Source of the DNA: Fluviirhizobium alvei
GTDB taxonomy: Bacteria > Pseudomonadota > Alphaproteobacteria > Rhizobiales > Rhizobiaceae
Reading direction: 5' to 3'
NCBI RefSeq assembly: GCF_030551875.1
Contig: NZ_JAUOZU010000004.1
Span: forward strand, 1 to 64,000
Length of the DNA stretch: 64,000 bases
Shown here: positions 1-64,000 of the stretch, in pieces
Position numbering within the stretch: the stretch's first letter is position 1
Layout: the number at the start of each line of letters is the position of its first letter
The notes under the pieces: model-generated
The model's input: the letters and a program-made list of their open reading frames with translations, nothing else
The model's database searches: none
What the model was told of the DNA's origin: nothing
Made by a program: the position numbers and the translations under genes

Positions 1-427
1 CTGAGCTCAGCCAGGCAATCAACGTAGCGGGTGAATTTGCCGGCAGCAGATGGTCGGGACAGGCCCGACCATGACGACTACGAATGTTGCGCTCGACTAC
101 GACGGCGATGGCGCGTCCGACCATAGCCGAGGCGCAAACCTCTCGACTATCATCCTCGGCCCTGTGCCGAGGATCTGCCTTGATTTGCCACACAATCGAC
201 GTCGTGACTGAATTCGGCGGCAGCGGATGGTCGGGACAGGCCCGACCATGACGGCGGTACGGGTATCCGACCATGACGCCGTTGGACGGACGCTACCATG
301 AACAGCGGCGCAGCCCTCTCGACCGTCATCCTCGGCCCTGTGCCGAGGATCTGCTGAGCTCAGCCAGGCAATCAACGTAGCGGGTGAATTTGCCGGCAGC
401 AGATGGTCGGGACAGGCCCGACCATGA
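1..427. repeat. Mosaic of palindromic intergenic repeats (RIME-like)
   Basis: The block at 1-77 recurs almost exactly at 354-430. Within the stretch a perfect 8-bp stem with loop ACAGG (TGGTCGGG/CCCGACCA) occurs at 51-71, 228-248 and 404-424. A perfect 9-bp stem (ATCCTCGGC/GCCGAGGAT, loop CCTGT) occurs at 152-174 and 328-350. Alternating palindromes in a mosaic are typical of rhizobial intergenic mosaic elements. No credible gene is seen in 1-595, although open frames cross it. Confidence 0.8.
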
Positions 428-601
428 CGAAAGCAGGAAGCCCAGCCATGACAAATATTGAGTGCCGCCCGCACCCGAAACGCCCGTGTTCCCGCCGGAA
501 CAGCGGCAAATCCCGGCATTCGTTAGAACCCTCTCATCAACAGGGGATGAGGCGCGGCCCAGGGCAAATGGCCCCTCTCCCGGAACAGAACGGAGATGAC
601 C

Positions 602-1252
602 ATGTTCAAGACCATTCTCGCAGCCGTCGCTGCCACGATCGCCCTCACTGCCCCGGCGCAAGCCGGCTTCCTGTTCAAGAAGCAGGACAATGCCATCGAA
701 GTCGCCTTTCTCGAAAGCAAGAATGCCAAGACCGGCTGGCTCGATGTCCTGAACGCTGCCAAGCCCGAGAAGAAGGTGAAGAAGACCATTCACACCTCGC
801 CGGTCGCCCGCAAGCTCGTCTCCTTCGATAGCGCCGTGGCACCGGGCACCATCATCGTCGACAATTCCGAGCGTCGCCTCTACCACGTCATCGCGCCGGG
901 CCTTGCCATGCGCTACGGCATCTCGGTCGGCCGCGACGGTTTCCGCTGGACCGGCACCGAAAAAGTGACCGCCAAGACCGAATGGCCGAGCTGGAACCCG
1001 CCGGAAGAAATGCGCATCCGCGAGGCCAAGAAGGGCCACATCCTGCCAGTGCGCATGGAAGGCGGCATCGACAATCCGCTCGGCGCCCGCGCGATGTATC
1101 TCGGTTCCACCGAATATCGCATCCATGGAACCAACCAGCCGGCATCGATCGGCCAGGCCATGTCCTCGGGCTGCATCCGCATGGCCAACGAGGATGTCGA
1201 ACATCTCTATGCCAGCGTCAAGATCGGCGCCACCGTCGTGGTCCGCGATTGA
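602..1252 (+). CDS. L,D-transpeptidase (YkuD/ErfK family), secreted
   Basis: This protein of about 216 residues should cross-link peptidoglycan by forming 3-3 (L,D) bonds in the periplasm, or attach proteins to the wall. An N-terminal signal peptide ends near APAQA. The YkuD domain occupies the C-terminal half, with the signature HGTNQPASIG followed by SSGCIRM, which contains the catalytic Cys and its His/Arg neighbours. Two ATG codons lie in frame at 596 and 602; GGAG at 592-595 is too close to the first and six bases from the second, so 602 is preferred. It stands alone downstream of a repeat cluster and is followed by a hairpin. The family assignment is secure; the exact acceptor is not known. 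Confidence 0.93.
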   Translation: MFKTILAAVAATIALTAPAQAGFLFKKQDNAIEVAFLESKNAKTGWLDVLNAAKPEKKVKKTIHTSPVARKLVSFDSAVAPGTIIVDNSERRLYHVIAPGLAMRYGISVGRDGFRWTGTEKVTAKTEWPSWNPPEEMRIREAKKGHILPVRMEGGIDNPLGARAMYLGSTEYRIHGTNQPASIGQAMSSGCIRMANEDVEHLYASVKIGATVVVRD

Positions 1253-1276
1253 TATCCACTTCAGAAACAAACCCTT

Positions 1277-1306
1277 AAGGCCCTCGGCATCACTCCGGGG
1301 GCCTTT
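1277..1306 (+). terminator. Probable bidirectional terminator
   Basis: An 11-bp stem with one mismatch (AAGGCCCTCGG at 1277-1287 against CCGGGGGCCTT at 1295-1305) lies between the stop of the L,D-transpeptidase and the stop of the convergent deoxyribosyltransferase. The U run is short (TTT), so strength is uncertain. Confidence 0.6.
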
Positions 1307-1310
1307 CCGT

Positions 1311-1943
1311 TCAGTCGTCGTTGCTGGCGTCGAGCGTGTCGACCTTCCGACCATGGTCGCGCGCCGCCTCCATCACCTTCACCTTGGCGGCGAGTGCTTC
1401 GAGGCAGGCAATAAAACCCGTCAGATCGGTATAGAGCGCTTCAGGTTCGGCTGCATGGATTGCGACATGGCCGCCGCGACGCTCCACCCCGCCATCGAGC
1501 ATCAGGTTCTCGATCATGCCGAAATCCTCGAGCGACAGCCCGTCCGGCCCGCGCTTGTGACCATGATCGTCAATCGAAACCTCGCCATTGTAATAGGCGA
1601 GCACCCGCTCATAGTGATTGGCCGCGACGTTGGTATAGACGGCAACGAGCTTGCCCTGCCCGCACATATAGCCGAGTTCGAACACCGTGCCGGGATCAGC
1701 GGCGATGCCGCGGAACGGCGTCAGGTTGGCGATCACCGCCTGCGACTGATTCATCATATGCTCGTCGATCTCGCTGATCGCGAGCCCCATCTGTCGCAGA
1801 CTGTCGGTCTTGGGGATTTCGAGATCGCCGGGGCAGAGCGGCTCGAAACCATACTGTCGCGCAAGTTCGGCCTTCCGCGTCAACATCTCGCGTGCGTTGG
1901 GAAGGAAAACTTCGGGTCCGGCAATATAGAGCTTCATCGTCAT
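1311..1943 (-). CDS. Nucleoside 2-deoxyribosyltransferase family protein
   Basis: The 210-residue protein should cleave or transfer the deoxyribose of 2'-deoxynucleosides in the cytoplasm (nucleotide salvage or clean-up of modified nucleosides). It opens with the family motif IAGPEVF and carries the nucleophile region GTVFELGYM, where Glu is the expected catalytic residue, followed by a Rossmann-like core. Two ATG codons lie close together (1943 and 1937); the second gives the more typical family start (MKLYIAGPEVF) and either could be used. It is convergent with the L,D-transpeptidase and has no operon partner. Substrate specificity cannot be read from the sequence. Confidence 0.88.
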   Translation of the reverse strand: MTMKLYIAGPEVFLPNAREMLTRKAELARQYGFEPLCPGDLEIPKTDSLRQMGLAISEIDEHMMNQSQAVIANLTPFRGIAADPGTVFELGYMCGQGKLVAVYTNVAANHYERVLAYYNGEVSIDDHGHKRGPDGLSLEDFGMIENLMLDGGVERRGGHVAIHAAEPEALYTDLTGFIACLEALAAKVKVMEAARDHGRKVDTLDASNDD

Positions 1944-2031
1944 GGCGATCTTTCGAATTCATAAACACTTCAAAGACCTAGCATGACGATACCGGGTTGG
2001 GAAGCTCGCCGGAAAGGCGGAAGGCGGCTTA

Positions 2032-2140
2032 TACCAAGTGTCGATGATAGGAAGCGATTGCGTGGGACCGGACGCCGTCATCCGACGCGCAGCAGACCGG
2101 AGAGCGATGCAAACGCATCGGTCTAGGATTGCGACAAAGT
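2032..2140. repeat. Half copy of the MITE-like element
   Basis: About 109 bp match the left part of the element at 25028-25136 at roughly nine bases in ten, starting from the same terminal TACCAAG. The internal stem CGATGC...GCATCG (2105-2120) is kept while its loop changes from TTAA to AAAC. The right half and the right terminal repeat are absent. It accounts for much of the 315-bp gap 1944-2258; the rest is AT-rich DNA upstream of the RTX gene. Confidence 0.75.
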
Positions 2141-2258
2141 TTACTGCCGGAAAAAGCAGGCTCGAAATAGAGATTTCGATTGCCAATTTTAAAATGGTAA
2201 TATTTTCTTAACCAAAGGGAGATCCCAAAAACATATACTTGCGAAAACTGGGCGGAAC

Positions 2259-4694
2259 ATGACTTACATCGTCAGCGAAACGACTGTCGTCAATACAGTC
2301 ACAACCGGAATGCAGAGCGACCCTGCGATTACGGTTCTTGCCGATGGCGGCTGGATTGTGACCTGGGAAGACCAGATGTCGAGTTACGACATCCATCTAA
2401 AGGTCTTCAATGCCGATGGATCTGTTCGCGTCGATGAAACAACGGTCAATGACTATTCCACCGGTGAACAGCGCAATCCTCTGGTGGTAGCCCTCGCGGA
2501 CGGCGGCTGGGTCGTAGTCTGGGAAAGCGTCGGGCAAAACACATCGGGCGTTACGTCCATCTACGAACAGGTCTTTCAAAGCGATGGTACGGCCATTGCG
2601 CCATCCGAACTGCTGGCCAGCGTTTCTTCGAGCAGCGATGCCAGCAACGTATCGCTTGCGGCTCTTGATCCCGCCGGCGGCCTCCAATCCGGTTGGGTAC
2701 TCAGCTACCAGATGGGCAACGACACCTATTATCACACCGGCCATATCGACTACGACCAGTCGAACATCGCGACAATCGTCACCGATGGCGGCCTGTTACA
2801 TGCCGCCACGACCGGGCTTCAGCAGGATGCGCAGGTCGCGCCTCTTGCCAACGGCGGGTTCATCGCCGCCTGGTTCACCTATACGGGCTACAACCCCGCC
2901 GATGTGCTTTTCACCATATACGACGAGAACCTGGATCCCGTGGCAGGCCTTGAGGAAATCTCAGTCGCTGTCGATATCATACCTGACGACTACTATCAGG
3001 GCCTGCCGCAAATTGCCGTTCTCGAAGGTGGTGGCTGGGTCATCGGCTGGTTGGGAATGGTCAACAATGCCCACGGCGATTTCTACCATAAGCTCCGCTT
3101 CTATGGCGCGGATGGGACGGCCGGCGATACGGTCACGCTGAATCTCGGCGAGACCGAGGGAACCAGCAGCGAGGGACTGGGACTGACGGCCCTCAATGGC
3201 GGTGGCTTCGTCGCAACCTGGGTGACGGCCTCGTCGACAAACACGCATGAGATCTACCAGCAGGTCTTTGACGCGCAGGGCGACAAGATTGGCACTGTCG
3301 GACATGTCAATACGACGACGACGGATACCCAGAACGCGCCCGAAGTTACCGCTCTTTCCAATGGCGGTTATGTGACCGTCTGGCGATCCTACACGCAGGG
3401 AAATCCTGTTGTTCCCGGATACGATATCTATCTGCAGGTCTTCGATGCCGAGGGTAACAAAGTGGATGGCGAAGTCCTCGTCTATTCGGATGAGACAGAT
3501 CTCGCAAAGCCGCTTCCAGAAATCACGGCTCTGCAAAAAGGATCCTTCGTCGTCACATTCGAGGCGACCGGCCCGGATGGCTCGCTGGCCGGCATCGTTC
3601 AGAAAACCTTTGCCGTCCTCAACGAAGCACCGGCCGGCACAGACAAGGCTCTGACGGTTACTGAAGATACGGTCTACACGTTCACAGCCGACGATTTCGG
3701 CTTTTCCGACACCGATGGCGATAGTTTCGCCGGTATTGTCATTACCTCATTGCCGCTCAAGGGCACGTTGACTCTGAACGGGGTCACTGTCGCCGCGAAC
3801 CAGTCTATCGATCTCGCCAATATCGCCGATCTTGTCTGGACGCCACCGACAAACCGGTCGGGCAATGCGCTCGCCGAGATTGGCTTCAAGGTTCGGGATG
3901 ATGGCGGCACGCTTTCGGGCGGCGTCGACCTTGATCCGACCGCCAACAAGATCACCTTCAACGTTTCTGCGGTCACCGATGTAATTCTCGGCGATGGCGA
4001 TGCCAACGCACTCAACGGCACTCTAGAGGACGATATTCTCAAGGGGCTGGCCGGCGACGACAAGCTAAATGGCAAGGCCGGTATGGACCGTATGGAGGGT
4101 GGTGCCGATGACGACACTTACACCGTCGATAACAGCGGCGACACCACCATCGAAAAGAAGAACGAGGGCACCGACAAGGTCTTGGCGTCAATCACTTTTG
4201 CGCTCGCCAACCATGTCGAGAACCTGACGCTTTCCGGAACCTCGGCGATCGATGGCACCGGCAATGGTCTCGGGAACATAGTGTTCGGCAACAAGGCGGC
4301 CAATCGTCTTACGGGTCTCGGCGGAAACGACACGCTTTCTGGCGGCGACGGCAACGATGATCTGGCCGGCGGCTCCGGCGTCGATACGCTGACCGGCGGC
4401 AATGGCACGGACCTGTTCGAATTCAGTCTCGCAAACGACTCCGGCAAGGGCGTCAAGGCGGATCACATTACCGATTTCAAACAGGTGGAAGACGATATCG
4501 ACCTGTCGGGATTTGCCGGCACCTTCACCTATCTCGGCACGACGGCGTTTCGCGGGAAGGCAAACCAGATCCATGTTGCCTTTTCGGATGGTGATTCCCA
4601 TGTTCAAATCGATTTCAACGGCGACAACATCCTTGATTTCGAAATCGTGCTGGACAATGTCGCGAAGCTGGCCAAGAGCGATTTCCTGCTTTGA
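2259..4694 (+). CDS. Large RTX-type calcium-binding protein, predicted type I secretion substrate
   Basis: The 811-residue protein has no N-terminal signal peptide. Residues 1-450 hold about eight repeats of around 50 residues, each with a GGW-V-TW core and a Y-QVFDADG-like ending, probably beta blades. Residues about 453-570 form a cadherin-like or tandem-95-like beta domain beginning NEAPAGTDK and containing TEDT. From about 575 come RTX nonapeptides (LTGLGGNDTLSGGDGND), which bind calcium after export. The end has the hydrophilic module and final DFLL typical of type I secretion. Two weak ribosome sites lie upstream. Adhesion or surface attachment is a reasonable guess, not shown. No ABC/MFP exporter lies nearby. 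Confidence 0.88.
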   Translation: MTYIVSETTVVNTVTTGMQSDPAITVLADGGWIVTWEDQMSSYDIHLKVFNADGSVRVDETTVNDYSTGEQRNPLVVALADGGWVVVWESVGQNTSGVTSIYEQVFQSDGTAIAPSELLASVSSSSDASNVSLAALDPAGGLQSGWVLSYQMGNDTYYHTGHIDYDQSNIATIVTDGGLLHAATTGLQQDAQVAPLANGGFIAAWFTYTGYNPADVLFTIYDENLDPVAGLEEISVAVDIIPDDYYQGLPQIAVLEGGGWVIGWLGMVNNAHGDFYHKLRFYGADGTAGDTVTLNLGETEGTSSEGLGLTALNGGGFVATWVTASSTNTHEIYQQVFDAQGDKIGTVGHVNTTTTDTQNAPEVTALSNGGYVTVWRSYTQGNPVVPGYDIYLQVFDAEGNKVDGEVLVYSDETDLAKPLPEITALQKGSFVVTFEATGPDGSLAGIVQKTFAVLNEAPAGTDKALTVTEDTVYTFTADDFGFSDTDGDSFAGIVITSLPLKGTLTLNGVTVAANQSIDLANIADLVWTPPTNRSGNALAEIGFKVRDDGGTLSGGVDLDPTANKITFNVSAVTDVILGDGDANALNGTLEDDILKGLAGDDKLNGKAGMDRMEGGADDDTYTVDNSGDTTIEKKNEGTDKVLASITFALANHVENLTLSGTSAIDGTGNGLGNIVFGNKAANRLTGLGGNDTLSGGDGNDDLAGGSGVDTLTGGNGTDLFEFSLANDSGKGVKADHITDFKQVEDDIDLSGFAGTFTYLGTTAFRGKANQIHVAFSDGDSHVQIDFNGDNILDFEIVLDNVAKLAKSDFLL

Positions 4695-4700
4695 GGCCGA

Positions 4701-4728
4701 GCCGGGAAGCAGCCACTCCCCGGCATTT
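4701..4728 (+). terminator. Rho-independent terminator of the RTX gene
   Basis: GCCGGG (4701-4706) pairs with CCCGGC (4719-4724) and is followed by ATTTTC. It starts 7 bases after the RTX stop codon. Confidence 0.65.
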
Positions 4729-4746
4729 TCATAACAATCTGGTTTC

Positions 4747-5553
4747 TTACTTGCAGGCCGAAACACCTTCACGCCGGCCGATCTCGATCAGCTCGGGCCG
4801 GTATTCAAAATGCATCGTGTCATAGTGATACCAGCGACCACCCCAGATGAAACCGTGGCGCTCGAAAATATCGATGATCTGCATCGGATATTTGTTGGCA
4901 TATTTGGGCACATGGCCCGGCTTGCCGCCCGACCAGATCCAGTAGTCGGCAAACTTGGTGTTGATGTCGATCGCGGCACCGAAACTATGGACCGAGAGGT
5001 TTGTCTGGCCTGAAACCTTGCGCCAGTTGAACACGCCGGCGGACGGCGCCAGGTAGCGCTTGAGCTCGGCATGCGCCGCCAGTTCATCGCGCACTTTTCC
5101 GAGCGCCTTGTCGACACCATTGACCTTCGTCACCCGCAGCGTTTCACCGAACCACTCCACCGGCGAAAGCTCTGCTTTCACCACCTTGGCGCTGTCGCCA
5201 TACATCGCCCGCATCAGCGCTTCCGAGCGGATACGACCGGGGTCGAAATTCACCTCCGGTCGGGTTTCGCAAGCGCCGGCCGGATAGGTCTGCTGCAGCG
5301 AATCCTCGATGTCGCCCTGCTCCAGCTTCTGGAAGTGGTCGCGCACCTTGCCGTCGTCGATGATGATTTCGGCACCGGATTTCATGCGGATCTTGCCATC
5401 GGCGACCGCAGCGATCGTGTCGGGATAGGCATCGCGGAGGATGCCTATCTTTTCGTCGAGCGTCAGCGCCGCAGCGGGCGAGGCAACGGCTGCAAGAAGC
5501 GCGAGCGCGGCCAGACCCTTATTCAACAGTGATCTTGAGATAATCGCCATCAT
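4747..5553 (-). CDS. M15-family (VanY-like) D-Ala-D-Ala carboxypeptidase, secreted
   Basis: A 268-residue periplasmic zinc peptidase that should trim peptidoglycan stem peptides. A signal peptide (hydrophobic LAALALLAAVA, cleavage after PAAA) is followed by the M15 core with SVHSFGAAID (His and Asp zinc ligands) and a later HYDTMHFEYRPE carrying the third His. The reading frame overlaps the end of the upstream gene by 35 bp when started at the double ATG at 5553; a TTG at 5526 would leave an 8-bp overlap and a normal signal peptide. It is the second gene of a two-gene operon with the small secreted protein at 5519-5911, which suggests a joint role at the cell wall. Confidence 0.85.
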   Translation of the reverse strand: MMAIISRSLLNKGLAALALLAAVASPAAALTLDEKIGILRDAYPDTIAAVADGKIRMKSGAEIIIDDGKVRDHFQKLEQGDIEDSLQQTYPAGACETRPEVNFDPGRIRSEALMRAMYGDSAKVVKAELSPVEWFGETLRVTKVNGVDKALGKVRDELAAHAELKRYLAPSAGVFNWRKVSGQTNLSVHSFGAAIDINTKFADYWIWSGGKPGHVPKYANKYPMQIIDIFERHGFIWGGRWYHYDTMHFEYRPELIEIGRREGVSACK

Positions 5554-5911
5554 CGCCTTCGAACACCTTGACGTTGATCGTCACGTCGCCCTGAAGCAGG
5601 AGCTCGCGCGCATCGCGGGTCATCGTCCCGTCGCGGATCATGCGTTCGGCTGCGGCGCGGTTGTCGACCGAAGAGAAGAACTGGTCGCCCTCGTCGCCGC
5701 GCTGACGGATCTTGAACTTGTGATAGTTGGCGCGATCCTGACGGATGATCTGCCAGGGCTCGCGCAGGCGCTCGCCGTTGGAATTGTAGAGATCGTCCTC
5801 GCCGATATAGGCATTGTACTCGTCCACCAGGTCATCGGCCCGAGCCATCTGGGTCGTCTGGAGAAGGAGGGCCGCCGCAATCGCGACGACGGCTGGAATG
5901 GTCTTGCGCAT
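5519..5911 (-). CDS. Small secreted protein of unknown function, operon with M15 peptidase
   Basis: The 130-residue product has a clear signal peptide (TIPAVVAIAAALLL, cleavage near ARA-DD) and a mature part of about 105 acidic and polar residues rich in beta-forming segments; it has no cysteine and no motif I recognise. AGGGAG lies six bases before the ATG. Its stop codon overlaps the start of the peptidase gene, so the two are almost certainly translated together. It may be a periplasmic partner or regulator of the peptidase, but this rests on position only. Confidence 0.75.
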   Translation of the reverse strand: MRKTIPAVVAIAAALLLQTTQMARADDLVDEYNAYIGEDDLYNSNGERLREPWQIIRQDRANYHKFKIRQRGDEGDQFFSSVDNRAAAERMIRDGTMTRDARELLLQGDVTINVKVFEGDDGDYLKITVE

Positions 5912-6006
5912 AAATGTCTCCCTTTGGACCGGTTGAGCCCCCGGCCCTGCACAATGTTGCAGCCAGAAGACGGTTCGTCACGTCGGTTTATTCGAAAAAA
6001 ATTCAG

Positions 6007-6615
6007 TCACCACATGGTCTTGGCTGCGCGACCCGGCCAGTCGCGATCATAGCTGGCTCCGTCGAAACCGGCCTTGATTTCCGTCATCATCGCGCCCACC
6101 GTCGGCAGTGTATTCGCATCGACATGCTTGTCGCTGTTCCAGAGATCGGCGCGAATGACGGCGCGGGCGCATTGCACATAGACCTCGGCAATCTCGATCA
6201 CCACCACCGAACGCGGGTGCCGCCCGTCCATTTCGAACCGGTGGCAGGTCTCCTCGTCGATCGCAACGATCGCCCTGCCATTGACCCGCATGGTTGAGTT
6301 GGAACCCGGGATGAGGAACATCAGCGCCACACGCGGATCGCGCACGATGTTGGCGAGCGAATCGACGCGGTTGTTGCCGCGCCAGTCGGGCAGCATCAAC
6401 ACATGGTCATTGTCGACGAACACCACCTGCCCGGCATCGCCGCGCGGCGAACAATCGAGCCCTTCAGGCCCGACGGTTGCCAGCGCCACAAAGGGAGACG
6501 CCTCGATCATGCGGCGATAGGCCTGCGTCAGGTGCGGCGTTACCTTGAGGATCGAGGCTTCGGCCGGTTCGCCATAAAGCGCATTGAGTTCCTCGACCGT
6601 CTCCACCTTGCGCAT
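6007..6615 (-). CDS. PPOX-class pyridoxamine 5'-phosphate oxidase-like FMN protein
   Basis: About 202 residues with the split-barrel flavin-binding fold of the MSMEG_1061-like group: a central ALATVGPEGLDCSPRGD strand pair and a strand with NRVDSLANIVRDPRVALMF that should contact FMN phosphate. Proteins of this class reduce or bind small substrates with FMN or F420; the substrate here is unknown. The start is set at the ATG at 6615, where AGGGAG stands at proper spacing, rather than the longer frame that begins 19 codons earlier. It is monocistronic between a secreted-protein operon and the hydrolase gene. Confidence 0.8.
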   Translation of the reverse strand: MRKVETVEELNALYGEPAEASILKVTPHLTQAYRRMIEASPFVALATVGPEGLDCSPRGDAGQVVFVDNDHVLMLPDWRGNNRVDSLANIVRDPRVALMFLIPGSNSTMRVNGRAIVAIDEETCHRFEMDGRHPRSVVVIEIAEVYVQCARAVIRADLWNSDKHVDANTLPTVGAMMTEIKAGFDGASYDRDWPGRAAKTMW

Positions 6616-6710
6616 CGCCTGCTCCCTTGATCGTATGGGCGCCGCAAGCCGAAATTCGGATGACCGGCGCATTCTTTTCCGCCCGTCATCCTAACGAAAG
6701 ACTGTGACAG

Positions 6711-7598
6711 CTACACGAGGAAATCGGTGATGGCAGTGATCACTTCCTGTGATTGAACGATGCGGCGATGGCCGAGACCGTTGGTCCAGCGCAGGGTCAC
6801 ATGCGCGCCCGCCCGGTCGTACCGACGTGCCGCATCGGCCTTCACTTCGCGATCGTCTTCGGCATGCAGGACGAGAACGGGAAGATTGCCACGGCTGGAC
6901 AACATCCGCGCCGCATCGAAGAAGGTGGTCGGCCGACCTGTAATCCGCTCGACCCGGTGATCGAGCGCCAGCCGCGTCTTCGGCTTCAGGCCCAGCATCG
7001 AACCGAAATGATCGAAGGCCGAGGATGCCGTCGCCGGCGCCGCAATCAGAACCAGCCGGCCGGGATCGATCGCCTTGCCATATTCTTCGGGCAGCGCGGT
7101 CGCCATCGCGGAAACGAATCCACCGAACGAATGGCCGACGACAGCATCGAAGGGGCCCAGATGATCCCAGGCGGCGCGAATTCCGGCGAGCGCGAGCGGC
7201 ACGGTGAGATTGCGCCCCGACGAATGGCCATGCCCGGGCAGATCGAGCCCGACGACCGCAAAGCCTGCCTGCCGGAGCCCGGTGATGAGCGTCTGCAGAT
7301 AGGCGATCCGCGAGCCCCAGCCATGGACGACAAGCAGCGTCTTGCCGTTGGCGGTGCCGAGCGGTGCGAAACGATAGGCCGCCACGGTCCGGTTTGCCCC
7401 GATCGGCAGATCGGCCCGAATCCCTTCGGCCATCCGGGCCCGGGTGGCTGCCAGCAGCGCCTTTTCCTTGTGGTTCGTCGGCTTGCCGCCCGGTGTGCGG
7501 CTGAAGAGCCGGAAAGCGAGATTGCCGGCAGCCGCAGGCGAAACATGCCCGGTCAGATTGAGCGCTTGCCCTGTCAGCCTGAAAAGATAAGATGCCAT
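6711..7598 (-). CDS. Alpha/beta-fold hydrolase
   Basis: The 295-residue protein carries the canonical nucleophile elbow GHSFGG (Ser), an acidic residue in LHAEDDREV and a C-terminal GLGHRR His, forming a complete catalytic triad. The oxyanion segment VVHGWGS is also present. The likely reaction is hydrolysis of a small ester or amide in the cytoplasm. It is transcribed divergently from a MarR regulator across only 45 bp holding a perfect inverted repeat, so it is probably the target of that regulator and may act on the compound the regulator senses. Confidence 0.88.
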   Translation of the reverse strand: MASYLFRLTGQALNLTGHVSPAAAGNLAFRLFSRTPGGKPTNHKEKALLAATRARMAEGIRADLPIGANRTVAAYRFAPLGTANGKTLLVVHGWGSRIAYLQTLITGLRQAGFAVVGLDLPGHGHSSGRNLTVPLALAGIRAAWDHLGPFDAVVGHSFGGFVSAMATALPEEYGKAIDPGRLVLIAAPATASSAFDHFGSMLGLKPKTRLALDHRVERITGRPTTFFDAARMLSSRGNLPVLVLHAEDDREVKADAARRYDRAGAHVTLRWTNGLGHRRIVQSQEVITAITDFLV

Positions 7599-7614
7599 CT
7601 ATGTCGCCTCAAAA

Positions 7615-7630
7615 TGTTCAATGCTGAACA
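7615..7630. promoter_or_regulatory. Candidate MarR operator
   Basis: TGTTCA (7615-7620) and TGAACA (7625-7630) form a perfect dyad with a 4-bp spacer, centred in the 45-bp gap between the divergent hydrolase and MarR genes. Size and place fit autorepression plus control of the hydrolase. Confidence 0.65.
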
Positions 7631-7643
7631 ATAAAGTACAAGA

Positions 7644-8129
7644 ATGAACGAAAATCAAGTCCTCCCTTGGGACCATCCCCGTTTTCGGACCTGGATTGCC
7701 GTGGCCCGCGCCTGCCAGCTGATGCAGCTGACGCTGACGCGCAATCTCGCGCATCTGGATCTCAAGCCGCCGCATCTCGATATTCTCGCCAATCTCTACA
7801 AGCGCGAAGGCATCTCGCAACAGGAGCTGGCGCGCAAGCTGCTCGTCGGCCGGTCCAACATGTCGATGCTCCTGCCGCAGCTCGAAAAGCGCGGTCTGGT
7901 CGAGCGGCGGGGCGACGGGCGCGATCGGCGCGTCCTGCGTCTCTACCTGACCAAGGAAGGCAAGAACCTCACCGAGAAGGCCTTGAAGATCCAGACCGCG
8001 CTGATCGATCAGGTCATGGCCGGTTCGGATGAGGAACGCTGTATCCAGACCAGCGAACAGATGGAGCGCATCGTCGCCATGCTCCTCGAGGAGGACGAGG
8101 CCGACATGGTTAGCGCGGCTTCGCGCTGA
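7644..8129 (+). CDS. MarR-family transcriptional regulator
   Basis: 161 residues with the winged helix-turn-helix of the family: recognition region QQELARKLLVGRSNMSMLLPQLEKRGLVERR followed by the wing GDGRDRRVLRLYLTKEG (shown here only as landmarks). Helices at both ends should form the dimer interface. Members bind a phenolic or similar small ligand and then leave the DNA. The divergent hydrolase and the intervening palindrome make it the likely local regulator. Its 3' end overlaps the convergent DUF971 gene by 20 bp. Confidence 0.9.
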   Translation: MNENQVLPWDHPRFRTWIAVARACQLMQLTLTRNLAHLDLKPPHLDILANLYKREGISQQELARKLLVGRSNMSMLLPQLEKRGLVERRGDGRDRRVLRLYLTKEGKNLTEKALKIQTALIDQVMAGSDEERCIQTSEQMERIVAMLLEEDEADMVSAASR

Positions 8130-8481
8130 TATCGCGGCTCATGCCCTTGTCTGCGAGTTCCTGTTCGTAGGCGGCAAACAATTCGCCGCCCTTTTCGCCG
8201 AGTTCGCGGAGGTAGGACCAGGTATAGATGCCGCTGTCGTGGGAATCGTCAAAGCCGATGCGGATCGCATAATTGCCGACCGGCTGCACGGAAATGATCT
8301 GCACGTTGCGTTTGCCTGGCACCGTCAGCTTCTGGCCCGGACCATGGCCTTGGACTTCTGCTGACGGTGACAGAACCCGCAGCATCTCGGCGGAAAGTTC
8401 GAACGCCGTACCATCGTCGAAAGTCACCGCCAGGCGTTGGCGGTCCTTGGTTACACGCAATTCCGTCGGCCAGTTGCTCAT
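8110..8481 (-). CDS. DUF971 protein (gamma-butyrobetaine hydroxylase-like N-terminal domain)
   Basis: A 123-residue cytoplasmic protein matching the small GBBH-like N-terminal domain: WPTELRV near the start, a central FDDGTAFELSAEMLRVLSP and a DSHDSGIYTW segment near the end. Stand-alone copies are common in alphaproteobacteria, with links to iron-sulfur or molybdenum enzymes; here it lies beside moaA. The ATG at 8481 is chosen because AGGA stands eight bases upstream; a longer frame reaches 8529 without a better site. It overlaps marR at the 3' end. Confidence 0.82.
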   Translation of the reverse strand: MSNWPTELRVTKDRQRLAVTFDDGTAFELSAEMLRVLSPSAEVQGHGPGQKLTVPGKRNVQIISVQPVGNYAIRIGFDDSHDSGIYTWSYLRELGEKGGELFAAYEQELADKGMSRDISAKPR

Positions 8482-8622
8482 GATCACATCCTTTTGTCCC
8501 CAGTTAGTTCGCGACTGTCGCATCTGCAAGACATTTTGCCTTCAAACATCATTAGGAGCATCCTATATTCGCTTGCTGACGGATAAGGCGCTCGGGCAGA
8601 CTGGCGCCCGGAGGAGAACCGC

Positions 8623-9660
8623 ATGAACAGCCATCCCGGTCCATTGGCCGAGACTGACAAGACACCCCCGATGATCGATCCGTTCGGACGGATGGTCTCC
8701 TACCTGCGCGTTTCGGTGACTGATCGTTGCGATTTCCGCTGCACCTATTGCATGGCGGAAAAGATGACCTTCCTGCCGAAGAAGGATCTTCTGACGCTCG
8801 AAGAGCTCGACCGCCTCTGTTCGGCCTTCATCGACAAGGGCGTGCGCAAGATCCGCCTCACCGGCGGCGAACCGCTGGTGCGCCATAACATCATGTATCT
8901 CGTCCGCAAACTGGGCGAAAAGATCGGCCCGGGCGGACTGGACGAACTCACCCTCACCACCAACGGTTCGCAGCTGGCGAAATATGCCGCCGAACTCGCC
9001 GATTGCGGCGTCCGCCGCATCAATGTTTCGATCGATACGCTCGATCCGGACAAGTTCCGCGCCATCACCCGTATCGGCGATCTCGCGCAGGTACTCGCGG
9101 GCGTCGATGCGGCTCAGAAGGCCGGCATCGCGATCAAGATCAACGCCGTGGCGCTTAAGGATTTCAACGACCGCGAAATCCCCGACATCATGACCTGGGC
9201 CCATGGGCGCGGTATGGACATGACGGTGATCGAAACGATGCCGATGGGCGAGATCGACGAGGATCGCACCGATCAGTATCTGCCGCTCTCCGAGCTTCGC
9301 GCCAGCCTCTCCGAACGCTTCACGCTGAGCGACATTCCCTTCCGCACCGGTGGTCCCGCCCGCTATGTCCGGGTCGCCGAAACGGGCGGCAAACTCGGCT
9401 TCATCACGCCGATGACGCATAATTTCTGCGAAAGCTGCAACCGGGTCCGCCTCACCTGCACCGGTACACTCTACATGTGCCTCGGCCAGAATGACGCTGC
9501 CGACCTGCGTGCCGTGCTGCGTGCTTCCGACGATCCCGCCATTCTCAATGCCGCGATCGATGATGCGATCCGCCGCAAGCCCAAGGGGCATGATTTCATC
9601 ATCGACCGGGCGAATAATCGACCCGCTGTCGCACGTCATATGAGCGTGACCGGTGGCTGA
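8623..9660 (+). CDS. moaA: GTP 3',8-cyclase MoaA (molybdenum cofactor synthesis)
   Basis: The 345-residue radical SAM enzyme converts GTP to 3',8-cyclo-GTP, the first step of molybdopterin synthesis. The SAM cluster motif CDFRCTYC gives Cys 36, 40 and 43. The second 4Fe-4S site is seen in the C-terminal region [13 protein letters not shown], and the protein ends in the Gly-Gly tail required for activity. GGTGGEP-like [12 protein letters not shown] is the SAM-binding strand. A strong GGAGGAG precedes the ATG. mobA and mobB lie 6.6 kb downstream, while moaBCE and moeA are not in the window. No molybdenum-cofactor riboswitch is evident upstream. Confidence 0.97.
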
Positions 9661-9718
9661 TGGCTGCCGGACCGGCAGTCTTCAGGCCGGAATGGCAACC
9701 AACCGAATGGCATCGATC

Positions 9719-10360
9719 ATGAATTTCCGCCTGCCCCTCTTCTCTCTCCTCACGCTTCTTTCCGCTTCGAGCGCGTTCGCCGCCGAGACCGACAAGGACA
9801 TGATCCGCAAGGCGGCCCAGTGGGCGGCGCCCGTCATGGGCAGCGCCTGCGATTTCGCCACCGCCATCGATGGGAACGAAGCCGAACGCAGCGCCGTCTA
9901 TTACATTCCCTGGCGCTATGCCGGCCAGGGCCAGGACGAGCCGGACAACCAGTATACCCTCGTTCGTCTCTATTGCTTTTCCGGTGCCTACAACGAAGTC
10001 TTCGTCTATGTCGGCCGCGAGAGCGCGGAGAGCGATTTCAAGCTCCTGTCCTTTTCCGAGCCGAAACTCGCCTATGACTATACGGACGAGAATTTCAACG
10101 CGCTGAAGGCGCCGCCGAAGGTGGTCGGTTATCTTGCCCGCACCGAACAGATCAATTCCGACTATGACCCGGCCACCAAGACGATCTTCTCCGGCGCCAA
10201 ATGGCGCGGCATCGGCGATGCCTGGTCGTCCGGCAGCTGGGAATTCATCGAGGGCGAATTCGTGCTGAAGAAATACGAGGTCGATCCGACCTATGACGCC
10301 AATGCCGACAAGCCGGTGGCCGGCCAGCCCGAGAGCTATACGGTCTATCCGGAGAAATAA
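9719..10360 (+). CDS. DUF1176-like secreted protein
   Basis: About 213 residues with a signal peptide (FRLPLFSLLTLLSASSAFA). The mature part shows a CFSGAYNEVFVYVGRE segment and a later GAKWRGIGDAWSSGSWEF segment, both resembling the DUF1176 pattern, though the protein is shorter than typical members. The start is placed at ATG 9719 because it gives a clean signal peptide; the frame is open back to 9653 without a good ribosome site. It forms a tandem pair with the next gene, 23 bp away, which shares its layout, so an ancient duplication is likely. Function unknown. Confidence 0.7.
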   Translation: MNFRLPLFSLLTLLSASSAFAAETDKDMIRKAAQWAAPVMGSACDFATAIDGNEAERSAVYYIPWRYAGQGQDEPDNQYTLVRLYCFSGAYNEVFVYVGRESAESDFKLLSFSEPKLAYDYTDENFNALKAPPKVVGYLARTEQINSDYDPATKTIFSGAKWRGIGDAWSSGSWEFIEGEFVLKKYEVDPTYDANADKPVAGQPESYTVYPEK

Positions 10361-10383
10361 TCGAAAGGACCGGAGGTCGCGCA

Positions 10384-10989
10384 ATGAAACATCGTCTTTC
10401 AATCGCCTCCGGTCTGCTCCTGCTAACGATGGCTGCACCTGTGATGGCCCAGGACGCACCCGACCCCGACATCGCCGGGGCTGCCGCCCTCTTCAAGGTC
10501 GCCTTTGCCGGCCGTTGCGGCGATAGCGCCTTCCTTCCGGACTATCTCGACAATCCGAGCGTCTTCCCGATCGCGTGGAAAAACGAGGGCGAAGATGAAA
10601 AGACGCCCGAACACCGAATGAAGGTCTTCCAGTTCTTCTGTGACAACTTCGCCCATTTCGGCAGCGCCGCCTTCATCCAGAAGGCGGAAGACGGCACCTT
10701 CTCCGTCATTTCGCTCGCCTGGCCCTATGGCCGTTTCGTCAAGGATGAAAACGAGGAATCCGGCATTCGCCGGACGGGCATGGAAGGCTTTGCCGCCCAG
10801 GACATCGTGCTCGGCGGCGATTTCAATCGCGAGGACAATACGATCTCCGCCAACACCTGGGATCGTTACGCGGAATATTACTCCATCTGGAAATTCCACG
10901 AAGGAAGCTTCCTGTTCTCCGAAAGCGATGCCTACCGCATCGAGGATGGCAAGCTTACGGAAAAGCCGGCGGAACCGGCCGAAGAGTGA
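10384..10989 (+). CDS. DUF1176-like secreted protein, paralogue of the preceding gene
   Basis: The 201-residue product has a signal peptide (LSIASGLLLLTMAAPVMA) and the same order of elements as its neighbour: an N-terminal alpha segment, a CGDSAF-type cysteine, a central SVISLAWPYGRF strand, and a C-terminal DRYAEYYSIWKFHEGSF module equivalent to the GDAWSSGSWEF region upstream. It ends with a Glu/Pro-rich tail. GGAGG stands seven bases before the ATG. The two genes are probably one operon. No enzymatic motif is visible. Confidence 0.7.
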   Translation: MKHRLSIASGLLLLTMAAPVMAQDAPDPDIAGAAALFKVAFAGRCGDSAFLPDYLDNPSVFPIAWKNEGEDEKTPEHRMKVFQFFCDNFAHFGSAAFIQKAEDGTFSVISLAWPYGRFVKDENEESGIRRTGMEGFAAQDIVLGGDFNREDNTISANTWDRYAEYYSIWKFHEGSFLFSESDAYRIEDGKLTEKPAEPAEE

Positions 10990-11148
10990 CACCAGCTTGT
11001 AAGAGGTGACACGACAGCTGCAGGTCGCTCCGGCATAGATCGGCTCGCACCCAAAGGTCCGCCCGCCCCCGCCATCACCCTTGTCGAGGAACCGCCATCA
11101 ATAAAAAATTAACCATGTTTTGAGATATCAGGAAGGAAAGGAACCTTT

Positions 11149-11490
11149 ATGAAAAGCGTTGCCGTCCTTCTCTCCACGATCTGTCTGGCCGGCTGCGTTT
11201 CGGCTTCGAATGCACGGCGCCCGCCCCTTCCGCAAGCCGTGATCTATGCCTACACGAGCGACGATACAGCCTGTTATGTCCGCTATCTACAGCAGCTGCC
11301 GCTCGACCAGATCTGCGTCCAGGGGGACAATGTCCGCTACTCGGCCTTTCCGGATCCGGCACAGCTGAAATATCTCCCGATGCCGGCACCGGTGGACGCG
11401 CTTTTCAATTCCATGCCGGTCGAGCGCGTCTTGCAGCACCGTCGCTCACTGACGAACAACCGGAATCCGGCTGAGCGCACCGTTAATTAG
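11149..11490 (+). CDS. Small outer-membrane-type lipoprotein
   Basis: 113 residues with a lipobox (LAGC at residues 13-16); after lipidation the mature protein would be about 98 residues anchored to a membrane. AAGGAAAGGAACC lies before the ATG. The mature part holds two more cysteines (TACYVRY and DQICVQG) that could form a disulfide. A TTAACCAT motif at 11109-11116 sits in the promoter region. The last 45 bp overlap the convergent gene 11446-11991. Function unknown. Confidence 0.72.
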   Translation: MKSVAVLLSTICLAGCVSASNARRPPLPQAVIYAYTSDDTACYVRYLQQLPLDQICVQGDNVRYSAFPDPAQLKYLPMPAPVDALFNSMPVERVLQHRRSLTNNRNPAERTVN

Positions 11491-11991
11491 ATAAAAGCCG
11501 CTCTCGAGCCCAAAGGTTCCAATCTCCTCACCGTCTCTTGAAAAGGAGATCCCGTTTTCCGTGACGGCATAGGAGAATATGGCGCCATCGCAGCTGGCAA
11601 GCATCTGTTCCGGTGCCGATGGCTTGGAATAGAGATCCAGTTCGTGACAAAAGGCTGCCTTCTGTCGCGAGGAAAGCGCGCCATCTTCGCTCGATACGGA
11701 AAGAAGAAGCGTCGAATCCAGAAACTTTCCGCCAGCCCCATCGGCGGGCGGCATCGCATTCATGGCGTCGAGCAAGGCGTCGCCGGAATAGATCCCACCC
11801 TCGTCGATGGACTTGGGCTCCGCCTTCTGTGGCTGCTGGACATTGATCTGGCCGCCTTCGACCAGGAACCGGACCTCGATCCGGCGTCCACTCTCACCAT
11901 CGAGCTGGGCGGCGCCCGCTACGAGCGGCATGGCGGTGCAAAACAACAGCACGCCCATCGCCCGAACTTCCCGAAACACATTCACAGCCAT
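11446..11991 (-). CDS. Secreted protein of unknown function
   Basis: 181 residues from the ATG at 11991, which has GGAGG five bases upstream; a second ATG at 12003 lacks such a site. A signal peptide (MGVLLFCTAMPLVAGAA) leads to a mature domain with two cysteines (FCHELDL and ASCDGAI) likely to form a disulfide, and a Ser-rich central part. I do not recognise the family. It is one of five small exported proteins packed within 9.7-12.4 kb. Confidence 0.65.
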   Translation of the reverse strand: MAVNVFREVRAMGVLLFCTAMPLVAGAAQLDGESGRRIEVRFLVEGGQINVQQPQKAEPKSIDEGGIYSGDALLDAMNAMPPADGAGGKFLDSTLLLSVSSEDGALSSRQKAAFCHELDLYSKPSAPEQMLASCDGAIFSYAVTENGISFSRDGEEIGTFGLESGFYLINGALSRIPVVRQ

Positions 11992-12021
11992 TCCAGCCTC
12001 CATGACCGAACAGGTTAAATG

Positions 12022-12050
12022 AAGGCGCGGCAGGAGCTCCGCCGCGCCTT
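12022..12050 (-). terminator. Hairpin downstream of the 12058-12390 gene
   Basis: A perfect 10-bp stem (AAGGCGCGGC at 12022-12031 against GCCGCGCCTT at 12041-12050) begins a few bases beyond the stop codon of the minus-strand gene. On the minus strand it ends CCTTCATTTAA, so the U run is interrupted. Confidence 0.6.
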
Positions 12051-12057
12051 CTCACGA

Positions 12058-12390
12058 TCAACGGCAGGGAACCGGAACCAGGGTCATGTGCTGGTCTTCG
12101 ATGATTTCACGGGTCTGGATATAGACCTCGTCATTGTAGCGGTCGCGAACCTGGGCGCCATGCCGCTGCATGTTGCCTTCCCAGCTGCGCGAGGCATCCC
12201 GAAGCTTGATGCCGCGGGTGTTGTAGGCGACGGTCGCCGGTACACGACGCGACTGATAGCACACATCGCGGTTGATCCGCTCCTTGCGCGTATAGACTTC
12301 GGCATTGGCAGAATCCACCGAAGCCAGCATCGAACCACCGGTCACGACCGTGGCAAAGGCGACTGCAAACAGGTTTACTTTCTTGATCAT
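12058..12390 (-). CDS. Small secreted protein of unknown function
   Basis: The 110-residue product has a signal peptide (LFAVAFATVVTGGSMLAS, cleavage near ANA-EV). The mature 80 residues are basic and contain two cysteines (DVCYQSRR and a C-terminal PVPCR) suited to a single disulfide. GAGG lies eight bases before the ATG. Its promoter must lie in the AT-rich stretch 12391-12772. No family is recognised. Confidence 0.65.
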   Translation of the reverse strand: MIKKVNLFAVAFATVVTGGSMLASVDSANAEVYTRKERINRDVCYQSRRVPATVAYNTRGIKLRDASRSWEGNMQRHGAQVRDRYNDEVYIQTREIIEDQHMTLVPVPCR

Positions 12391-12772
12391 TGAGAACCCT
12401 CTTGAACTAATACCCGCTCCATTGCGGTACAGTCAAAAAGCATCACAACACATTACGAGTCAATATTCTTGATTTATCGATGTTTTCCATAATTAATATT
12501 TACTATTAATAGCAGAAAATCTACTTTTTACTTAGATATACAAAATTACATACTTTAATTTACGAGTACAATTCCTTCATCACCCATTTGGGTGAAACAG
12601 CATACTGAAGAGATCCTGTTTGCGCTCTATGGTAAACATTGCCCGAAACAGGACGGCACCCCCACTTCCCTAGAAGCCGGAGACCCGACAGGAGAAAACC
12701 AACAAAGACCTCATCAAAAGCTTTTGCCGCCCTTGAAGTGATGCCTGCGCAGAATGGATGGGATTTGAAACG
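12391..12772. other. AT-rich intergenic stretch with a perfect palindrome
   Basis: Roughly 12430-12600 is far richer in A and T than the surrounding sequence. It ends in a perfect dyad TCACCCA-TT-TGGGTGA (12580-12595). It contains no credible gene. It must hold the promoter of the small secreted gene at 12058-12390 and follows the 3' end of the LuxR-type gene. A regulator site or the remnant of a transfer event is possible. Confidence 0.6.
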
Positions 12773-13858
12773 CTATTCGATCGGTCGAAGGCTCGCGAGC
12801 GCCGCCACGAAGTCCGCCTGCCGCGACATGCCGGATTTCGACAGGATCGACTTGACCTGGCTTCGGACGGTTTCGGCGCTGACCGCGAGTTGTTCGGCCG
12901 TCATCGAAATATCCCGGCCCATCGCAAGGTTCTGCGCCACCCGCGCTTCTGCAGGCGTGAGATCGAACAGTCCCTGTATCGTCTCCGCGGTCGGCACGCG
13001 CGAACGATCGATCGGAGTCACAATCAGGAAATAGGCTGCGTTGGCAAAGATGTCGCATGCGTTGCCGCGCACGGGCACCAGATGAACCACCGCCGGCGGC
13101 GCATCTTCAATGCGCGGAAGCGGAAAGGATCGGCTTGCCTGCCGGCTTTCGCCATGCGCCATCGCGAGCATTTCGGCAAGAAGCGCGTTGGCAGGCGAAT
13201 ACTGAAAGCGAACGAAGTCATGCGCGGCAATCGAAATCTGTGGCGCGAAACGCTCGAGCAAGGCATTGGCAGCCATCACGCGCCCATCGTGGCGGAGGAC
13301 AGCGGCGGGCAGATTGGCCAATCGCAACGCCTCGACCGCCGCATTGACACGCTCGAATTCAAGCTGGCTCGACATCATTGCGGCCCGCGCCAGGTGCGGC
13401 CGGATCCGGTCGAGTGCCGCGATCGACCGCGCGGTCACCGGTCCGGTATCCAGCTTTTTCTCCACCGCCACGATGATTGCGTCGCCGGTCGGCATTTTGA
13501 TGAATGTCGATGTGCCGAAGCCGTATCCCAGGGGTCGGATCACTTCGGTGAAGATCGGCTGGGTGCGGACATCATGATCGGAGAAATACTGGGCCTCGTC
13601 GACAAAGCCATGATGATCGATCGAAATGAGCCTTGCAGCTCTCGTATTGCGTTCAAACCACCCCTCGGCCTGCATCTTGTGATGCATATCGGAAAGGGAG
13701 CGGGACGCCAGCGCATTTGTGGCGGCAATCCGCGGATTGAACAGTGCCGTGCCGTGAGCTTCGGCCAGTTTCGCCAGATCATCAAGGATTGGCAACCAGT
13801 TTTCCGGGATAAAGGCTGCCTCATAAACCCTGTCGATAATGGCAGAAATCTCAACCAA
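12773..13858 (-). CDS. LuxR-type (GerE) helix-turn-helix transcriptional regulator
   Basis: About 361 residues. The last 65 form the GerE DNA-binding domain: LTPAEARVAQNLAMG then a helix-turn-helix with SAETVRSQVKSILSKSGMSRQ. The upstream 290 residues are a sensory region with a PAS-like segment around residues 190-260 (LPAAVLRHDGRVMAANALLE). There is no receiver domain and no clear acyl-homoserine lactone pocket. The start is set at TTG 13858, which has GAGGAG eight bases upstream; the frame stays open to 13948 but lacks a site there. No neighbour is an obvious target; the palindrome at 12580-12595 is a candidate binding site by position only. Confidence 0.83.
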   Translation of the reverse strand: MVEISAIIDRVYEAAFIPENWLPILDDLAKLAEAHGTALFNPRIAATNALASRSLSDMHHKMQAEGWFERNTRAARLISIDHHGFVDEAQYFSDHDVRTQPIFTEVIRPLGYGFGTSTFIKMPTGDAIIVAVEKKLDTGPVTARSIAALDRIRPHLARAAMMSSQLEFERVNAAVEALRLANLPAAVLRHDGRVMAANALLERFAPQISIAAHDFVRFQYSPANALLAEMLAMAHGESRQASRSFPLPRIEDAPPAVVHLVPVRGNACDIFANAAYFLIVTPIDRSRVPTAETIQGLFDLTPAEARVAQNLAMGRDISMTAEQLAVSAETVRSQVKSILSKSGMSRQADFVAALASLRPIE

Positions 13859-14121
13859 GACTATTCTCCTCACGCTACGACAGTTTTCCGCCCCGAAAAC
13901 CTGCCTCAAATCTGAAGGATATTCCTGAGATTCGCCTTGAAATTGCAATCATTTCTTGATTGAAGTTTTTCGATTGCACACTTTGCCGATCGGTCATTGC
14001 GCTCGAACAGAAACGACACCAAATACCGGATCGATAATCCAGTCGCCCGCGTGATTGTGCTTGGCCGGTCAAGCCGCTATGAGAACCAATCATCTCATTG
14101 TTTCGCACTCCGGTTCCCATC

Positions 14122-15027
14122 ATGGCCATGAACGACAATATCAAGGGCGCGCTGCTGATGTCGCTGTCGATGGCCAGCTTCACCATCAACGATGCGATGG
14201 TGAAGGTCGTGGCACCCGATATGAATGCCGGACAGATCATGTTCGTCCGCGGCCTGATGTCCTCGACCATGATCCTCATCATCGCCTGGCGGCTCGGGGC
14301 CTTGCGCCCGCTGTCGACGCTCAGGGACCCGCGGCTGCTCTTGCGCGCCTTCTGCGAAGTCCTCGCGTCGGTGACCTATGTCACGGCACTCTCGATGATC
14401 CCGCTTCCGAACGCGGCGGCCATTCTGCAGGCCCTGCCGCTGGCCGTCACCATGGGGGCCGCGCTCTTCCTCGGCGAACCGGTCGGCTGGCGCCGCTGGG
14501 CGGCCATTCTCGTCGGCTTTTGTGGTGTGCTCGTCATCATCCGGCCGGGTGCGGAAGGTTTTACCCTCGCCTCGCTTCTTGTCGTCGGCTCGGTTCTCAC
14601 CGCCGGCGCCCGCGACCTCTTCACCAAGGTCATCGATCCGGCCACCCCGTCGCTCTTCATCTCGGCCACGACATCAATCGCCGTCACCCTGACCGGCGGC
14701 GCCCTCATCGTCCCGTTCGGCGGCTGGCAGCCGATCGGCATCAGCCATCTGGCCGCACTCCTGTTCGGCTCGTCGATGCTCATCATCGGCTACCAAACCA
14801 TCATCCTCGCCATGCGGACCGGTGAGATCTCCTTCATCGCGCCCTTCCGCTATACGAGCCTGATCTGGGCTATCCTCCTGGGCATCTTCCTGCTCGGTGA
14901 ACTCCCGGATCTCTGGATGCTCGTCGGCGCGGCCATCGTCATCGCCGCCGGCCTCTATGCCTTCTATCGCGAACACAAGCTGCATCGCGAGATCGCCGCC
15001 CGCCGCGCCACCTCGCCATCCCCCTGA
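14122..15027 (+). CDS. EamA/DMT-family inner membrane transporter
   Basis: 302 residues with about ten hydrophobic segments arranged as two EamA repeats (residues about 10-140 and 155-290). The first repeat contains FVRGLMSS and ends in LFLGEPVGWRRW; the second ends LLGELPDLWMLVGAAIV. Such carriers export amino acids, purines or drugs; the substrate is unknown. The frame extends to a TTG at 14098, but the ATG at 14122 (or 14128) matches usual starts; no strong ribosome site is seen. An MFS gene follows 9 bp downstream in the same direction, so they may be co-transcribed. Confidence 0.86.
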   Translation: MAMNDNIKGALLMSLSMASFTINDAMVKVVAPDMNAGQIMFVRGLMSSTMILIIAWRLGALRPLSTLRDPRLLLRAFCEVLASVTYVTALSMIPLPNAAAILQALPLAVTMGAALFLGEPVGWRRWAAILVGFCGVLVIIRPGAEGFTLASLLVVGSVLTAGARDLFTKVIDPATPSLFISATTSIAVTLTGGALIVPFGGWQPIGISHLAALLFGSSMLIIGYQTIILAMRTGEISFIAPFRYTSLIWAILLGIFLLGELPDLWMLVGAAIVIAAGLYAFYREHKLHREIAARRATSPSP

Positions 15028-15036
15028 AGGGTCATC

Positions 15037-16239
15037 ATGCTGCCCATCCGCTCGCTCGAAAGACCGCATATCCTGACGATCGTGCTGATCGCCAGCCTCG
15101 GGGCGCTGAACCTCAACATCCTCTTGCCCTCGCTCAACGAAATCGCTCGCGCCTTCGCCGTGCCCTATTCCTATGTGCAGCTGATGCTGTCGGCCTATAT
15201 GGCGCTCACGGGGGCGCTTCAGCTCGTCATCGGTCCGCTGTCGGACCGCTACGGACGGCGGCCCGTGCTGCTGATCTCGCTTTCCATCTTCCTCGTCGCC
15301 ACCCTCGTCTGCATCTATGCGCCGACGATCGGCGTCCTGCTTGCCGCCCGCATGGTACAGGCAACCGTGATTGCCGGCCTCGTCCTGTCGCGCGCCATCG
15401 TGCGCGATATGGTCCCGCTCGACCAGGCCGCATCGATGCTCGGTTATGTGACGATGGGCATGACACTGGTACCGATGGTGAGCCCGGCCATCGGCGGCTA
15501 TTTCGCCAATTCCTTCGGCTGGCAGGCCAATTTCGCCATCACTCTCATTTTCGGTGGTTTTGTCTATCTCGTCTGCCTGCTGACACTGGCTGAAACCAAC
15601 AAGGCGCCGGCCGACAGTTTCACCGAACAGTTCCGCGCCTGGCCGCAGCTCCTGCGGTCGCGTCGCTTCTGGGGCTTTTCCTTCACCGCCACCTTCGGCT
15701 CCGGCGTCTTCTTCTCCTATCTCGGCGGCGCCCCCTTCGTCGGCAGCGAAATTCTCGGCATGAGCCCGTCCGAACTCGGCTACCAGTTCGCCTATGTCGG
15801 GCTTGGCTACATGGTCGGCAACTTCATTTCCGGCCGCTATTCCACCCGCCTCGGCGCAGTCAATCTCATGAATGCCGGCGCCATCGTTTCGGCCTCTGGC
15901 GCCATCGTTCCCATGCTGCTCTTCTGGGCGGGCTGGCAGGTGCCGACGGCCTTTTTCGCGCCGATGCTGCTGGTCGGGCTCGGCAATGGCATGACCCTGC
16001 CCTCGGCCAATGCCGGCATGGTCAGCGTGGCACCGCATCTCGCCGGCGCAGCCTCCGGCCTCGGCGGCGCCATGACGATCGGCGGCGGCTCGATCATGTC
16101 GGTCATTGCAAGCGCGGTTCTGAGCCGCGAAACCGGACCGTACCCGCTGCTGGCCGTCATGCTCGCCTCCACCATCCTGTCATTTTTCGCATCGTCCTAC
16201 ATCCGCATCCTCGACCGGCAGGAGGCTGATGAGGAATGA
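15037..16239 (+). CDS. MFS efflux transporter, Bcr/CflA-like
   Basis: The 400-residue carrier has twelve predicted membrane segments. MFS motif A appears between segments 2 and 3 as GPLSDRYGRRPVL, and segment 5 shows the antiporter-type motif ending in PAIGGYFAN. This is the pattern of proton-driven drug exporters of the Bcr/CflA group. AAGGG lies before the ATG. Its TGA stop overlaps the start of mobA (ATGA at 16236-16239), which suggests translational coupling, an odd partnership between an exporter and cofactor genes. Confidence 0.88.
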   Translation: MLPIRSLERPHILTIVLIASLGALNLNILLPSLNEIARAFAVPYSYVQLMLSAYMALTGALQLVIGPLSDRYGRRPVLLISLSIFLVATLVCIYAPTIGVLLAARMVQATVIAGLVLSRAIVRDMVPLDQAASMLGYVTMGMTLVPMVSPAIGGYFANSFGWQANFAITLIFGGFVYLVCLLTLAETNKAPADSFTEQFRAWPQLLRSRRFWGFSFTATFGSGVFFSYLGGAPFVGSEILGMSPSELGYQFAYVGLGYMVGNFISGRYSTRLGAVNLMNAGAIVSASGAIVPMLLFWAGWQVPTAFFAPMLLVGLGNGMTLPSANAGMVSVAPHLAGAASGLGGAMTIGGGSIMSVIASAVLSRETGPYPLLAVMLASTILSFFASSYIRILDRQEADEE

Positions 16240-16856
16240 GACCTCCAGCCGTCATCCTCGCGGGCGGACTGTCCTCCCGCATGGGCAGCCCAAAGGCGCT
16301 GCTTGAACTGGCCGGAATGCGCCTGATCGATCGGATCGTCGCGCGTCTTGCGCCGCAATGCGACCGGCTCGTCATCAACAGCAACGATCCGGCGATTATA
16401 GTTGATGGCCTAGAACGCATTTCGGACCGGTTTGCGAATTTCCCGGGCCCGCTTGCCGGCATCCACGCTGCCCTGTCCTTGCTCGCCGAGACAGGCGAAA
16501 CGGCGACGCACATGCTCTCGGCACCGGTCGATTGCCCCTTCCTGCCCGACGATCTCGTCGCCCGGCTCGCAGATGGTCTCAATGGTACCGACAGCGCCGC
16601 CGTCGCCATGTCCGGCGACCAATGGCAGCCGGTGGTGGCGCTCTGGCCGCTCTCGGCCTTGCCCCGCCTCGACGCCTGGCTCCGCGATCCGCCCTCGCTG
16701 AAAATGCGCATCTTCCTCGAAACGCTATCGGTCAAGCCGGTCGCCTTTCCGATGCTGGAGACGGTTACAGGCCCGCTCGATCCCTTCTTCAACATCAACC
16801 GGCCGGGCGATCTTGCCACCGCCCTCCATCATATCGAAGGCGAGGAAAATCCATGA
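16236..16856 (+). CDS. mobA: Molybdenum cofactor guanylyltransferase MobA
   Basis: The 206-residue enzyme transfers GMP from GTP to molybdopterin to give the MGD cofactor used by DMSO-reductase-type enzymes. The nucleotidyltransferase signature ILAGGLSSRMGSPKALLEL is at the N terminus (GG and the Lys bind the nucleotide), and the conserved APVDCPFLP (metal-binding Asp) and the C-terminal FFNINRPGDL are present. It overlaps the exporter gene by 4 bp and mobB by 4 bp (ATGA in both cases). Confidence 0.95.
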   Translation: MRPPAVILAGGLSSRMGSPKALLELAGMRLIDRIVARLAPQCDRLVINSNDPAIIVDGLERISDRFANFPGPLAGIHAALSLLAETGETATHMLSAPVDCPFLPDDLVARLADGLNGTDSAAVAMSGDQWQPVVALWPLSALPRLDAWLRDPPSLKMRIFLETLSVKPVAFPMLETVTGPLDPFFNINRPGDLATALHHIEGEENP

Positions 16857-17368
16857 AACACCCAAAAATCCTCGGCATTTCCGGCTGGAAGAATTCCGGC
16901 AAGACGGGCCTGACCGTCAGGCTCGTCACCGAACTCGTCGCGCGCGGCTACAAGGTCTCCACCATCAAGCATGCCCATCATGATTTCGATATCGACAAGG
17001 TCGGCGCGGATTCCTTCCGCCACCGGCAGGCCGGCGCCCATGAAGTGACGATCGTTTCCGGCACCCGTTTCGCGATCATGCACGAATTGCGCGGCGCCCC
17101 CGAACCAAGCCTTGAAGAAATCCTTGCCCGTATCGCGCCTTGCGATATCGTTGTGATCGAGGGCTACAAGCGCGAGCCGGTTCCGAAGATCGAAGCCCGC
17201 CGCCTGGAGGCTGCCAATCGCACGCCACTCGCGCCGACCGATCCCCATATTGTCGCAATTGCTGCCGATCATGCGGTGACGGATTCGCCATTACCCGTTT
17301 TCGATCTCGATGATACGCTGACGATCGCCGATTTTGTCGTCGACCTGCTCGAACTGAAAAGGAGCTAA
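16853..17368 (+). CDS. mobB: Molybdopterin-guanine dinucleotide biosynthesis adapter MobB
   Basis: 171 residues. A P-loop (GWKNSGKTGL) near the N terminus binds GTP, and the family segments STIKHAHHDFDIDK and FRHRQAGA are present, as is VIEGYKREPVPKIE, the Walker-B-like strand. MobB binds GTP and assists MobA. The ATG at 16853 overlaps the mobA stop, so the pair is translationally coupled. The next gene starts 2 bp after its stop. Confidence 0.94.
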   Translation: MKHPKILGISGWKNSGKTGLTVRLVTELVARGYKVSTIKHAHHDFDIDKVGADSFRHRQAGAHEVTIVSGTRFAIMHELRGAPEPSLEEILARIAPCDIVVIEGYKREPVPKIEARRLEAANRTPLAPTDPHIVAIAADHAVTDSPLPVFDLDDTLTIADFVVDLLELKRS

Positions 17369-17370
17369 AG

Positions 17371-17850
17371 ATGCGCCTGCCCCTGATCATGCTTGCCTTC
17401 AGCCTCGCTGCCCCAGCCTGGGCAGCGGATTGCGAGCCCTGGAAGGCCGAGATGATGGAAGATGAAGGCGGTCCCGTCATGACCGCCGCAGTCTGCGCCA
17501 TGACGAACGGAAAAAGCAGCGACCTTCTCGTCTCCTGTGGCGGCGATGTTCTGGCGTTCCGCTATCTGGCCGTGCTTCCGGACAATTTCCCGCCCGAGGG
17601 CACGACGGAGTTTCACACCAATCTCGATCTCAAGATCGATGGCAAGACACATACTGTCGATGCCGTCTTCGAAGAGATGGATGGCGCGCTCGCCTTCTAC
17701 CCCAAGCGCAGCGATCCGCTCGTCGCGGCCATGAAAAGCGGCAAGTCGCTCACGATCTCCACGAAGGATGGCACGACCACGCCGGTGACTCTGCCTCTCA
17801 AGAATGCTGCGCAAGCGCTTGAGAAAGTCGAGAAAAGCTGCGGCGGTTGA
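17371..17850 (+). CDS. Secreted protein of unknown function behind mobAB
   Basis: 159 residues with a signal peptide (PLIMLAFSLAAPAWA-AD). The mature protein has four cysteines (DCEPW, VCAMT, VSCGG and a C-terminal KSCGG) and an alternating pattern of beta strands. A C-terminal segment of the type KSGKSLTISTKDG-PVTLPLKNAAQALEKV is reminiscent of IalB-like periplasmic proteins, but the match is weak. AAGGAG stands before the ATG inside the end of mobB. It is probably the last gene of the EamA/MFS-mobA-mobB run. Confidence 0.7.
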   Translation: MRLPLIMLAFSLAAPAWAADCEPWKAEMMEDEGGPVMTAAVCAMTNGKSSDLLVSCGGDVLAFRYLAVLPDNFPPEGTTEFHTNLDLKIDGKTHTVDAVFEEMDGALAFYPKRSDPLVAAMKSGKSLTISTKDGTTTPVTLPLKNAAQALEKVEKSCGG

Positions 17851-17861
17851 GCGCCGCAGCT
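17836..17861 (+). terminator. Rho-independent terminator overlapping a stop codon
   Basis: AGCTGCGGCG (17836-17845) and CGCCGCAGCT (17852-17861) form a perfect 10-bp stem that includes the stop codon in its loop, followed by CTATCTTTC. Confidence 0.72.
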
Positions 17862-17871
17862 CTATCTTTCC

Positions 17872-20334
17872 TCACCGCAGGCTTTCCTGCCATTCCGCTT
17901 CGAGCGTGAAAGGCAGCACGAAACGGATATCCTCCGCATTGGCGGCAATCACGGCCTCATAACGACCGGCATCGGCAATCCAGGCCTTGCGCTCGACATC
18001 GAAACGCGCCAGGTCGCGATGGCTGATCGAAAGCACTGCCGTCCCGGTCTGGCCGGCATCGAGATGCAGCTTTGCGAAAGCCTTCAGTTCCTTCTCCGGT
18101 CGTTCGGCGCGGGCATCGAGCGGCCGGATATAGAGTTGCACAACATCAGAGCCGCTGCGGCTGCCGCTGTTGGTCACCTCGATCTGGACGCTGAGGCCAC
18201 CCTCTTCCATCACAGGCGCCGAAAGACGGGCATTGGCCCAGACGAACGTCGTGTAGGAGAGGCCGAAGCCGAACGGCAGGAACGGCTTGATGCCGCGCGT
18301 ATCATGATGGCGGTAACCGACAAAGATCCCCTCGCGATAGGCCACGTGGCCGTCGAGACCCGGATAGGTGAGAATATCATCGGTGAAGGCGGAATTGTCG
18401 ATCGCTCGCCTGGGGAAGGTCTGCGGCAGACGGCCACCGGGTTCGGCATCACCAAACAGCACATCGGCAATCGCGTTGCCGGCTTCCTGGCCCGGATACC
18501 AACTCTGCATCACCGCGGCCACCCGGTCAAACCAGGGCATCAGAACCGGACCGCCAGTCTGCAACACCACGATCGTGCGCGGATTGACAGCCAGCACCGC
18601 CTCGATCAGCGCGTCCTGTTTGCCCGGCAGGTTGAAATGCGGCAGGTCCTGACCTTCCGTATCCCACTCGCCTTCGCGGCCGGCAAAAATTACCGCCACA
18701 TCCGCATCGCGGGCGCGCTCGACGGCTTCGGCAATATCGGAATCCCCGAGAGGGCGAGCCGCCCCGATCCGGAAGGCACGCAGCGCCATCAGCGCATCAC
18801 CCGGCAGGCCGGTCCGGTACTCGAGTTCATAACGCACCGTCTGGCCGAGTTTCATCGAAACGCTGGCGCGCTGCTCGTCATTGCCTGTCGAGAAGAAGTT
18901 GGTGCCCTGAGTCCAGTCGTCCCAGAAATCGGCAACCACCTCGCCATCGATCTTCAGAAGCCCGCGACCGGCCGTGACGGCGCCGAACACATGATCGCCA
19001 TCCTCGGCCGCGGTATAGTCGCCCGAAATGCGTGCCGAGAAGGCCGACATATCGAGCTTCGGCGAAATCGGATCGAGCCAGAAGGCATGCGCCTCGGCGA
19101 GCGTCATCCGATGGACGACTGGGCCTGAGAGATCGACGGAATCGAAAAATTCCACCGTTACCGGCCCCTGCAGCATCGGCATCAGGCGGGAATTGTCGGC
19201 GCCGCGCGCATGCAGCACCGCATTCTTGCCGGCGAGTGCCATGCGGATGCCTTCAAGCGGCGAAACCCGATAGTGGGCGTTGATCTGTGCTGAACCGCCA
19301 CCCATCACGCGCGCCGTGTCGGCATTGGGTCCGATGACCGCGATGTTGCCGATCTCGGCCTTGGCGAGCGGCAGCACGCCGTTGTTTTTCAGCAGCACGG
19401 TGCCTTCGGCGCCCATACGACGGATTAGCGCCCTGTGTTCGGGCCGGTCGATCGCCTGTTCCTCGTGCATCGTCGCATCTTCGAAGGCGCCGACCCATTC
19501 GAGCAGACGCAGCATGTTGCCGGCAGCGCGGCGAACCGTCTCTGGAGCAACAAGCCCATCCTTGACGGCCGCAACCAGCTTGGCGCCGCGATCGCGGGTC
19601 GGACCCGGCATTTCGAGATCGAGACCGGCATTGACGCTTTCGACCGTGGAATGGCTGCCGAACCAGTCGCTCATCACGATACCGTCAAAGCCCCAGTCGC
19701 CGCGCAGCACTTCGGTCAGCAGCCAGGGATGATCGGAGGTATAGGTCCCGTTCAGCCGATTGTAGGAGCTCATAACCGCCCGCACATTGGCGCGTTTCAC
19801 GGCAGCCTCGAACGGCGGGAAATAGATTTCGCGCAGCGTCCGCTCATCGATATCAGAGGAGATCGTCGCCCGCTCGATCTCGCTTTCGTTGCCGACATAA
19901 TGTTTGATGGTGGCCGCAATGCCTTCGCCCTGCACGCCTTCGATATAGGCCACAGCAAGCTCGGACGTGAGGTAAGGATCTTCCGAATAGCATTCGAAAT
20001 TGCGGCCATTGAGACCCGACCGGTGGATATTGACCGTCGGCGCCAGCAGAACGCGGGCCGATTTCGTCTTCGCCTCTTCGGCAAGCGCCTTGCCGAGTTC
20101 GCGGGCCAGCTCAGGATTCCAGCTTGAGCCGACGGCAATCGCAGCCGGAAAGCAGGCCGACTTGACACCACCGACCAGCGAACCGCCGCCGCGAGCACCA
20201 TTCGGCCCATCGGTCACCTTGATCTTCGGGATCCCCAACCGCTCGACCGGCACGGTGGTCCAGAAATCGGCGCCGGACAGGATAGAGGCCTGCTCTTCCA
20301 GCGTCATCTGATCGAGGATTTCAGCGATATTCAT
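17872..20334 (-). CDS. GH3 beta-glucosidase with PA14 insert
   Basis: An 820-residue glycoside hydrolase that should release beta-linked glucose from aryl or oligosaccharide glucosides. The catalytic (beta/alpha)8 domain spans roughly residues 1-290, with the nucleophile Asp in IVMSDWFGSH near residue 222 and the substrate loop KHYVGNESE. The second GH3 domain is split by a PA14 domain (about 390-540), and a fibronectin type III-like domain ends the protein. Length and domain order match the Agrobacterium coniferin beta-glucosidase Cbg1 type. There is no signal peptide, so it is probably cytoplasmic. GGGAGG precedes the ATG at 20334. It is divergent from a TetR regulator that probably controls it. 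Confidence 0.93.
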   Translation of the reverse strand: MNIAEILDQMTLEEQASILSGADFWTTVPVERLGIPKIKVTDGPNGARGGGSLVGGVKSACFPAAIAVGSSWNPELARELGKALAEEAKTKSARVLLAPTVNIHRSGLNGRNFECYSEDPYLTSELAVAYIEGVQGEGIAATIKHYVGNESEIERATISSDIDERTLREIYFPPFEAAVKRANVRAVMSSYNRLNGTYTSDHPWLLTEVLRGDWGFDGIVMSDWFGSHSTVESVNAGLDLEMPGPTRDRGAKLVAAVKDGLVAPETVRRAAGNMLRLLEWVGAFEDATMHEEQAIDRPEHRALIRRMGAEGTVLLKNNGVLPLAKAEIGNIAVIGPNADTARVMGGGSAQINAHYRVSPLEGIRMALAGKNAVLHARGADNSRLMPMLQGPVTVEFFDSVDLSGPVVHRMTLAEAHAFWLDPISPKLDMSAFSARISGDYTAAEDGDHVFGAVTAGRGLLKIDGEVVADFWDDWTQGTNFFSTGNDEQRASVSMKLGQTVRYELEYRTGLPGDALMALRAFRIGAARPLGDSDIAEAVERARDADVAVIFAGREGEWDTEGQDLPHFNLPGKQDALIEAVLAVNPRTIVVLQTGGPVLMPWFDRVAAVMQSWYPGQEAGNAIADVLFGDAEPGGRLPQTFPRRAIDNSAFTDDILTYPGLDGHVAYREGIFVGYRHHDTRGIKPFLPFGFGLSYTTFVWANARLSAPVMEEGGLSVQIEVTNSGSRSGSDVVQLYIRPLDARAERPEKELKAFAKLHLDAGQTGTAVLSISHRDLARFDVERKAWIADAGRYEAVIAANAEDIRFVLPFTLEAEWQESLR

Positions 20335-20381
20335 GGGACCTCCCGGCGGTTTGATCTGGCATTGATGGCGAATATTCTTAT

Positions 20382-20399
20382 ACCTATCATTCAGTAGGT
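20382..20399. promoter_or_regulatory. Candidate TetR operator between GH3 and tetR
   Basis: ACCTA (20382-20386) and TAGGT (20395-20399) form an inverted repeat with an 8-bp spacer in the 150-bp divergent region. It is a modest match; other sites in the same gap cannot be excluded. Confidence 0.4.
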
Positions 20400-20484
20400 T
20401 TAGGAGCAAGTCCGCCGTCACCCTCCGGCCATTGACGAACGGATTGCGCTGCGCTTGCTTGGAAGCGGATGAAAGGAGCCCTGG

Positions 20485-21105
20485 ATGCAACAGGAACAGA
20501 CGGTCAGGCGACGGCACTCTCCCAAGGGCAGCTTGCGGCGGAGCCAGATCCTCGAAGCCGCCATGCGTGTCTTCAGCCGCGACGGCTACCACAATGCCGC
20601 GATCGCCGCGATCGCCGAGGAGGTCGGCCTGACCCTAGCCGGGCTCCTCCATCATTTCCCGAGCAAGGTCGATCTGCTCCTGGCGATCCTCGAGCAGCGC
20701 GATATTGAAGGCCATGCTCTGATCCGCAAATCGGAAGCAGACTGGCGGGCTCTTCTGGCGGGCCTCAAGATGCTCAACCGGCACAATGCCGCCAATCCGG
20801 ACCTCGTGCGGCTCTTCTCCATCCTGAATGCCGAAAGCCTGATCCACGATCACCCGGCAGCGACATGGTTTCAAAATCGCTCCGATCGGGTCAGAACCCA
20901 GTTCTCCGAAGCCATCGAGCAGGGCAAGATAGCGGGCGAGGTTCGAGCAGACGTCGATAGTGCCCTCCTCGCCAGCGAAATCATCGGCACCATGGATGGG
21001 CTTCAGATCCTTTGGCTGCGCGATCCCGCCCGGACTGACATCGTCGCGATCTTCGATCTTTATGTCGATCGTTTATCCGCCGCGATTGCCACCGGCACGG
21101 CTTGA
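20485..21105 (+). CDS. TetR/AcrR-family transcriptional regulator
   Basis: 206 residues. The N-terminal helix-turn-helix is typical: ILEAAMRVFSRDGYHNAAIAAIAEEVGLT followed by HHFPSKVDLLLAIL (landmarks only). The C-terminal ligand domain has an unassigned specificity. AAAGGAG precedes the ATG. Divergence from the GH3 beta-glucosidase suggests it senses a glucoside, the aglycone or a sugar and controls that enzyme. The thioesterase gene follows 56 bp downstream in the same direction. Confidence 0.9.
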   Translation: MQQEQTVRRRHSPKGSLRRSQILEAAMRVFSRDGYHNAAIAAIAEEVGLTLAGLLHHFPSKVDLLLAILEQRDIEGHALIRKSEADWRALLAGLKMLNRHNAANPDLVRLFSILNAESLIHDHPAATWFQNRSDRVRTQFSEAIEQGKIAGEVRADVDSALLASEIIGTMDGLQILWLRDPARTDIVAIFDLYVDRLSAAIATGTA

Positions 21106-21161
21106 CCACCGGCGCCCCATACCGTCTCCTTGGTCACGGATTCGCAAGACAGGAGACGACG

Positions 21162-21548
21162 ATGACCGAAACAGCCAGACCCGGTGGAGAACTGACCCTG
21201 CGCACGCTCGCCATGCCGGGTGATGCCAATGCCGCCGGTGACATCTTCGGTGGCTGGGTCATGGCGCAGATGGACCTTGCCTGCGGCATCCGGGCCGCCG
21301 AACGCGCCCGTGGTCGCGTCGTCACGGTCGCCGTGCGCGAAATGGTGTTCGAACTGCCGGTCAAGATCGGCGACACGCTCTGCATCTACACCGAGGTGCA
21401 ATCGGTTGGCCGCACCTCGATCACGCTTGAGGTCGAAGCCTGGGCGCAGCGTTACCTGTCGCACCAGATGGACAAGGTCACAGCGGCGACCTTCGTGATG
21501 GTCGCGCTCGACAAGGACGGCAAACCCACCGAAGTGCCGGCCGAATAG
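21162..21548 (+). CDS. Acyl-CoA thioesterase, YciA-like hotdog fold
   Basis: 128 residues from ATG 21162, which has GGAGACG upstream (the frame extends to 21102 without a better start). The hotdog motif with the catalytic Asp is seen as GDIFGGWVMAQMDLA, and the KIGDTLCIYTEV strand is typical of YciA-type hydrolases that act on short to medium acyl-CoAs. Members form hexamers in the cytoplasm. Its stop codon abuts the stop of the convergent RDD gene with no gap. Confidence 0.9.
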   Translation: MTETARPGGELTLRTLAMPGDANAAGDIFGGWVMAQMDLACGIRAAERARGRVVTVAVREMVFELPVKIGDTLCIYTEVQSVGRTSITLEVEAWAQRYLSHQMDKVTAATFVMVALDKDGKPTEVPAE

Positions 21549-22379
21549 TCACTTCGTCCGCACCACCTCGGCATCGACGATGCCGTCATACCAGGTCCGG
21601 CCGCGCCAGATCGCAAAGGGCAGAACCCACCAGAGCAAGGCAAACAGGCCGAGTGCGAGCATGCGGAGATAGTCCGCCGGGAAGGTTTTCGGTGCCGCCG
21701 CGCGTGCCTGCGCCACAAGCTCCGCCAGCGTCGGTGTCTTTCCCATCGCATAGGGCAAAAGATCGAACCAGAACGAGACCAGAAAGGCGACGATCAGAGG
21801 CACAAGCAACAGCGTTTCCCGCAGCAACGCCCGCCTGTAATCGAGCGCCCCGCCTCCGTGCCGCCGGATACTCAACTGCATCATCGCCATGCCCGGCGAT
21901 CGTTTGCCGCCCGACAGAAAGAAGGCCATGATCGGCACGATGAAGAGAAGCGAGAGATCGGTTGCCGGCATCGGCTCCATCGCAGCTCCGTCTGTCCCGA
22001 TCTCGACCGTGACCGCGTGCGACGCAGCCTCCTGCTCCCGGGCCTGATCCTCGCCCTCCCCTGTCATCACGGACACGAGGCTCTGGCGACCGGCGAGCCC
22101 GAGAAGCGAGGTCTCGCACAGCCAGTTGCGCCGCACCGCTCCGGCTTCGGTCGGCGAGAGCCGTTCGATTTCCTCTGCCAGCTCATGACCGGCCGGCGCC
22201 GGCGCGCATTGGCTGACGCGCACGAAATCCGGCGCACCCAGATCGCGCCCGACCGTAAGCGAAATCAGCGTGACGATAAAACCGGCGAGGATTCCGCTCA
22301 GAAGAAGATCGAACACAAGCGCCAGCCCACGTCTCAGAAAAAGGCGCGGCTGCGGATCGCTGGATGCTATTGCTGTCAT
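21549..22379 (-). CDS. RDD-family membrane protein
   Basis: About 276 residues. The RDD signature is visible: Arg in the first membrane helix region LRRGLALVFDLLLSG, Asp in that helix, and a later SPGMAMM segment before helix two. Four to five membrane helices are predicted, with a roughly 100-residue loop between the first and second that contains two cysteines and may face the periplasm. The function of the family is poorly defined (ion exchange has been shown for some). GGGAGG precedes ATG 22379. No close operon partner. Confidence 0.82.
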   Translation of the reverse strand: MTAIASSDPQPRLFLRRGLALVFDLLLSGILAGFIVTLISLTVGRDLGAPDFVRVSQCAPAPAGHELAEEIERLSPTEAGAVRRNWLCETSLLGLAGRQSLVSVMTGEGEDQAREQEAASHAVTVEIGTDGAAMEPMPATDLSLLFIVPIMAFFLSGGKRSPGMAMMQLSIRRHGGGALDYRRALLRETLLLVPLIVAFLVSFWFDLLPYAMGKTPTLAELVAQARAAAPKTFPADYLRMLALGLFALLWWVLPFAIWRGRTWYDGIVDAEVVRTK

Positions 22380-22447
22380 GGACTGGCCTCCCGGATCGGC
22401 AGGTGCCATCGCGGCTGTCCGCTGTCAACCGCAAGCCCGGCGCGCGA

Positions 22448-24427
22448 TCAGGCTACCTGTCGGCGGTCGCCGCTTCCCTCAAGAAAAGCCAGCGCCTGTT
22501 CAGCCGGCATGGCACGGCCATAGAGCCAGCCCTGACCGGTCTTGCAGCCCAGCATTCTGAGCGTTTCCGCTTCGCATTCGGTCTCGACCCCTTCCATCAC
22601 GAGATCGATATCGAGCGAACGCCCGACGCTGACAAGCGCTGAAACCAGCGCCTGGTTGTGACGGCTCTTATCAATCCCGGCAACGAAGCTGCGGTCGACC
22701 TTCAACCGATCGATCTTGAGATCGAGCAGATAGGCAAGCGACGAATGACCCATGCCGAAATCGTCCACCGCAACCCGGAGACCGAAGGCCTTCAACTGTT
22801 CAATTTCCGAGACGGCCTTTTTAGGATCTAGGAGCGCCTCTTCCGTGATTTCCACTTCAAAGAGGTCCGGCGACAGGCCGCTTTCACGCACCGTTTCGAC
22901 AATGAGGTCCGCTGGAGAATAGTGGTTGAATTCGCGGGGCGACAGGTTCACGCCGATGGCAAGGCTTTCGCCACTTCTGCGATTGGCCTCCAGAATGAAG
23001 GCGCAGGCGCGCCGCGTTGTCATGACCGCCAGATCGCGCGACAATCCGAGATCGCTCGCCGTTGCGACGATTTCCTCGGGATTGACGGGGCCGAGATTGG
23101 GGTGGTTCCAGCGGATCAGCGCCTCAAACCCCAGAGGCTTGCCGGTCGCCATCATCACCTGCGGCTGGAAATGAACCTCGATCTCACCGGTTTCGATTGC
23201 CGGACCGAGATCGCGCTGCAGCGTCCGCTTGATCGCGAGACGCTTGCCGAGCACGTCGTCGAACAGGCGGATGCATTTCCTGCCATCTTCCTTCGCCTTG
23301 TAGAGGGCAAGATCGGCATAGGCATAGAGGTCGCTGCTGTTGTCGGCCTGCTGGGGTGCGAACGCGATCCCGATCGACGCCCCGACACCGGAAGGAAGTT
23401 CAGGGATCGCTTTGAAAGCGACGAGCCTCGACAGCAGCGCTTCGGCAAAGGCTACGGCGCGATCCTGACAGGCTTCCCCCTTGACCAGCAATGCGAATTC
23501 GTCGCCGCCCAGCCGAACCGCAAGATCATTGGATCCCGCCAGCGCATCCATGCTTTCTGCCACGAACCGGAGAACCTGGTCGCCGACATGGTGCCCATGG
23601 CCGTCATTGATCGATTTGAACTTGTCGATATCGAGGAGGATAAGAGCCACACGGCTATCGCCGCCGGCAATTGCCTGATCGACAGCCTCCATCTCGCGGT
23701 TGAAAACGGAGCGATTGGAAAGGCCCGTCAGCGGATCATTGTTGGCAATCTGCTCGAGCGCGCGGTGGGAACGACCGATTTCCCGGTTGGCCTTGGTCAG
23801 GGATTCGGCCAGCGACATGGCTCTGAGCGCCGTACCCTTGCTCTGTCGAAATCCCTTTTCGCCCAGGACGCTGGCGCGCGCCAGCATCACCGAAAGAAGG
23901 AAGACGTTGGAGGCGATCAGGTAGTCCACCGGTCCGCCGGATTTCAGCAAAACCCAGACGATCGAGAAGACGAGCGGCGCACCAAAAGCCACCGCTTGCG
24001 GCCAATAGACGAGACTCTGGATAATGGCACCGGTCGCCATCCCCGCCAGAATGAAAATGACGTAGCCCATCGCGACCCGATTGCTGATATCGACAAAGAC
24101 AATGGGAATAGGCGCCCAACTCAGGCCGCTGACGAGAGCCGCCACGGTCATGTAACGCAGCACTCCCCGCGGGTGACGCGCATAGAGCTTTTTTTTCTTG
24201 ATCGCGATATTGATGACAAAACGTAACAGGGCGACGGAAAGCGTCATGCCGAGCCAAAAGCCGATGCCGGTCGCGTAGCCTTCCATCCACATGATCAGTG
24301 CGGTCGTGACTGCGATTGTAACATTGGCGCTCAGCGTCAGCCCGATATTGCCCAACACCAGTTCAGCCTGTGAAATCTGCAAGCGCAGCCGGAAATCTTT
24401 CTCTTCGTTTTCATTGGCTCGACGCAT
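22448..24427 (-). CDS. Membrane GGDEF-EAL protein (cyclic di-GMP turnover)
   Basis: About 659 residues. The first 200 hold five or six hydrophobic helices forming an integral membrane sensor. A GGDEF domain follows (RLGGDEFALLV, intact active site) and then an EAL domain (FEALIRWNHP, with the later DDFGMGHSSLAYL metal and base residues intact), so both synthesis and breakdown of cyclic di-GMP are possible. The frame is open upstream to a TTG at 24529; the ATG at 24427 is used but its ribosome site is weak, and a TTG at 24457 is an alternative. A second protein with the same output pair lies at 49777-52824. Confidence 0.9.
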   Translation of the reverse strand: MRRANENEEKDFRLRLQISQAELVLGNIGLTLSANVTIAVTTALIMWMEGYATGIGFWLGMTLSVALLRFVINIAIKKKKLYARHPRGVLRYMTVAALVSGLSWAPIPIVFVDISNRVAMGYVIFILAGMATGAIIQSLVYWPQAVAFGAPLVFSIVWVLLKSGGPVDYLIASNVFLLSVMLARASVLGEKGFRQSKGTALRAMSLAESLTKANREIGRSHRALEQIANNDPLTGLSNRSVFNREMEAVDQAIAGGDSRVALILLDIDKFKSINDGHGHHVGDQVLRFVAESMDALAGSNDLAVRLGGDEFALLVKGEACQDRAVAFAEALLSRLVAFKAIPELPSGVGASIGIAFAPQQADNSSDLYAYADLALYKAKEDGRKCIRLFDDVLGKRLAIKRTLQRDLGPAIETGEIEVHFQPQVMMATGKPLGFEALIRWNHPNLGPVNPEEIVATASDLGLSRDLAVMTTRRACAFILEANRRSGESLAIGVNLSPREFNHYSPADLIVETVRESGLSPDLFEVEITEEALLDPKKAVSEIEQLKAFGLRVAVDDFGMGHSSLAYLLDLKIDRLKVDRSFVAGIDKSRHNQALVSALVSVGRSLDIDLVMEGVETECEAETLRMLGCKTGQGWLYGRAMPAEQALAFLEGSGDRRQVA

Positions 24428-24661
24428 TTCACCGCTTTCAGGGCTGCCGGAAATCAAGATCTCAATTCTCCCGGTCGCAGGACTACTCACTCTCCTCTTA
24501 AAGGAGCCACCCCAATATTTGTTTATCAATAAGTCCTAAATTTTAGTGATTACATTTTGCAGTCATCAGAACTGCACTTGGGCGGCATGGCATTCGAGCC
24601 GCAATTCGGCTTTGATTGATCATCATCAAGAGAATCATGCCGTCTGCAACGAGAACCAACC

Positions 24662-25015
24662 ATGCTGAACAGCCTCAAACTCGCTCCCCTCCTTCCGATC
24701 GCCATGCTGGTCGCGTCGAACATCTTCATGACCTTTGCCTGGTATGGTCACCTCAAGTTCAAATCCTCGCCGCTTCTGATCGCCGTCATCGGCAGCTGGG
24801 CCATCGCCTTCTTCGAATATTGCCTCGCCGTACCGGCCAACCGCATGGGCAGCGCCTACTATTCGACCGCCCAGCTCAAGACCATCCAGGAAGTGGTCAC
24901 GCTTCTGGTCTTCGCTGGTTTCTCGATCTTCTGGCTCAAGGAAAGCCTGACGATCAACCACCTCATCGGCTTTGCCCTCATTGCGCTCGGAGCCTCTTTC
25001 ATCTTCCGTTCATAA
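24662..25015 (+). CDS. DUF486 / DMT-type small membrane protein
   Basis: 117 residues with four membrane helices, as in the DUF486 family of half-size drug/metabolite transporter-like proteins. Landmarks are TFAWYGHLKF after helix one, SWAIAFFEYCLAVPANR in helix two and FWLKESLTINHLIGF before the last helix. Such proteins probably act as dimers. The physiological substrate is unknown. A weak GAGAACC precedes the ATG. Confidence 0.85.
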   Translation: MLNSLKLAPLLPIAMLVASNIFMTFAWYGHLKFKSSPLLIAVIGSWAIAFFEYCLAVPANRMGSAYYSTAQLKTIQEVVTLLVFAGFSIFWLKESLTINHLIGFALIALGASFIFRS

Positions 25016-25027
25016 CCGTTTCGCTAT

Positions 25028-25294
25028 TACCAAGCGTCGATGATAGAAACCGATTGCGTGGGACCGGACGCCTTCATCCGACGCGGAGCATACCGGAGAG
25101 CGATGCTTAAGCATCGGTCGAGGACTGCGACAAAGTCGGGGACGGATATCCGGCCCGTCCGGAGGACCGGGCGATGTTGCCCTCCGGACTTCGTCGAAAA
25201 TCCGCGCCGGACCTATTGGTCCGACTGTGGTTTTCTCCTCGCCGGAAACCAAAATCGCTCCGACGCAAGCTGTTCCTATCATCGACGCTTGGTA
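25028..25294. mobile_element. MITE-like non-autonomous element, 267 bp
   Basis: The element is bounded by perfect 19-bp inverted repeats (25028-25046 and 25276-25294, TACCAAGCGTCGATGATAG and its complement). The similarity continues inward for about 20 more bases with a few mismatches. A perfect 16-bp palindrome CGATGCTTAAGCATCG sits at 25101-25116. It holds no credible gene. A half copy with the same left end lies at 2032-2140, showing that the sequence is dispersed. A short target duplication is not obvious. It fills most of the 348-bp gap before the DUF1800 gene. Confidence 0.78.
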
Positions 25295-25363
25295 TAACCC
25301 TATTCTTGCCGGTATTGCGGCGTAGAATCCGGCCTCAGGCCGAAACCAAAACGAGAGCCCGCC

Positions 25364-26920
25364 ATGTCTCTGTCCATCCCCACCATGAGTGCAATCCGGT
25401 TCGGTTACGGCATCCGACCGGGGGAACCCGTCCCGAACGGCGCCAAGGATCTGATGGCGCAATTGTCGGCGGGCGCGGCGCAAGAGCTGCCCTTTCCGGC
25501 AGAAGGGATCGACGGACGTTACCAAACCATTGCCGAAATCCAGGAACGCATCTTCGGCGAGAAGGGCGAAAGCAAGGATGCGCGCCGCGAGCGGTTGAAA
25601 CCGATCCGCAGCGAGATCTTCACCATCAGCGGCAACGACCTGCACCTGCGCCTCTCCCACACTGTCACCTCGCCTTTCGGCTTCTACGAGCGCTTGGTCG
25701 CCTTCTGGATGGACCATTTTTCGGTCTCCACCCGCAAGGACCGGATGATGTATTTGTTGACGCCGCTCTACGAAGTGGAAGCGATCCGTCCGAATGTTTC
25801 GCAAACTTTTGCCGAACTGCTCCGGCAGGCCATCCTGCATCCGGCCATGCTGATCTATCTCGACCAGATCAAATCGAGTGGACCGAACTCGCAGCGAGCC
25901 AAGCGCACCGGCCGCGGGCTCAACGAGAATCTCGGACGCGAGCTGCTGGAACTGCATACGCTCGGCGTCGATGGCGGCTATAATCAGGATGACGTGCGCA
26001 ACGCCGCCCTCGTTCTCACTGGCCTTGCCATGGATCGCATGACGGGTCGGCTCGAATATCGCCGCCAGATGGCGGAACCGGCGACCATCGAACTGTTTGG
26101 CAAGAGCTATGGCGGCAAGCGCCGCTCGATCGAGGATGTGTATGCCCTTCTCGATGATCTCGCTGCTATACCGAAGACCCGCGAACATATCTGCCGCAAG
26201 CTTGCTGTCCATTTCATATCCGATACGCCCGACCCGAAATTGGTCGAAGCGATGATCACCGCATGGTCCGACAGCGACGGCAGTCTGGAACAGGTCTATC
26301 AGGCCATGCTCGCCCATCCGGCCGCCTGGGCCGACCCGGGCGTAAAGGCCCGCCAGCCGCTCGATTTCGTCATAGCCGGCCTGCGGGCTGTAAACGTTCC
26401 TGCTTCCGCTCTCATGCAGCCGAAACGCCGCCATAATGCGGCCGCGCAAGAGGAGGCCGAAGAGGCAGATATGGCGCCTCCGGCTCCCGCAATGAACCCG
26501 AACGCTCCCTCGATGGCACGGGACCCTGACGAGGAGGAAGCGCAAGCCGAGCAGACTGCCGACAGAATGGAGGCTATGGATAAGAACAAGAAACCCAAAA
26601 TGCGACTGAGGCCACCGGTCAACCAACTCAGCATCGGCGCATTGCGCAAGCTCGGACAGCCGCTCTGGGAGCCCGCGAGTCCGGCCGGCACCGACGAGGC
26701 TTTCGCGGTTTGGATTTCCTCCAGCCAACTCACCAACCGTATTGCCTGGGCGCAACGGGTCGCCAACCGTTTCGGCAGCCAGGCCGATCCGGCCAGCCTG
26801 CTCAAGACCGTGCTGCGTGATGCCGCCCGGCAGGACACGATCACCATCGTCTCCCAAGCACCCAATCGCCCTGCAGGCGTGGCGTTCGTGTTGGCGTCAC
26901 CTGAATTTAACCGTCGCTGA
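25364..26920 (+). CDS. DUF1800 family protein
   Basis: 518 residues with the family signature in the middle (GLNENLGRELLELHTLGVDGGY) preceded by a WMDHFSVS segment; these short conserved runs define DUF1800. Residues about 360-420 form an acidic, Ala/Pro-rich linker (EEAEEADMAPPAPAM) not conserved in the family. I see no convincing signal peptide. DUF1800 genes occur with DUF1501 genes across bacteria; the function is unproven, with proposals around cell-envelope or polymer metabolism. It is the first gene of a three-gene operon with DUF1501 (11-bp gap) and the PAAR-like gene. Confidence 0.9.
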   Translation: MSLSIPTMSAIRFGYGIRPGEPVPNGAKDLMAQLSAGAAQELPFPAEGIDGRYQTIAEIQERIFGEKGESKDARRERLKPIRSEIFTISGNDLHLRLSHTVTSPFGFYERLVAFWMDHFSVSTRKDRMMYLLTPLYEVEAIRPNVSQTFAELLRQAILHPAMLIYLDQIKSSGPNSQRAKRTGRGLNENLGRELLELHTLGVDGGYNQDDVRNAALVLTGLAMDRMTGRLEYRRQMAEPATIELFGKSYGGKRRSIEDVYALLDDLAAIPKTREHICRKLAVHFISDTPDPKLVEAMITAWSDSDGSLEQVYQAMLAHPAAWADPGVKARQPLDFVIAGLRAVNVPASALMQPKRRHNAAAQEEAEEADMAPPAPAMNPNAPSMARDPDEEEAQAEQTADRMEAMDKNKKPKMRLRPPVNQLSIGALRKLGQPLWEPASPAGTDEAFAVWISSSQLTNRIAWAQRVANRFGSQADPASLLKTVLRDAARQDTITIVSQAPNRPAGVAFVLASPEFNRR

Positions 26921-26931
26921 AAGGAACCGAC

Positions 26932-28107
26932 ATGGCCCAGTTTACGATTTCAAGACGGTCGTTTCTTGCCTCCGCCTGCTGCGTGGCCGCGTCCCCGCTG
27001 ATTACGCCGGTGAGTTTCGCCGCAACACCCGGCGAAAATCGCTTCATCACCATCGTGCTGCGCGGTGCGCTCGATGGGCTCTATCTTGTACAGCCCTATA
27101 CCGAACCTCTGCTAAAAAGCTATCGCCCCGAACTGGCGCTGGATCCGTCGAATGGCCTGATCGATCTCGATGGCCAGTTCGGCCTGCATCCGGATGCCGG
27201 CGATCTCCTGCCGCTGTGGAAAAGCGGCGATCTCGGTTTCATTCACGCCGTCTCCACGCCGTATCGGAACACCCGTAGCCATTTCGATGGCCAGGACATT
27301 CTTGAAAGCGGTGCCGAGCAGGCGGCAGAAGCTGATAGCGGCTGGCTCAATCGCGCCCTTTCCGGTATTGCGAATGTGGAGAGCCGCAAGGCGATCGATG
27401 TCAGCGCTTCAGCCGAACTCATCCTCTCCGGTCCAAATCCGATCGACGTCTGGTCTTCCCAGTCCGACATCGCGATGAAGCCCGACGAGATGGCCTTCTT
27501 CAAGCGCCTTTATCAGAGCGATCCGGATTTTTCGAAAGTGTTCGCCGAAGCCGTCAAGACCGATGACGACGCCGACGCAGTGTTCGGCAGCGACAAGCGC
27601 ACAGGCGATGCGGCCGGTATTGCTCATCTGACGGCCGGGATGCTGCGCAAGGACTATCGCATCGCCAATTTCTCGATCGGCGGTTGGGATACTCATGTCG
27701 GCCAGGTCTCGGTGTTCCGGCGACCATTGAAAACCCTCGTCAATGTGCTCACCACACTGAAGACCGAGCTCGGGCCAGAGATCTGGTCCAAAACCGCCAT
27801 CCTCGCCATGACGGAATTCGGCCGCACCGTGCGTCAGAATGGCTCGCGGGGCACCGACCACGGCACCGGTGGCATTGCCATCATCGCCGGCGGCGCCATT
27901 CGCGGTGGCAAGGTGCATGGCCAATGGCCGGGCCTCAAGGAAAGCGCCCTGTTCGAAAACCGGGACCTGATGCCGACCGGCGATATCCGCGCCATTTCCG
28001 CATCGCTCCTGCATGCCCAGTTCGATATCGGCCGCGAAAAACTCACCAGCCAGGTTTTCCCGGGCCTCGAATTCGACCTTGCAAAACAGACCTACCTGAA
28101 AGGCTGA
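26932..28107 (+). CDS. DUF1501 family protein with TAT signal
   Basis: 391 residues. A twin-arginine signal (SRRSFLASACCVAA) implies export in a folded state. The DUF1501 core includes VLRGALDGLY near residue 45, RNTRSHFDGQDILESG (metal-binding-like His/Asp) and a C-terminal MTEFGRTVRQNGSRGTDHG-type motif, which resembles the alkaline-phosphatase superfamily metal sites, so a periplasmic metal-dependent hydrolase is a fair hypothesis. AAAGGAACC precedes the ATG. It is sandwiched between DUF1800 and a PAAR-like protein. Confidence 0.92.
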   Translation: MAQFTISRRSFLASACCVAASPLITPVSFAATPGENRFITIVLRGALDGLYLVQPYTEPLLKSYRPELALDPSNGLIDLDGQFGLHPDAGDLLPLWKSGDLGFIHAVSTPYRNTRSHFDGQDILESGAEQAAEADSGWLNRALSGIANVESRKAIDVSASAELILSGPNPIDVWSSQSDIAMKPDEMAFFKRLYQSDPDFSKVFAEAVKTDDDADAVFGSDKRTGDAAGIAHLTAGMLRKDYRIANFSIGGWDTHVGQVSVFRRPLKTLVNVLTTLKTELGPEIWSKTAILAMTEFGRTVRQNGSRGTDHGTGGIAIIAGGAIRGGKVHGQWPGLKESALFENRDLMPTGDIRAISASLLHAQFDIGREKLTSQVFPGLEFDLAKQTYLKG

Positions 28108-28110
28108 CAG

Positions 28111-28470
28111 ATGCCAGCGCATCGGACCAACCCGGCAAACGGCACGAAAACCTTCGGGCCGGCGCTTTGCCTGCTCGTCGCGCTTGCGCCCGGCGTAGTC
28201 CTGGCCGAACCCGTGCCGGATTGCGCACTCAAGGGCGCCCTGTCGGTCATGATCGGCGGCCGCCCTGCCCTCAGGCTTTCCGATGTCGCCCGCTGCCCGG
28301 CCGCGCTTTATGAGGTGATCCCTTCGATCCAGATCGAGGGCCAGCCGATGGTGCATTTCAAGACCGGCGCTACCGAAAAAGCCAACTGCACGGCCACGGG
28401 CGATGCGACCGTCAGTGTCGAAGGCAAACAGGCGACCCGCCTCGGCGACGTCAATTGCCAGCAGAACTGA
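28111..28470 (+). CDS. Exported PAAR-like protein
   Basis: 119 residues. A hydrophobic stretch (ALCLLVALAPGVVLA) predicts a signal peptide. The mature 87 residues show the repeating pattern of PAAR-type proteins: VMIGGRPALRLSDVARCP near the start and ATVSVEGKQATRLGDVNC at the end, with strands between. The four Cys residues could bind a metal or form disulfides. Classical PAAR proteins tip the type VI secretion spike and lack signal peptides, so this is an unusual combination. It follows the DUF1501 gene by 3 bp. No type VI gene is in the window. Confidence 0.7.
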   Translation: MPAHRTNPANGTKTFGPALCLLVALAPGVVLAEPVPDCALKGALSVMIGGRPALRLSDVARCPAALYEVIPSIQIEGQPMVHFKTGATEKANCTATGDATVSVEGKQATRLGDVNCQQN

Positions 28471-28488
28471 TGGCGTCCTGACCCTGGC

Positions 28489-29439
28489 CTATCCCAGCTT
28501 GCGCACCAGATGTGCGAGCGCCAACAGCACCACAAGGTCGCGGATCATCGGCTCGGCATCGCGCGCAAAGTCGATATCCTCGGTGATCGATGGCAGCGCA
28601 AAATAATCCTTCTTCGACGGCAGCAGCAGGTAGCAGGCCTTGCCATCGAGCGCCATCAGCACATCGCCGTCGCGCCAGTCGCGGGAAAAAAAGCGGAGCG
28701 CCGATGCCAGCGCGCCCTGAATGAGCGGCTGGGCAGCCGCTAAATTGCTGCTTCGAAATTCGTAGAAGGCATCGATTTCAGGATCGCCGCATTCGAGCAC
28801 ATCGTCGCGATTGCCGAACAGGTCGCGGACCTTCTCCTGCAGCCAGTTGCCGCGCCGGGCCACGATCAGCGTGCCGTCGAAGGGATGATCGAGCGGAAAG
28901 TGAAACACCAGCCCCTTGAAAAGCGTTGTTTCATTCTTGCCGCTGCCGCTCACCAGACTGGTCTCGACCAGCGAGAAATCAAGCCCCTCATGGTTGCCCG
29001 AAAGAGCGTCATCATTCTTGGACCGGGTGAACCGCAAGAGCTTGAGCTGCTTCAGATCCTCGAGAAACCAGGGCTGCTGCCCGTGGCTATAGTCAACATT
29101 CTCGACAAAGCCGAAGATCTCCGGAAACAGCCGGTAGCGCAGCACCATCTGATGGTCTTTCACCGGCTTCCAGGCGAAATCCCACACATAAAAGGCGCCG
29201 ACCATGAGTAGCGCACCGGTGAATCCGAACAGACGATGCTTGGCATCGTCGTTCGCATAGGCGCCATAGAGCAGCAGGGCCGAGAAAATGATGTAGCCGC
29301 CGAAATACATCGCCACCTGTAGATAGGCCGATGACAGGATCTGCGGTCGCTCGACATTGTATTCGTCGATCGCCGCTTCGGCGCGGGCGCGTCGTTCGGC
29401 GTCCGGCATGTACTGCCCGGAATTCGCTTTCTCCTCCAT
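28489..29439 (-). CDS. DUF3137 membrane protein
   Basis: About 316 residues from ATG 29439, preceded by GGGAGG; the frame runs on far upstream into uvrB on the other strand and that extension is not real. Two membrane helices lie near residues 40-85 (LQVAMYFGGYIIFSALLLYG and a following ALLMVGAFYVW). The remainder is a soluble domain with the DUF3137 features: a TLFKGLVFHFPLDHPFDGT segment and a SRDWRDGDVLMALDG segment. Function unknown; proteins of this type are often described as 'Galanin-like' or hypothetical. Confidence 0.8.
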   Translation of the reverse strand: MEEKANSGQYMPDAERRARAEAAIDEYNVERPQILSSAYLQVAMYFGGYIIFSALLLYGAYANDDAKHRLFGFTGALLMVGAFYVWDFAWKPVKDHQMVLRYRLFPEIFGFVENVDYSHGQQPWFLEDLKQLKLLRFTRSKNDDALSGNHEGLDFSLVETSLVSGSGKNETTLFKGLVFHFPLDHPFDGTLIVARRGNWLQEKVRDLFGNRDDVLECGDPEIDAFYEFRSSNLAAAQPLIQGALASALRFFSRDWRDGDVLMALDGKACYLLLPSKKDYFALPSITEDIDFARDAEPMIRDLVVLLALAHLVRKLG

Positions 29440-29541
29440 GTACGCCTCCCATCGTACCAGGGGCCAATGATGGAACACCGCAAAGTACTTTAGCGTTTCC
29501 GAATGATCCGCCTGTCTTGGCTGTCCGTCAAGTGCAGGTTT

Positions 29542-29556
29542 GTTTCCCTTTTGTAC
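29542..29556 (+). promoter_or_regulatory. Weak SOS-box-like site upstream of uvrB
   Basis: GTTT-CCCTTTT-GTAC matches the alphaproteobacterial LexA consensus GTTC-N7-GTTC with two mismatches and lies 45 bases before the uvrB ATG. UvrB genes are often SOS-controlled. The match is weak and offered as a candidate only. Confidence 0.3.
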
Positions 29557-29601
29557 GCTTTTCGCCTTCCCTTTATTCGATTCTCTTGCCATATATCTGC
29601 C

Positions 29602-32600
29602 ATGGCCAGATCTCCGAAAAACCCGCCGTCCGGCTTCGAGGAAGCCCCGCAATCTCCCTTCGAGGGCGAGCCTCTGTCCGGCTCGGTCAGCGACTGGGTG
29701 CGCCAGATGGAACAGGAGGCCGAGAAGGCCCAGCGCGCCGAAAGCATGCGCGAAATCCGCTCCAAGGCCGGCACCCATCGCAAGAAGGTCGAGAATGCCG
29801 CCCGCCAGAATGAGGAGAGCCAATCTGCCGCAGGCCGCAAGCCCGGACGGGCGTCCGAGCCCGGGCGAGGCCCCCGCGGAGGCGTTGAGCGCAGCGAAAC
29901 TGCCGTGAGCGCAAAGACCTCTTCGCGCGGCGGCTCGATCGGCGGCTCGAACGATCCGAAGGAGCGCGCCGCCGCCGGTCTCAATCCGGTCGCCGGCCTC
30001 GATGTCTCGCTTGAGGAAGCGCAGGCACTCGCCCCCGGCGCCGTGACCGCGACGGTCGATGCATTGTCGAAACTGATCGAGAGCGGCAATCCGCTGTTCA
30101 AGGATGGCGAGGTCTGGGTGCCGCACCGTCCCGTCCGGCCGCCGAAATCGGAAGGCGGCATCGCCTTCCAGCTGGTGACCGATTACAAGCCGGCCGGCGA
30201 CCAGCCGACGGCAATTCGCGAGCTCGCGGGCGGGCTGAATTCCGGCGAACGCAGCCAGGTTCTGCTCGGCGTCACCGGTTCAGGCAAGACCTTTACGATG
30301 GCGCAGGTGATTGCCGAGACGCAGCGCCCGGCTGTCATCCTTGCGCCAAACAAGACGCTCGCCGCCCAGCTCTATTCCGAATTCAAGAATTTCTTCCCGC
30401 ACAATGCGGTCGAATATTTCGTCTCCTACTACGATTACTACCAGCCGGAAGCCTATGTGCCCCGCACGGACACCTATATCGAGAAGGAATCGACCATCAA
30501 CGAACAGATCGACCGGATGCGGCATGCCGCCACCCGCGCGATCCTCGAACGCGACGATTGCATCATCGTCGCCTCGGTCTCCTGCATCTACGGTATCGGC
30601 TCGGTCGAAACCTATACGGCCATGACCTTCCAGATCGAGATCGGCGACCGGCTCGACCAGCGCCAGCTGCTCGCCGATCTCGTCGCCCAGCAATACAAGC
30701 GCCGCGAGATGGATTTCCAGCGCGGTTCGTTCCGGGTTCGTGGCGATACGATCGAACTTTTTCCCGCCCACCTTGAAGATGCCGCCTGGCGCATCACCAT
30801 GTTCGGCGACGAGGTCGAGGCGATCACCGAATTCGATCCGCTCACAGGCCAGAAGACCGGCGATCTCAAGAGCGTCAAGATCTACGCCAACAGCCACTAT
30901 GTCACGCCGCGTCCGGCGCTCAATTCGGCGATCCGCTCGATCAAGGACGAGCTGAAGCTCCGCCTCGCCGAACTCGAAAAGGCCGGTCGCCTGCTCGAAG
31001 CCCAGCGGCTCGAACAGCGCACCCGCTACGATATCGAGATGCTGGAAGCCACCGGCTCCTGTCAGGGCATCGAGAACTATTCGCGCTATCTCACCGGCCG
31101 CAAGCCGGGCGAACCGCCGCCGACCCTGTTCGAATATGTGCCGGACAATGCCATCCTCTTCATCGACGAAAGCCATGTGACGATCCCGCAGATCGGCGGC
31201 ATGTATCGCGGCGACTTCCGCCGCAAGGCGACGCTGGCCGAGTACGGCTTCCGCCTGCCCTCCTGCATGGACAACCGGCCGCTGCGCTTCGAGGAATGGG
31301 ATGCGATGCGGCCCGATACGGTGGCAGTGTCGGCCACGCCGGGCGAATGGGAAATGGAGCAGGCCGGCGGCGTCTTCGCCGAACAGGTCATCCGCCCGAC
31401 CGGCCTGATCGATCCGCCGGTGGAAGTGCGTCCGGCCAAGAGCCAGGTCGATGACGTTCTGGGCGAAATCCGCGCCACCTCGCTCGCCGGCTACCGCACC
31501 CTGGTTACGGTTCTCACCAAGCGCATGGCCGAGGATCTCACCGAATATCTTCACGAACAGGGTGTGCGGGTGCGCTACATGCATTCCGACATCGATACGC
31601 TCGAACGGATCGAGATCCTGCGCGATCTCCGCCTCGGTGCCTTCGACGTGCTGGTCGGCATCAACCTGTTGCGCGAAGGTCTCGATATTCCGGAATGCGG
31701 CTTCGTCGCCATTCTCGATGCCGACAAGGAAGGGTTTCTGCGCTCGGAAACCTCGCTCATCCAGACGATCGGCCGCGCCGCCCGCAATGTCGATGGCAAG
31801 GTCATCCTCTATGCCGATCATGTTACCGGCTCGATGGAGCGCGCCATGGGCGAAACCGCCCGCCGCCGCGAAAAGCAGATGGCCTGGAATGCGGCAAACG
31901 GCATTACGCCGGAAAGCGTCAAGGCCCGCATTTCCGACATTCTCGACAGCGTCTACGAGAAGGACCATGTGCGGGCGGAAATCACCGTCAAGGGCGTCAA
32001 GAGCGGTGCCACCGATCTGGTCGGCGGCAATATGCAGGCCCATCTCAATGCGCTGGAAAAATCGATGCGCGATGCCGCCGCCGATCTCGATTTCGAGACC
32101 GCCGCCCGTCTGCGCGACGAGATCAAGCGCCTGAAGGCCGTCGAACTGGCAGTGATGGACGATCCCATCGCCAGAGACGAACAGAAGGCGCTGGAGGCAC
32201 GCGGCTCAAAGCTTGCCGACGGTGGAAAGAAGCCCGCGGCCGGCCGCAGCTCTTCCTCTCCCCTTGCGGGAGAGGATAGTTCGCCCCGAGAGGCAAAGCC
32301 GATCGGAACGGCGAACTTGGTGAAGGGTGAATCCGACACCGCCTCCCCCGTCGGGATGGCTGGAGAGGAGGGTTCTCGCGGCAGCTACTTCGCCAAACCC
32401 GACCTCGACAATATGGGCCCCGGCACCGACATGGAGCGACCGTTGTTCCGCCGCAACTCGCTTGATGAAATGACGGTCCGCCGCACCGAAAAGCCGCTCG
32501 CCTCCGGCCCGCTGCCGGAGAAGCCCCTGTCCTCTTCTCCCCAGCGGGGAGAAGGTGCCCGAAGGGCGGATGAGGGGGCGACGCCCTCGACCGGCGACGA

Positions 32601-32712
32601 CGGCTTCCGACCCGTCATCCGCGCCAAGACCGGCAAGGGCTCCTACGAAGATGCCGGCGATCTGGCGAAAGCGAAGAAGAGCAAGGGCAAGACCGGAAAA
32701 CCGGGGAAGTAA
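29602..32712 (+). CDS. uvrB: Excinuclease ABC subunit B, with repeat-derived extensions
   Basis: A 1036-residue UvrB, far longer than the usual 670-700, that verifies DNA damage in nucleotide excision repair. An N-terminal extension of about 185 residues precedes the core, which opens with [17 protein letters not shown]. Walker A (GVTGSGKT, about 223-230), the beta-hairpin [17 protein letters not shown] and the Walker B DESH (about 520) are intact. A UVR motif lies at about 813-848. The final 186 residues are low-complexity and include translated palindromic repeats (32251-32355 and about 32540-32600). The ATG at 29602 gives a sensible N terminus; the frame is open to 29503. The 3' end is duplicated twice downstream. 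Confidence 0.96.
32251..32355. repeat. Palindromic mosaic repeat inserted in frame in uvrB
   Basis: The stretch opens with the palindrome CTCTCCCCTTGCGGGAGAG found in the intergenic units at 32860, 33361 and 63841, and continues with a diverged GGTGAAGGGTGAA part. It is read through as codons of the UvrB tail (SPLAGED...). Other UvrB proteins do not need this region, so it is best seen as an element captured in the reading frame. Confidence 0.75.
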
Positions 32713-32741
32713 GAGGCACGCCTCGGGCCCTTGCGGGGGAG

Positions 32742-32859
32742 GCTTCGGAGCGACCGGAGCAGTCGGGCAAAACAATGAAATTGTTTTGAGCTCAGAAGGC
32801 CTGAGCGTGGGCCACGCGAGGGCTGTTTTGGGGAACGGTAATTTTGCGGAAAGCGCCGC
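32742..32859. repeat. 120-bp direct repeat, copy 1
   Basis: Matches 33242-33359 at an exact offset of 500 bp with about six differences. It contains a perfect 9-bp stem CAAAACAAT-GAA-ATTGTTTTG (32768-32788). It follows the uvrB stop codon. Confidence 0.85.
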
Positions 32860-33038
32860 GGCCTTACCTCTCCCCTTGCGGGAGAGGATACGGAGGCCGC
32901 ACGAGGCGTAGCCGAGGGCTTGGCCGAAGTTGGTGAGGGGTGAAGCGGTGTTCAGACTACCCCTCACCAACTGCGGCTAGGGTTCGCAAATGCTCACCCA
33001 GCCTCCGTATCCTCTCCCGCAAGGGGAGAGGTAAGGCC
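32860..33038. repeat. Palindrome-bounded 178-bp unit, forward orientation
   Basis: Both ends carry the same sequence in inverted order (GGCCTTACCTCTCCCC...GGGGAGAGGTAAGGCC), and internal arms pair as well (TTGGTGAGGGGT with ACCCCTCACCAA). The reverse complement of 33361-33538 matches this unit base for base with only a handful of differences. Confidence 0.85.
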
Positions 33039-33211
33039 GCCGCACCGAAACGCCGCTCGCCTCCGGCCCTCTGCCGGTGAACCCCCTACCTCTTCTCCCC
33101 AGCGGGGAGAAGGTGCCCGAAGGGCGGATGAGGGGGCGCCGCCCTCGACCGGCGACGACGGCTTCCGACCCATCATCCGCGTCAAGGCAAGGCATCGTCG
33201 AGGAAGTAAGC
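33037..33211 (+). pseudogene. Duplicated 3' end of uvrB, copy 2
   Basis: This segment repeats the uvrB tail from the CACCGAAA at 32484 (here at 33043) through the GAAGTAAG around the stop codon. It carries the AGCGGGGAGAAGGTGCCCG repeat. The roughly 57-bp Lys-rich part of the uvrB tail is missing and the end has diverged. It has no start codon or promoter of its own. Confidence 0.75.
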
Positions 33212-33241
33212 CGCAGCCTCACCTCTCCGCTTGCGGGAGAG

Positions 33242-33360
33242 GCTTCGGAGCGACCGGCGCAGTCGGGCAAAACAATGAAATTGTTTTGAGCGCAGAAGGC
33301 CTGAGCGTGGGCCACGCGAGGGCTGCTTTGGGGAACGGTAAGTTTACGGAAAGCGCCGCA
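33242..33360. repeat. 120-bp direct repeat, copy 2
   Basis: Second copy of 32742-32859, offset by exactly 500 bp. The CAAAACAAT-GAA-ATTGTTTTG hairpin is fully kept (33268-33288) while nearby single-stranded positions differ. Confidence 0.85.
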
Positions 33361-33538
33361 GCCTTACCTCTCCCCTTGCGGGAGAGGATACGGAGGCTGG
33401 GTGAGCATTTGCGAACCGTAGCCGCAGTTGGTGAGGGGTAGTCTCAACACCGCTTCACCCCTCACCAACTTCGGCCAAGCCCTCGGCTATGCCTCGTGCG
33501 GCCTGCGTATCCTCTCCCGCAAGGGGAGAGGTAAGGCC
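33361..33538. repeat. Palindrome-bounded 178-bp unit, inverted orientation
   Basis: Occupies the same place relative to the 120-bp repeat as 32860-33038 but in the opposite orientation. Its termini are the same GGCCTTACCTCTCC-type inverted repeats, which could have served as recombination sites for the flip. Confidence 0.85.
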
Positions 33539-33540
33539 AC

Positions 33541-33697
33541 GACACCGAAAAGCCGCCCGCTGCCGGAAAAGCCCCTATCCTCTTCTCCCCAGCGGGGAGA
33601 AGGTGCCCGAAGGGCGGATGAGGGGGCGACGCCCTCGATCAGCGACGAAGGCTTCCGACCCATCATCCGCGCCAAGACCGGAAAACCGGGGAAGTAA
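33541..33697 (+). pseudogene. Duplicated 3' end of uvrB, copy 3
   Basis: It repeats the uvrB tail from CACCGAAA (33543) to the stop codon and still ends with the same residues (RAKTGKPGK then stop). Compared with uvrB it lacks the part lying between two AAGACCGG direct repeats in the gene, as expected from a slippage deletion. The frame is open from 33428, but without uvrB domains this is not an independent gene. Confidence 0.78.
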
Positions 33698-33774
33698 GAG
33701 GCAGGCCTTACCCCTCCCCGACAAATAAAACAACCTTCACCCCGCCAAACCGATTTGCGGTCAGAAATGGAAAT

Positions 33775-33802
33775 GGCGGGCGCCCTACCCGGAACGCCCG
33801 CC
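33775..33802 (-). terminator. Terminator hairpin of the minus-strand RTX gene
   Basis: GGCGGGCG (33775-33782) and CGCCCGCC (33795-33802) form a perfect 8-bp stem 22 bases beyond the RTX stop codon. On the minus strand it is followed by ATTTCCATTTC. Confidence 0.6.
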
Positions 33803-33824
33803 CAGTTTGTTCCGTCTGAATCAA

Positions 33825-34712
33825 TCAGAGAATGAAGTCCGACGCGACGAGGTTGATCTTGCCTTCCAGCTGGATCACCATGTCCGGCGTCGTATCGAAA
33901 TCCAGATGCTTGTTGAACTGGATGAACGTATCGCCATTCTTCTGGACGTAGCGCACCTGATTGCCAAGTTCGGCATTGAACGCATCTTTTCCAATGAAAA
34001 CAATGTCATCCTGGAATCCGGTCAGATCGATCTTGTCGCCCTGCGACTGCTTGAAGTCCATGATCTGATCGATATCGGTCGTCATGAATTCCTTGGAGGA
34101 TGAAAAGGCAAACACATCCGTCCCATCGCCGCCCCAAATTTTATCCTGACCGGCACCGCCATAGAGCGTATCGTTGCCTTCATCGCCCCGCAGGATGTCA
34201 TTTCCAACTTCGTTCAGCGCACGATCGCCATAGACCGCATCATTGCCCAGGCCACCATACACCGTGTCATTGCCGTTACCGCCGCTCAGCGTATCATTTC
34301 CATTCTGGCCCAGAACGTAGTCGTTGCCGCCGAAGGCATTGATTTCGTCCTTGCCGGAGGAACCGGTAAACATGTCGGCGCCAGCGAATGCCTTTGCGAC
34401 AATTTTGCCGATTGCATCGATGCCGGTATCAAATGCAGCACTAAGAGCCTTCAGGTCAATTTTCACATCGCGCAGCTGGATATCGACACTGCCCTTGTTT
34501 TCAAACCAGTCGAGGCTCTTCAATGTCCCGTCTGTCACATGGCCGTTCTTGTAAGTGAAGCCGGTGCCTCCGGCGACATAAATGTCAATTCCGGTTGTCG
34601 CAGAAAATGTCGTCTTCGCGCTTTTGGTTAAGTCAGCATTGACGACATTCAACATTATCAGCAGGTTATCTTCGTTAAAGACACTGCCGCCATAGACTGT
34701 TACTTTAGCCAT
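33825..34712 (-). CDS. Small RTX calcium-binding protein, predicted type I secretion substrate
   Basis: 295 residues without a signal peptide. Residues 1-110 are a beta-rich head of unknown fold starting AKVTVYGGSVFNEDN. RTX nonapeptides occupy about 112-200 (for example GNDTLSGGNGND). The C-terminal 85 residues, from DQIMDFKQSQGD to the final ASDFIL, are the secretion module shared with the other three RTX proteins of this window. AAGGAGAGG stands before the ATG. It is monocistronic, with a terminator hairpin downstream. An adhesive or matrix role is inferred from the family only. Confidence 0.85.
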   Translation of the reverse strand: MAKVTVYGGSVFNEDNLLIMLNVVNADLTKSAKTTFSATTGIDIYVAGGTGFTYKNGHVTDGTLKSLDWFENKGSVDIQLRDVKIDLKALSAAFDTGIDAIGKIVAKAFAGADMFTGSSGKDEINAFGGNDYVLGQNGNDTLSGGNGNDTVYGGLGNDAVYGDRALNEVGNDILRGDEGNDTLYGGAGQDKIWGGDGTDVFAFSSSKEFMTTDIDQIMDFKQSQGDKIDLTGFQDDIVFIGKDAFNAELGNQVRYVQKNGDTFIQFNKHLDFDTTPDMVIQLEGKINLVASDFIL

Positions 34713-35311
34713 CTGCCTCTCCTTGCTTGCCTCATCACATAACTTTTCATTGCATATATGATAGGCCGCAACTCACGCATCCCCACTTTTCGGTAGACGG
34801 CAAAATAAACCCGACGCACTGACAGGCCCCGGGCAATGGGCCACAGCAACTGGTACGGAATTGCGAATTCCCCCCCCCCACATCCCCGCTCTCTCCACCC
34901 ATGTTAACCTCCCTCCCGTCCCATCACGGATACACAGCCAGGCGTGGTTGCGAGATGGGGCCGGTGCCCGGCGGGTGGGAAGGACGTGAGCCTGTTCGCC
35001 GGGGGCGTGAGAGATCGGGTCCCCAGCATGCTCCCGGGCAAAAGCCCGGCCCTGGTGCAGGCGTGCGTGCGACGCACACAACCGCCCACCGCTGTCGGTT
35101 TGTGACGGGCAGATGGGAGGCGGGCAGCCCCCGTACCATCGCGCAAAAACCACCGAACGGGACACGGCGCGTGTCATTTTATACTTTTTCCGAGGCACAA
35201 ACCGTGTCCCGGCCGATCCGTCCCGACCTTTAAGGAAGGGGCACGAATGATTTCACACCGCGGGATGGTTCTACCGTTCGCGCGATCCTATCCCCCTGCC
35301 CGGAGGAACCG
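34713..35311. other. 600-bp gene-poor stretch with strong RNA-folding potential
   Basis: No credible protein gene is seen, though frames are open. It contains a run of ten C (34870-34879), the stems GGCCC...GGGCC (near 34826-34843), CCGGGC-AAAA-GCCCGG (35034-35049), GTGCGT-GCG-ACGCAC (35063-35077) and the competing pair at 35159-35210. Base use (many G and C runs) differs from the neighbouring genes. It separates the minus-strand RTX gene from the plus-strand gene at 35312 and must hold promoters for both. Confidence 0.6.
35159..35210 (+). promoter_or_regulatory. Attenuator-like alternative hairpins
   Basis: GACACG (35161-35166) can pair locally with CGTGTC (35170-35175), a hairpin followed by ATTTTATACTTTTT as in an intrinsic terminator. 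The same bases, as GGGACACGG (35159-35167), can instead pair with CCGTGTCCC (35202-35210). The two structures exclude each other. The arrangement is like a riboswitch expression platform but no known aptamer is recognised. Confidence 0.35.
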
Positions 35312-35743
35312 ATGACGATGATCGCCCCCGACGATGCCGACAGTGATCGCCTCACCAGCGAGGAGCTTGACGCAATCAAGCAACTGCTCTGGCGCGCATC
35401 CTTTCACCGGCTCAGCCTGCCGCGTCTCTGCCGCACCCGCGCCTGCCGCCGCCATCGATTTTGTCAGGAGGATCAGCCCTATCCGCCGCGCTGCCTGATG
35501 CAGTTCAAGCCCGGTCCTATCGATGCATTCCACGCTCTTCTGGATATGGTCAAGCTTCTGCTGGAGGATAGTGGCCCGGTGCAGCTGCCGGCCGATCCGG
35601 TCGCGCGCAGCTATTACAATCTTGCCCTGTGGGTGCTGATCGATATCGGCGAAAGCGCTCCGCGCTTCAGCGACTATGCGACCCTGGCCTTGCAGCGTCC
35701 GCTGATAGAGCTGGCAGATAGGACGGACGCGACATGCGCGTGA
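35312..35743 (+). CDS. Cys-rich protein of unknown function
   Basis: The 143-residue protein has GGAGG seven bases before its ATG. A cysteine cluster (LCRTRACRRHRFC and a further Cys at PPRCLM) with basic residues near residues 39-62 suggests a zinc site, perhaps for nucleic acid or protein contact. The rest is helical and acidic-neutral, with no signal peptide. The family looks specific to rhizobia and their relatives; I do not recognise a function. The gene follows the structured stretch 34713-35311 and is not in an evident operon. Confidence 0.7.
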   Translation: MTMIAPDDADSDRLTSEELDAIKQLLWRASFHRLSLPRLCRTRACRRHRFCQEDQPYPPRCLMQFKPGPIDAFHALLDMVKLLLEDSGPVQLPADPVARSYYNLALWVLIDIGESAPRFSDYATLALQRPLIELADRTDATCA

Positions 35744-35784
35744 TGACGGCAATGCCCATCGGCCCGGTCATCAACGTCCGGATG

Positions 35785-36024
35785 TTACGATTTGGAGGGG
35801 GATTTTTTCGACGTTTTGGCCGTCTTGGCGACCGCCTTCTTGGGCGCCGGGGTCACGATCGCCTCGGGCTCGGGGGGACGGGCTTCGCGCAGTGCGCGGA
35901 GCCGTTCCGTCTTGCGGTTGCGGGTGATCGCCTCACGCTCGACAATTTCACGGGCCGTCCGGTCAGTCAGGGCGGCCTTGTCCTGCGAAGAGAGACGGGC
36001 GGGCATGTTAGTTGTGGCTTTCAT
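35785..36024 (-). CDS. Small basic protein downstream of rpsU
   Basis: 79 residues, helical in the first two thirds (ARLSSQDKAALTDRTAREIVERE) with a Lys/Ala/Ser-rich tail (KKAVAKTAKTSKK) of the kind seen in nucleic-acid-binding proteins. AGGAGG precedes the ATG. It lies 33 bp after rpsU in the same direction, so it probably belongs to the csp-rpsU transcription group. Unknown function. Confidence 0.65.
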   Translation of the reverse strand: MKATTNMPARLSSQDKAALTDRTAREIVEREAITRNRKTERLRALREARPPEPEAIVTPAPKKAVAKTAKTSKKSPSKS

Positions 36025-36057
36025 ACCCGTCTGCCTCCTGGCATGGCTGGCGCGCGA

Positions 36058-36294
36058 TCAACGCGCGCGGGGGGATTTCTTCGGCGCCGGCAACAGGCCT
36101 TCGCGCTGCAGCTTCTTCTTCTGCGCCTTGCGGTGACGGCGCACGGCTTCCGCCGCTTCGCGCACCCGCTTTTCGGACGGCTTTTCGAAGGATTCGCGCG
36201 CGCGCATTTCGCGGAAGATGCCTTCGCGCTGCATTCTCTTCTTCAGAACCCGGAGGGCCTGTTCAACGTTGTTATCTCTGACGATGACCTGCAA
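36058..36294 (-). CDS. rpsU: 30S ribosomal protein S21
   Basis: 78 residues with the S21 signature from the start: [18 protein letters not shown], then [22 protein letters not shown] and a basic tail. S21 sits near the anti-Shine-Dalgarno end of 16S rRNA and helps initiation. The start codon is TTG (36292-36294), set by AGGAGATATC just upstream and by the conserved N terminus. It follows a small gene and the cold-shock gene in the same direction. Confidence 0.96.
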
Positions 36295-36319
36295 GATATC
36301 TCCTGACGCAGCGGCGCTG

Positions 36320-36607
36320 CTACTTCTTCATGCGGATGCTGTTGGAATTGATCCAGCTCGAACGGCTGGCGGCGGAAGTTCTGGACGACGGATCGAGGCG
36401 CGGTACGGACGATGTATCGGGGTCGATATCATCCTCGCCGATGCTGCGTTCGAACGTCTCCTGTTCGAACCGGACGCGATAGGCATTAAGGCCACGCGTC
36501 TCCGGCAGCAGGCTGATGATTTCGCCGCGACCGTCCGGCTGGCGCGCACCGAGCACGCGGGCCTTGAGGACAACCACGTCACCGGGTCTGTAACGATGCT
36601 TGAGCAT
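36320..36607 (-). CDS. Small conserved protein between csp and rpsU
   Basis: About 95 residues from ATG 36607, chosen because AGGAG stands eight bases upstream; a longer frame reaches 36676. The first 60 residues form a compact beta domain ([21 protein letters not shown] and [18 protein letters not shown]), resembling small beta-barrel or SH3-like folds; the tail is Ser/Arg-rich. Position between csp and rpsU suggests a role in RNA or translation, but this is inference. Confidence 0.68.
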
Positions 36608-36724
36608 GTCGACCGCTCCTGTGGTGGAAAACAGAAAAACAAAAGGCCGGGCATGGACCCGACCTCTCACCATCACTCAGCCGCGCTGCCAGTACATCCG
36701 TGGTCAACGGCGGCGAATGACAAA

Positions 36725-36934
36725 TCAAGCAGCCTGCAGGTTGTCTGCAGAATTCTTGCCGGACTTGCGGTCGCGGACGATGTCATAACGGATCTTCTGA
36801 CCGTCATTGAGGCCGCGCATGCCGGCACGTTCCACGGCCGAGACATGCACGAAAACGTCCGTGCCGCCGTCATCCGGCTGAATGAAACCAAAACCCTTGG
36901 TGGCGTTGAACCACTTCACTGTACCTGTGTTCAT
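36725..36934 (-). CDS. Cold-shock protein (CspA family)
   Basis: 69 residues with both RNA-binding motifs of the cold-shock domain: KGFGFI (RNP1) and VFVHVSAV (RNP2), after GTVKWFN. It binds single-stranded RNA and DNA as an RNA chaperone. The start at 36934 is supported by AAAGGA; a longer frame to 36955 is open. A sigma-70-type promoter about 130 bases upstream would give a leader of about 124 nt, as is usual for regulated csp genes. Confidence 0.95.
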
Positions 36935-37064
36935 AACGATTTCCTTTCGAAGCAATCGTTGTTGTTCTCGCGATACCTTGCGAGGATAGATCGATTATTT
37001 GAGAGGAAATCCGGCTTGAGCCTCAGGCTCTGTAGCGACGTCACAAGCAATGGTCGATAGGCTA

Positions 37065-37092
37065 GATATAGTCTCTATTTTTGATTTTGCAA
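37065..37092 (-). promoter_or_regulatory. Candidate csp promoter and leader
   Basis: On the minus strand a -35 box TTGCAA (37087-37092) is separated by 16 bp from a -10 box TATATC (37065-37070). The transcript would start near 37058 and carry a leader of about 124 nt with small hairpins (36966-36983 and 37018-37030). The remaining gap 37093-37308 holds nothing I can assign except the promoter of the next gene. Confidence 0.45.
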
Positions 37093-37308
37093 GCGAAACA
37101 GGCCGCATTTTGAAATTTCGGCAGCTAATCCACCTATCCCTCTGTTTTCATGGAAGGATATTATCGCGGGCTTTTCCAGCCTGCCGCGCCGCCTTCGCCA
37201 AACGGCACAGGAAAGGAAATTTGCATCGATTCCTTGAGCCTAGGCGTAAAGCCAATCCACTTGCGCTAATCTCACGCCGTACGAATCGCATGCTCTGGAG
37301 AGACAATC

Positions 37309-37800
37309 ATGCACAGAACCATCCTGGCCAGCGTCGCGGCCGCCCTCCTCTTCACAACCTCCGCCTTTGCCGCCGAAATCAGCTTTCCGAGCGATGCGCC
37401 GGTCGCCACCATGACCATTCCGGACGATTGGGGTCCGAAGGAAACCGAAACCGGCATCGATGCCACCGCGCCTGACAATTCGATCTATCTGGCCGTCGAT
37501 GTCGCCACCGCCGACAATACCGAAGCGACCGTCAAGGAAGCGATCGAGTATCTGAAGGAACAGGGCGTCACCGTCGATGCCGCCTCCGCCAAGCAGGATG
37601 AAGGCACGCTCAACGGCATGCCGCTCTTCACCATTTCCTGGTCGGGCACCGATGCGGATGGCCCTGCCAGCATCGGCCTTGCAGCCGTCACCGTTGGCGA
37701 CAAGAACCTCGTCTTCACCTACTGGGGCACCCAGGGCGAGGAAGACAAGAATGCCGAAGCCGTCAACGCCATCATGCGCAGCCTGAAGCCGGCGAACTGA
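37309..37800 (+). CDS. Secreted protein of unknown function
   Basis: 163 residues with a signal peptide (TILASVAAALLFTTSAFA-AE). The mature domain is acidic and cysteine-free, alternating strands and helices, with a central NSIYLAVDVATADN and a C-terminal KNLVFTYWGTQGEEDKNAE segment ending in a short helix (INAIMRSLKPAN-like). The pattern resembles small periplasmic stress proteins that follow the form 'histidine-kinase-like' in some annotations, but I do not recognise it. GGAGAG precedes the ATG. Confidence 0.72.
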   Translation: MHRTILASVAAALLFTTSAFAAEISFPSDAPVATMTIPDDWGPKETETGIDATAPDNSIYLAVDVATADNTEATVKEAIEYLKEQGVTVDAASAKQDEGTLNGMPLFTISWSGTDADGPASIGLAAVTVGDKNLVFTYWGTQGEEDKNAEAVNAIMRSLKPAN

Positions 37801-37813
37801 TTGATACGACTGT

Positions 37814-37835
37814 CGGGCGGCCGCTGGGTCGCCCG
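37814..37835. terminator. Hairpin between convergent genes
   Basis: CGGGCG (37814-37819) pairs with CGCCCG (37830-37835); G-U pairs extend it by two bases. It lies in the 50-bp gap between the stops of the secreted-protein gene and the GreA-like gene. No U run. Confidence 0.45.
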
Positions 37836-37850
37836 GCATCACAGCAGGAA

Positions 37851-38333
37851 TCAATTGATCGCGGTGATTTCGAGCTCCTGGGTTCCGACTGTCACCAGAT
37901 CCCCGATGCCTTTGCCGATCAGCGCCTGCGCCACCGGCGAGACAAAGGAAATCGAGCCCGTCTTCGGATCGGCCTCATCTTCGCCCACGATCCGATAGGT
38001 CTGCACGCGCCCGTCATCGCGTTCGAACGTCACGGTCGAACCGAATGCAACGCTTTCGTCGCCCGAGGGCTCCGGCATCACCTGCGCCGTGCGCAGCCGC
38101 TCGATGAAATAGCGAATGTCGCGCAGCGGCGCTGCCGTCTGGCGCCGCCTTTCGTTGGCGTCCTCGAGCCCGTTCGCCACCTCGAAGAGAGCTCTCGCCT
38201 CGGCAAGCAGGCGTTCGAGTTCGGCCAGACCCGTCCGGGTCACGAGATTGGGATGGGGCGAAATCGGCCGATCCGGCAATTGCGTCTCGGAAGCGGTTTC
38301 GGCACTCTCTTCCTTCAGAAAGGCTACGCTCAA
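37851..38333 (-). CDS. GreA/GreB-family transcription elongation factor-like protein
   Basis: About 160 residues. A coiled-coil segment (RTGLAELERLLAEARALFEVA) is followed by the GreA/B C-terminal FKBP-like domain with AFGSTVTFERDDG and a terminal SPVAQALIGKGIGD-TV segment. Such factors bind the RNA polymerase channel; this shorter coiled-coil version may be a regulator rather than a true cleavage factor. The start is TTG 38333 with GGGAG eight bases upstream; the frame runs on to 38486, but the residues there look non-coding. Confidence 0.85.
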   Translation of the reverse strand: MSVAFLKEESAETASETQLPDRPISPHPNLVTRTGLAELERLLAEARALFEVANGLEDANERRRQTAAPLRDIRYFIERLRTAQVMPEPSGDESVAFGSTVTFERDDGRVQTYRIVGEDEADPKTGSISFVSPVAQALIGKGIGDLVTVGTQELEITAIN

Positions 38334-38533
38334 CGTTAAACTCCCGCCCGGCTTAATTGTCGCAAGTACAACCGACACTGCCCAAATGCCGGCTTGAACA
38401 CAAGTCTTGCCAACGACAGAAGCATCGGCATCCCCGCCTTCCTGATTTGCAGGACAATTCTTTTGACGACAGGTGCCTTCCCGCATGGAATATTCCTGCT
38501 AGGCTTCGATGAAACAGAAGGCTGGAGAGACCG

Positions 38534-39880
38534 ATGGCGAATTTGTCTGCGCAGGAACAGTTGATGCTCGAACTGACAAACCGGGCGAGGATGGATCCGG
38601 TGGGCGAAGCCAGGCGCATGGGGCTGAGCAACCTCAACGAAGGTGTCGCCGCTGCGGACCGCATTTCATCCGCACCAAAACAGGTTCTGGCCGGCAATGA
38701 CGATCTTGCCCAGGCCGCCGCCAGGCACAGTTCCTGGATGCTGGCCCACGATATCTTCGATCACAGCGAAACATCCGGCACCTCGGGCTTCACCGGAAAG
38801 AATCCATCGGATCGCATGACGAACGCGGGCTACACGTTCAGCGGCAGTTTCACGGCCGGCGAAAACATTGCCGTGCGGGGCACCACGACACAGATCAACG
38901 CGAAAGATCTCACGCAGATGATCATTGCCCAGCACAAGGATCTCTTCGTCGATGAAAACATTGATGGCCGTGGCCACCGTCTCAACATTCTCGAGGATGC
39001 CTACCGCGAAATCGGTATCGGCCAGGAGAGCGGAAAGTTCGCCTTTGAAAGCGGCGGCACCCAGTTCAACAGTTCCATGGTCACACAGGATTTTGCCCGC
39101 AGCGGCACCAGCCTGTTCGTCACCGGCGTCGTCTACAAGGACAATGTCATCAACAATGATTTCTTCAGCGTCGGCGAACAGATCGCCGGCCGCAAGGTCT
39201 CGGGAGGCGGCCTCTCCGACACGACCGGTTCCGGCGGTGGTTACGAGCTGGCGATGGCGAACGGCAATGCCCGCAGCATTCTCTTCGATCTTGCCAATGG
39301 CGATGTCACGGTCGGACTGCAAACTTTCGTCACCAATATCAAGGTCGATGTGGTCAATGGCAACGAAGTCTGGACCAACGGGGAGCTCGCTTTCGTGTCA
39401 GGCAATGTTCGGCAGGTCCATGCGCTCGGCATTGCGGCAATCGATCTTGCCGGCGGCACCAATGGCCAGACACTGACGGGCAATGATGCGGCCAACCGGA
39501 TCGATGGCAAAGCCGGAAACGATGTGCTGATCGGCGGGCTCAGCGTCGATGTTCTGGTCGGCGGCAGTGGTGCGGACCAGTTCCGTTTCGATGATCGCCA
39601 TTCCGGCAAGACCAACTCGACGGCGGACCGGATCACGGATTTCACCGGCGCCGACACGATCAATATGGAACTGGTCGATGCCAATTCGAAAAAGGCCGGC
39701 GATCAGGATTTCAGCTTCATTGGCGGCGAGGCCTTCCATCACAAGGCCGGCGAACTGCGCGCCTTTTCATCCGGCGGCGATACGTTCATTCAGGGCGATA
39801 CGAATGGCGATGGCAGCGTGGATTTTCTGCTCAGGCTCGATGGGCGCCACGCGATGACCGCAGGCGATTTCGATCTTTAG
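38534..39880 (+). CDS. CAP/SCP-domain RTX protein, predicted type I secretion substrate
   Basis: 448 residues without a signal peptide. Residues 1-180 form a CAP (SCP/PR1) domain: NRARMDPVGEARRMG, the metal-ligand-like AAARHSSWMLAHDIFDH and GENIAV, and GHRLNILEDAYREIGIG. Residues 180-305 are a beta-rich linker. RTX repeats (DGKAGNDVLIGG) lie near 320-350, and the last 85 residues carry the shared secretion module ending AGDFDL. GGAGAG precedes the ATG. CAP proteins can be proteases, lipid binders or adhesins; no single role can be given. Confidence 0.88.
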   Translation: MANLSAQEQLMLELTNRARMDPVGEARRMGLSNLNEGVAAADRISSAPKQVLAGNDDLAQAAARHSSWMLAHDIFDHSETSGTSGFTGKNPSDRMTNAGYTFSGSFTAGENIAVRGTTTQINAKDLTQMIIAQHKDLFVDENIDGRGHRLNILEDAYREIGIGQESGKFAFESGGTQFNSSMVTQDFARSGTSLFVTGVVYKDNVINNDFFSVGEQIAGRKVSGGGLSDTTGSGGGYELAMANGNARSILFDLANGDVTVGLQTFVTNIKVDVVNGNEVWTNGELAFVSGNVRQVHALGIAAIDLAGGTNGQTLTGNDAANRIDGKAGNDVLIGGLSVDVLVGGSGADQFRFDDRHSGKTNSTADRITDFTGADTINMELVDANSKKAGDQDFSFIGGEAFHHKAGELRAFSSGGDTFIQGDTNGDGSVDFLLRLDGRHAMTAGDFDL

Positions 39881-40413
39881 GACTGGGTCCGGGAGGGCGC
39901 GTTGCGTTCGAATAGAATAACCTCGGCGCCGTGATAGTCCGTCCTTGCAAATTCGGCAAAGCCGAGCTTGGCGGCCACGCGGCGCGAGGCTTCATTCGAA
40001 GGTTCGATAAAACAGGTGATCCGCCGCCCGGCATGCGCCTCATCGGCCCAGGCCATCATGGCACTGACGGCTTCGGTTACGATGCCCCTGCCCTGGGCTG
40101 CGCCACGCAGCACCCAGCCTGCCTCCAGCGATCCCTCGATCGCCGGGTCTATTTTGCGGCGCAATTCCTGGAAACCGGTTTCCCCCAGGAAGGCGCCGGT
40201 CTGCCGGTCGGTGATTGCCAGATAGCCGAAACCCATATGGAGCCACATGCCGGCATGGCGCAGAAATCGGGTCCAGGAGGTCTCGCGATCGAAGGGCTTG
40301 CCGCCGATGAATCGAACGACCGCGGGGTCGGACCACATGGCGAAATAGGCATCGAAATCAGCGGCTTGGTGCGGCCGAAGAATAAGCCGCTCGGTGTGCA
40401 ATATCGGAATCAT
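39877..40413 (-). CDS. GNAT-family N-acetyltransferase
   Basis: 178 residues matching the RimJ/RimL-like group: TERLILRPHQAADFDAYF at the start, AGWVLRGAAQGRGIVTEAVSAMM (the acetyl-CoA pyrophosphate loop is GAAQGRG) and PSNEASRRVAAKLGF near the end. The acceptor may be a ribosomal protein N-terminus or a small amine. It overlaps the 3' end of the CAP-RTX gene by 4 bp and stands alone on this strand. Confidence 0.9.
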   Translation of the reverse strand: MIPILHTERLILRPHQAADFDAYFAMWSDPAVVRFIGGKPFDRETSWTRFLRHAGMWLHMGFGYLAITDRQTGAFLGETGFQELRRKIDPAIEGSLEAGWVLRGAAQGRGIVTEAVSAMMAWADEAHAGRRITCFIEPSNEASRRVAAKLGFAEFARTDYHGAEVILFERNAPSRTQS

Positions 40414-40461
40414 GGTGCAATGCTAGCGGATAAGTCAGCCGACCGCCAGCGCACACCCCCT

Positions 40462-41349
40462 TCACTCGGCTGGGGCGACGTCCGCCGCTGTCTCGCCGGC
40501 TCCATAGACAATGTACCAGACCACGGCGGTCAGCACCACCGCGCCGCCGGCCAGCACCGGCAATCCGACGCGCTCGTCGTAGAAGATCCAGACCCAGAGC
40601 GGACCGAGAACGACATCGAGCAGAGACAGGAGGCTGGCTTCGGCGGCCCCGATCAGGCGCGAACCCATCAGGATCAGGATATAGGCTATTCCAGTCGTAA
40701 GAATGCCGTAGAGCGCACAGGCCAGCAGTTGCTGCGGCGCCGGAATGCCGCCCGGCATGAAGGGCAGCGCAACGAGCAGCGCACCGCCGGCGGCAAGAAC
40801 GGTGATCGCGGTCGAATCCATGGCGGGGTGACGGCGGGCGATGACGAGTTGCAGCGCAAATCCGGCGGTCATGGCAAAGGCGGCGCCAATGCCGAGGAGA
40901 TCGCGCGGGCTCACTGCGGCGCCAACGGTCAGCACCACACCGAGGAAGGCGACCGAGCCTGCCAGGATGAACCGTTTCGTGACCCGTTCGCGGAACCAGA
41001 GAAAGGCAATCAAAGTGGCAAGGAACGGCAATGCCGCATAGACGATCATCACATTGGCAACCGTTGTCCACTGCAATGCCGCCACATAGCTGATGGTCGC
41101 GACGACCGAAACCGAGCCGGCAAAGAGGCCGAGCCAGCCGAATTGTCGTCCGTTACCGTCGTCGGAGGTCATCCGGTTGCGCACCAGCATGAAGGTTCCG
41201 AGCGTGACGAAGGAAAAGGCCGAACGCCAGCCGACGATCGACCAGACATCGAGTTCGGCCATCCGCACGAACAGACCGGCGGTGCTCCACAGAAGCGTCG
41301 AGAACAGGACGAGAAGGATGCCAAGCTGGCGATTACGTGCTAAAATCAT
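40462..41349 (-). CDS. EamA/DMT-family inner membrane transporter
   Basis: 295 residues with about ten membrane helices in two EamA repeats (residues about 10-140 and 150-285). Landmarks are WSTAGLFVRMAELDVWSIVGWR in the first and AAEASLLSLLDVVLGPLWVW in the second. The substrate is unknown. The frame is open to 41469, overlapping the tetR gene, but the ATG at 41349 is used; the ribosome site is weak. It is divergent from a TetR regulator across 54 bp containing a perfect dyad, which suggests ligand-induced efflux. Confidence 0.87.
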   Translation of the reverse strand: MILARNRQLGILLVLFSTLLWSTAGLFVRMAELDVWSIVGWRSAFSFVTLGTFMLVRNRMTSDDGNGRQFGWLGLFAGSVSVVATISYVAALQWTTVANVMIVYAALPFLATLIAFLWFRERVTKRFILAGSVAFLGVVLTVGAAVSPRDLLGIGAAFAMTAGFALQLVIARRHPAMDSTAITVLAAGGALLVALPFMPGGIPAPQQLLACALYGILTTGIAYILILMGSRLIGAAEASLLSLLDVVLGPLWVWIFYDERVGLPVLAGGAVVLTAVVWYIVYGAGETAADVAPAE

Positions 41350-41385
41350 GTCGGGAACCGTGAAAATCAGTGAACAATTCTCCAG

Positions 41386-41399
41386 TAGACGGTCGTCTA
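41386..41399. promoter_or_regulatory. TetR (NemR-like) operator
   Basis: TAGACG-GT-CGTCTA is a perfect 14-bp dyad in the 54-bp gap between the EamA and tetR genes, ending 4 bases before the tetR ATG. It resembles operators of NemR-type repressors (TAGAC/GTCTA half-sites). Confidence 0.72.
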
Positions 41400-41403
41400 G
41401 TAA

Positions 41404-42018
41404 ATGTCCATCCAATCCACGACACGCGACATGCTCATTTCCGAAGGCCTGCGGCAAATGCTTGCGCATGGCTATGAGGGGATCGGCATCGGCCCCGTGC
41501 TATCGGCCATGAATGTACCGAAAGGATCGTTCTATTATTTCTTCAAGAGCAAGGACGATTTCGTCCTTTCGATTCTCGATGCCTATGAGGCGCGCTACCG
41601 CACCATGCGCGAGGCACTTCTGGCCGATCCCAACCTCACCTCGCTGCAAAAGCTGGACCGTTATTTCGAAGTGATCGAAGAGGAGTTGCTGGACCATCAC
41701 CCGTCCGGCGGCTGCCTTTACGGCGTTCTCGCGCAGACCGTGACGGCGCGCGATGCCGCTATCCGGACCCGTCTGGCACGCTCCTACGAGACCTGGCACG
41801 CGGCCATCGTCGAAATTCTCGAGGGTGCCCGCAAAGCCGGCGAGATCGATGCCACCTCGGATACGGCTGAACTCGCCACTGATATCATCGATGCCTATGA
41901 AGGGACCCTGATCCGCATGAAGGCGACCGACGATCCGGCCGCCTTTCGTCGTTTCCGCACCCGCACCATCCCACGGCTCCTGTCGGTCGCAATGGTTCAG
42001 TCGACCGCTACGCCTTGA
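41404..42018 (+). CDS. TetR/AcrR regulator, NemR-like
   Basis: 204 residues. The helix-turn-helix (IGIGPVLSAMNVPKGSFYYFF) and the preceding GLRQMLAHGYEG match the NemR/AcuR group; these respond to electrophiles or acrylate-type compounds, often through Cys. One Cys is visible (GGCLYGVLA near residue 105). The ATG has no ribosome site and the operator ends 4 bases before it, so repression of initiation or a leaderless transcript is possible. It overlaps the LytTR gene 3' end by 22 bp. Confidence 0.9.
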   Translation: MSIQSTTRDMLISEGLRQMLAHGYEGIGIGPVLSAMNVPKGSFYYFFKSKDDFVLSILDAYEARYRTMREALLADPNLTSLQKLDRYFEVIEEELLDHHPSGGCLYGVLAQTVTARDAAIRTRLARSYETWHAAIVEILEGARKAGEIDATSDTAELATDIIDAYEGTLIRMKATDDPAAFRRFRTRTIPRLLSVAMVQSTATP

Positions 42019-42878
42019 AGTGGAACGGGCGCAGCCTGGTCCGCCAGCACCTGCTCGACGGCTTCGACGAGAGATTTGGACAGCGGATAGATCAACCCGT
42101 CATGCCCGACGACCTTGAAATTGGTACCGTCCTTGCGAATGCCAGCAATCAGGGACTTCCGGATCCACCAGGACCGGTGGATCTTGATGCCATCGTCCGG
42201 CGCGACCTGTTCAAGCGCATCCCGGAACGTCATGCGATGCAGGGTGGTTCTGTCCCCGACGCGAATGGACACATACTGATTCTGCGCCTGAATGCTGAGA
42301 ATTTCGCCTTCGACAGAAAGCGATGCCCTTGCAGCACTCGCATCTGTGTCCTGCACCTGGGGATCTCGATCCGGCCACCAGACGGGAATGGGCCGGCCAG
42401 GCAACGAGAGAAAGCGGCTGACATCCTTGCCGATGGCCAGAAACAGGGTCAGCGTGGTCGCCGTATTCAAGGCAAGCTGCCGAAAAATCCGCATCGAAAC
42501 AGGTATGCCCATATATTGATGGGTAAAGGGCGTCAGAATGAGATGGAAAAGCAGAATGAGCCCAAAAATGAAGCCCAGATAGGCAAAGAACAGCGGAATG
42601 CCGCGTCCAACGCAAAAATGGAACCACGGCGCCAGCAACAACAGGACTGCCGTAAAATAACCGGCCAGCCGCACAACGAAGATCACGACCTCGACCCATA
42701 CCGGCAATCCCGGATATTCCCGTGCGAACATGCCCGTGGCCGGAAGAACCGACAACAGCGTTATCATGCCGAGTAACACCGGATGCGTCGCGAAATAGAC
42801 AGCAAAACGCCTGTAGTCGGCGTAGGGGCGCTGCTCGAATTCAGATCGCTTGGAAACAGTCGTGGTCTCGTAAGTCAT
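41997..42878 (-). CDS. Membrane-bound LytTR DNA-binding regulator
   Basis: 293 residues. Four membrane helices lie within residues 30-155 (HPVLLGMITLLSVLP; VVIFVVRLAGYFTAVLLLLAPWF; LFFAYLGFIFGLILLFHLIL; a fourth near QLALNTATTLTLFLAIG). A LytTR domain follows (about 190-280): GEILSIQAQNQYVSIRVGDR, RMTFRDALEQV, KIHRSWWI and FKVVGHDGLIYPLSKSL. It should bind DNA while anchored in the inner membrane. It is divergent from the RTX gene at 43453 across 574 bp and may regulate it. 3' overlap with tetR. Confidence 0.87.
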   Translation of the reverse strand: MTYETTTVSKRSEFEQRPYADYRRFAVYFATHPVLLGMITLLSVLPATGMFAREYPGLPVWVEVVIFVVRLAGYFTAVLLLLAPWFHFCVGRGIPLFFAYLGFIFGLILLFHLILTPFTHQYMGIPVSMRIFRQLALNTATTLTLFLAIGKDVSRFLSLPGRPIPVWWPDRDPQVQDTDASAARASLSVEGEILSIQAQNQYVSIRVGDRTTLHRMTFRDALEQVAPDDGIKIHRSWWIRKSLIAGIRKDGTNFKVVGHDGLIYPLSKSLVEAVEQVLADQAAPVPLQGVAVD

Positions 42879-43253
42879 GAGTAATAGATTTGGTCAGATG
42901 TTTGGCGCCATTCACTTGCCGACTTGGGCAGTCGGCTCAACGTTACCGATCGAACACATTCCGTCGTGAGCCCTGTTTCCATACGTGTTTTCCGCGCGGC
43001 ATCAGGAACCTCATCCCTTCCATGGCACAAATATCCATGATCACGCCACTGGGAATGGCTCCCGAAGCGGTGAATAATTGAGTTTTTTCAAATATACGAT
43101 TAACGGCGACGGGCTGCGTATGAGGGGACTTGCTGTCATGGCTTTCGGACCGCGGTAAGTCGCGCGCTTCATTCCATCGTCGGCAAATCTGGAGCCGAGC
43201 CATCCAGGGCGTGCGCGGCGACCAAACCTCCACAAGCGATTGTCACCCGTTGG

Positions 43254-43328
43254 AAAATTCGCACCAATGTTGCGAATTTTCGCACAAAACCCGCGATCGG
43301 ACCGTCCCGCCAAGTTGCGAAAACGCAA
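43254..43328. promoter_or_regulatory. Cluster of palindromes with TGCGAA half-sites
   Basis: AAAATTCGCA (43254-43263) and TGCGAATTTT (43271-43280) form a perfect 10-bp dyad with a 7-bp spacer. TGCGAA-TT-TTCGCA (43271-43284) is a second perfect dyad that shares the right arm. TTGCG-AAAA-CGCAA (43315-43328) is a third. All lie in the 574-bp region (42879-43452) between the divergent LytTR and RTX genes, in which no other gene is seen. Confidence 0.6.
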
Positions 43329-43452
43329 TATTCGTGGGATTTGCCGGGGGATCCGATCGCCCCATCAGGCGAGGGAATTCTAATAAAATCAATCAAGTTC
43401 CGCTTGCTGGTTCAAGATCCGGCCTGAGCGAACGCGCCCAATGGAGCAGAAA

Positions 43453-45285
43453 ATGCAGCTTAGTTTTGAAGGTGGAATGTTCGGAAAGGATCTCGGCACC
43501 GCCATCGATTATACGTTTCTGGATCTATCCTTTGACGATTCGGATTCCGATACGATCGAGCTGAGCCAGAACATTCTTGATGTCGCCAATGTCTGGGCAA
43601 AATTCAACTATAGCTACGATTTTTCCTTCGCCTTGCTTGGCACGGCCCATCTCGATCTCGGCAAGATCGAATCGTCGTTCGATCTCGAATCCAATGCGAC
43701 CACATCGGACAGCGACCTGGCCCCCAACAGCAGCGCCTTCATCGATCTCTCCGGCTTTTCGCTCGGGGAGTCCGAAGACGGTGCCTTGTCTGCGACCGGC
43801 CCGAGCGCCGCTGAATCCTACGTCAAGATCGACCTGTCGACCTCCATCGAAGGATCGCTTTCAGCCGAAGTCGGATATGACTACGATATCGGCGTCGATT
43901 GGGGCGATGGAAGCACGACGCTGTTCGACACCGATTTCTCCGCCAGCCTCGACGAAACCATTTTCGAAGTGACCGCCGACATTCTTGGCGGCCTCGATGG
44001 CGAGATCTATGAACTTGATCTGGGGTTCGGCACCGTTGCGGCCGCCATTCCGGAATTCGAATATGATGAGGTTGAGCTCGTCGATGACGGCAGCCAGTTC
44101 GGCTCCTACCACCTGACCGGAAAATCAAGCCCTGTCGTGACCGCCGAAGTCGACCTCGACGCCTTCCTGCCCGTGCCCCTTTCGGTAGATGAATCGCTTG
44201 ATCTCAGCGTCGTCTCCTTTACGGTGGAAACCGGCTTGCTCGATGCCAAGCTGGTCGGGACCGCCTCGATCGGCCAGGACATTACGGTGACGCCGGATGT
44301 CGAAGTGACGATGGAAACCAGTCTCGGCGAGACCGTGACCGGTGATCTCGGCGACAAGTTCGAATTCGAAACGCCGGAGGGCGAAGGTTCCTTCACCGTG
44401 ACCGCCACCTACCAGCTGATGATGACGGTAACCGCAGTCACCTCGCTCGTCTTCGATGCATCGATCGACTGGCAGGTCGCCTATGGCAAGTTCGAGGCCG
44501 GCATCGATGTCGGCGTCTATCAGGACAAATGGGAAACCGGCTTCTCTGCCTTCGAAAGCTCGGAACCGCTTACCGATGGCATTGCACTGGAACTCGCCAG
44601 CGACACCAGCGTCTATGAAGCCGGCAGTGCGACGGAAGAATTCACGCTTTACTACGAAAACTTCGTCACCGCCGCTTCGGGTGTCGTCCTCAACCTGACG
44701 ACGCACCAGGTCTCGATCAAGGCCGGCACCGAAGACAATCAGATCAAAGGGAACGACCTCGCCAACAGCATCAATGGATATGACGGCAACGACACGATCA
44801 ATGCCGGCAAGGGCGACGATACTGTTTACGGCGGCATCGGGGAGGACACGATCTTCGGCGGCAATGACAACGACATGCTTCTGGGTCGGATGGGTAGCGA
44901 CACGATCAGCGGCGGCAGTGGAAACGACACCATTTTCGGCGGACGCGGCAAGGATATCCTCACCGGTGGCAAGGATGCCGATACGTTCCTCTTCGACGAC
45001 GGCGGTTCGTTCAGCCAGCGCGATACGATCACCGATTTCCGCGCCAAGCAGGGTGATTTGATTGACCTGTCGCAGATCGATGCCGATGCCAACCTGACCG
45101 ACGATCAGGCCTTCACGTTCATCGACACGGATGCCTTCAGCGGCCAGGCTGGGGAACTGCGGATACAGTTCACCAAGGGTGAAGGATTGACGGTGTTCGC
45201 CGATATGGATGGCGATGGCCGCGCCGATGGCTCGATTTTCCTCGAAGGCATCCGCTCGATTACGGCCGATCAGTTCGTACTCTGA
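43453..45285 (+). CDS. RTX calcium-binding protein with long beta-rich head
   Basis: 610 residues from ATG 43453, set by GGAG (43443-43446) six bases upstream; an in-frame ATG at 43441 has no site. Residues 1-420 are acidic and Ser/Thr/Asp-rich with a continuous beta pattern (SAFIDLSGFSLGES, EVTADILGGLDGEIYELDLG), with no cysteine and no signal peptide. RTX nonapeptides occupy about 424-515 (GGIGEDTIFGGNDND), then the secretion module ending ADQFVL. It is probably an extracellular adhesin or matrix protein. Terminator downstream. Likely controlled through the palindromes upstream. Confidence 0.86.
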   Translation: MQLSFEGGMFGKDLGTAIDYTFLDLSFDDSDSDTIELSQNILDVANVWAKFNYSYDFSFALLGTAHLDLGKIESSFDLESNATTSDSDLAPNSSAFIDLSGFSLGESEDGALSATGPSAAESYVKIDLSTSIEGSLSAEVGYDYDIGVDWGDGSTTLFDTDFSASLDETIFEVTADILGGLDGEIYELDLGFGTVAAAIPEFEYDEVELVDDGSQFGSYHLTGKSSPVVTAEVDLDAFLPVPLSVDESLDLSVVSFTVETGLLDAKLVGTASIGQDITVTPDVEVTMETSLGETVTGDLGDKFEFETPEGEGSFTVTATYQLMMTVTAVTSLVFDASIDWQVAYGKFEAGIDVGVYQDKWETGFSAFESSEPLTDGIALELASDTSVYEAGSATEEFTLYYENFVTAASGVVLNLTTHQVSIKAGTEDNQIKGNDLANSINGYDGNDTINAGKGDDTVYGGIGEDTIFGGNDNDMLLGRMGSDTISGGSGNDTIFGGRGKDILTGGKDADTFLFDDGGSFSQRDTITDFRAKQGDLIDLSQIDADANLTDDQAFTFIDTDAFSGQAGELRIQFTKGEGLTVFADMDGDGRADGSIFLEGIRSITADQFVL

Positions 45286-45293
45286 TCAAGCAG

Positions 45294-45324
45294 GGCGACC
45301 GGCGCAGTCACTGCACCGGTCGCC
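45294..45324. terminator. Bidirectional terminator between RTX and J-domain genes
   Basis: GGCGACCGG (45294-45302) pairs perfectly with CCGGTCGCC (45316-45324), 9 bp, followed by TCTTC. It sits between two convergent stop codons. Confidence 0.65.
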
Positions 45325-45327
45325 TCT

Positions 45328-45927
45328 TCATTCCGCGGCCTCGTCGCGCACCTGTGCGGCCATCTGAAGCTCGACCTGCAGTTCGTAACGATAGCCTTCC
45401 AGCATCTGGTAGGCATGTTCGATCATCTCGATCTGGCGCTCGGTTTTGCGGATCGCATCCGCGATCGTTTCGCTGCGGGCCCTGAGCATCGATCCCAGAA
45501 CATCGCTGCCGCTCTTGCCGCCCAGACGGTCGATATGCTGGCGTACCCGGTTGCGGTGGCGTTCAAGCTCCAGAATATGAATACGGTTCTTGACGATATC
45601 GTCGGACAGCGATCGCCGCATGGCGGAGACCGGATCGAAACTGCCGGGCTCACGTTCGTCGAGAATGACGTCATTGACAAGCCGTTCAAGTAGTTTCACG
45701 CCTTCGAGATCCTTCGGATCCGCCAGTTCCGGATCATATCCGGTGTCATCGAAGATGCGTCGACGCACAGGATCCCGCAGGAGATCATAGGCCACCTGCA
45801 GCCGGGCGAATGTGTCTGCGTCGCCGCCGGTGTCCGGATGGGCGCCTTTGGCAGCCTTTCTCCAGGCCTCGCGAATGGCGGGCTCCTGAGCATCGCGTTC
45901 AAGCCCGAGAAGGCTGTAGGGATCCAT
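45328..45927 (-). CDS. J-domain (DnaJ-like) protein
   Basis: About 199 residues. The J domain is at the N terminus (MDPYSLLGLERDAQEPAIREAWRK, then the HPD motif in AHPDTGGD), so the protein should recruit and stimulate a DnaK-type Hsp70. The rest is a long helical region (about 90-190) that looks like a coiled coil, with no zinc or CTD modules of true DnaJ. The start at 45927 gives the conserved J-domain beginning; an ATG at 45945 is also in frame. Clients unknown. Confidence 0.86.
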   Translation of the reverse strand: MDPYSLLGLERDAQEPAIREAWRKAAKGAHPDTGGDADTFARLQVAYDLLRDPVRRRIFDDTGYDPELADPKDLEGVKLLERLVNDVILDEREPGSFDPVSAMRRSLSDDIVKNRIHILELERHRNRVRQHIDRLGGKSGSDVLGSMLRARSETIADAIRKTERQIEMIEHAYQMLEGYRYELQVELQMAAQVRDEAAE

Positions 45928-46318
45928 CAAACTTCGCACCCTCATTTCAATTCGTCACGATCGCGAACGGCAGACTCTTCGGGCGACCATGGCTTAACTC
46001 ATTGATTTCAATGAACCGCATCGCATCAGAGCAACATAGCCGGATCTGTGTACCCCCTCGGACAGGACCCGACAAGCCTCTCGCCACCAACCGCACCTTA
46101 TTCACGGTGCCACGACAAAATTGTGGAGATCCGGCCGCATTTCACAGGTGAAAAGACGCCTACACCGTTAATTTTCGTCAACCGAGATGAACAGGATATG
46201 ACTCTTTGCAATCAGAATTTGGCAATTGTTAACCATATTTGGCGACATTAGCGTCAGGTATTGCGTCTCCCTCAACAATCATTCCCGATAACGGGTTCCT
46301 TTTCGAGACGAAGATTCA
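45928..46318. other. Intergenic region upstream of the flagellin gene
   Basis: No gene is seen. The part from about 46150 onward is rich in A and T and must hold the flagellin promoter. TTAACCAT, like a CtrA half-site, is present at 46229-46236, about 83 bases before the ATG. I do not see a convincing sigma-28 promoter. Confidence 0.5.
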
Positions 46319-47326
46319 ATGACAAGCATAATTACAAACAACCCGGCGACTGCAGCGCTTGCAACCCTGCGCGGCATCAGTTCGCAACTCGAAGATTCCC
46401 AGAACAGGATCTCCACCGGCTATCGCGTCGAAACCGCCAAGAACAACGCCGCCTACTGGTCGATCGCAACCACAATGCGCTCCGATACGGCTGCAATCTC
46501 GGCCGTTCGCGATGCGCTGGCACTTGGTGCGGCAACGGCGGACACCGCCTATTCCGGCCTGTCGCAGGCGGCGGACCTGCTGGCTGAGGTCAAGTCCCGG
46601 CTGGTGGCGGCACGCGAACCCGGCGTCGACCGCGGCAAGGTCGGTACCGAAATCGAGGAACTCAAGAACCAGCTGATGAGCACGGCCACCTCGGCGACCT
46701 TCAATGCCCAGAACTGGGTCTATTACGAAAAGTCCGACAGCCCCTGGCTGACCGGCGTCAAGGAAGTGGTTGGCGCCTTCAACCGCAATTCCGACAATAC
46801 CGTTTCCGTCAAGGTGCTCGAATATGGTTCCAACAGCGTGACCGCCCTCGATCCGCCCTTCGCGCTCATCGATGCGTCGGATGCGACCCATGGCGAATTC
46901 GGCATCCTGACATCGGAACGCTATTCGGTTGCACTTGGCCAGACGACCGGCTGGATCATGCTCGATATGGGGACGCGCTCGAACAGCTACTCATCCGCAA
47001 CCCTGCCGCAGCAGGAGATCACCCTCACCTCAGCAACGACCGATGCAGAACTTACCGAGATGCTCGATGTCGTCGATGCGATGCTGCTCGATGTGACCGA
47101 CGTCGCAGGCACCCTTGGCGCACTCGCCACCCGCATCAACATGCAGAGCGAATTTGCCGACGATCTGACCGATACGATCGACAAGGGCGTTGGCCGCCTG
47201 GTGGATGCCGACATGAACGCGGAATCGACCCGGCTCAAGGTTCTGCAGGGTCAGCAGTCGCTCGGCCTGACATCGCTTTCGATTGCGAACTCCAATCCGC
47301 AATCGGTGCTCAAGCTACTGCAGTAA
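46319..47326 (+). CDS. Flagellin, orphan gene
   Basis: 335 residues with the conserved N-terminal (SIITNNPATAALATLRGIS, then STGYRVETAKNNAAYWSIATTMRSD) and C-terminal (LVDADMNAESTRLKVLQGQQSLG) flagellin coils. The short central domain (about 150-230) is surface-exposed in the filament. No other flagellar gene is in the window, so this is a secondary flagellin away from a main cluster. The ribosome site is weak (GAGACGAAGATTC). The 3' end overlaps dusA by 17 bp. Rhizobia commonly carry several flagellins, and one outside the main cluster is not rare. Confidence 0.92.
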   Translation: MTSIITNNPATAALATLRGISSQLEDSQNRISTGYRVETAKNNAAYWSIATTMRSDTAAISAVRDALALGAATADTAYSGLSQAADLLAEVKSRLVAAREPGVDRGKVGTEIEELKNQLMSTATSATFNAQNWVYYEKSDSPWLTGVKEVVGAFNRNSDNTVSVKVLEYGSNSVTALDPPFALIDASDATHGEFGILTSERYSVALGQTTGWIMLDMGTRSNSYSSATLPQQEITLTSATTDAELTEMLDVVDAMLLDVTDVAGTLGALATRINMQSEFADDLTDTIDKGVGRLVDADMNAESTRLKVLQGQQSLGLTSLSIANSNPQSVLKLLQ

Positions 47327-48338
47327 CACCGAGATCGGCGCCCCGTGCGGTGGCGCCGATGACTTCTTCGAAGGCACGCGCGATCACCTCTGGCCCGGCA
47401 CCGGGCCGAACCGCATCGGTCGACAGGATCTGCCGGTAGCGCCGGGCGCCATCCACGCCGGCAAAAAGGCCAAGCATCGGCTTGGTTACCGCATTGAGGC
47501 GTCCGCCGCCCACAAGCCAGCTCTCCGCATAATCCATCATCCGGTCGCGCACATGGTTCCAGTCGATTGGCCGTGCCGGTTCGCCATAGACCCGGTGATC
47601 GACCTCTCCCAGAAGGGCGGCATTATGCCAGGCTGCGCGGCCAAGCATGACGCCATCCATGTGAGAAAGATGTTCAACCGCCTGATCGAGATCGGCAATT
47701 CCCCCGTTCAAGCCAATGAATCGACTCGGAAAACGCTTCTTGAGCCTGTAGGCGCGATCGTAATCGAGCGGCGGGATTTCGCGGTTCTCGCGCGGCGACA
47801 ATCCTTTAAGCCAGGCCTTGCGGGCATGGACCCACAGCGCATCGGCACCAGCAGCAAACACCTTGTCAGCAAGCGTATCGAGAGCGATTTCGGGATCCTG
47901 CTCATCGACGCCGATCCGGCATTTGACCGTGACAGGCACGGACGAAACCGTCTTCATGGCCGCCACGCATTCGGCAACCAGATCCGGCGTCAACATCAGA
48001 CAGGCACCGAACGTGCCCGACTGAACGCGATCTGACGGGCAGCCGACATTGAGGTTGATCTCGTCATAGCCGTAATCAGCACTCACGCGCACGGCGTCCA
48101 CAAGCTTCGCCGGATCGGAACCGCCCAACTGCAGGGCAATCGGATGTTCGGACGGATCGTAGGCAAGCAGCCGGTCGCGCGGCCCATGGATGGCCGCATC
48201 CGCAACCACCATTTCCGTGTAAAGCAGCGCCTTGTGCGACAACAGTCGGTGCAGGTAGCGGCAGTGCCGATCGGTCCAGTCGAGCATCGGCGCGACGGCA
48301 AAAATCTTTGCCTTGTCCGCCAGGGCCGCCGCGTACAT
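47310..48338 (-). CDS. dusA: tRNA-dihydrouridine synthase A
   Basis: 342 residues. The FMN-dependent TIM barrel opens with FAVAPMLDWTDRHCR and has the catalytic Cys in NLNVGCPSDRVQSGTFGACLM. Also seen are the FMN-binding VTVKCRIGVDEQD and LNGGI, and the DusA-type end. It reduces U20/U20a in tRNA. The ATG at 48338 is set by GAGGCC upstream. It lies 8 bp after the terC stop, so the two are probably one operon. Confidence 0.95.
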   Translation of the reverse strand: MYAAALADKAKIFAVAPMLDWTDRHCRYLHRLLSHKALLYTEMVVADAAIHGPRDRLLAYDPSEHPIALQLGGSDPAKLVDAVRVSADYGYDEINLNVGCPSDRVQSGTFGACLMLTPDLVAECVAAMKTVSSVPVTVKCRIGVDEQDPEIALDTLADKVFAAGADALWVHARKAWLKGLSPRENREIPPLDYDRAYRLKKRFPSRFIGLNGGIADLDQAVEHLSHMDGVMLGRAAWHNAALLGEVDHRVYGEPARPIDWNHVRDRMMDYAESWLVGGGRLNAVTKPMLGLFAGVDGARRYRQILSTDAVRPGAGPEVIARAFEEVIGATARGADLGVTAVA

Positions 48339-48346
48339 GGAAGGCC

Positions 48347-49036
48347 TCAATGGGCCGCCGGCATACCGCTCTTGAGCAGCGGTATGTTCGGCAGCGTATG
48401 ACCGAGAACCTGATCGGCACCCTCATAGATCATGCGGATCGCGACATAGAGAATGACAAGCAGGCCGACCCAGGCGATCCAGCGGAAGCGGTGGAGAAGC
48501 TTGGCGATGGCGGCCGAGGCAGCCCCCATCAGCACGACCGACAGGCCAAGGCCGAAAATTAGCGCGGTCGGATGTTCGCGCGCGGCACCGGCGACGGCCA
48601 GCACGTTGTCGAGCGACATCGACACATCGGCGACAATGATCTGGAACACCGCATCCTTGAGCGTCTTGGTTCCGGCCTGGCCGGCAACCTTGCCGTCCCG
48701 GTTCTCGTCCTGATCGCTGAGTGCCTCCTCGGCGTCGGCAATGTCTTCCGGCTTGACCGTCAGTTCGCGATACATCTTCCAGGACACCCAGAGCAGCAGG
48801 ATACCGCCGATGAGGATCAGGCCGATGATCTGCATCAGCTCTGTGGCGATGATCGCAAAGAAGATACGCAGGACGGTGGCGGCGAGAATACCGATCAGGA
48901 TCGCCTTGCGGCGAAGCTCGGGAGCCAGGCCAGCCGCGGCGAGGCCGATGACAATGGCATTGTCTGCCGCAAGCACGAGGTCGATCATGACAACCTGAGC
49001 GAAGGCTGCGAAAGCAGCATAGTCCAAACCAAACAT
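48347..49036 (-). CDS. TerC-family membrane protein
   Basis: 229 residues with seven membrane helices. The two conserved acidic motifs are MIDLVLAADNAIVIG in helix one and VADVSMSLDNVLAVAG in helix four, as in TerC/Alx proteins that move metals such as manganese. A charged loop (EEALSDQDENRDG) lies between helices three and four. Start at ATG 49036 after GAGAAG. I looked for a yybP-ykoY manganese riboswitch upstream and did not find one. Operon with dusA. Confidence 0.9.
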   Translation of the reverse strand: MFGLDYAAFAAFAQVVMIDLVLAADNAIVIGLAAAGLAPELRRKAILIGILAATVLRIFFAIIATELMQIIGLILIGGILLLWVSWKMYRELTVKPEDIADAEEALSDQDENRDGKVAGQAGTKTLKDAVFQIIVADVSMSLDNVLAVAGAAREHPTALIFGLGLSVVLMGAASAAIAKLLHRFRWIAWVGLLVILYVAIRMIYEGADQVLGHTLPNIPLLKSGMPAAH

Positions 49037-49274
49037 AATCTTCTCGTCAAAAATGGGAAATCGGCTCAGTCGCCCGAGATAACCAGCCAATTGGACGAAA
49101 TCCTCCGATGAGTCAACCTTCTACGAAAGTCGATCGTCGCAGGCTCGACACGGATGGAGGTTGTTCTTTCAGACGAACAAGGCGAAAGTGAAGGCTCGGC
49201 TGTGCAAAAACATCATGCGAGCCTTGCGGATTTGCTCAGGCCTGTTTCTATCCGTGCAAACAGGAGGACCGACC

Positions 49275-49802
49275 ATGCCGCTTTATTCTCTCGACGACAC
49301 CCGCCCCACCCTGCCCGACGACGACCGCTACTGGGTGGCGCCGGATGCCCATGTGATCGGCAATGTTGTGATCGGCGCCGATTGCGGCATCTGGTTCGGC
49401 TCTGTCTTGCGCGGCGACAACGAACCGATCGTCCTCGGCGAAGGCACGAATATCCAGGAAGGAACGATGATCCATACCGATCCGGGCCAGCCGGTCACGA
49501 TCGGCAAGGGTTGCACCATCGGTCACCACGCCATCATCCATGGCTGCACCATCGGCGACAATTCTCTCGTCGGTATGGGAGCGACTGTCCTCAACGGCGC
49601 CAGGATCGGCAACAACTGCCTGATCGGCGCCAACGCCCTGGTCACCGAGGGCAAGGAGTTTCCAGACAATTCCCTGATCGTCGGCTCGCCCGCCCGTGTG
49701 GTCCGCACGCTCGACGAGGCAGCAGTGGAAGGACTGAAACGCTCTGCGGCGAGTTACATCGCCAACTGGAAGCGTTTCAGGAGTGGCTTGAAACAACTTT
49801 GA
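49275..49802 (+). CDS. Gamma-class carbonic anhydrase-like hexapeptide protein
   Basis: 175 residues forming a left-handed beta helix: repeats of the type NVVIGADCGIWFGSVLRGDN, the zinc-site His residues in TMIHTDPG and GHHAIIHG, and the C-terminal helix (SYIANWKRFRSGLKQL). Members are CamH-type putative carbonic anhydrases or acyltransferase relatives. AGGAGG precedes ATG 49275; the open frame upstream is not needed. The 3' end overlaps the sensor gene by 26 bp. Confidence 0.9.
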   Translation: MPLYSLDDTRPTLPDDDRYWVAPDAHVIGNVVIGADCGIWFGSVLRGDNEPIVLGEGTNIQEGTMIHTDPGQPVTIGKGCTIGHHAIIHGCTIGDNSLVGMGATVLNGARIGNNCLIGANALVTEGKEFPDNSLIVGSPARVVRTLDEAAVEGLKRSAASYIANWKRFRSGLKQL

Positions 49803-52800
49803 GCGGCCGGTGCGCCACGTCGGCGAGCTGTTCGAGCACCGCCGACGCCGTCATCGGACGGCCGAAATGATATCCTTGCGCATAGCCGCAACCGAGACGC
49901 TGCAGGATGGTGACCTGTTCGATCGTCTCAACGCCTTCCGCCGTGGTCTTCATGCCGAGATCGCGGCAGAGATTGGTCACCGCCCTCACGATTGCCAGTG
50001 ATTCCGGATTGTCGGACAGATCGCGGAGGAAACTCTGGTCGATCTTGATCCGGTCGAACGGGAACTTGCGGATATAGCTCAGCGACGAGTAGCCGGTACC
50101 GAAATCGTCCATCGCAAAGCTGACGCCGAGCGCCTTGAGCTGGGCCAGGATCATCATCGTATGATCGCTGTCGTTGAGGAAGACGCCTTCGGTGATTTCC
50201 AGCATTAGCCGTTCGCAGGGCAGACCGGATTTCGAAAGTGCCGAGGCAACGGCCAACGGCAGGCCGACGCCACCGAACTGGATCGGCGAAATGTTCACCG
50301 ACACGACGATATGGCTCGGCCAGGTCATGGCGATACGGCAGGCCTCATCGAGGATCCAGCTGCCGAGTTCGTGGATAAGACCGGCTTCTTCCGCGACCGG
50401 GATGAAATCGGCGGGCGAAACGAAGCCGCGCGTCGGATGGTGCCAGCGGACCAAGGCCTCGTAGCCCGAGATCGAGCCGGAGGCGATATGGACCATCGGC
50501 TGGAAGTAAAGTTCGAACTGGTTGAGCTGGATAGCCTCGCGAAGATCGCGTTCCATCGCCTGGAAATCGCGCATGCGCCGGTCCATGTCCGCTTCGAAGA
50601 AACGGAACTGCCCCCGACCCTCCTGCTTGGCGCAATAAAGTGCCAGATCGGCATTCTTGAGCAACTCGTCGGGGTCATTGCCATCCCGAGGATGGATGGC
50701 AACGCCGATCGATGTTCCAATATTGATATGATGGCCGCAGATGTCGAACGGCTCCGAGATCTTGCGGATGATCTCCGACGAGAGCGTATCGATGCAGCTC
50801 TCGTTTTCCTTGATGACGTGGAACACCGCAAACTCATCGCCGCCGAGACGGGCTGCGAAACTGTCCTCGTTGAGGCAGGACTTGAGCCGGTTGGCCACTT
50901 CGACCAGAAGCGCGTCACCGATCGGATGACCGAGCGTATCGTTGACGATCTTGAACCGGTCGAGATCGAGGAAGAGCAGCGCCGCCTGCCGGCTCGATGA
51001 TCCCGATTCCAGATAGCGGGCGACATGATTGCGGAACAGAGTGCGGTTCGCCAGACCCGTCAGACTGTCATGCAGGGCGAGATGGGCGATCCGGTCGTCT
51101 GCCGATTTCTTCTCGGTAATGTCTTCGTGAGTAACCACATAACCGCCATCCGCAAGCGGCATCACAGTCATGGTCATGAAACGACCGTCATCGAGTTCGA
51201 CGAGGCGCTGCTTGGTCGACCGCCCGTCGACAATGGCCGGAGAGACCACTTCATCCGAAATGACCTTGCGGACGCCAGCACCCTTGCTGCGGCAAAGGGC
51301 GATGAAATCCGGTACTGTCATGCCCTGGATTTCGTTGGCGGACCCCAGATGGTAATGCGAGGCCAGCTGCCGGTTCGCCACCACGATCCGGCCGGTCGCA
51401 TCGAGCATGTAAAGCCCCTGCGGCATGTTCTCGATCGCACCATGAAGACGATCGCGCTGCATGGCGATTTCGGCCTGCGACGCTTCCTGAAGCTGCAGGC
51501 GCGCATCGGCCAGGGCCTGGAATGTCTGGGCAAACTGGTTGGCAAGGTCGCCGATCTCATCGCCGCGTTTCAGAAGCACTTCATCGACCGGCTTGGTATC
51601 GCCCGTCAGCCTCTGGCCAAGCCGACTGACATTTCCGGTCAGAAGTTCGAGCGGCTTGGTAACGGCGGATTTGAAGTACCAGCCGATGATGAGCGCAAGA
51701 ATCGCCGAAATGAACACACCGGCAGCGATCTCCCAGATTGCGATCAGCGCATAGCGCTCCGTCTTCATCTGAGCATTGCGGTTGATGCGCTGGGCGACAT
51801 CCATGATGTTGAGGAGAGCGACCGAATATTGCCCCTGCTCGCGCTGCAGGCGGGTGACGAGGCTCTCCTTTTCGCGTTCGTTCTTGATCAGATCAAAAAA
51901 GGAGGAGAACAGCGATTCCGGACCATCATAGAGGAGATACCGGGTGTTGTAGGCCTGCGCCAGCATGCGATTGTAGTCGAGCGTCCGGTCATGCTCGGCA
52001 AAATGCGGCCGCAACTCGCGGATGGAGGATTCCAACGAGGATGTTCGCACGCGATAGGATTTCAGTTTGCGCTCGAGATCAAACTGCTTGGTGACGCCTT
52101 CAAGATCGACATGCGCCATGTTGATCTCGGACATGTAGAGCTTGATGCGATAAAAATCGCGCAGCCGCTTCTGGATCACCATGGCCGAGAGTTTCGCCTC
52201 GGCGGCATCCAGGGTCGGAACATCCGGCAAGTTCATGCCGGACTTCGTCGCTTTGTTCCAGTAACCTGAAAGACTGCTCTCAATCTCCAGGACATTCGTG
52301 GAGGCAATAATCGCAATTTCGCCGGTCGAGGTTTTCAGACCCGCTTCCGCCGATGAAAGCTGCGCCCGCAGCGCCGTGTTGCGATGGCAGACATCCAGCA
52401 ACGCCTTGCGCGTCCGGAAGATCTTCTGGCCGGAGAATTCGTAACGCCCCAGTTCCGCTTGCGCATCGGCCTGTTTCGCCAGCGGCTTAAGCGCATCGAG
52501 CTTCCGGCCCTGGCTTACTTCGGAATCGTTGAGAAATCGGGCCGCACCTTCAAGACCCGCACAATTCTTCATGACAGGGTCGAAAACCGATTGCAGCTTC
52601 TGATAGCTCTCGGACAGCGATATGGCACCAATCAGCAGGGGGGACGCGGCTTCGACCGAAAAATTGACGGAATTGCCGACTTCACGCACATTGAAAACCG
52701 CAACGGCACCGGAAACCATGCCGGAAATGAGGGTGAGCCCCATACCGAGCAGGATCTTGTGGCGAAACCTGAGCCCGACCTTGTTGAAGAAGGGCTGGCG

Positions 52801-52824
52801 CCAATCAGATTCTCTATCGTTCAT
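49777..52824 (-). CDS. Membrane sensor with HAMP, PAS, GGDEF and EAL domains
   Basis: 1015 residues. The first membrane helix is at about 24-45 and the second at about 357-380, enclosing a periplasmic, mostly helical sensor of about 310 residues with two Cys. HAMP follows (about 385-440), then a PAS domain (about 465-580, AIENMPQGLYMLDATGRIVVANR), GGDEF (RLGGDEFAVF, intact) and EAL (YEALVRWHHP; DDFGTGYSSLSYIRKFP, intact). It could both make and degrade cyclic di-GMP in response to an external signal. Regulated surface life style is likely. Confidence 0.93.
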   Translation of the reverse strand: MNDRESDWRQPFFNKVGLRFRHKILLGMGLTLISGMVSGAVAVFNVREVGNSVNFSVEAASPLLIGAISLSESYQKLQSVFDPVMKNCAGLEGAARFLNDSEVSQGRKLDALKPLAKQADAQAELGRYEFSGQKIFRTRKALLDVCHRNTALRAQLSSAEAGLKTSTGEIAIIASTNVLEIESSLSGYWNKATKSGMNLPDVPTLDAAEAKLSAMVIQKRLRDFYRIKLYMSEINMAHVDLEGVTKQFDLERKLKSYRVRTSSLESSIRELRPHFAEHDRTLDYNRMLAQAYNTRYLLYDGPESLFSSFFDLIKNEREKESLVTRLQREQGQYSVALLNIMDVAQRINRNAQMKTERYALIAIWEIAAGVFISAILALIIGWYFKSAVTKPLELLTGNVSRLGQRLTGDTKPVDEVLLKRGDEIGDLANQFAQTFQALADARLQLQEASQAEIAMQRDRLHGAIENMPQGLYMLDATGRIVVANRQLASHYHLGSANEIQGMTVPDFIALCRSKGAGVRKVISDEVVSPAIVDGRSTKQRLVELDDGRFMTMTVMPLADGGYVVTHEDITEKKSADDRIAHLALHDSLTGLANRTLFRNHVARYLESGSSSRQAALLFLDLDRFKIVNDTLGHPIGDALLVEVANRLKSCLNEDSFAARLGGDEFAVFHVIKENESCIDTLSSEIIRKISEPFDICGHHINIGTSIGVAIHPRDGNDPDELLKNADLALYCAKQEGRGQFRFFEADMDRRMRDFQAMERDLREAIQLNQFELYFQPMVHIASGSISGYEALVRWHHPTRGFVSPADFIPVAEEAGLIHELGSWILDEACRIAMTWPSHIVVSVNISPIQFGGVGLPLAVASALSKSGLPCERLMLEITEGVFLNDSDHTMMILAQLKALGVSFAMDDFGTGYSSLSYIRKFPFDRIKIDQSFLRDLSDNPESLAIVRAVTNLCRDLGMKTTAEGVETIEQVTILQRLGCGYAQGYHFGRPMTASAVLEQLADVAHRPLKVVSSHS

Positions 52825-52981
52825 AGCCGATCCCGCGTCAGGCGTCTGATCACAATCGTTGCGTAAGAAAAGTATGATTGAGAACTTTAAAATGAATTAA
52901 GAGGAACGCGCATATATAGCCCGCCAGAACCACAGATTGCAGCTTGGTTTAAATCGCCTTACGTTTTGCGACTGTCAGTGG

Positions 52982-55351
52982 TTACAACTGCACACGACGC
53001 AGTCTCAATGCATTGCTGATGACCGAAACCGACGACAGACTCATGGCGGCGGCGGCAACCATCGGCGACAGAAGCGAGCCGGTAAACGGATAGAGAAGGC
53101 CGGCCGCCAGGGGAACGCCGACGGCATTGTAGGCGAAGGCGAAGAACAGGTTCTGCTTGATGTTGGCGATGGTGGCATAGGCCAGCCGGCGCGCGCGCAA
53201 AACACCGGAAAGATCGCCCTTGACGAGGGTGATGCCTGCACTCTTGAGCGCCACATCTGCACCGGTCCCCATGGCGATACCGACATCGGCTGCCGCGAGC
53301 GCCGGGGCATCATTGACCCCGTCGCCAGCCATAACCACGACATGACCTTCCGATTTGAGACGATCGATCAACGCTTTCTTGCCATCCGGCATAAGGCCGG
53401 CATGGATCTCGCGGATGCCAAGGCGGCTTGCGACATGGTTGGCGGTTGCGGCATTGTCGCCTGTCGCCATGACGATGCGCATGCCGGCTGCGGTGAGAGC
53501 GTCCACAAGCGCCTTCGCTTCGTCCTTGACCGGATCGTTGACCGCAATCAGCGCGGCTGCGACACCATCGATGGCGCAGAAGATGACCGTATGGCCGAGC
53601 GCACGCTTGACCGCAGCATCCTCCTGGAAATCCGCAATCGATATCCCCGCGTCCGCCATCATGGCATCATTGCCGAGCATGACCCGCCGGCCCGAAACCG
53701 TGCCGGTGACGCCCTTTCCGGTGACCGCCTTGAAATCCTCGACCGGAAACAAGGTTGCACCGCGCGCCTTTGCCCCCTCGACAATCGCATCGCCGAGCGG
53801 ATGTTCGGATCCGTTTTCGAGCGAGGCCGCAAGCCCCAATGCTTCCAGCGAATGAACGCCGGGAGCGGGCACCACGCTTTCAAGCGCAGGGAGCCCGCGC
53901 GTCAGCGTCCCGGTCTTATCGACGACAAGCGTATCGGCCTTGGCGAGGCGTTCGAGGCTTGAAGCTTCGCGGACGAGCACGCCCGCCTCGGCACCGCGAC
54001 CGGTCGCCGTCATCACCGAAACCGGTGTGGCGAGACCGAGCGCACAAGGGCAAGCAATGATGAGGACAGAAACCGCAGCGACCAGCGCATAGACGATAGA
54101 AGGCGACGGACCAAACAGCAGCCAGGCAAAGAAGGCCAGTACAGAAACACCTGCGACGGTGGGAACGAACCAGGCGGAAACCCGATCGGCCAGCTTCTGG
54201 ATCGGCGCCCGCGACCGTTGCGCTTCGGCGACCAGTTGCACGATCCGGCTCAGCAGCATATCGGCGCCGACATGGCCGGCACGCATGACGAATTGACCCG
54301 ACCGGTTCAGCGTACCGCCGGTGACCTTGCTGCCGGCACTCTTTTCGACTGGCAGCGGCTCACCGGTGATCATGCTTTCATCGACCGGCGAATGACCCTC
54401 GGTCACCTCGCCATCGACTGGAACGGCCTCGCCGGGACGCACCCGCAAGAGATCGCCCGGCAGGATATTTTCAAGTGGTGCGTCGAATTCGGTCCCGTCG
54501 GGCTGGATGCGGCGGGCCGTTTTCGGCGCCAGCCGGCTCAGCGCCCGGATTGCCTCTCCGGTTCTGTCGCGCGCCCGCAGTTCGAGAATCTGGCCGAGAA
54601 AGACAAGCGCGATGATGACGGCCGCCGCTTCGAAATAGACCGGTACATCGCCGCCATGTCCGGCGATGTCATGCGGGAAGATCTGTGGCACGAGGGTGGC
54701 GACGACACTGTAACCAAAGGCTGCCGAAACGCCGAGCATGATCAGCGTCCACATATTGTAGTGGCCCGTCCGGAGCGACATCCAGCCGCGTTCGAAGAAG
54801 GGCTTGGCAGCCCAGAGCACCACGGGGGCTGCAAGCGCCATTTCCAGGAAAGAGGACAGGCGATGGCCGATCCAGTCGCGGATCGGCAGGCCGAGCATCG
54901 GTCCCATCGACAAGATGACGAGCGGAACTGCCAGAGCGAGCGAGAGCTTGAACCGGCGCGTGAAATCGACAAGTTCCGGGTTTGGGCCTTCGCTCGCCGT
55001 CGGGTTCATCGGCTCGAGCGCCATGCCGCAGATCGGGCAGGCACCGGGCTCCGACCGGATGATTTCAGGATCCATCGGGCAGGTATATTGCGTCGCCGCC
55101 TTGGCCTGCTTCGGCTTGTTCTTCGAATGACCGGAGAGATAGAACCAGGGATCGGCCGAAAAGCGGGCTTTGCACTTCGGATTGCAGAAATGATATTCGG
55201 TACCTTCATGGACGAGGCTCGGCTTGCCGATACCGAGCTTGACCTTCATGCCGCAGACCGGATCGATGGCAATCGGCGTATCTCCTCCCTCGCCCGGAGC
55301 GGCGGCGGAATCGAACAGGGGGCCGGTGACCGACTCGATCATGTTGTGCAT
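52982..55351 (-). CDS. Copper-type P1B ATPase with YHS and heavy-metal-binding domains
   Basis: 789 residues. The N terminus has a YHS domain ([21 protein letters not shown]) and a heavy-metal-binding domain ([19 protein letters not shown]) rather than the usual HMA. Eight membrane helices include CPC ([13 protein letters not shown]), then the phosphorylation motif DKTGTLT and [10 protein letters not shown]. This is the CopA-like group that exports Cu(I), or possibly other metals. It is encoded after zur on the same strand, 86 bp away with an imperfect dyad between them. Confidence 0.95.
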
Positions 55352-55378
55352 GCTAACCTCGGAAGCCTTGAATCATGA

Positions 55379-55411
55379 CATAGGACGCAAACTATCTTTA
55401 TGCACCCTATG
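55379..55411. promoter_or_regulatory. Imperfect dyad upstream of the copper ATPase
   Basis: CATAGGACGCA (55379-55389) and TGCACCCTATG (55401-55411) form an 11-bp inverted repeat with two mismatches, in the 86-bp gap before the ATPase gene. It may bind a copper-responsive regulator; it is not a standard CueR site. Confidence 0.4.
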
Positions 55412-55437
55412 ACGTCTTGATACAAATCAAGAGACGC

Positions 55438-55839
55438 TTACGAGCAGGCGCGGCACAGGCCGCGGATTTCTATCGTTGTCTTCTCTGCCTTGAAGTGGCT
55501 GGCCATCTGCCACTCCTGCAGCCGCACATCGATGGCTTGATCATGAAATTCGTTGACCTGACCACAGGCATTGCAGATCGCAAAGGCCGTCACGCCATGG
55601 CTATGGTGATCGTGATCATGCTGGTGCGAACAGGCGACGAAGGCATTGAGGCTCTCGAGCCGGTGAACGAGGCCGAGCGCCTGCAGCTTCTCCAGCGCCC
55701 GGTAAACCTGCAGCGGAGCCCGGAAACCATCACCGCGCAACCTGTCGAGCAGGTCATAGGCGCTCTGTGGCGCCGAGGCACCGTTGAGCGCATTGAGAAC
55801 CAGCGTCTGGTTACGGGTCAGATCTACGTTGGATTTCAT
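55438..55839 (-). CDS. zur: Zinc uptake regulator Zur (Fur family)
   Basis: 133 residues with the Fur winged helix (NQTLVLNALNGASAPQSAYDLLDRLR, then RAPLQVYRALEKLQALGLVHR) and metal sites HDHDHHSHG and the structural zinc cysteines CNACG and CRAC. With zinc bound it represses uptake genes. The start ATG overlaps the znuB stop (55836-55839), so it is coupled to the transporter, and GGAGAC stands upstream. It should bind the dyad between znuC and znuA. Confidence 0.94.
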   Translation of the reverse strand: MKSNVDLTRNQTLVLNALNGASAPQSAYDLLDRLRGDGFRAPLQVYRALEKLQALGLVHRLESLNAFVACSHQHDHDHHSHGVTAFAICNACGQVNEFHDQAIDVRLQEWQMASHFKAEKTTIEIRGLCRACS

Positions 55840-56657
55840 GACTTGTCTCCACGGATCGCATTGGCCGCCGAACCCGATGGGAGCCGGATCAGGCTCAGGA
55901 CGAACAGGAAAAGCGCGGCAACGACGATCGAAGGTCCCGATGGCGTATCGAATTGCAGCGAGCCGAACAGACCACCCACCACCGCCACAACCCCGATGAA
56001 GGCCGCCATCACCGCCATGACTTCCGGAGAAGCCGCGAAGCGGCGGGCAGCAGCGGCCGGGATGATGAGCAGCGAGGTGATGAGGAGAATGCCGACGATC
56101 TTCATGGCGATGGCAATGACGAGCGCAAGAAGCAGCATGAAATAGAGCCGGGCCCGAGCCGGCTTCATGCCTTCGGCTTCGGCGATGTCTTCCGACACGG
56201 TAGCGGCGACCAGCGGTCGCCAGATCGAGACGAGCGCCACCAGCACCAGAATGCCACCACCCCAGATGATATCGATATCGCCTTTGCCGACCGCCAGAAT
56301 ATCGCCGAACAGGAAGCCGACGAGATCGACCCGCACCCAGGTCATGAAGGCAAGCAGGACCAGACCGACCGAGAGCGCCGCATGCGACAGGATGCCTAAA
56401 AGCGCATCGGCCGACAAAGAGCCGATCCGCTGCAGAAACAGCAACAGCACCGACACAAGCGAAGCGACGATGAAGACGGCCACCATGAGATTGAGATCGA
56501 AAAGCAGCGAAAGCGCCACGCCCAGAAGCGCCGAATGGGCCATCGTATCGCCGAAATAGGACATGCGCCGCCAAATGATGAAACAGCCGAGCGGTCCGGT
56601 CGTCAGCGCAATGCCAATCCCGGCGACGATGGCGCGGGTGAAGAAATCATCGAGCAT
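55836..56657 (-). CDS. znuB: Zinc ABC transporter permease ZnuB
   Basis: 273 residues with about eight membrane helices; conserved landmarks are GIALTTGPLGCFIIWRRMSYFGDTMAHSALLG near the start and VSEDIAEAEGMKPAR (the coupling loop that meets the ATPase). It imports zinc released from ZnuA. It overlaps znuC by 11 bp and zur by 4 bp. Confidence 0.95.
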   Translation of the reverse strand: MLDDFFTRAIVAGIGIALTTGPLGCFIIWRRMSYFGDTMAHSALLGVALSLLFDLNLMVAVFIVASLVSVLLLFLQRIGSLSADALLGILSHAALSVGLVLLAFMTWVRVDLVGFLFGDILAVGKGDIDIIWGGGILVLVALVSIWRPLVAATVSEDIAEAEGMKPARARLYFMLLLALVIAIAMKIVGILLITSLLIIPAAAARRFAASPEVMAVMAAFIGVVAVVGGLFGSLQFDTPSGPSIVVAALFLFVLSLIRLPSGSAANAIRGDKS

Positions 56658-57576
56658 CGTTGTTGCCCTTCTGAAGCGCGTCTGACCGCGTCAATCGGCT
56701 GTGATCGTGACCGCAGCCGCAGTCCGGCCCATGGATATGGTCATCCGCAACCGCAGCCCCATGATGGTGCCCATCCCCGGGCGTACAATGATCCGTCACG
56801 GTTCCATCCGCATGCAACACGCGCCCGTCGGGCAGGTGGGTATGGTCGTGATGGTGGCTGTAAAGCGCAAGCGCGCCCGAGGCCCGGGCGCCGAACAGGC
56901 GCTGATATTCACTGCTCTGCGAGACGATCTCCGGTGTGCCGCGGCAGCAGACATGCCCATTGAGGCAGATGACCGTATCGGTGGCCGCCATCACGACATG
57001 CAGATCATGCGAAATCAGGAGAATGCCGCAGCCGATGCGATCACGGATGGTGCTGATCAATTCATAGAGGGCGATCTCTCCGTTGAAATCGACACCCTGA
57101 ACAGGCTCGTCGAGAACGAGGAGATCCGGCTTGCGGGCAATGGCACGCGCCAAGAGCGCGCGCTGGAACTCGCCGCCCGACAGATCCTGCACCTCCGCCT
57201 TCGCAAGGTGGGAAATGCCCGTCTCGGCAAGCGCCGCCGCGATTTCCCTCTTCGTCAGCGTGCCGGTAAGCGTCATCAGCCGCTCGACCGCGAGCGGCAT
57301 AGTGCGGTCGATCTGCATTTTCTGCGGCACATAGCCGACCCGCAGGCCGGGGCGAATGTCAACACTGCCTTCATCCGGCTTCAGGAGGCCGATTGCCATG
57401 CGGGCGCTCGTGGATTTGCCCGAACCGTTGGGACCGATAAGCGTGACGATCTCCCCGCGCGTGACATCGAAGCTGACGCCACGAACAAGCCAGCGGCCCT
57501 TGCGCCGGATGCCGGCATCGTCAAGACGGACAAGCCGCTCCTGCTGCCGTGCTGCAGGCATGGTGGACTCAAGCAT
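56647..57576 (-). CDS. znuC: Zinc ABC transporter ATPase ZnuC, His-rich tail
   Basis: 309 residues. Walker A GPNGSGKST, the signature LSGGEFQRALLARA, Walker B LLVLDEPVQG and the switch His in LISHDLHVV are present, so the ATPase is intact. The last 70 residues are rich in His (SHHHDHTHLPDG, HHHGAAVADDHIHGPDCGCGHDHS) and may bind zinc as a cytoplasmic sensor or buffer, as in several rhizobial ZnuC proteins. GAGGAAA precedes the ATG. First gene of znuC-znuB-zur. Confidence 0.95.
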   Translation of the reverse strand: MLESTMPAARQQERLVRLDDAGIRRKGRWLVRGVSFDVTRGEIVTLIGPNGSGKSTSARMAIGLLKPDEGSVDIRPGLRVGYVPQKMQIDRTMPLAVERLMTLTGTLTKREIAAALAETGISHLAKAEVQDLSGGEFQRALLARAIARKPDLLVLDEPVQGVDFNGEIALYELISTIRDRIGCGILLISHDLHVVMAATDTVICLNGHVCCRGTPEIVSQSSEYQRLFGARASGALALYSHHHDHTHLPDGRVLHADGTVTDHCTPGDGHHHGAAVADDHIHGPDCGCGHDHSRLTRSDALQKGNNDAR

Positions 57577-57634
57577 GGTTTTTCCTCATCGGGTCTTGGC
57601 ACCGGCTATGCCATACGTTATAGCGTTACGCAAT

Positions 57635-57650
57635 TTATGTAATAACATAA
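57635..57650. promoter_or_regulatory. Zur box between znuA and znuC
   Basis: TTATGT-AATA-ACATAA is a perfect 16-bp dyad in the 98-bp divergent region, close to known alphaproteobacterial Zur sites (GTTATAACATAAC-type). A second related stretch, GTTATAGCGTTAC, lies at about 57617-57629. Confidence 0.72.
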
Positions 57651-57674
57651 CAATGCAAAACAAGTGAGGATCTC

Positions 57675-58682
57675 ATGTCCAACCGCTTCACGACTGCTCT
57701 TCTTGCCGCCACGATCCTGGCGGCTCTTCCCCTCACCGCCTCCGCGGCGCCGCGGGTGATTACCTCCATCAAGCCGATCCATTCGCTCGCAGCCGCCATC
57801 ATGAAAGGCGTCGGAGAACCGGGCCTGATCGTCGAAGGCGCGGCTTCGCCGCACACCTATTCCATGAAGCCATCCGATGCCGAACGGTTGCAGGATGCCG
57901 AGATCGTTTTCTGGGTAGGCCATGGGCTTGAGGGCTTTCTTGAGAAGCCGCTCGAAACCCTGGGCAGCAAGGCGACGATTGTGGAGCTTGAGGATGTTCC
58001 CGGCATGACCCGGCTGAAATTCCGCGAAGGTGGCCCGTTTGAAGCCCATGACCATGGCGACGAAGAGCACCACGAGGAAGCCGCAGGCCATGATCATGAG
58101 GCTGAAACGGCCGAGGCCGGGCACGACCATGAGGCAGAGGGACACGAGCACGATCATCACGAGAGCGAGTTCGACATGCATTCGTGGCTGTCGATACCGA
58201 ATGCCAAGGCCATGGCAACCGCGATGGAACAGACGCTGGCAAAAGCTGATCCCGCCAATGCATCCGCCTATGCGGCAAACCTGAAAGCGCTCGACGCGCG
58301 GCTCGATGCGCTCGCCAAGGATATCGAAAAGACCATCGCGCCGGTCAAGGACAAGCCCTTCGTGGTTTTCCACGACGCTTACCAGTATTTCGAACATGAT
58401 TTCGGCGTCAAAGTCGCGGGCTCGATCACCGTCAGCCCGGAAACCATGCCGGGCGCCGACCGTATCCGCCAGATCCACGCCAAGGTCGCGGAACTCAAGG
58501 CGACCTGCGTGTTCGCAGAACCCCAGTTCGAACCCAAGCTGATCAATGTCGTGATCGAGGGAACCGATGCACGTTCCGGCACGCTCGATCCGGAAGGCGG
58601 CTCGCTTGTGCCCGGCGAAAACCTGTATTTCGACCTGATGCAGGGCATTGCGACGAACCTTGCCGCTTGCCTCGGCAAGTGA
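57675..58682 (+). CDS. znuA: Zinc-binding periplasmic protein ZnuA
   Basis: 335 residues. A signal peptide (TTALLAATILAALPLTASA) is followed by a cluster A-I fold: zinc ligand regions ASPHTYSMKPSDA, the long His/Glu/Asp-rich loop between residues 115 and 165 (EHHEEAAGHDHEAE and similar), the His in MHSWLSIPNA and VVFHDAYQYFEHDFG. It captures zinc for ZnuBC. AGTGAGGATC precedes the ATG. Divergent from znuC. Confidence 0.95.
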   Translation: MSNRFTTALLAATILAALPLTASAAPRVITSIKPIHSLAAAIMKGVGEPGLIVEGAASPHTYSMKPSDAERLQDAEIVFWVGHGLEGFLEKPLETLGSKATIVELEDVPGMTRLKFREGGPFEAHDHGDEEHHEEAAGHDHEAETAEAGHDHEAEGHEHDHHESEFDMHSWLSIPNAKAMATAMEQTLAKADPANASAYAANLKALDARLDALAKDIEKTIAPVKDKPFVVFHDAYQYFEHDFGVKVAGSITVSPETMPGADRIRQIHAKVAELKATCVFAEPQFEPKLINVVIEGTDARSGTLDPEGGSLVPGENLYFDLMQGIATNLAACLGK

Positions 58683-58706
58683 ACGCAGGCGGTTCGTGAT
58701 CACGAT

Positions 58707-58734
58707 GGGCCGGCATCAACAGGCGAGCCGGCCC
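58707..58734 (+). terminator. Hairpin downstream of znuA
   Basis: GGGCCGGC (58707-58714) pairs perfectly with GCCGGCCC (58727-58734). No U run is present. Confidence 0.5.
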
Positions 58735-58826
58735 GATCCCCTCTCAGCCCTTCTCTCAAGCCCGGTCTTCTGACACTCTCCCATCGATTGGCCCTGATTC
58801 CGCTCGGGGCGGGGCGGAAGGCGACG

Positions 58827-60731
58827 ATGGGTGAGTTTCTAGAGCAGGCACAGAATGCCTTCGACAGGCAGGATTGGGATGCGACCTTCCATGCCCTCAA
58901 CGCGGCCATGCAATCGGATGAGGCGCGCGATCCGTCGGTCTTCGCCCTTCTCGGCAAGACACTCGAACGGCACGGCATGGTATCGGAAGCCGCCGATGCG
59001 TTCGAAACCGCAGCCAGTCTCGACAAAGATGGCGGCTTTGCCCATCTCAAGGCTGCTGCACTCGCCGGCCAGACTGCCGGGCTGAACGATCGTGCGCTGA
59101 GCATTGCCATTCGGGCCAATCGGCTCGATCCGGCCGACGCCGATCTCATTTTCCTCATTGCAAACGCGCTGCATCAAAGGGGCGAGACCGAATTGCTCGC
59201 CCATTTCCGCAATCGTCTGACAGCAAGCGATGTTGCGGAACATCTGCTGCTGGCGCGCGAACTGATCGGCCACGAGAACCGCAATCCCTACAATCTCGTC
59301 CTTCACCGCAAACTTGCGGATCTCTTTCCGGACGATCCTTTCATCCGCTTCCGGCTGATGGCAATCGCGCGCGAATTCTGCGATTTCGCCACCATCGAGG
59401 CCTGCGAGACATGGCAGGCGCTTTGCCTGAGCGACGGTCGGGAGGATGTCTTTGCTGCCGAAACGCCCTATGCCAACCTGCTCCACATCGCAGACGAACG
59501 GCTGAACCGGCTTGCGACCAACAACCGCGATCTGAAAGCGCCACCCCGGCCTGCGGCAATTGAAGAGCGCCGTACGCGACGCCATATCTGGCAGGACAGG
59601 ATCCGGATCGGCTATCTCTCCGGGGATTTTGCCAGCACCCATGCCACGATGCGGCTGTTGCGGCGCGTGCTCGAAATCCACGATCGCGATCGTTTCGACA
59701 TCACCCTCTATTGTTACACGCCGGCCGAGCTCGTGGCGGCCGACGATGGCGGGCGAAGCCAATGGGGCCGCATCGTTCCGATCGGACACCTCAACGATCA
59801 GGAAGCGGCCCGACAGATCCGCGCCGACGGCATCGATATCCTCGTCGATCTCAAGGGCCATACAGGCGGCTCACGATGCCAGATCCTCAATCTTGGCCCG
59901 GCGCCGCTGCAGATGGCCTGGCTCGGTTTTCCCGGCTCCACCGTCAATGTCGATCTCGACTATGTGATCGGCGATCGGGTGGTGCTGCCTGAAACGGCCC
60001 GCCCCTTCTATCATGAGAAATTCCTGCGACTGCCGCATTCCTATCAACCGAACGACCCGATCCACCGGCCACGCAGCCCGGCGATGGTGAGACATGCTCT
60101 CGGCCTGCCGGAAAACAGCTTCATCTTTGCGAGCTTCAACGCCCAGCGGAAGATCACGCCCGAGACGTTTGCGCTCTGGATGACCATTCTCGCCCGGGTG
60201 CCGAATTCCGTTCTCTGGGCAATGGTGGAGGGCCGACCGGCACGCTGCAACCTGACCGACCGGGCCGCCGGATTTGGCATCGAACCCGAGAGGCTGATCT
60301 TTGCCGAAAATGCCGACTATGCGGACCATATTGGCCGCCTGCAGGCAGCCGATCTCGGACTGGACACCTTTCCCTATAACGGACACACGACAACATCCGA
60401 CATGCTCTGGGCCGGCCTGCCGGTTGTCACCCGCAGGGGCACGAACTTCGCCTCTCGCGTCTCGGAAAGTCTCCTGAACGCCGTTGGCCTTCCTCAACTG
60501 GTTGCCGAAACCGAAGCGGCCATGATCGAGCTGGCCGTTGGGCTTGCCTCGCAAAAGACGATGTTGGCGGAAATGCGCGACCGCCTGATTTCGACACGCG
60601 ATCAGGCGCCGCTTTTCGACGCGGAAACCTTCTGTCGCTATCTCGAGAGCGGCTATTTACTGGCATACGAATGCCGCAGAAAAGGTCTTGCACCAATCGA
60701 TCTCGACGTTGCTTTGACAATGCGTGGTTGA
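58827..60731 (+). CDS. OGT-like (GT41) TPR protein glycosyltransferase
   Basis: 634 residues. Residues 1-230 hold TPR-like helical repeats (FLEQAQNAFDRQDWDATFHALNAA and similar). The GT41 catalytic part spans about 260-634, with RIGYLSGDF, LKGHTGG, WLGFPGSTVNVDLDYVIGD and the nucleotide-sugar region GLDTFPYNGHTTTSDMLWAGLPVVT. Such enzymes add sugars to Ser/Thr of proteins. The ATG at 58827 follows GGAAGG; the frame is open to 58788. Target unknown; the orphan flagellin is one possibility, by analogy only. Confidence 0.9.
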   Translation: MGEFLEQAQNAFDRQDWDATFHALNAAMQSDEARDPSVFALLGKTLERHGMVSEAADAFETAASLDKDGGFAHLKAAALAGQTAGLNDRALSIAIRANRLDPADADLIFLIANALHQRGETELLAHFRNRLTASDVAEHLLLARELIGHENRNPYNLVLHRKLADLFPDDPFIRFRLMAIAREFCDFATIEACETWQALCLSDGREDVFAAETPYANLLHIADERLNRLATNNRDLKAPPRPAAIEERRTRRHIWQDRIRIGYLSGDFASTHATMRLLRRVLEIHDRDRFDITLYCYTPAELVAADDGGRSQWGRIVPIGHLNDQEAARQIRADGIDILVDLKGHTGGSRCQILNLGPAPLQMAWLGFPGSTVNVDLDYVIGDRVVLPETARPFYHEKFLRLPHSYQPNDPIHRPRSPAMVRHALGLPENSFIFASFNAQRKITPETFALWMTILARVPNSVLWAMVEGRPARCNLTDRAAGFGIEPERLIFAENADYADHIGRLQAADLGLDTFPYNGHTTTSDMLWAGLPVVTRRGTNFASRVSESLLNAVGLPQLVAETEAAMIELAVGLASQKTMLAEMRDRLISTRDQAPLFDAETFCRYLESGYLLAYECRRKGLAPIDLDVALTMRG

Positions 60732-60791
60732 CGGCACTTGAGCCGAAATTCTACCATCATTTTATCAGCGAATCAGAAAGGAAACGCCCTG

Positions 60792-61040
60792 ATGAAGACC
60801 ACTCTCAAGACTTCCACAATCGTCGCTCTTTCCATGGCCTTCGGCATTGTTGCCGGTGCTGGCGTGACCGCGATTGCTGCCAACCAGCCGAACATGCGTT
60901 CTGCGCTCGATCACCTGACCGCTGCAGACGCCTTCCTGGCAAAGGCCAGCGACAACAAGGGTGGTCACCGGGTAAAGGCACGCCAGCTGATCAGCCTGGC
61001 AATTGCAGAAGTAAAGGCTGGCATCCGCTTCGCCAACTGA
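60792..61040 (+). CDS. Small exported protein of unknown function
   Basis: 82 residues from ATG 60792, with GAAAGGAAA upstream. A signal peptide or membrane anchor (STIVALSMAFGIVAGAGVTAIAA) leads to a 50-residue helical mature part (RSALDHLTAADAFLAKA... and QLISLAIAEVKAGIRFAN). A perfect terminator follows. The mature part resembles small helical periplasmic proteins but no function is known. Confidence 0.75.
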   Translation: MKTTLKTSTIVALSMAFGIVAGAGVTAIAANQPNMRSALDHLTAADAFLAKASDNKGGHRVKARQLISLAIAEVKAGIRFAN

Positions 61041-61062
61041 TCTTTTCTTATTGGAATATTAG

Positions 61063-61087
61063 AAGCCCGGCTCGCGCCGGGCTTTTT
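61063..61087 (+). terminator. Rho-independent terminator
   Basis: AAGCCCGGC (61063-61071) pairs perfectly with GCCGGGCTT (61076-61084), loop TCGC, and ends in a run of T (61083-61087). Confidence 0.88.
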
Positions 61088-61091
61088 CGTT

Positions 61092-62699
61092 TCAGAGCGG
61101 TTGGTAGGAAAAGGATTCGAAATCAGCCGGATGGCCCGATCCGGTAATGTCGAAGGCGAACATGCCAACAAAGGCACCGGTGAAGGAACCATGTTCGCCG
61201 ACGCCGCCCTCATCGGATACGACTCCGCCATCGAGCACCGGACCGGCCGGGGTCCAGTCTTTGTCCCCTTCCCGCTTCCAGAAGAATTGCGCGTCATTGT
61301 CGATAACCTCGACCGCAAGATGGAGGCGTCCATCGCCAATGCCGAGACCGCTGCCGATCGGGAAGGAAAGTCTTCCATGCGGATAATCGCCCGGGCAGGA
61401 CAGGATCGTCAGGCAACGACCGAGTTTCTCATGGAGCGTGATACCGAGCGCGTGGAACTTGAAGCGATTGTAGTAATGGGTCAGGCCCGCCATCTGCTGG
61501 TAGGTATCAGCCGTGAAATCGACAGTGGTTTCGGCACGGAACCGATGATGCTCCTGGCGCCGCGCAACCAGCGAAAACTCATACCAAGAACCGATGCTCT
61601 CGCGGCCATAAAGGCGCAAGTGTCCCGGCCGCGCCGAAAGCGAGAACAGGCGCTCGGGTTCCGGCGTCCTGAGCCACTGGAACTCCGCCGACAGTTCGGG
61701 GCCGGTGAAAATGGCATGGCTTGCCGGCGGGCTCACCGTTACAGCGTCGGTCGGCCCTTCGACGGAGACGGCGGGCACCAGCCCGCCATGGGCGAGCCTG
61801 AGCCATCCATCCGCACCCCAGACACATTTCTGGATCGCGGTTTCGCGGCCGAGCGTGCAACGTTTCTGCGGAGGCAGCGGCCGGCCGCAAAGATGGGTGA
61901 CATAGGGTATGCCGGCGGGCGTCTCCACATATTGGCCGTGCCCTGCCCTTTGCAGGGTTGCGTCAGGTGCATCCTTCGAGGTCAGAAGATACTTGTCCGG
62001 ATGCAGCTCATAAGGTCCGGTCACCGAGCGCGACCGGCCCATGGCAATCGCATGCTCGTAACCGGTGCCGCCTTCGGCTGCCGTGATGTAGTACCAGCCA
62101 TCCTTCCGGAAGAGATGGGCACCTTCGACCAGACCGAGTTCGGTGCCGCCGAAGATGTTATGGACCGGCCCGATCAGACGCCGGTTCGCCGCATCCCATT
62201 CCTGGCAGAGAATACCGTCAAAATGGCTGTTGCTGCCGATCGTGTTATGGGCTTCCGGCCGGTGGTTCCATTGCATCTGCAGGAAGTATTTGCGGCCATC
62301 CTCGTCGTGAAAGAGCGATGGATCGAAGCCGGAAGAATTCACATAGACCGGATCCGACCACGGCCCTTCGATTGACGGTGCCGTGACGATGTAGTTATGC
62401 GCATCCTTGAAATTGCCGTCGAAGCGCTTGACGTCAGTATAGACCAACCAGAACAGGCCGTCGGCATAGGAGAGGCACGGCGCCCAGATGCCACAGGAAT
62501 CCGGATTGCCCCGCATGTCGAGCTGGCTCTTGCGATTGAGCGGCCGCGTGACAAGCTGCCAGTTGGCGAGATCGCGTGAATGGTGGATCTGAACGCCCGG
62601 ATACCATTCGAAGGTCGAGGTGGCGATATAGTAATCGTCGCCGACCCGGCAGATCGACGGATCCGGATTGAAGCCCGGCAGGATGGGATTTTGGATCAT
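61092..62699 (-). CDS. GH43 beta-xylosidase
   Basis: 535 residues, matching GH43_11 (Selenomonas XynB type) over its whole length. The five-blade propeller has the base Asp 13 (GFNPDPSICR), Asp 126 (SGFDPSLF) and the acid Glu 192 (GLVEGAHLF). The C-terminal 190 residues form the beta-sandwich that closes the active site. There is no signal peptide, so it should work on imported xylo-oligosaccharides in the cytoplasm. GGAGGAG precedes the ATG. It is on the same strand as the aldo/keto reductase but with a terminator between. Confidence 0.94.
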   Translation of the reverse strand: MIQNPILPGFNPDPSICRVGDDYYIATSTFEWYPGVQIHHSRDLANWQLVTRPLNRKSQLDMRGNPDSCGIWAPCLSYADGLFWLVYTDVKRFDGNFKDAHNYIVTAPSIEGPWSDPVYVNSSGFDPSLFHDEDGRKYFLQMQWNHRPEAHNTIGSNSHFDGILCQEWDAANRRLIGPVHNIFGGTELGLVEGAHLFRKDGWYYITAAEGGTGYEHAIAMGRSRSVTGPYELHPDKYLLTSKDAPDATLQRAGHGQYVETPAGIPYVTHLCGRPLPPQKRCTLGRETAIQKCVWGADGWLRLAHGGLVPAVSVEGPTDAVTVSPPASHAIFTGPELSAEFQWLRTPEPERLFSLSARPGHLRLYGRESIGSWYEFSLVARRQEHHRFRAETTVDFTADTYQQMAGLTHYYNRFKFHALGITLHEKLGRCLTILSCPGDYPHGRLSFPIGSGLGIGDGRLHLAVEVIDNDAQFFWKREGDKDWTPAGPVLDGGVVSDEGGVGEHGSFTGAFVGMFAFDITGSGHPADFESFSYQPL

Positions 62700-62743
62700 G
62701 GACGTCTCCTCCTAAAATGCGGCACGTACATCAAGGCTGATCT

Positions 62744-62769
62744 GAAAAGACCCGGGCACTTGGCCCGGG
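62744..62769 (-). terminator. Rho-independent terminator of the aldo/keto reductase gene
   Basis: On the minus strand CCCGGGC (62763-62769 complement) and GCCCGGG (62751-62757 complement) form a 7-bp stem followed by TCTTTTC. Confidence 0.78.
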
Positions 62770-62791
62770 CCTATTGTTCATGGTGGCGGTG

Positions 62792-63823
62792 TCAATCCCG
62801 CTCGGCGGATTTGGCCCACAGATTGATATCGGCTTCGCGGGCGTAAAGGTCGATCTCGGCCAGTTCCTCGGCCGTGAAGTCGGCATTGTCGAGCGCCTTG
62901 ACGCAATCGATGATCTGCGAGGAGCGGCTGGCGCCAATCAGGGCCGAAGTAATGCGTCCACCCCGCAACACCCAGGCAATCGCCATCTGCGCCAGTGTCT
63001 GGCCACGTCTTTGCGCGATCCCATCGAGCTTGCGGATATTGTCGATGATCTCCGGACGAATGAAATCGCGCTTGAGGAAATGGTTCTGCGCCGCGCGACT
63101 GTCTTCGGGGATGCCGCCCAGATACTTGGTCGTCAGCATGCCCTGGGCGAGCGGCGAAAAGACAATCGAACCGATGCCGAGATCATCGAGCGTGTCGATC
63201 AGCCCATCATCCTCAACCCAGCGGTTGAGCATGGAATAGCTCGGCTGGTGGATGAGGCATGGCGTGCCGAGATCCTTGAGGATCGCGGCGGCTTCGCGGG
63301 TGCGCTGGGAATTGTAGGAGGAAATGCCGACATAGAGCGCGCGACCGGACCGCACGATATGATCGAGCGCACCCATCGTTTCTTCCAGCGGCGTTTCCGG
63401 ATCGAAGCGGTGCGAATAGAAGATGTCGACATAATCGAGCCCCATACGCTTGAGGCTCTGGTCGCAGGAGGCGATGAGATACTTGCGGCTGCCCCATTCG
63501 CCATAGGGACCGGGCCACATGTCGTAACCGGCCTTTGACGAAATGATCATCTCGTCGCGATGGGAAGCCAAATCGGTTCTCAGGATCTCGCCGAACGCCT
63601 CTTCGGCGCTGCCGGCCGGCGGACCATAATTGTTGGCGAGATCGAAATGGGTGATACCGAGATCGAAGGCTGTGCGGCACATGTCGAGCTTGCGCTCATG
63701 GGCGGTGTCATGGCCGAAATTGTGCCAGAGACCGAGCGAAATCGCCGGCAGTTTCAACCCGCTCCTGCCCAGGCGATTGTACTTCATCTGATCGTAGCGG
63801 TTTTCGGCGGCCTGCCAGGTCAT
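62792..63823 (-). CDS. Aldo/keto reductase, YghZ-like (L-glyceraldehyde 3-phosphate reductase type)
   Basis: 343 residues. The TIM-barrel NADPH enzyme shows the tetrad region FDLANNYGPPAGSAEE (Asp, Tyr), SKAGYDMWPGPYG with the catalytic Lys, and the His in YSHRFDPETPLEE. The C-terminal GASRSSQI binds NADPH. YghZ proteins reduce L-glyceraldehyde 3-phosphate and other toxic aldehydes. ATG 63823 is chosen for its GGAG and family-like start; the frame extends into repeat DNA to 63955, and that part is not real protein. Confidence 0.93.
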   Translation of the reverse strand: MTWQAAENRYDQMKYNRLGRSGLKLPAISLGLWHNFGHDTAHERKLDMCRTAFDLGITHFDLANNYGPPAGSAEEAFGEILRTDLASHRDEMIISSKAGYDMWPGPYGEWGSRKYLIASCDQSLKRMGLDYVDIFYSHRFDPETPLEETMGALDHIVRSGRALYVGISSYNSQRTREAAAILKDLGTPCLIHQPSYSMLNRWVEDDGLIDTLDDLGIGSIVFSPLAQGMLTTKYLGGIPEDSRAAQNHFLKRDFIRPEIIDNIRKLDGIAQRRGQTLAQMAIAWVLRGGRITSALIGASRSSQIIDCVKALDNADFTAEELAEIDLYAREADINLWAKSAERD

Positions 63824-63840
63824 GTGGGTCTCCAAGGTGT

Positions 63841-64000
63841 CTACCTCTCCCCTTGCGGGAGAGGATACGAAGGCTAGGTGAACGAAGTGAACCTTTAGCC
63901 GAAGTTGGTGAGGGGTGAAACCAACGGCGTGATACCCCTCACCAAGTAAGTCCAAGCGATCGGCTGCGCCTCTCGCGGACTTGCTATCCTCTCCCGCAAG
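63841..64000. repeat. Mosaic repeat unit cut by the window end
   Basis: Starts with CTACCTCTCCCCTTGCGGGAGAGGATACG and runs to TATCCTCTCCCGCAAG at the window edge, the same ends as the 178-bp units near 33 kb. The inner GTTGGTGAGGGGTGAAA...ACCCCTCACCAA arms are also shared, but the central sequence differs. Confidence 0.75.

Follow-up and report, generated by a model that had tools for sequence, protein, structure and literature searches.

The DNA analysed here (the window, 64,000 nucleotides) covers positions 1-64,000 of the forward strand of contig NZ_JAUOZU010000004.1 from Fluviirhizobium alvei, whose genome (GCF_030551875.1) is a draft assembly of 46 contigs. The uvrB gene ends at position 32712. 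In its product the UVR motif stops near residue 879, and a long C-terminal tail extends beyond it. The tail region is followed by an array of partial copies of itself and of palindromic repeats, and the uvrB reading frame contains two repeat elements of its own (at ~32243-32335 and ~32530-32592) that were absent from the initial annotation. The features are as follows.

29503..32712, plus strand: uvrB, the longest open reading frame (ORF; 1069 aa), with the Pfam domains UvrB_inter, UvrB, Helicase_C and UVR.
32243..32335, plus strand: in-frame palindromic unit of an ~80-bp family, 27 residues in the UvrB tail, with matches to the core units and to copies elsewhere in the genome.
32478..32712, plus strand: tail copy 1, the true uvrB 3′ end, inside the uvrB ORF.
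32530..32592, plus strand: second in-frame element, of a different family (~47 bp), 17 residues, recurring in tail copies 2 and 3.
32730..32859, plus strand: D repeat copy 1, a truncated long-form mosaic unit with the CAAAACAATGAAATTGTTTTG palindrome.
32860..33038, plus strand: core copy A, two convergent ~80-bp units whose inverted arms measure ~40-43 bp.
33037..33209, plus strand: tail copy 2, decayed, with a 1-bp deletion and an internal deletion, the uvrB TAA not being in frame.
33230..33359, plus strand: D repeat copy 2.
33360..33538, minus strand: core copy B, the same compound pair as in copy A in the opposite orientation.
33538..33697, plus strand: tail copy 3, shortened by 11 bp near its 5′ end and by a deletion between AAGACCGG repeats, its frame running from LPEKP to the stop.

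The initial annotation had described a uvrB 3′ end repeated twice downstream with an exact 500-bp period, and both tail copies were located at the positions listed. The two D repeats lie exactly 500 bp apart and differ at 6/130 positions; their length is ~130 bp rather than the 120 bp first given. The claimed inversion of the ~178-bp core was also recovered: copy A mismatches the reverse complement of copy B at 5/179 positions and copy B read directly at 48/177, and in the central 103 bp the mismatches are 3/103 inverted versus 46/101 direct. The full inverted match spans 187 nt at 96% identity, with an E value of 4.9e-83 for the inverted partner, far beyond chance, while the sequence around the inverted core is entirely in direct order. 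As had been claimed, the segment that separates two AAGACCGG repeats is missing from tail copy 3. The earlier observation is confirmed in part. Both junctions between core and tail fall at the identical place in the tail, as expected if the junction arose once and was then multiplied. The D repeat and core are absent after tail copy 3, which requires either one more deletion or a first step of the insertion type. Nothing but palindromic units lies between the tail copies, and no ORF there was judged to be a gene.

With a genome in 46 contigs and units that are repeated, such an array could have been made by mis-joined repeats during assembly. We regard this as very unlikely, since the copies are 3-5% apart and distinguishable and have private deletions, and a comparable tail duplication occurs in an independently assembled genome. 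The latter, in Pararhizobium polonicum (locus L034), is a tandem match of the uvrB tail of 462 bp at 98% identity, with the CCTCTCCCCTTGCGGGAGAGG palindrome at its start and end.

The tail copies had been said to stay in frame as far as the stop codon. This is true of copy 3 only from LPEKP onward and is wrong for copy 2, in which the 1-bp deletion is accompanied by a second frame break and the uvrB TAA is missed. A GS[YH]E motif found in all of the relatives' tails examined (83/83) is missing from both copies 2 and 3. The array copies have diverged by 3-5% and are not homogenised; this divergence alone gives no date. None of eight congeners had a self-matching tail copy in the 1.3-1.5 kb read downstream (0/8); these genomes, in which no second nearby tail copy occurs, are too distant to reveal the exact site. 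On comparison of the uvrB 3′ end among relatives, the array is private to this genome among the nine of the genus.

These results bear on the earlier proposal of a slow tail-variation system, in which the copies would exchange UvrB tails and the core flip would set the possible exchange. The frame of copy 3 from LPEKP to the stop and the direct repeats of more than 120 bp, which could recombine, are consistent with it. Against it stand the flip, which lies outside the uvrB frame, the lost frame of copy 2, the missing motif, the unhomogenised copies, the restriction of the array to one genome, and a profile search that found no recombinase families in 10 neighbouring proteins. Such a system is extremely improbable, and we rejected the switch on the grounds of frame, motif loss, divergence of the copies and absence from the congeners. 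Invertible phase-variation segments are likewise short, placed between inverted repeats and found in both orientations, but in the array the two orientations are two copies in one genome, with no recombinase family in those neighbours and no promoter-like site in 32600-33900. The array gives the impression of a decaying relic, not of a switch; the term relic, also used in the initial annotation, is retained for a duplication and not for a variation system, and the earlier interpretation as a whole is supported in part.

The repeats of the array are widespread in the genome. With the array locus counted, the whole region gave 82 matches and a single 80-bp core unit 35. The best position of the in-frame unit at 32243-32335 matches 18 other loci or stretches, 9 of them on the reverse strand, and that of the element at 32530-32592, which has further genomic copies on both strands, matches 19. 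Elsewhere the units occur as convergent pairs, divergent pairs and long forms: for example, the compound pair of the core is also found at L111 and L112, and D-type long forms at L110 and L116-L119. Their make-up is mosaic, a common CCTCTCCCC..GGGAGAGG end being joined to differing inner parts, and the core ends are inverted repeats of this mosaic (RIME-like) type, in agreement with the initial annotation. Unit-bearing DNA has also been duplicated elsewhere in the same genome (L116; a 282-bp stretch, 94%). The core itself consists of two ~80-bp palindromic units in convergent orientation, which belong to an interspersed, RIME-like family.

The RIME and AB/C motifs of rhizobia are described as intergenic repeats that contain palindromes (PMC2573895, citing Osteras 1995). 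The array units resemble RIME in being multi-copy, interspersed and mosaic with palindromic ends, but they are not confined to intergenic DNA, since two elements lie in the uvrB frame; a further difference is that a cluster is duplicated and inverted. On account of the in-frame elements we term the family RIME-like and not RIME, a likeness by description and not by the published RIME1/RIME2 sequence. An Rfam search of 32000-34000 returned four matches, every one below the gathering score and the best to miRNA families; a structured RNA was rejected and the matches were taken as palindrome artefacts. A terminator or promoter role was also rejected: alongside the lack of a promoter-like site, the only terminator-like site lies beyond the array on the minus strand, a count below the shuffle mean of 2.2.

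REP, BIME and REPIN units form inverted pairs, are clustered and interspersed, and are associated with a Y1 (RAYT) transposase. The array units likewise occur in inverted pairs, clustered and interspersed. A REP transposase as the mover was rejected, as the Y1_Tnp profile matched in 0/9 genomes of the genus (the control was positive in 5/14).

We consider it likely that the array is a rearranged, decaying RIME-like palindromic cluster at the uvrB 3′ end and not a working switch. The sequence of events, and the enzymes behind it, are inferred as follows. Mosaic units, namely a truncated long D and the convergent-pair core, would have been placed between two uvrB tails, by tandem duplication or by insertion with a long target duplication. 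Unequal recombination of the two tail copies would then have given tail-D-core-tail-D-core-tail with its 500-bp period, and one core may have inverted between its ~40-bp arms; the simplest route would be recombination or template switching within a long hairpin. Separate deletions would finally have decayed tail copies 2 and 3. The initial annotation had suggested a flip by recombination or template switching, and the structure fits: the core strand folds into a single long hairpin (as DNA, -86.2 kcal/mol, z -16.5, 0/200 shuffles equally stable), and the flipped segment runs arm to arm. Long target duplications are known from Helicobacter R-M genes, where the cited excerpt describes inserted DNA bounded by long direct target copies (PMC1643837). 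The arrangement tail-D-core-tail is likewise inserted DNA between long direct target copies, but the window differs in having three tails, separated solely by palindromic units. The same model fits loci of relatives that have a gene between uvrB and a displaced tail.

Displaced uvrB-tail copies were found downstream in 10/79 named loci, at least four of which have a gene-sized ORF in between. The count excludes a 51-nt match in L016 and L037, and weaker remnants were seen in L046 (64 bp), L078 (69 bp, 77%) and L088 (HMM E 0.0025). Of the 154 other ORFs in the same-locus control, 5 matched (Fisher p 0.009; the uvrB of L065 was counted as uvrB), compared with 3 of 253 in the own-genome control (p 5.5e-5), with loci treated as independent in both despite their kinship. 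The upstream control comprised 126 kb, compared with 294 kb downstream. One of the three own-genome control matches, in L140, resembles a real displaced gene end.

Such loci allow another origin for the array, in which incoming DNA carrying its own uvrB tail recombined at the locus, the old tail was left downstream, and the repeats came later. In L039 and L060 the displaced remnants are nearer to the tails of sister species than to the current tail of their own locus, which speaks for this origin, together with the displaced tails and intervening ORFs just described. In the window, the tail copies are closest to their own uvrB tail (94-95% over 130-151 bp); the remaining matches among the 80 tails compared, from which 5 tails including L013 had dropped out, are shorter and far lower scoring. 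With these matches, and with only palindromic units between the window copies, a displaced 3′ end is unlikely here, and we retain the rearranged palindromic cluster as the better account.

Moreover, elements were found in frame in 40/79 rhizobial UvrB tails (the window tail and 39/78 named tails), to be read as about half, because the count includes a few weak segments (e.g., L044, L099 and L104); the search set also contained stretches of the window's own genome. Among 275 other ORFs of the window genome, no such element was seen in the final 600 bp. Of these ends, 14 matched the flanks of the named loci, which visual inspection put down to gene homology except for two short matches (28 and 37 bp). 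In the open-licence literature we found no paper on uvrB with RIME in Rhizobium or on C-terminal palindromic repeats of uvrB in Rhizobiales. The cited excerpt on Rickettsia palindromic elements describes interspersed, palindromic elements translated in frame within a protein gene (PMC10969869). In-frame insertion into a protein gene is shared by the uvrB elements; the Rickettsia elements enter unrelated genes, whereas here none of this type was seen in the 275 other ORF ends and several families are crowded into the tail of one gene.

In the related species, separate insertions and displaced copies occur at the same uvrB end. Tentatively, the Rhizobiaceae uvrB end could be a plasticity hotspot with two layers, and the window array an instance of such an event that its palindromes multiplied and flipped. 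One layer would be several unrelated interspersed palindromic families translated in frame between conserved motifs, and the other a repeated duplication or displacement of the gene end as new genes are acquired behind it. The gained genes would be arsC-like, DUF3828, membrane-protein-like and AHSA1-like, with OLD/AAA_21-, AIPR- or AbiLi-like genes often farther on. The weaker result of the same-locus control relative to the own-genome control counts against this hotspot.

A domain scan covered 92 of the 141 downstream ORFs, with 90 of 92 random ORFs (from 237), all of the window genome, as the control. AAA_21, AriA (PDLC02980) and mad3 were each matched in 7/92 downstream versus 2/90 control ORFs, and AbiLi in 4/92 versus 1/90; AIPR was matched in 2/92 downstream and is not among the control families listed (best 25 of 102). 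The control ORFs include one match to a defence-type reverse transcriptase. The PycC matches (13) equal the Pfam cyclase-domain matches in number and are probably not defence. These counts are suggestive only of a defence island in the uvrB flank.

The array makes it possible to trace how small palindromic repeats can duplicate and invert DNA at the end of a gene with no REP transposase visible. If true, the wider pattern would provide an example from outside Rickettsia in which interspersed repeats are translated as part of a conserved repair protein, seemingly with a concentration in a single gene, and the displaced gene ends would offer a series for studying how new genes, perhaps often of a defence-like kind, become established beside a core gene.

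Downstream of uvrB in the window, copies of the gene's 3′ end (tail copies 2 and 3, tail copy 1 lying within uvrB) alternate with two kinds of repeat, as follows.

up to 32712, + strand: uvrB, from its ORF and Pfam domains
32730-32859: D1, ~130-bp repeat, the first part after uvrB
32860-33038: core A, ~178-bp unit pair, after D1
33037-33209: tail copy 2, after core A
33230-33359: D2, second copy of the ~130-bp repeat, after tail copy 2
33360-33538: core B, after D2
33538-33697: tail copy 3, the last part, after core B

D1 and D2 differ at 6 of 130 positions and are spaced exactly 500 bp apart, the period that the initial annotation had assigned to the second interval. That annotation also described an inverted core in directly ordered surroundings. 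The surroundings are indeed all in direct order, and the inversion is real, since core A shows 5/179 differences from the reverse complement of core B and 48/177 from core B in direct reading. Tail copy 1 differs from copy 2 at 8 of 150 positions, with one gap, and from copy 3 at 6 of 122.

Each core is formed by two convergent units of ~80 bp, whose outer ends have the CCTCTCCCCTTGCGGGAGAGG palindrome in common. D represents a long form of this family, with the far end lost; fuller long forms are found elsewhere in the genome (L110, L116, and L117). By an apparent resemblance to RIME elements, we call the family RIME-like. The window's genome (46 contigs, 5.2 Mb) contains 82 matches to the array region and 35 to a single core unit, the locus itself counted in both cases, and the compound pair recurs at L111 (81%) and L112 (78%). 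As a single strand, the core is computed to fold into one long hairpin (-86.2 kcal/mol, z -16.5). A further convergent pair of core-type units lies at the right end of the window (63842-64000) and continues to contig position 64014.

A slow system of tail variation had also been suggested, the tail copies being thought to stay in frame to the stop codon. In copy 3 this is true of the stretch between LPEKP and the stop alone; the frame of copy 2 is broken, which disfavours a uvrB-tail switch. Such a switch was judged improbable because the core flip lies outside the uvrB frame, and is further disfavoured by the absence from tail copies 2 and 3 of the GS[YH]E motif, present in 83/83 relatives' tails (5 congener and 78 named loci), and by the copies not being kept alike. 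No recombinase family was detected in 10 neighbouring proteins. The array is thus probably not a switch; it is a real and unusual rearrangement with the look of a relic, built from repeats of a known type.

Because both core-tail junctions share one tail position, a single junction was probably made once and later multiplied. Multiplication would have occurred through unequal recombination between tail copies, after which one core would have flipped between its arms. Two parallel cases support this origin. The Pararhizobium polonicum uvrB locus (L034) carries a tandem uvrB-tail match (462 bp, 98%) with both ends at the palindrome. In the window's own genome, L116 (G000:C23) carries two copies (485-764 and 1058-1339, 94%) of a 282-bp stretch that contains a long-form unit as well as an inverted unit pair, a second local duplication of such elements. 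In a comparison of 80 tails, the tail copies in the window came out nearest to the window's own tail, and therefore the duplication looks homegrown. A self-matching tail copy was found in 0/8 congeners within the 1.3-1.5 kb read downstream of uvrB, a weak 51-nt match in one (L016) being left out of the count.

The relatives' set comprised 80 named loci with a UvrB relative, nearly all Rhizobiales by title; L041, a second copy on one contig, was left out. Their UvrB tails are conserved motifs in a row with linkers between. In 40 of 79 tails (78 named loci plus the window, L055 left out), the linkers contain at least one stretch matching non-uvrB DNA in at least two other loci or fetched stretches, giving 69 segments of several families. 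One such insert in L036 has 85 matches in its own genome, and one in L101 has 8. When the last 600 bp of 276 ORFs of the window's genome were compared with the named-locus flanks, a contrast that elements private to the window's genome would escape, 15 matched: uvrB and 14 others, which by eye reflect gene homology except for two short matches (28 and 37 bp). In L013 (G002:C31), the UvrB tail extends beyond the usual GKPG end with GKAAGVVGLRRPPRNA.

A conserved uvrB-tail copy or remnant was found downstream of uvrB in 10/79 named loci (L034, L039, L046, L048, L060, L065, L078, L088, L092, and L107), always on the same strand as its uvrB. Other ORFs gave 5 matches in 154 in a same-locus control (Fisher p 0.009) and 3 in 253 in a control drawn from the window's genome (p 5.5e-5), kinship being ignored in both tests. 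Upstream, 0/77 regions contained a tail copy at E < 0.01, with less than half as much sequence as downstream. The count of 10 may be too low because several loci have little downstream sequence (L062, 99 bp; L073, 193 bp; L106, 240 bp; L094, 478 bp). Between uvrB and the remnant lie a DUF3828 gene in L039, an arsC-like ORF (our reading) in L060, a membrane-protein-like ORF in L065, and an AHSA1-like ORF plus another ORF in L078, the last two likenesses being named by eye. Displacement of the native uvrB end by an incoming one fits L039 and L060, because their remnants are nearer to sister species' tails than to their own current tail.

On the minus strand of L140 (G000:C43:100001-120000, window's genome), an ABC-F-type ATPase gene (our reading) is followed, 921 bp downstream, by a 99-bp repeat of its 3′ end (94%), which we read as another displaced gene end. 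A MAG contig (JAHHDR010000039.1; L040 and L041) carries two uvrB genes with identical tails in opposite orientation, ~6 kb apart, which reflects either true duplication or a fold-back in the assembly. Genes right of uvrB in L030-L109 are varied and include defence-like OLD/AAA_21, AIPR, AbiLi, Beta_protein, and reverse transcriptase families; judged against the control, the defence-like families are suggestive only.

The end of uvrB appears to be a hotspot across the family, both for displaced copies and for repeats carried in frame, and this hotspot claim is the part of the findings worth following.
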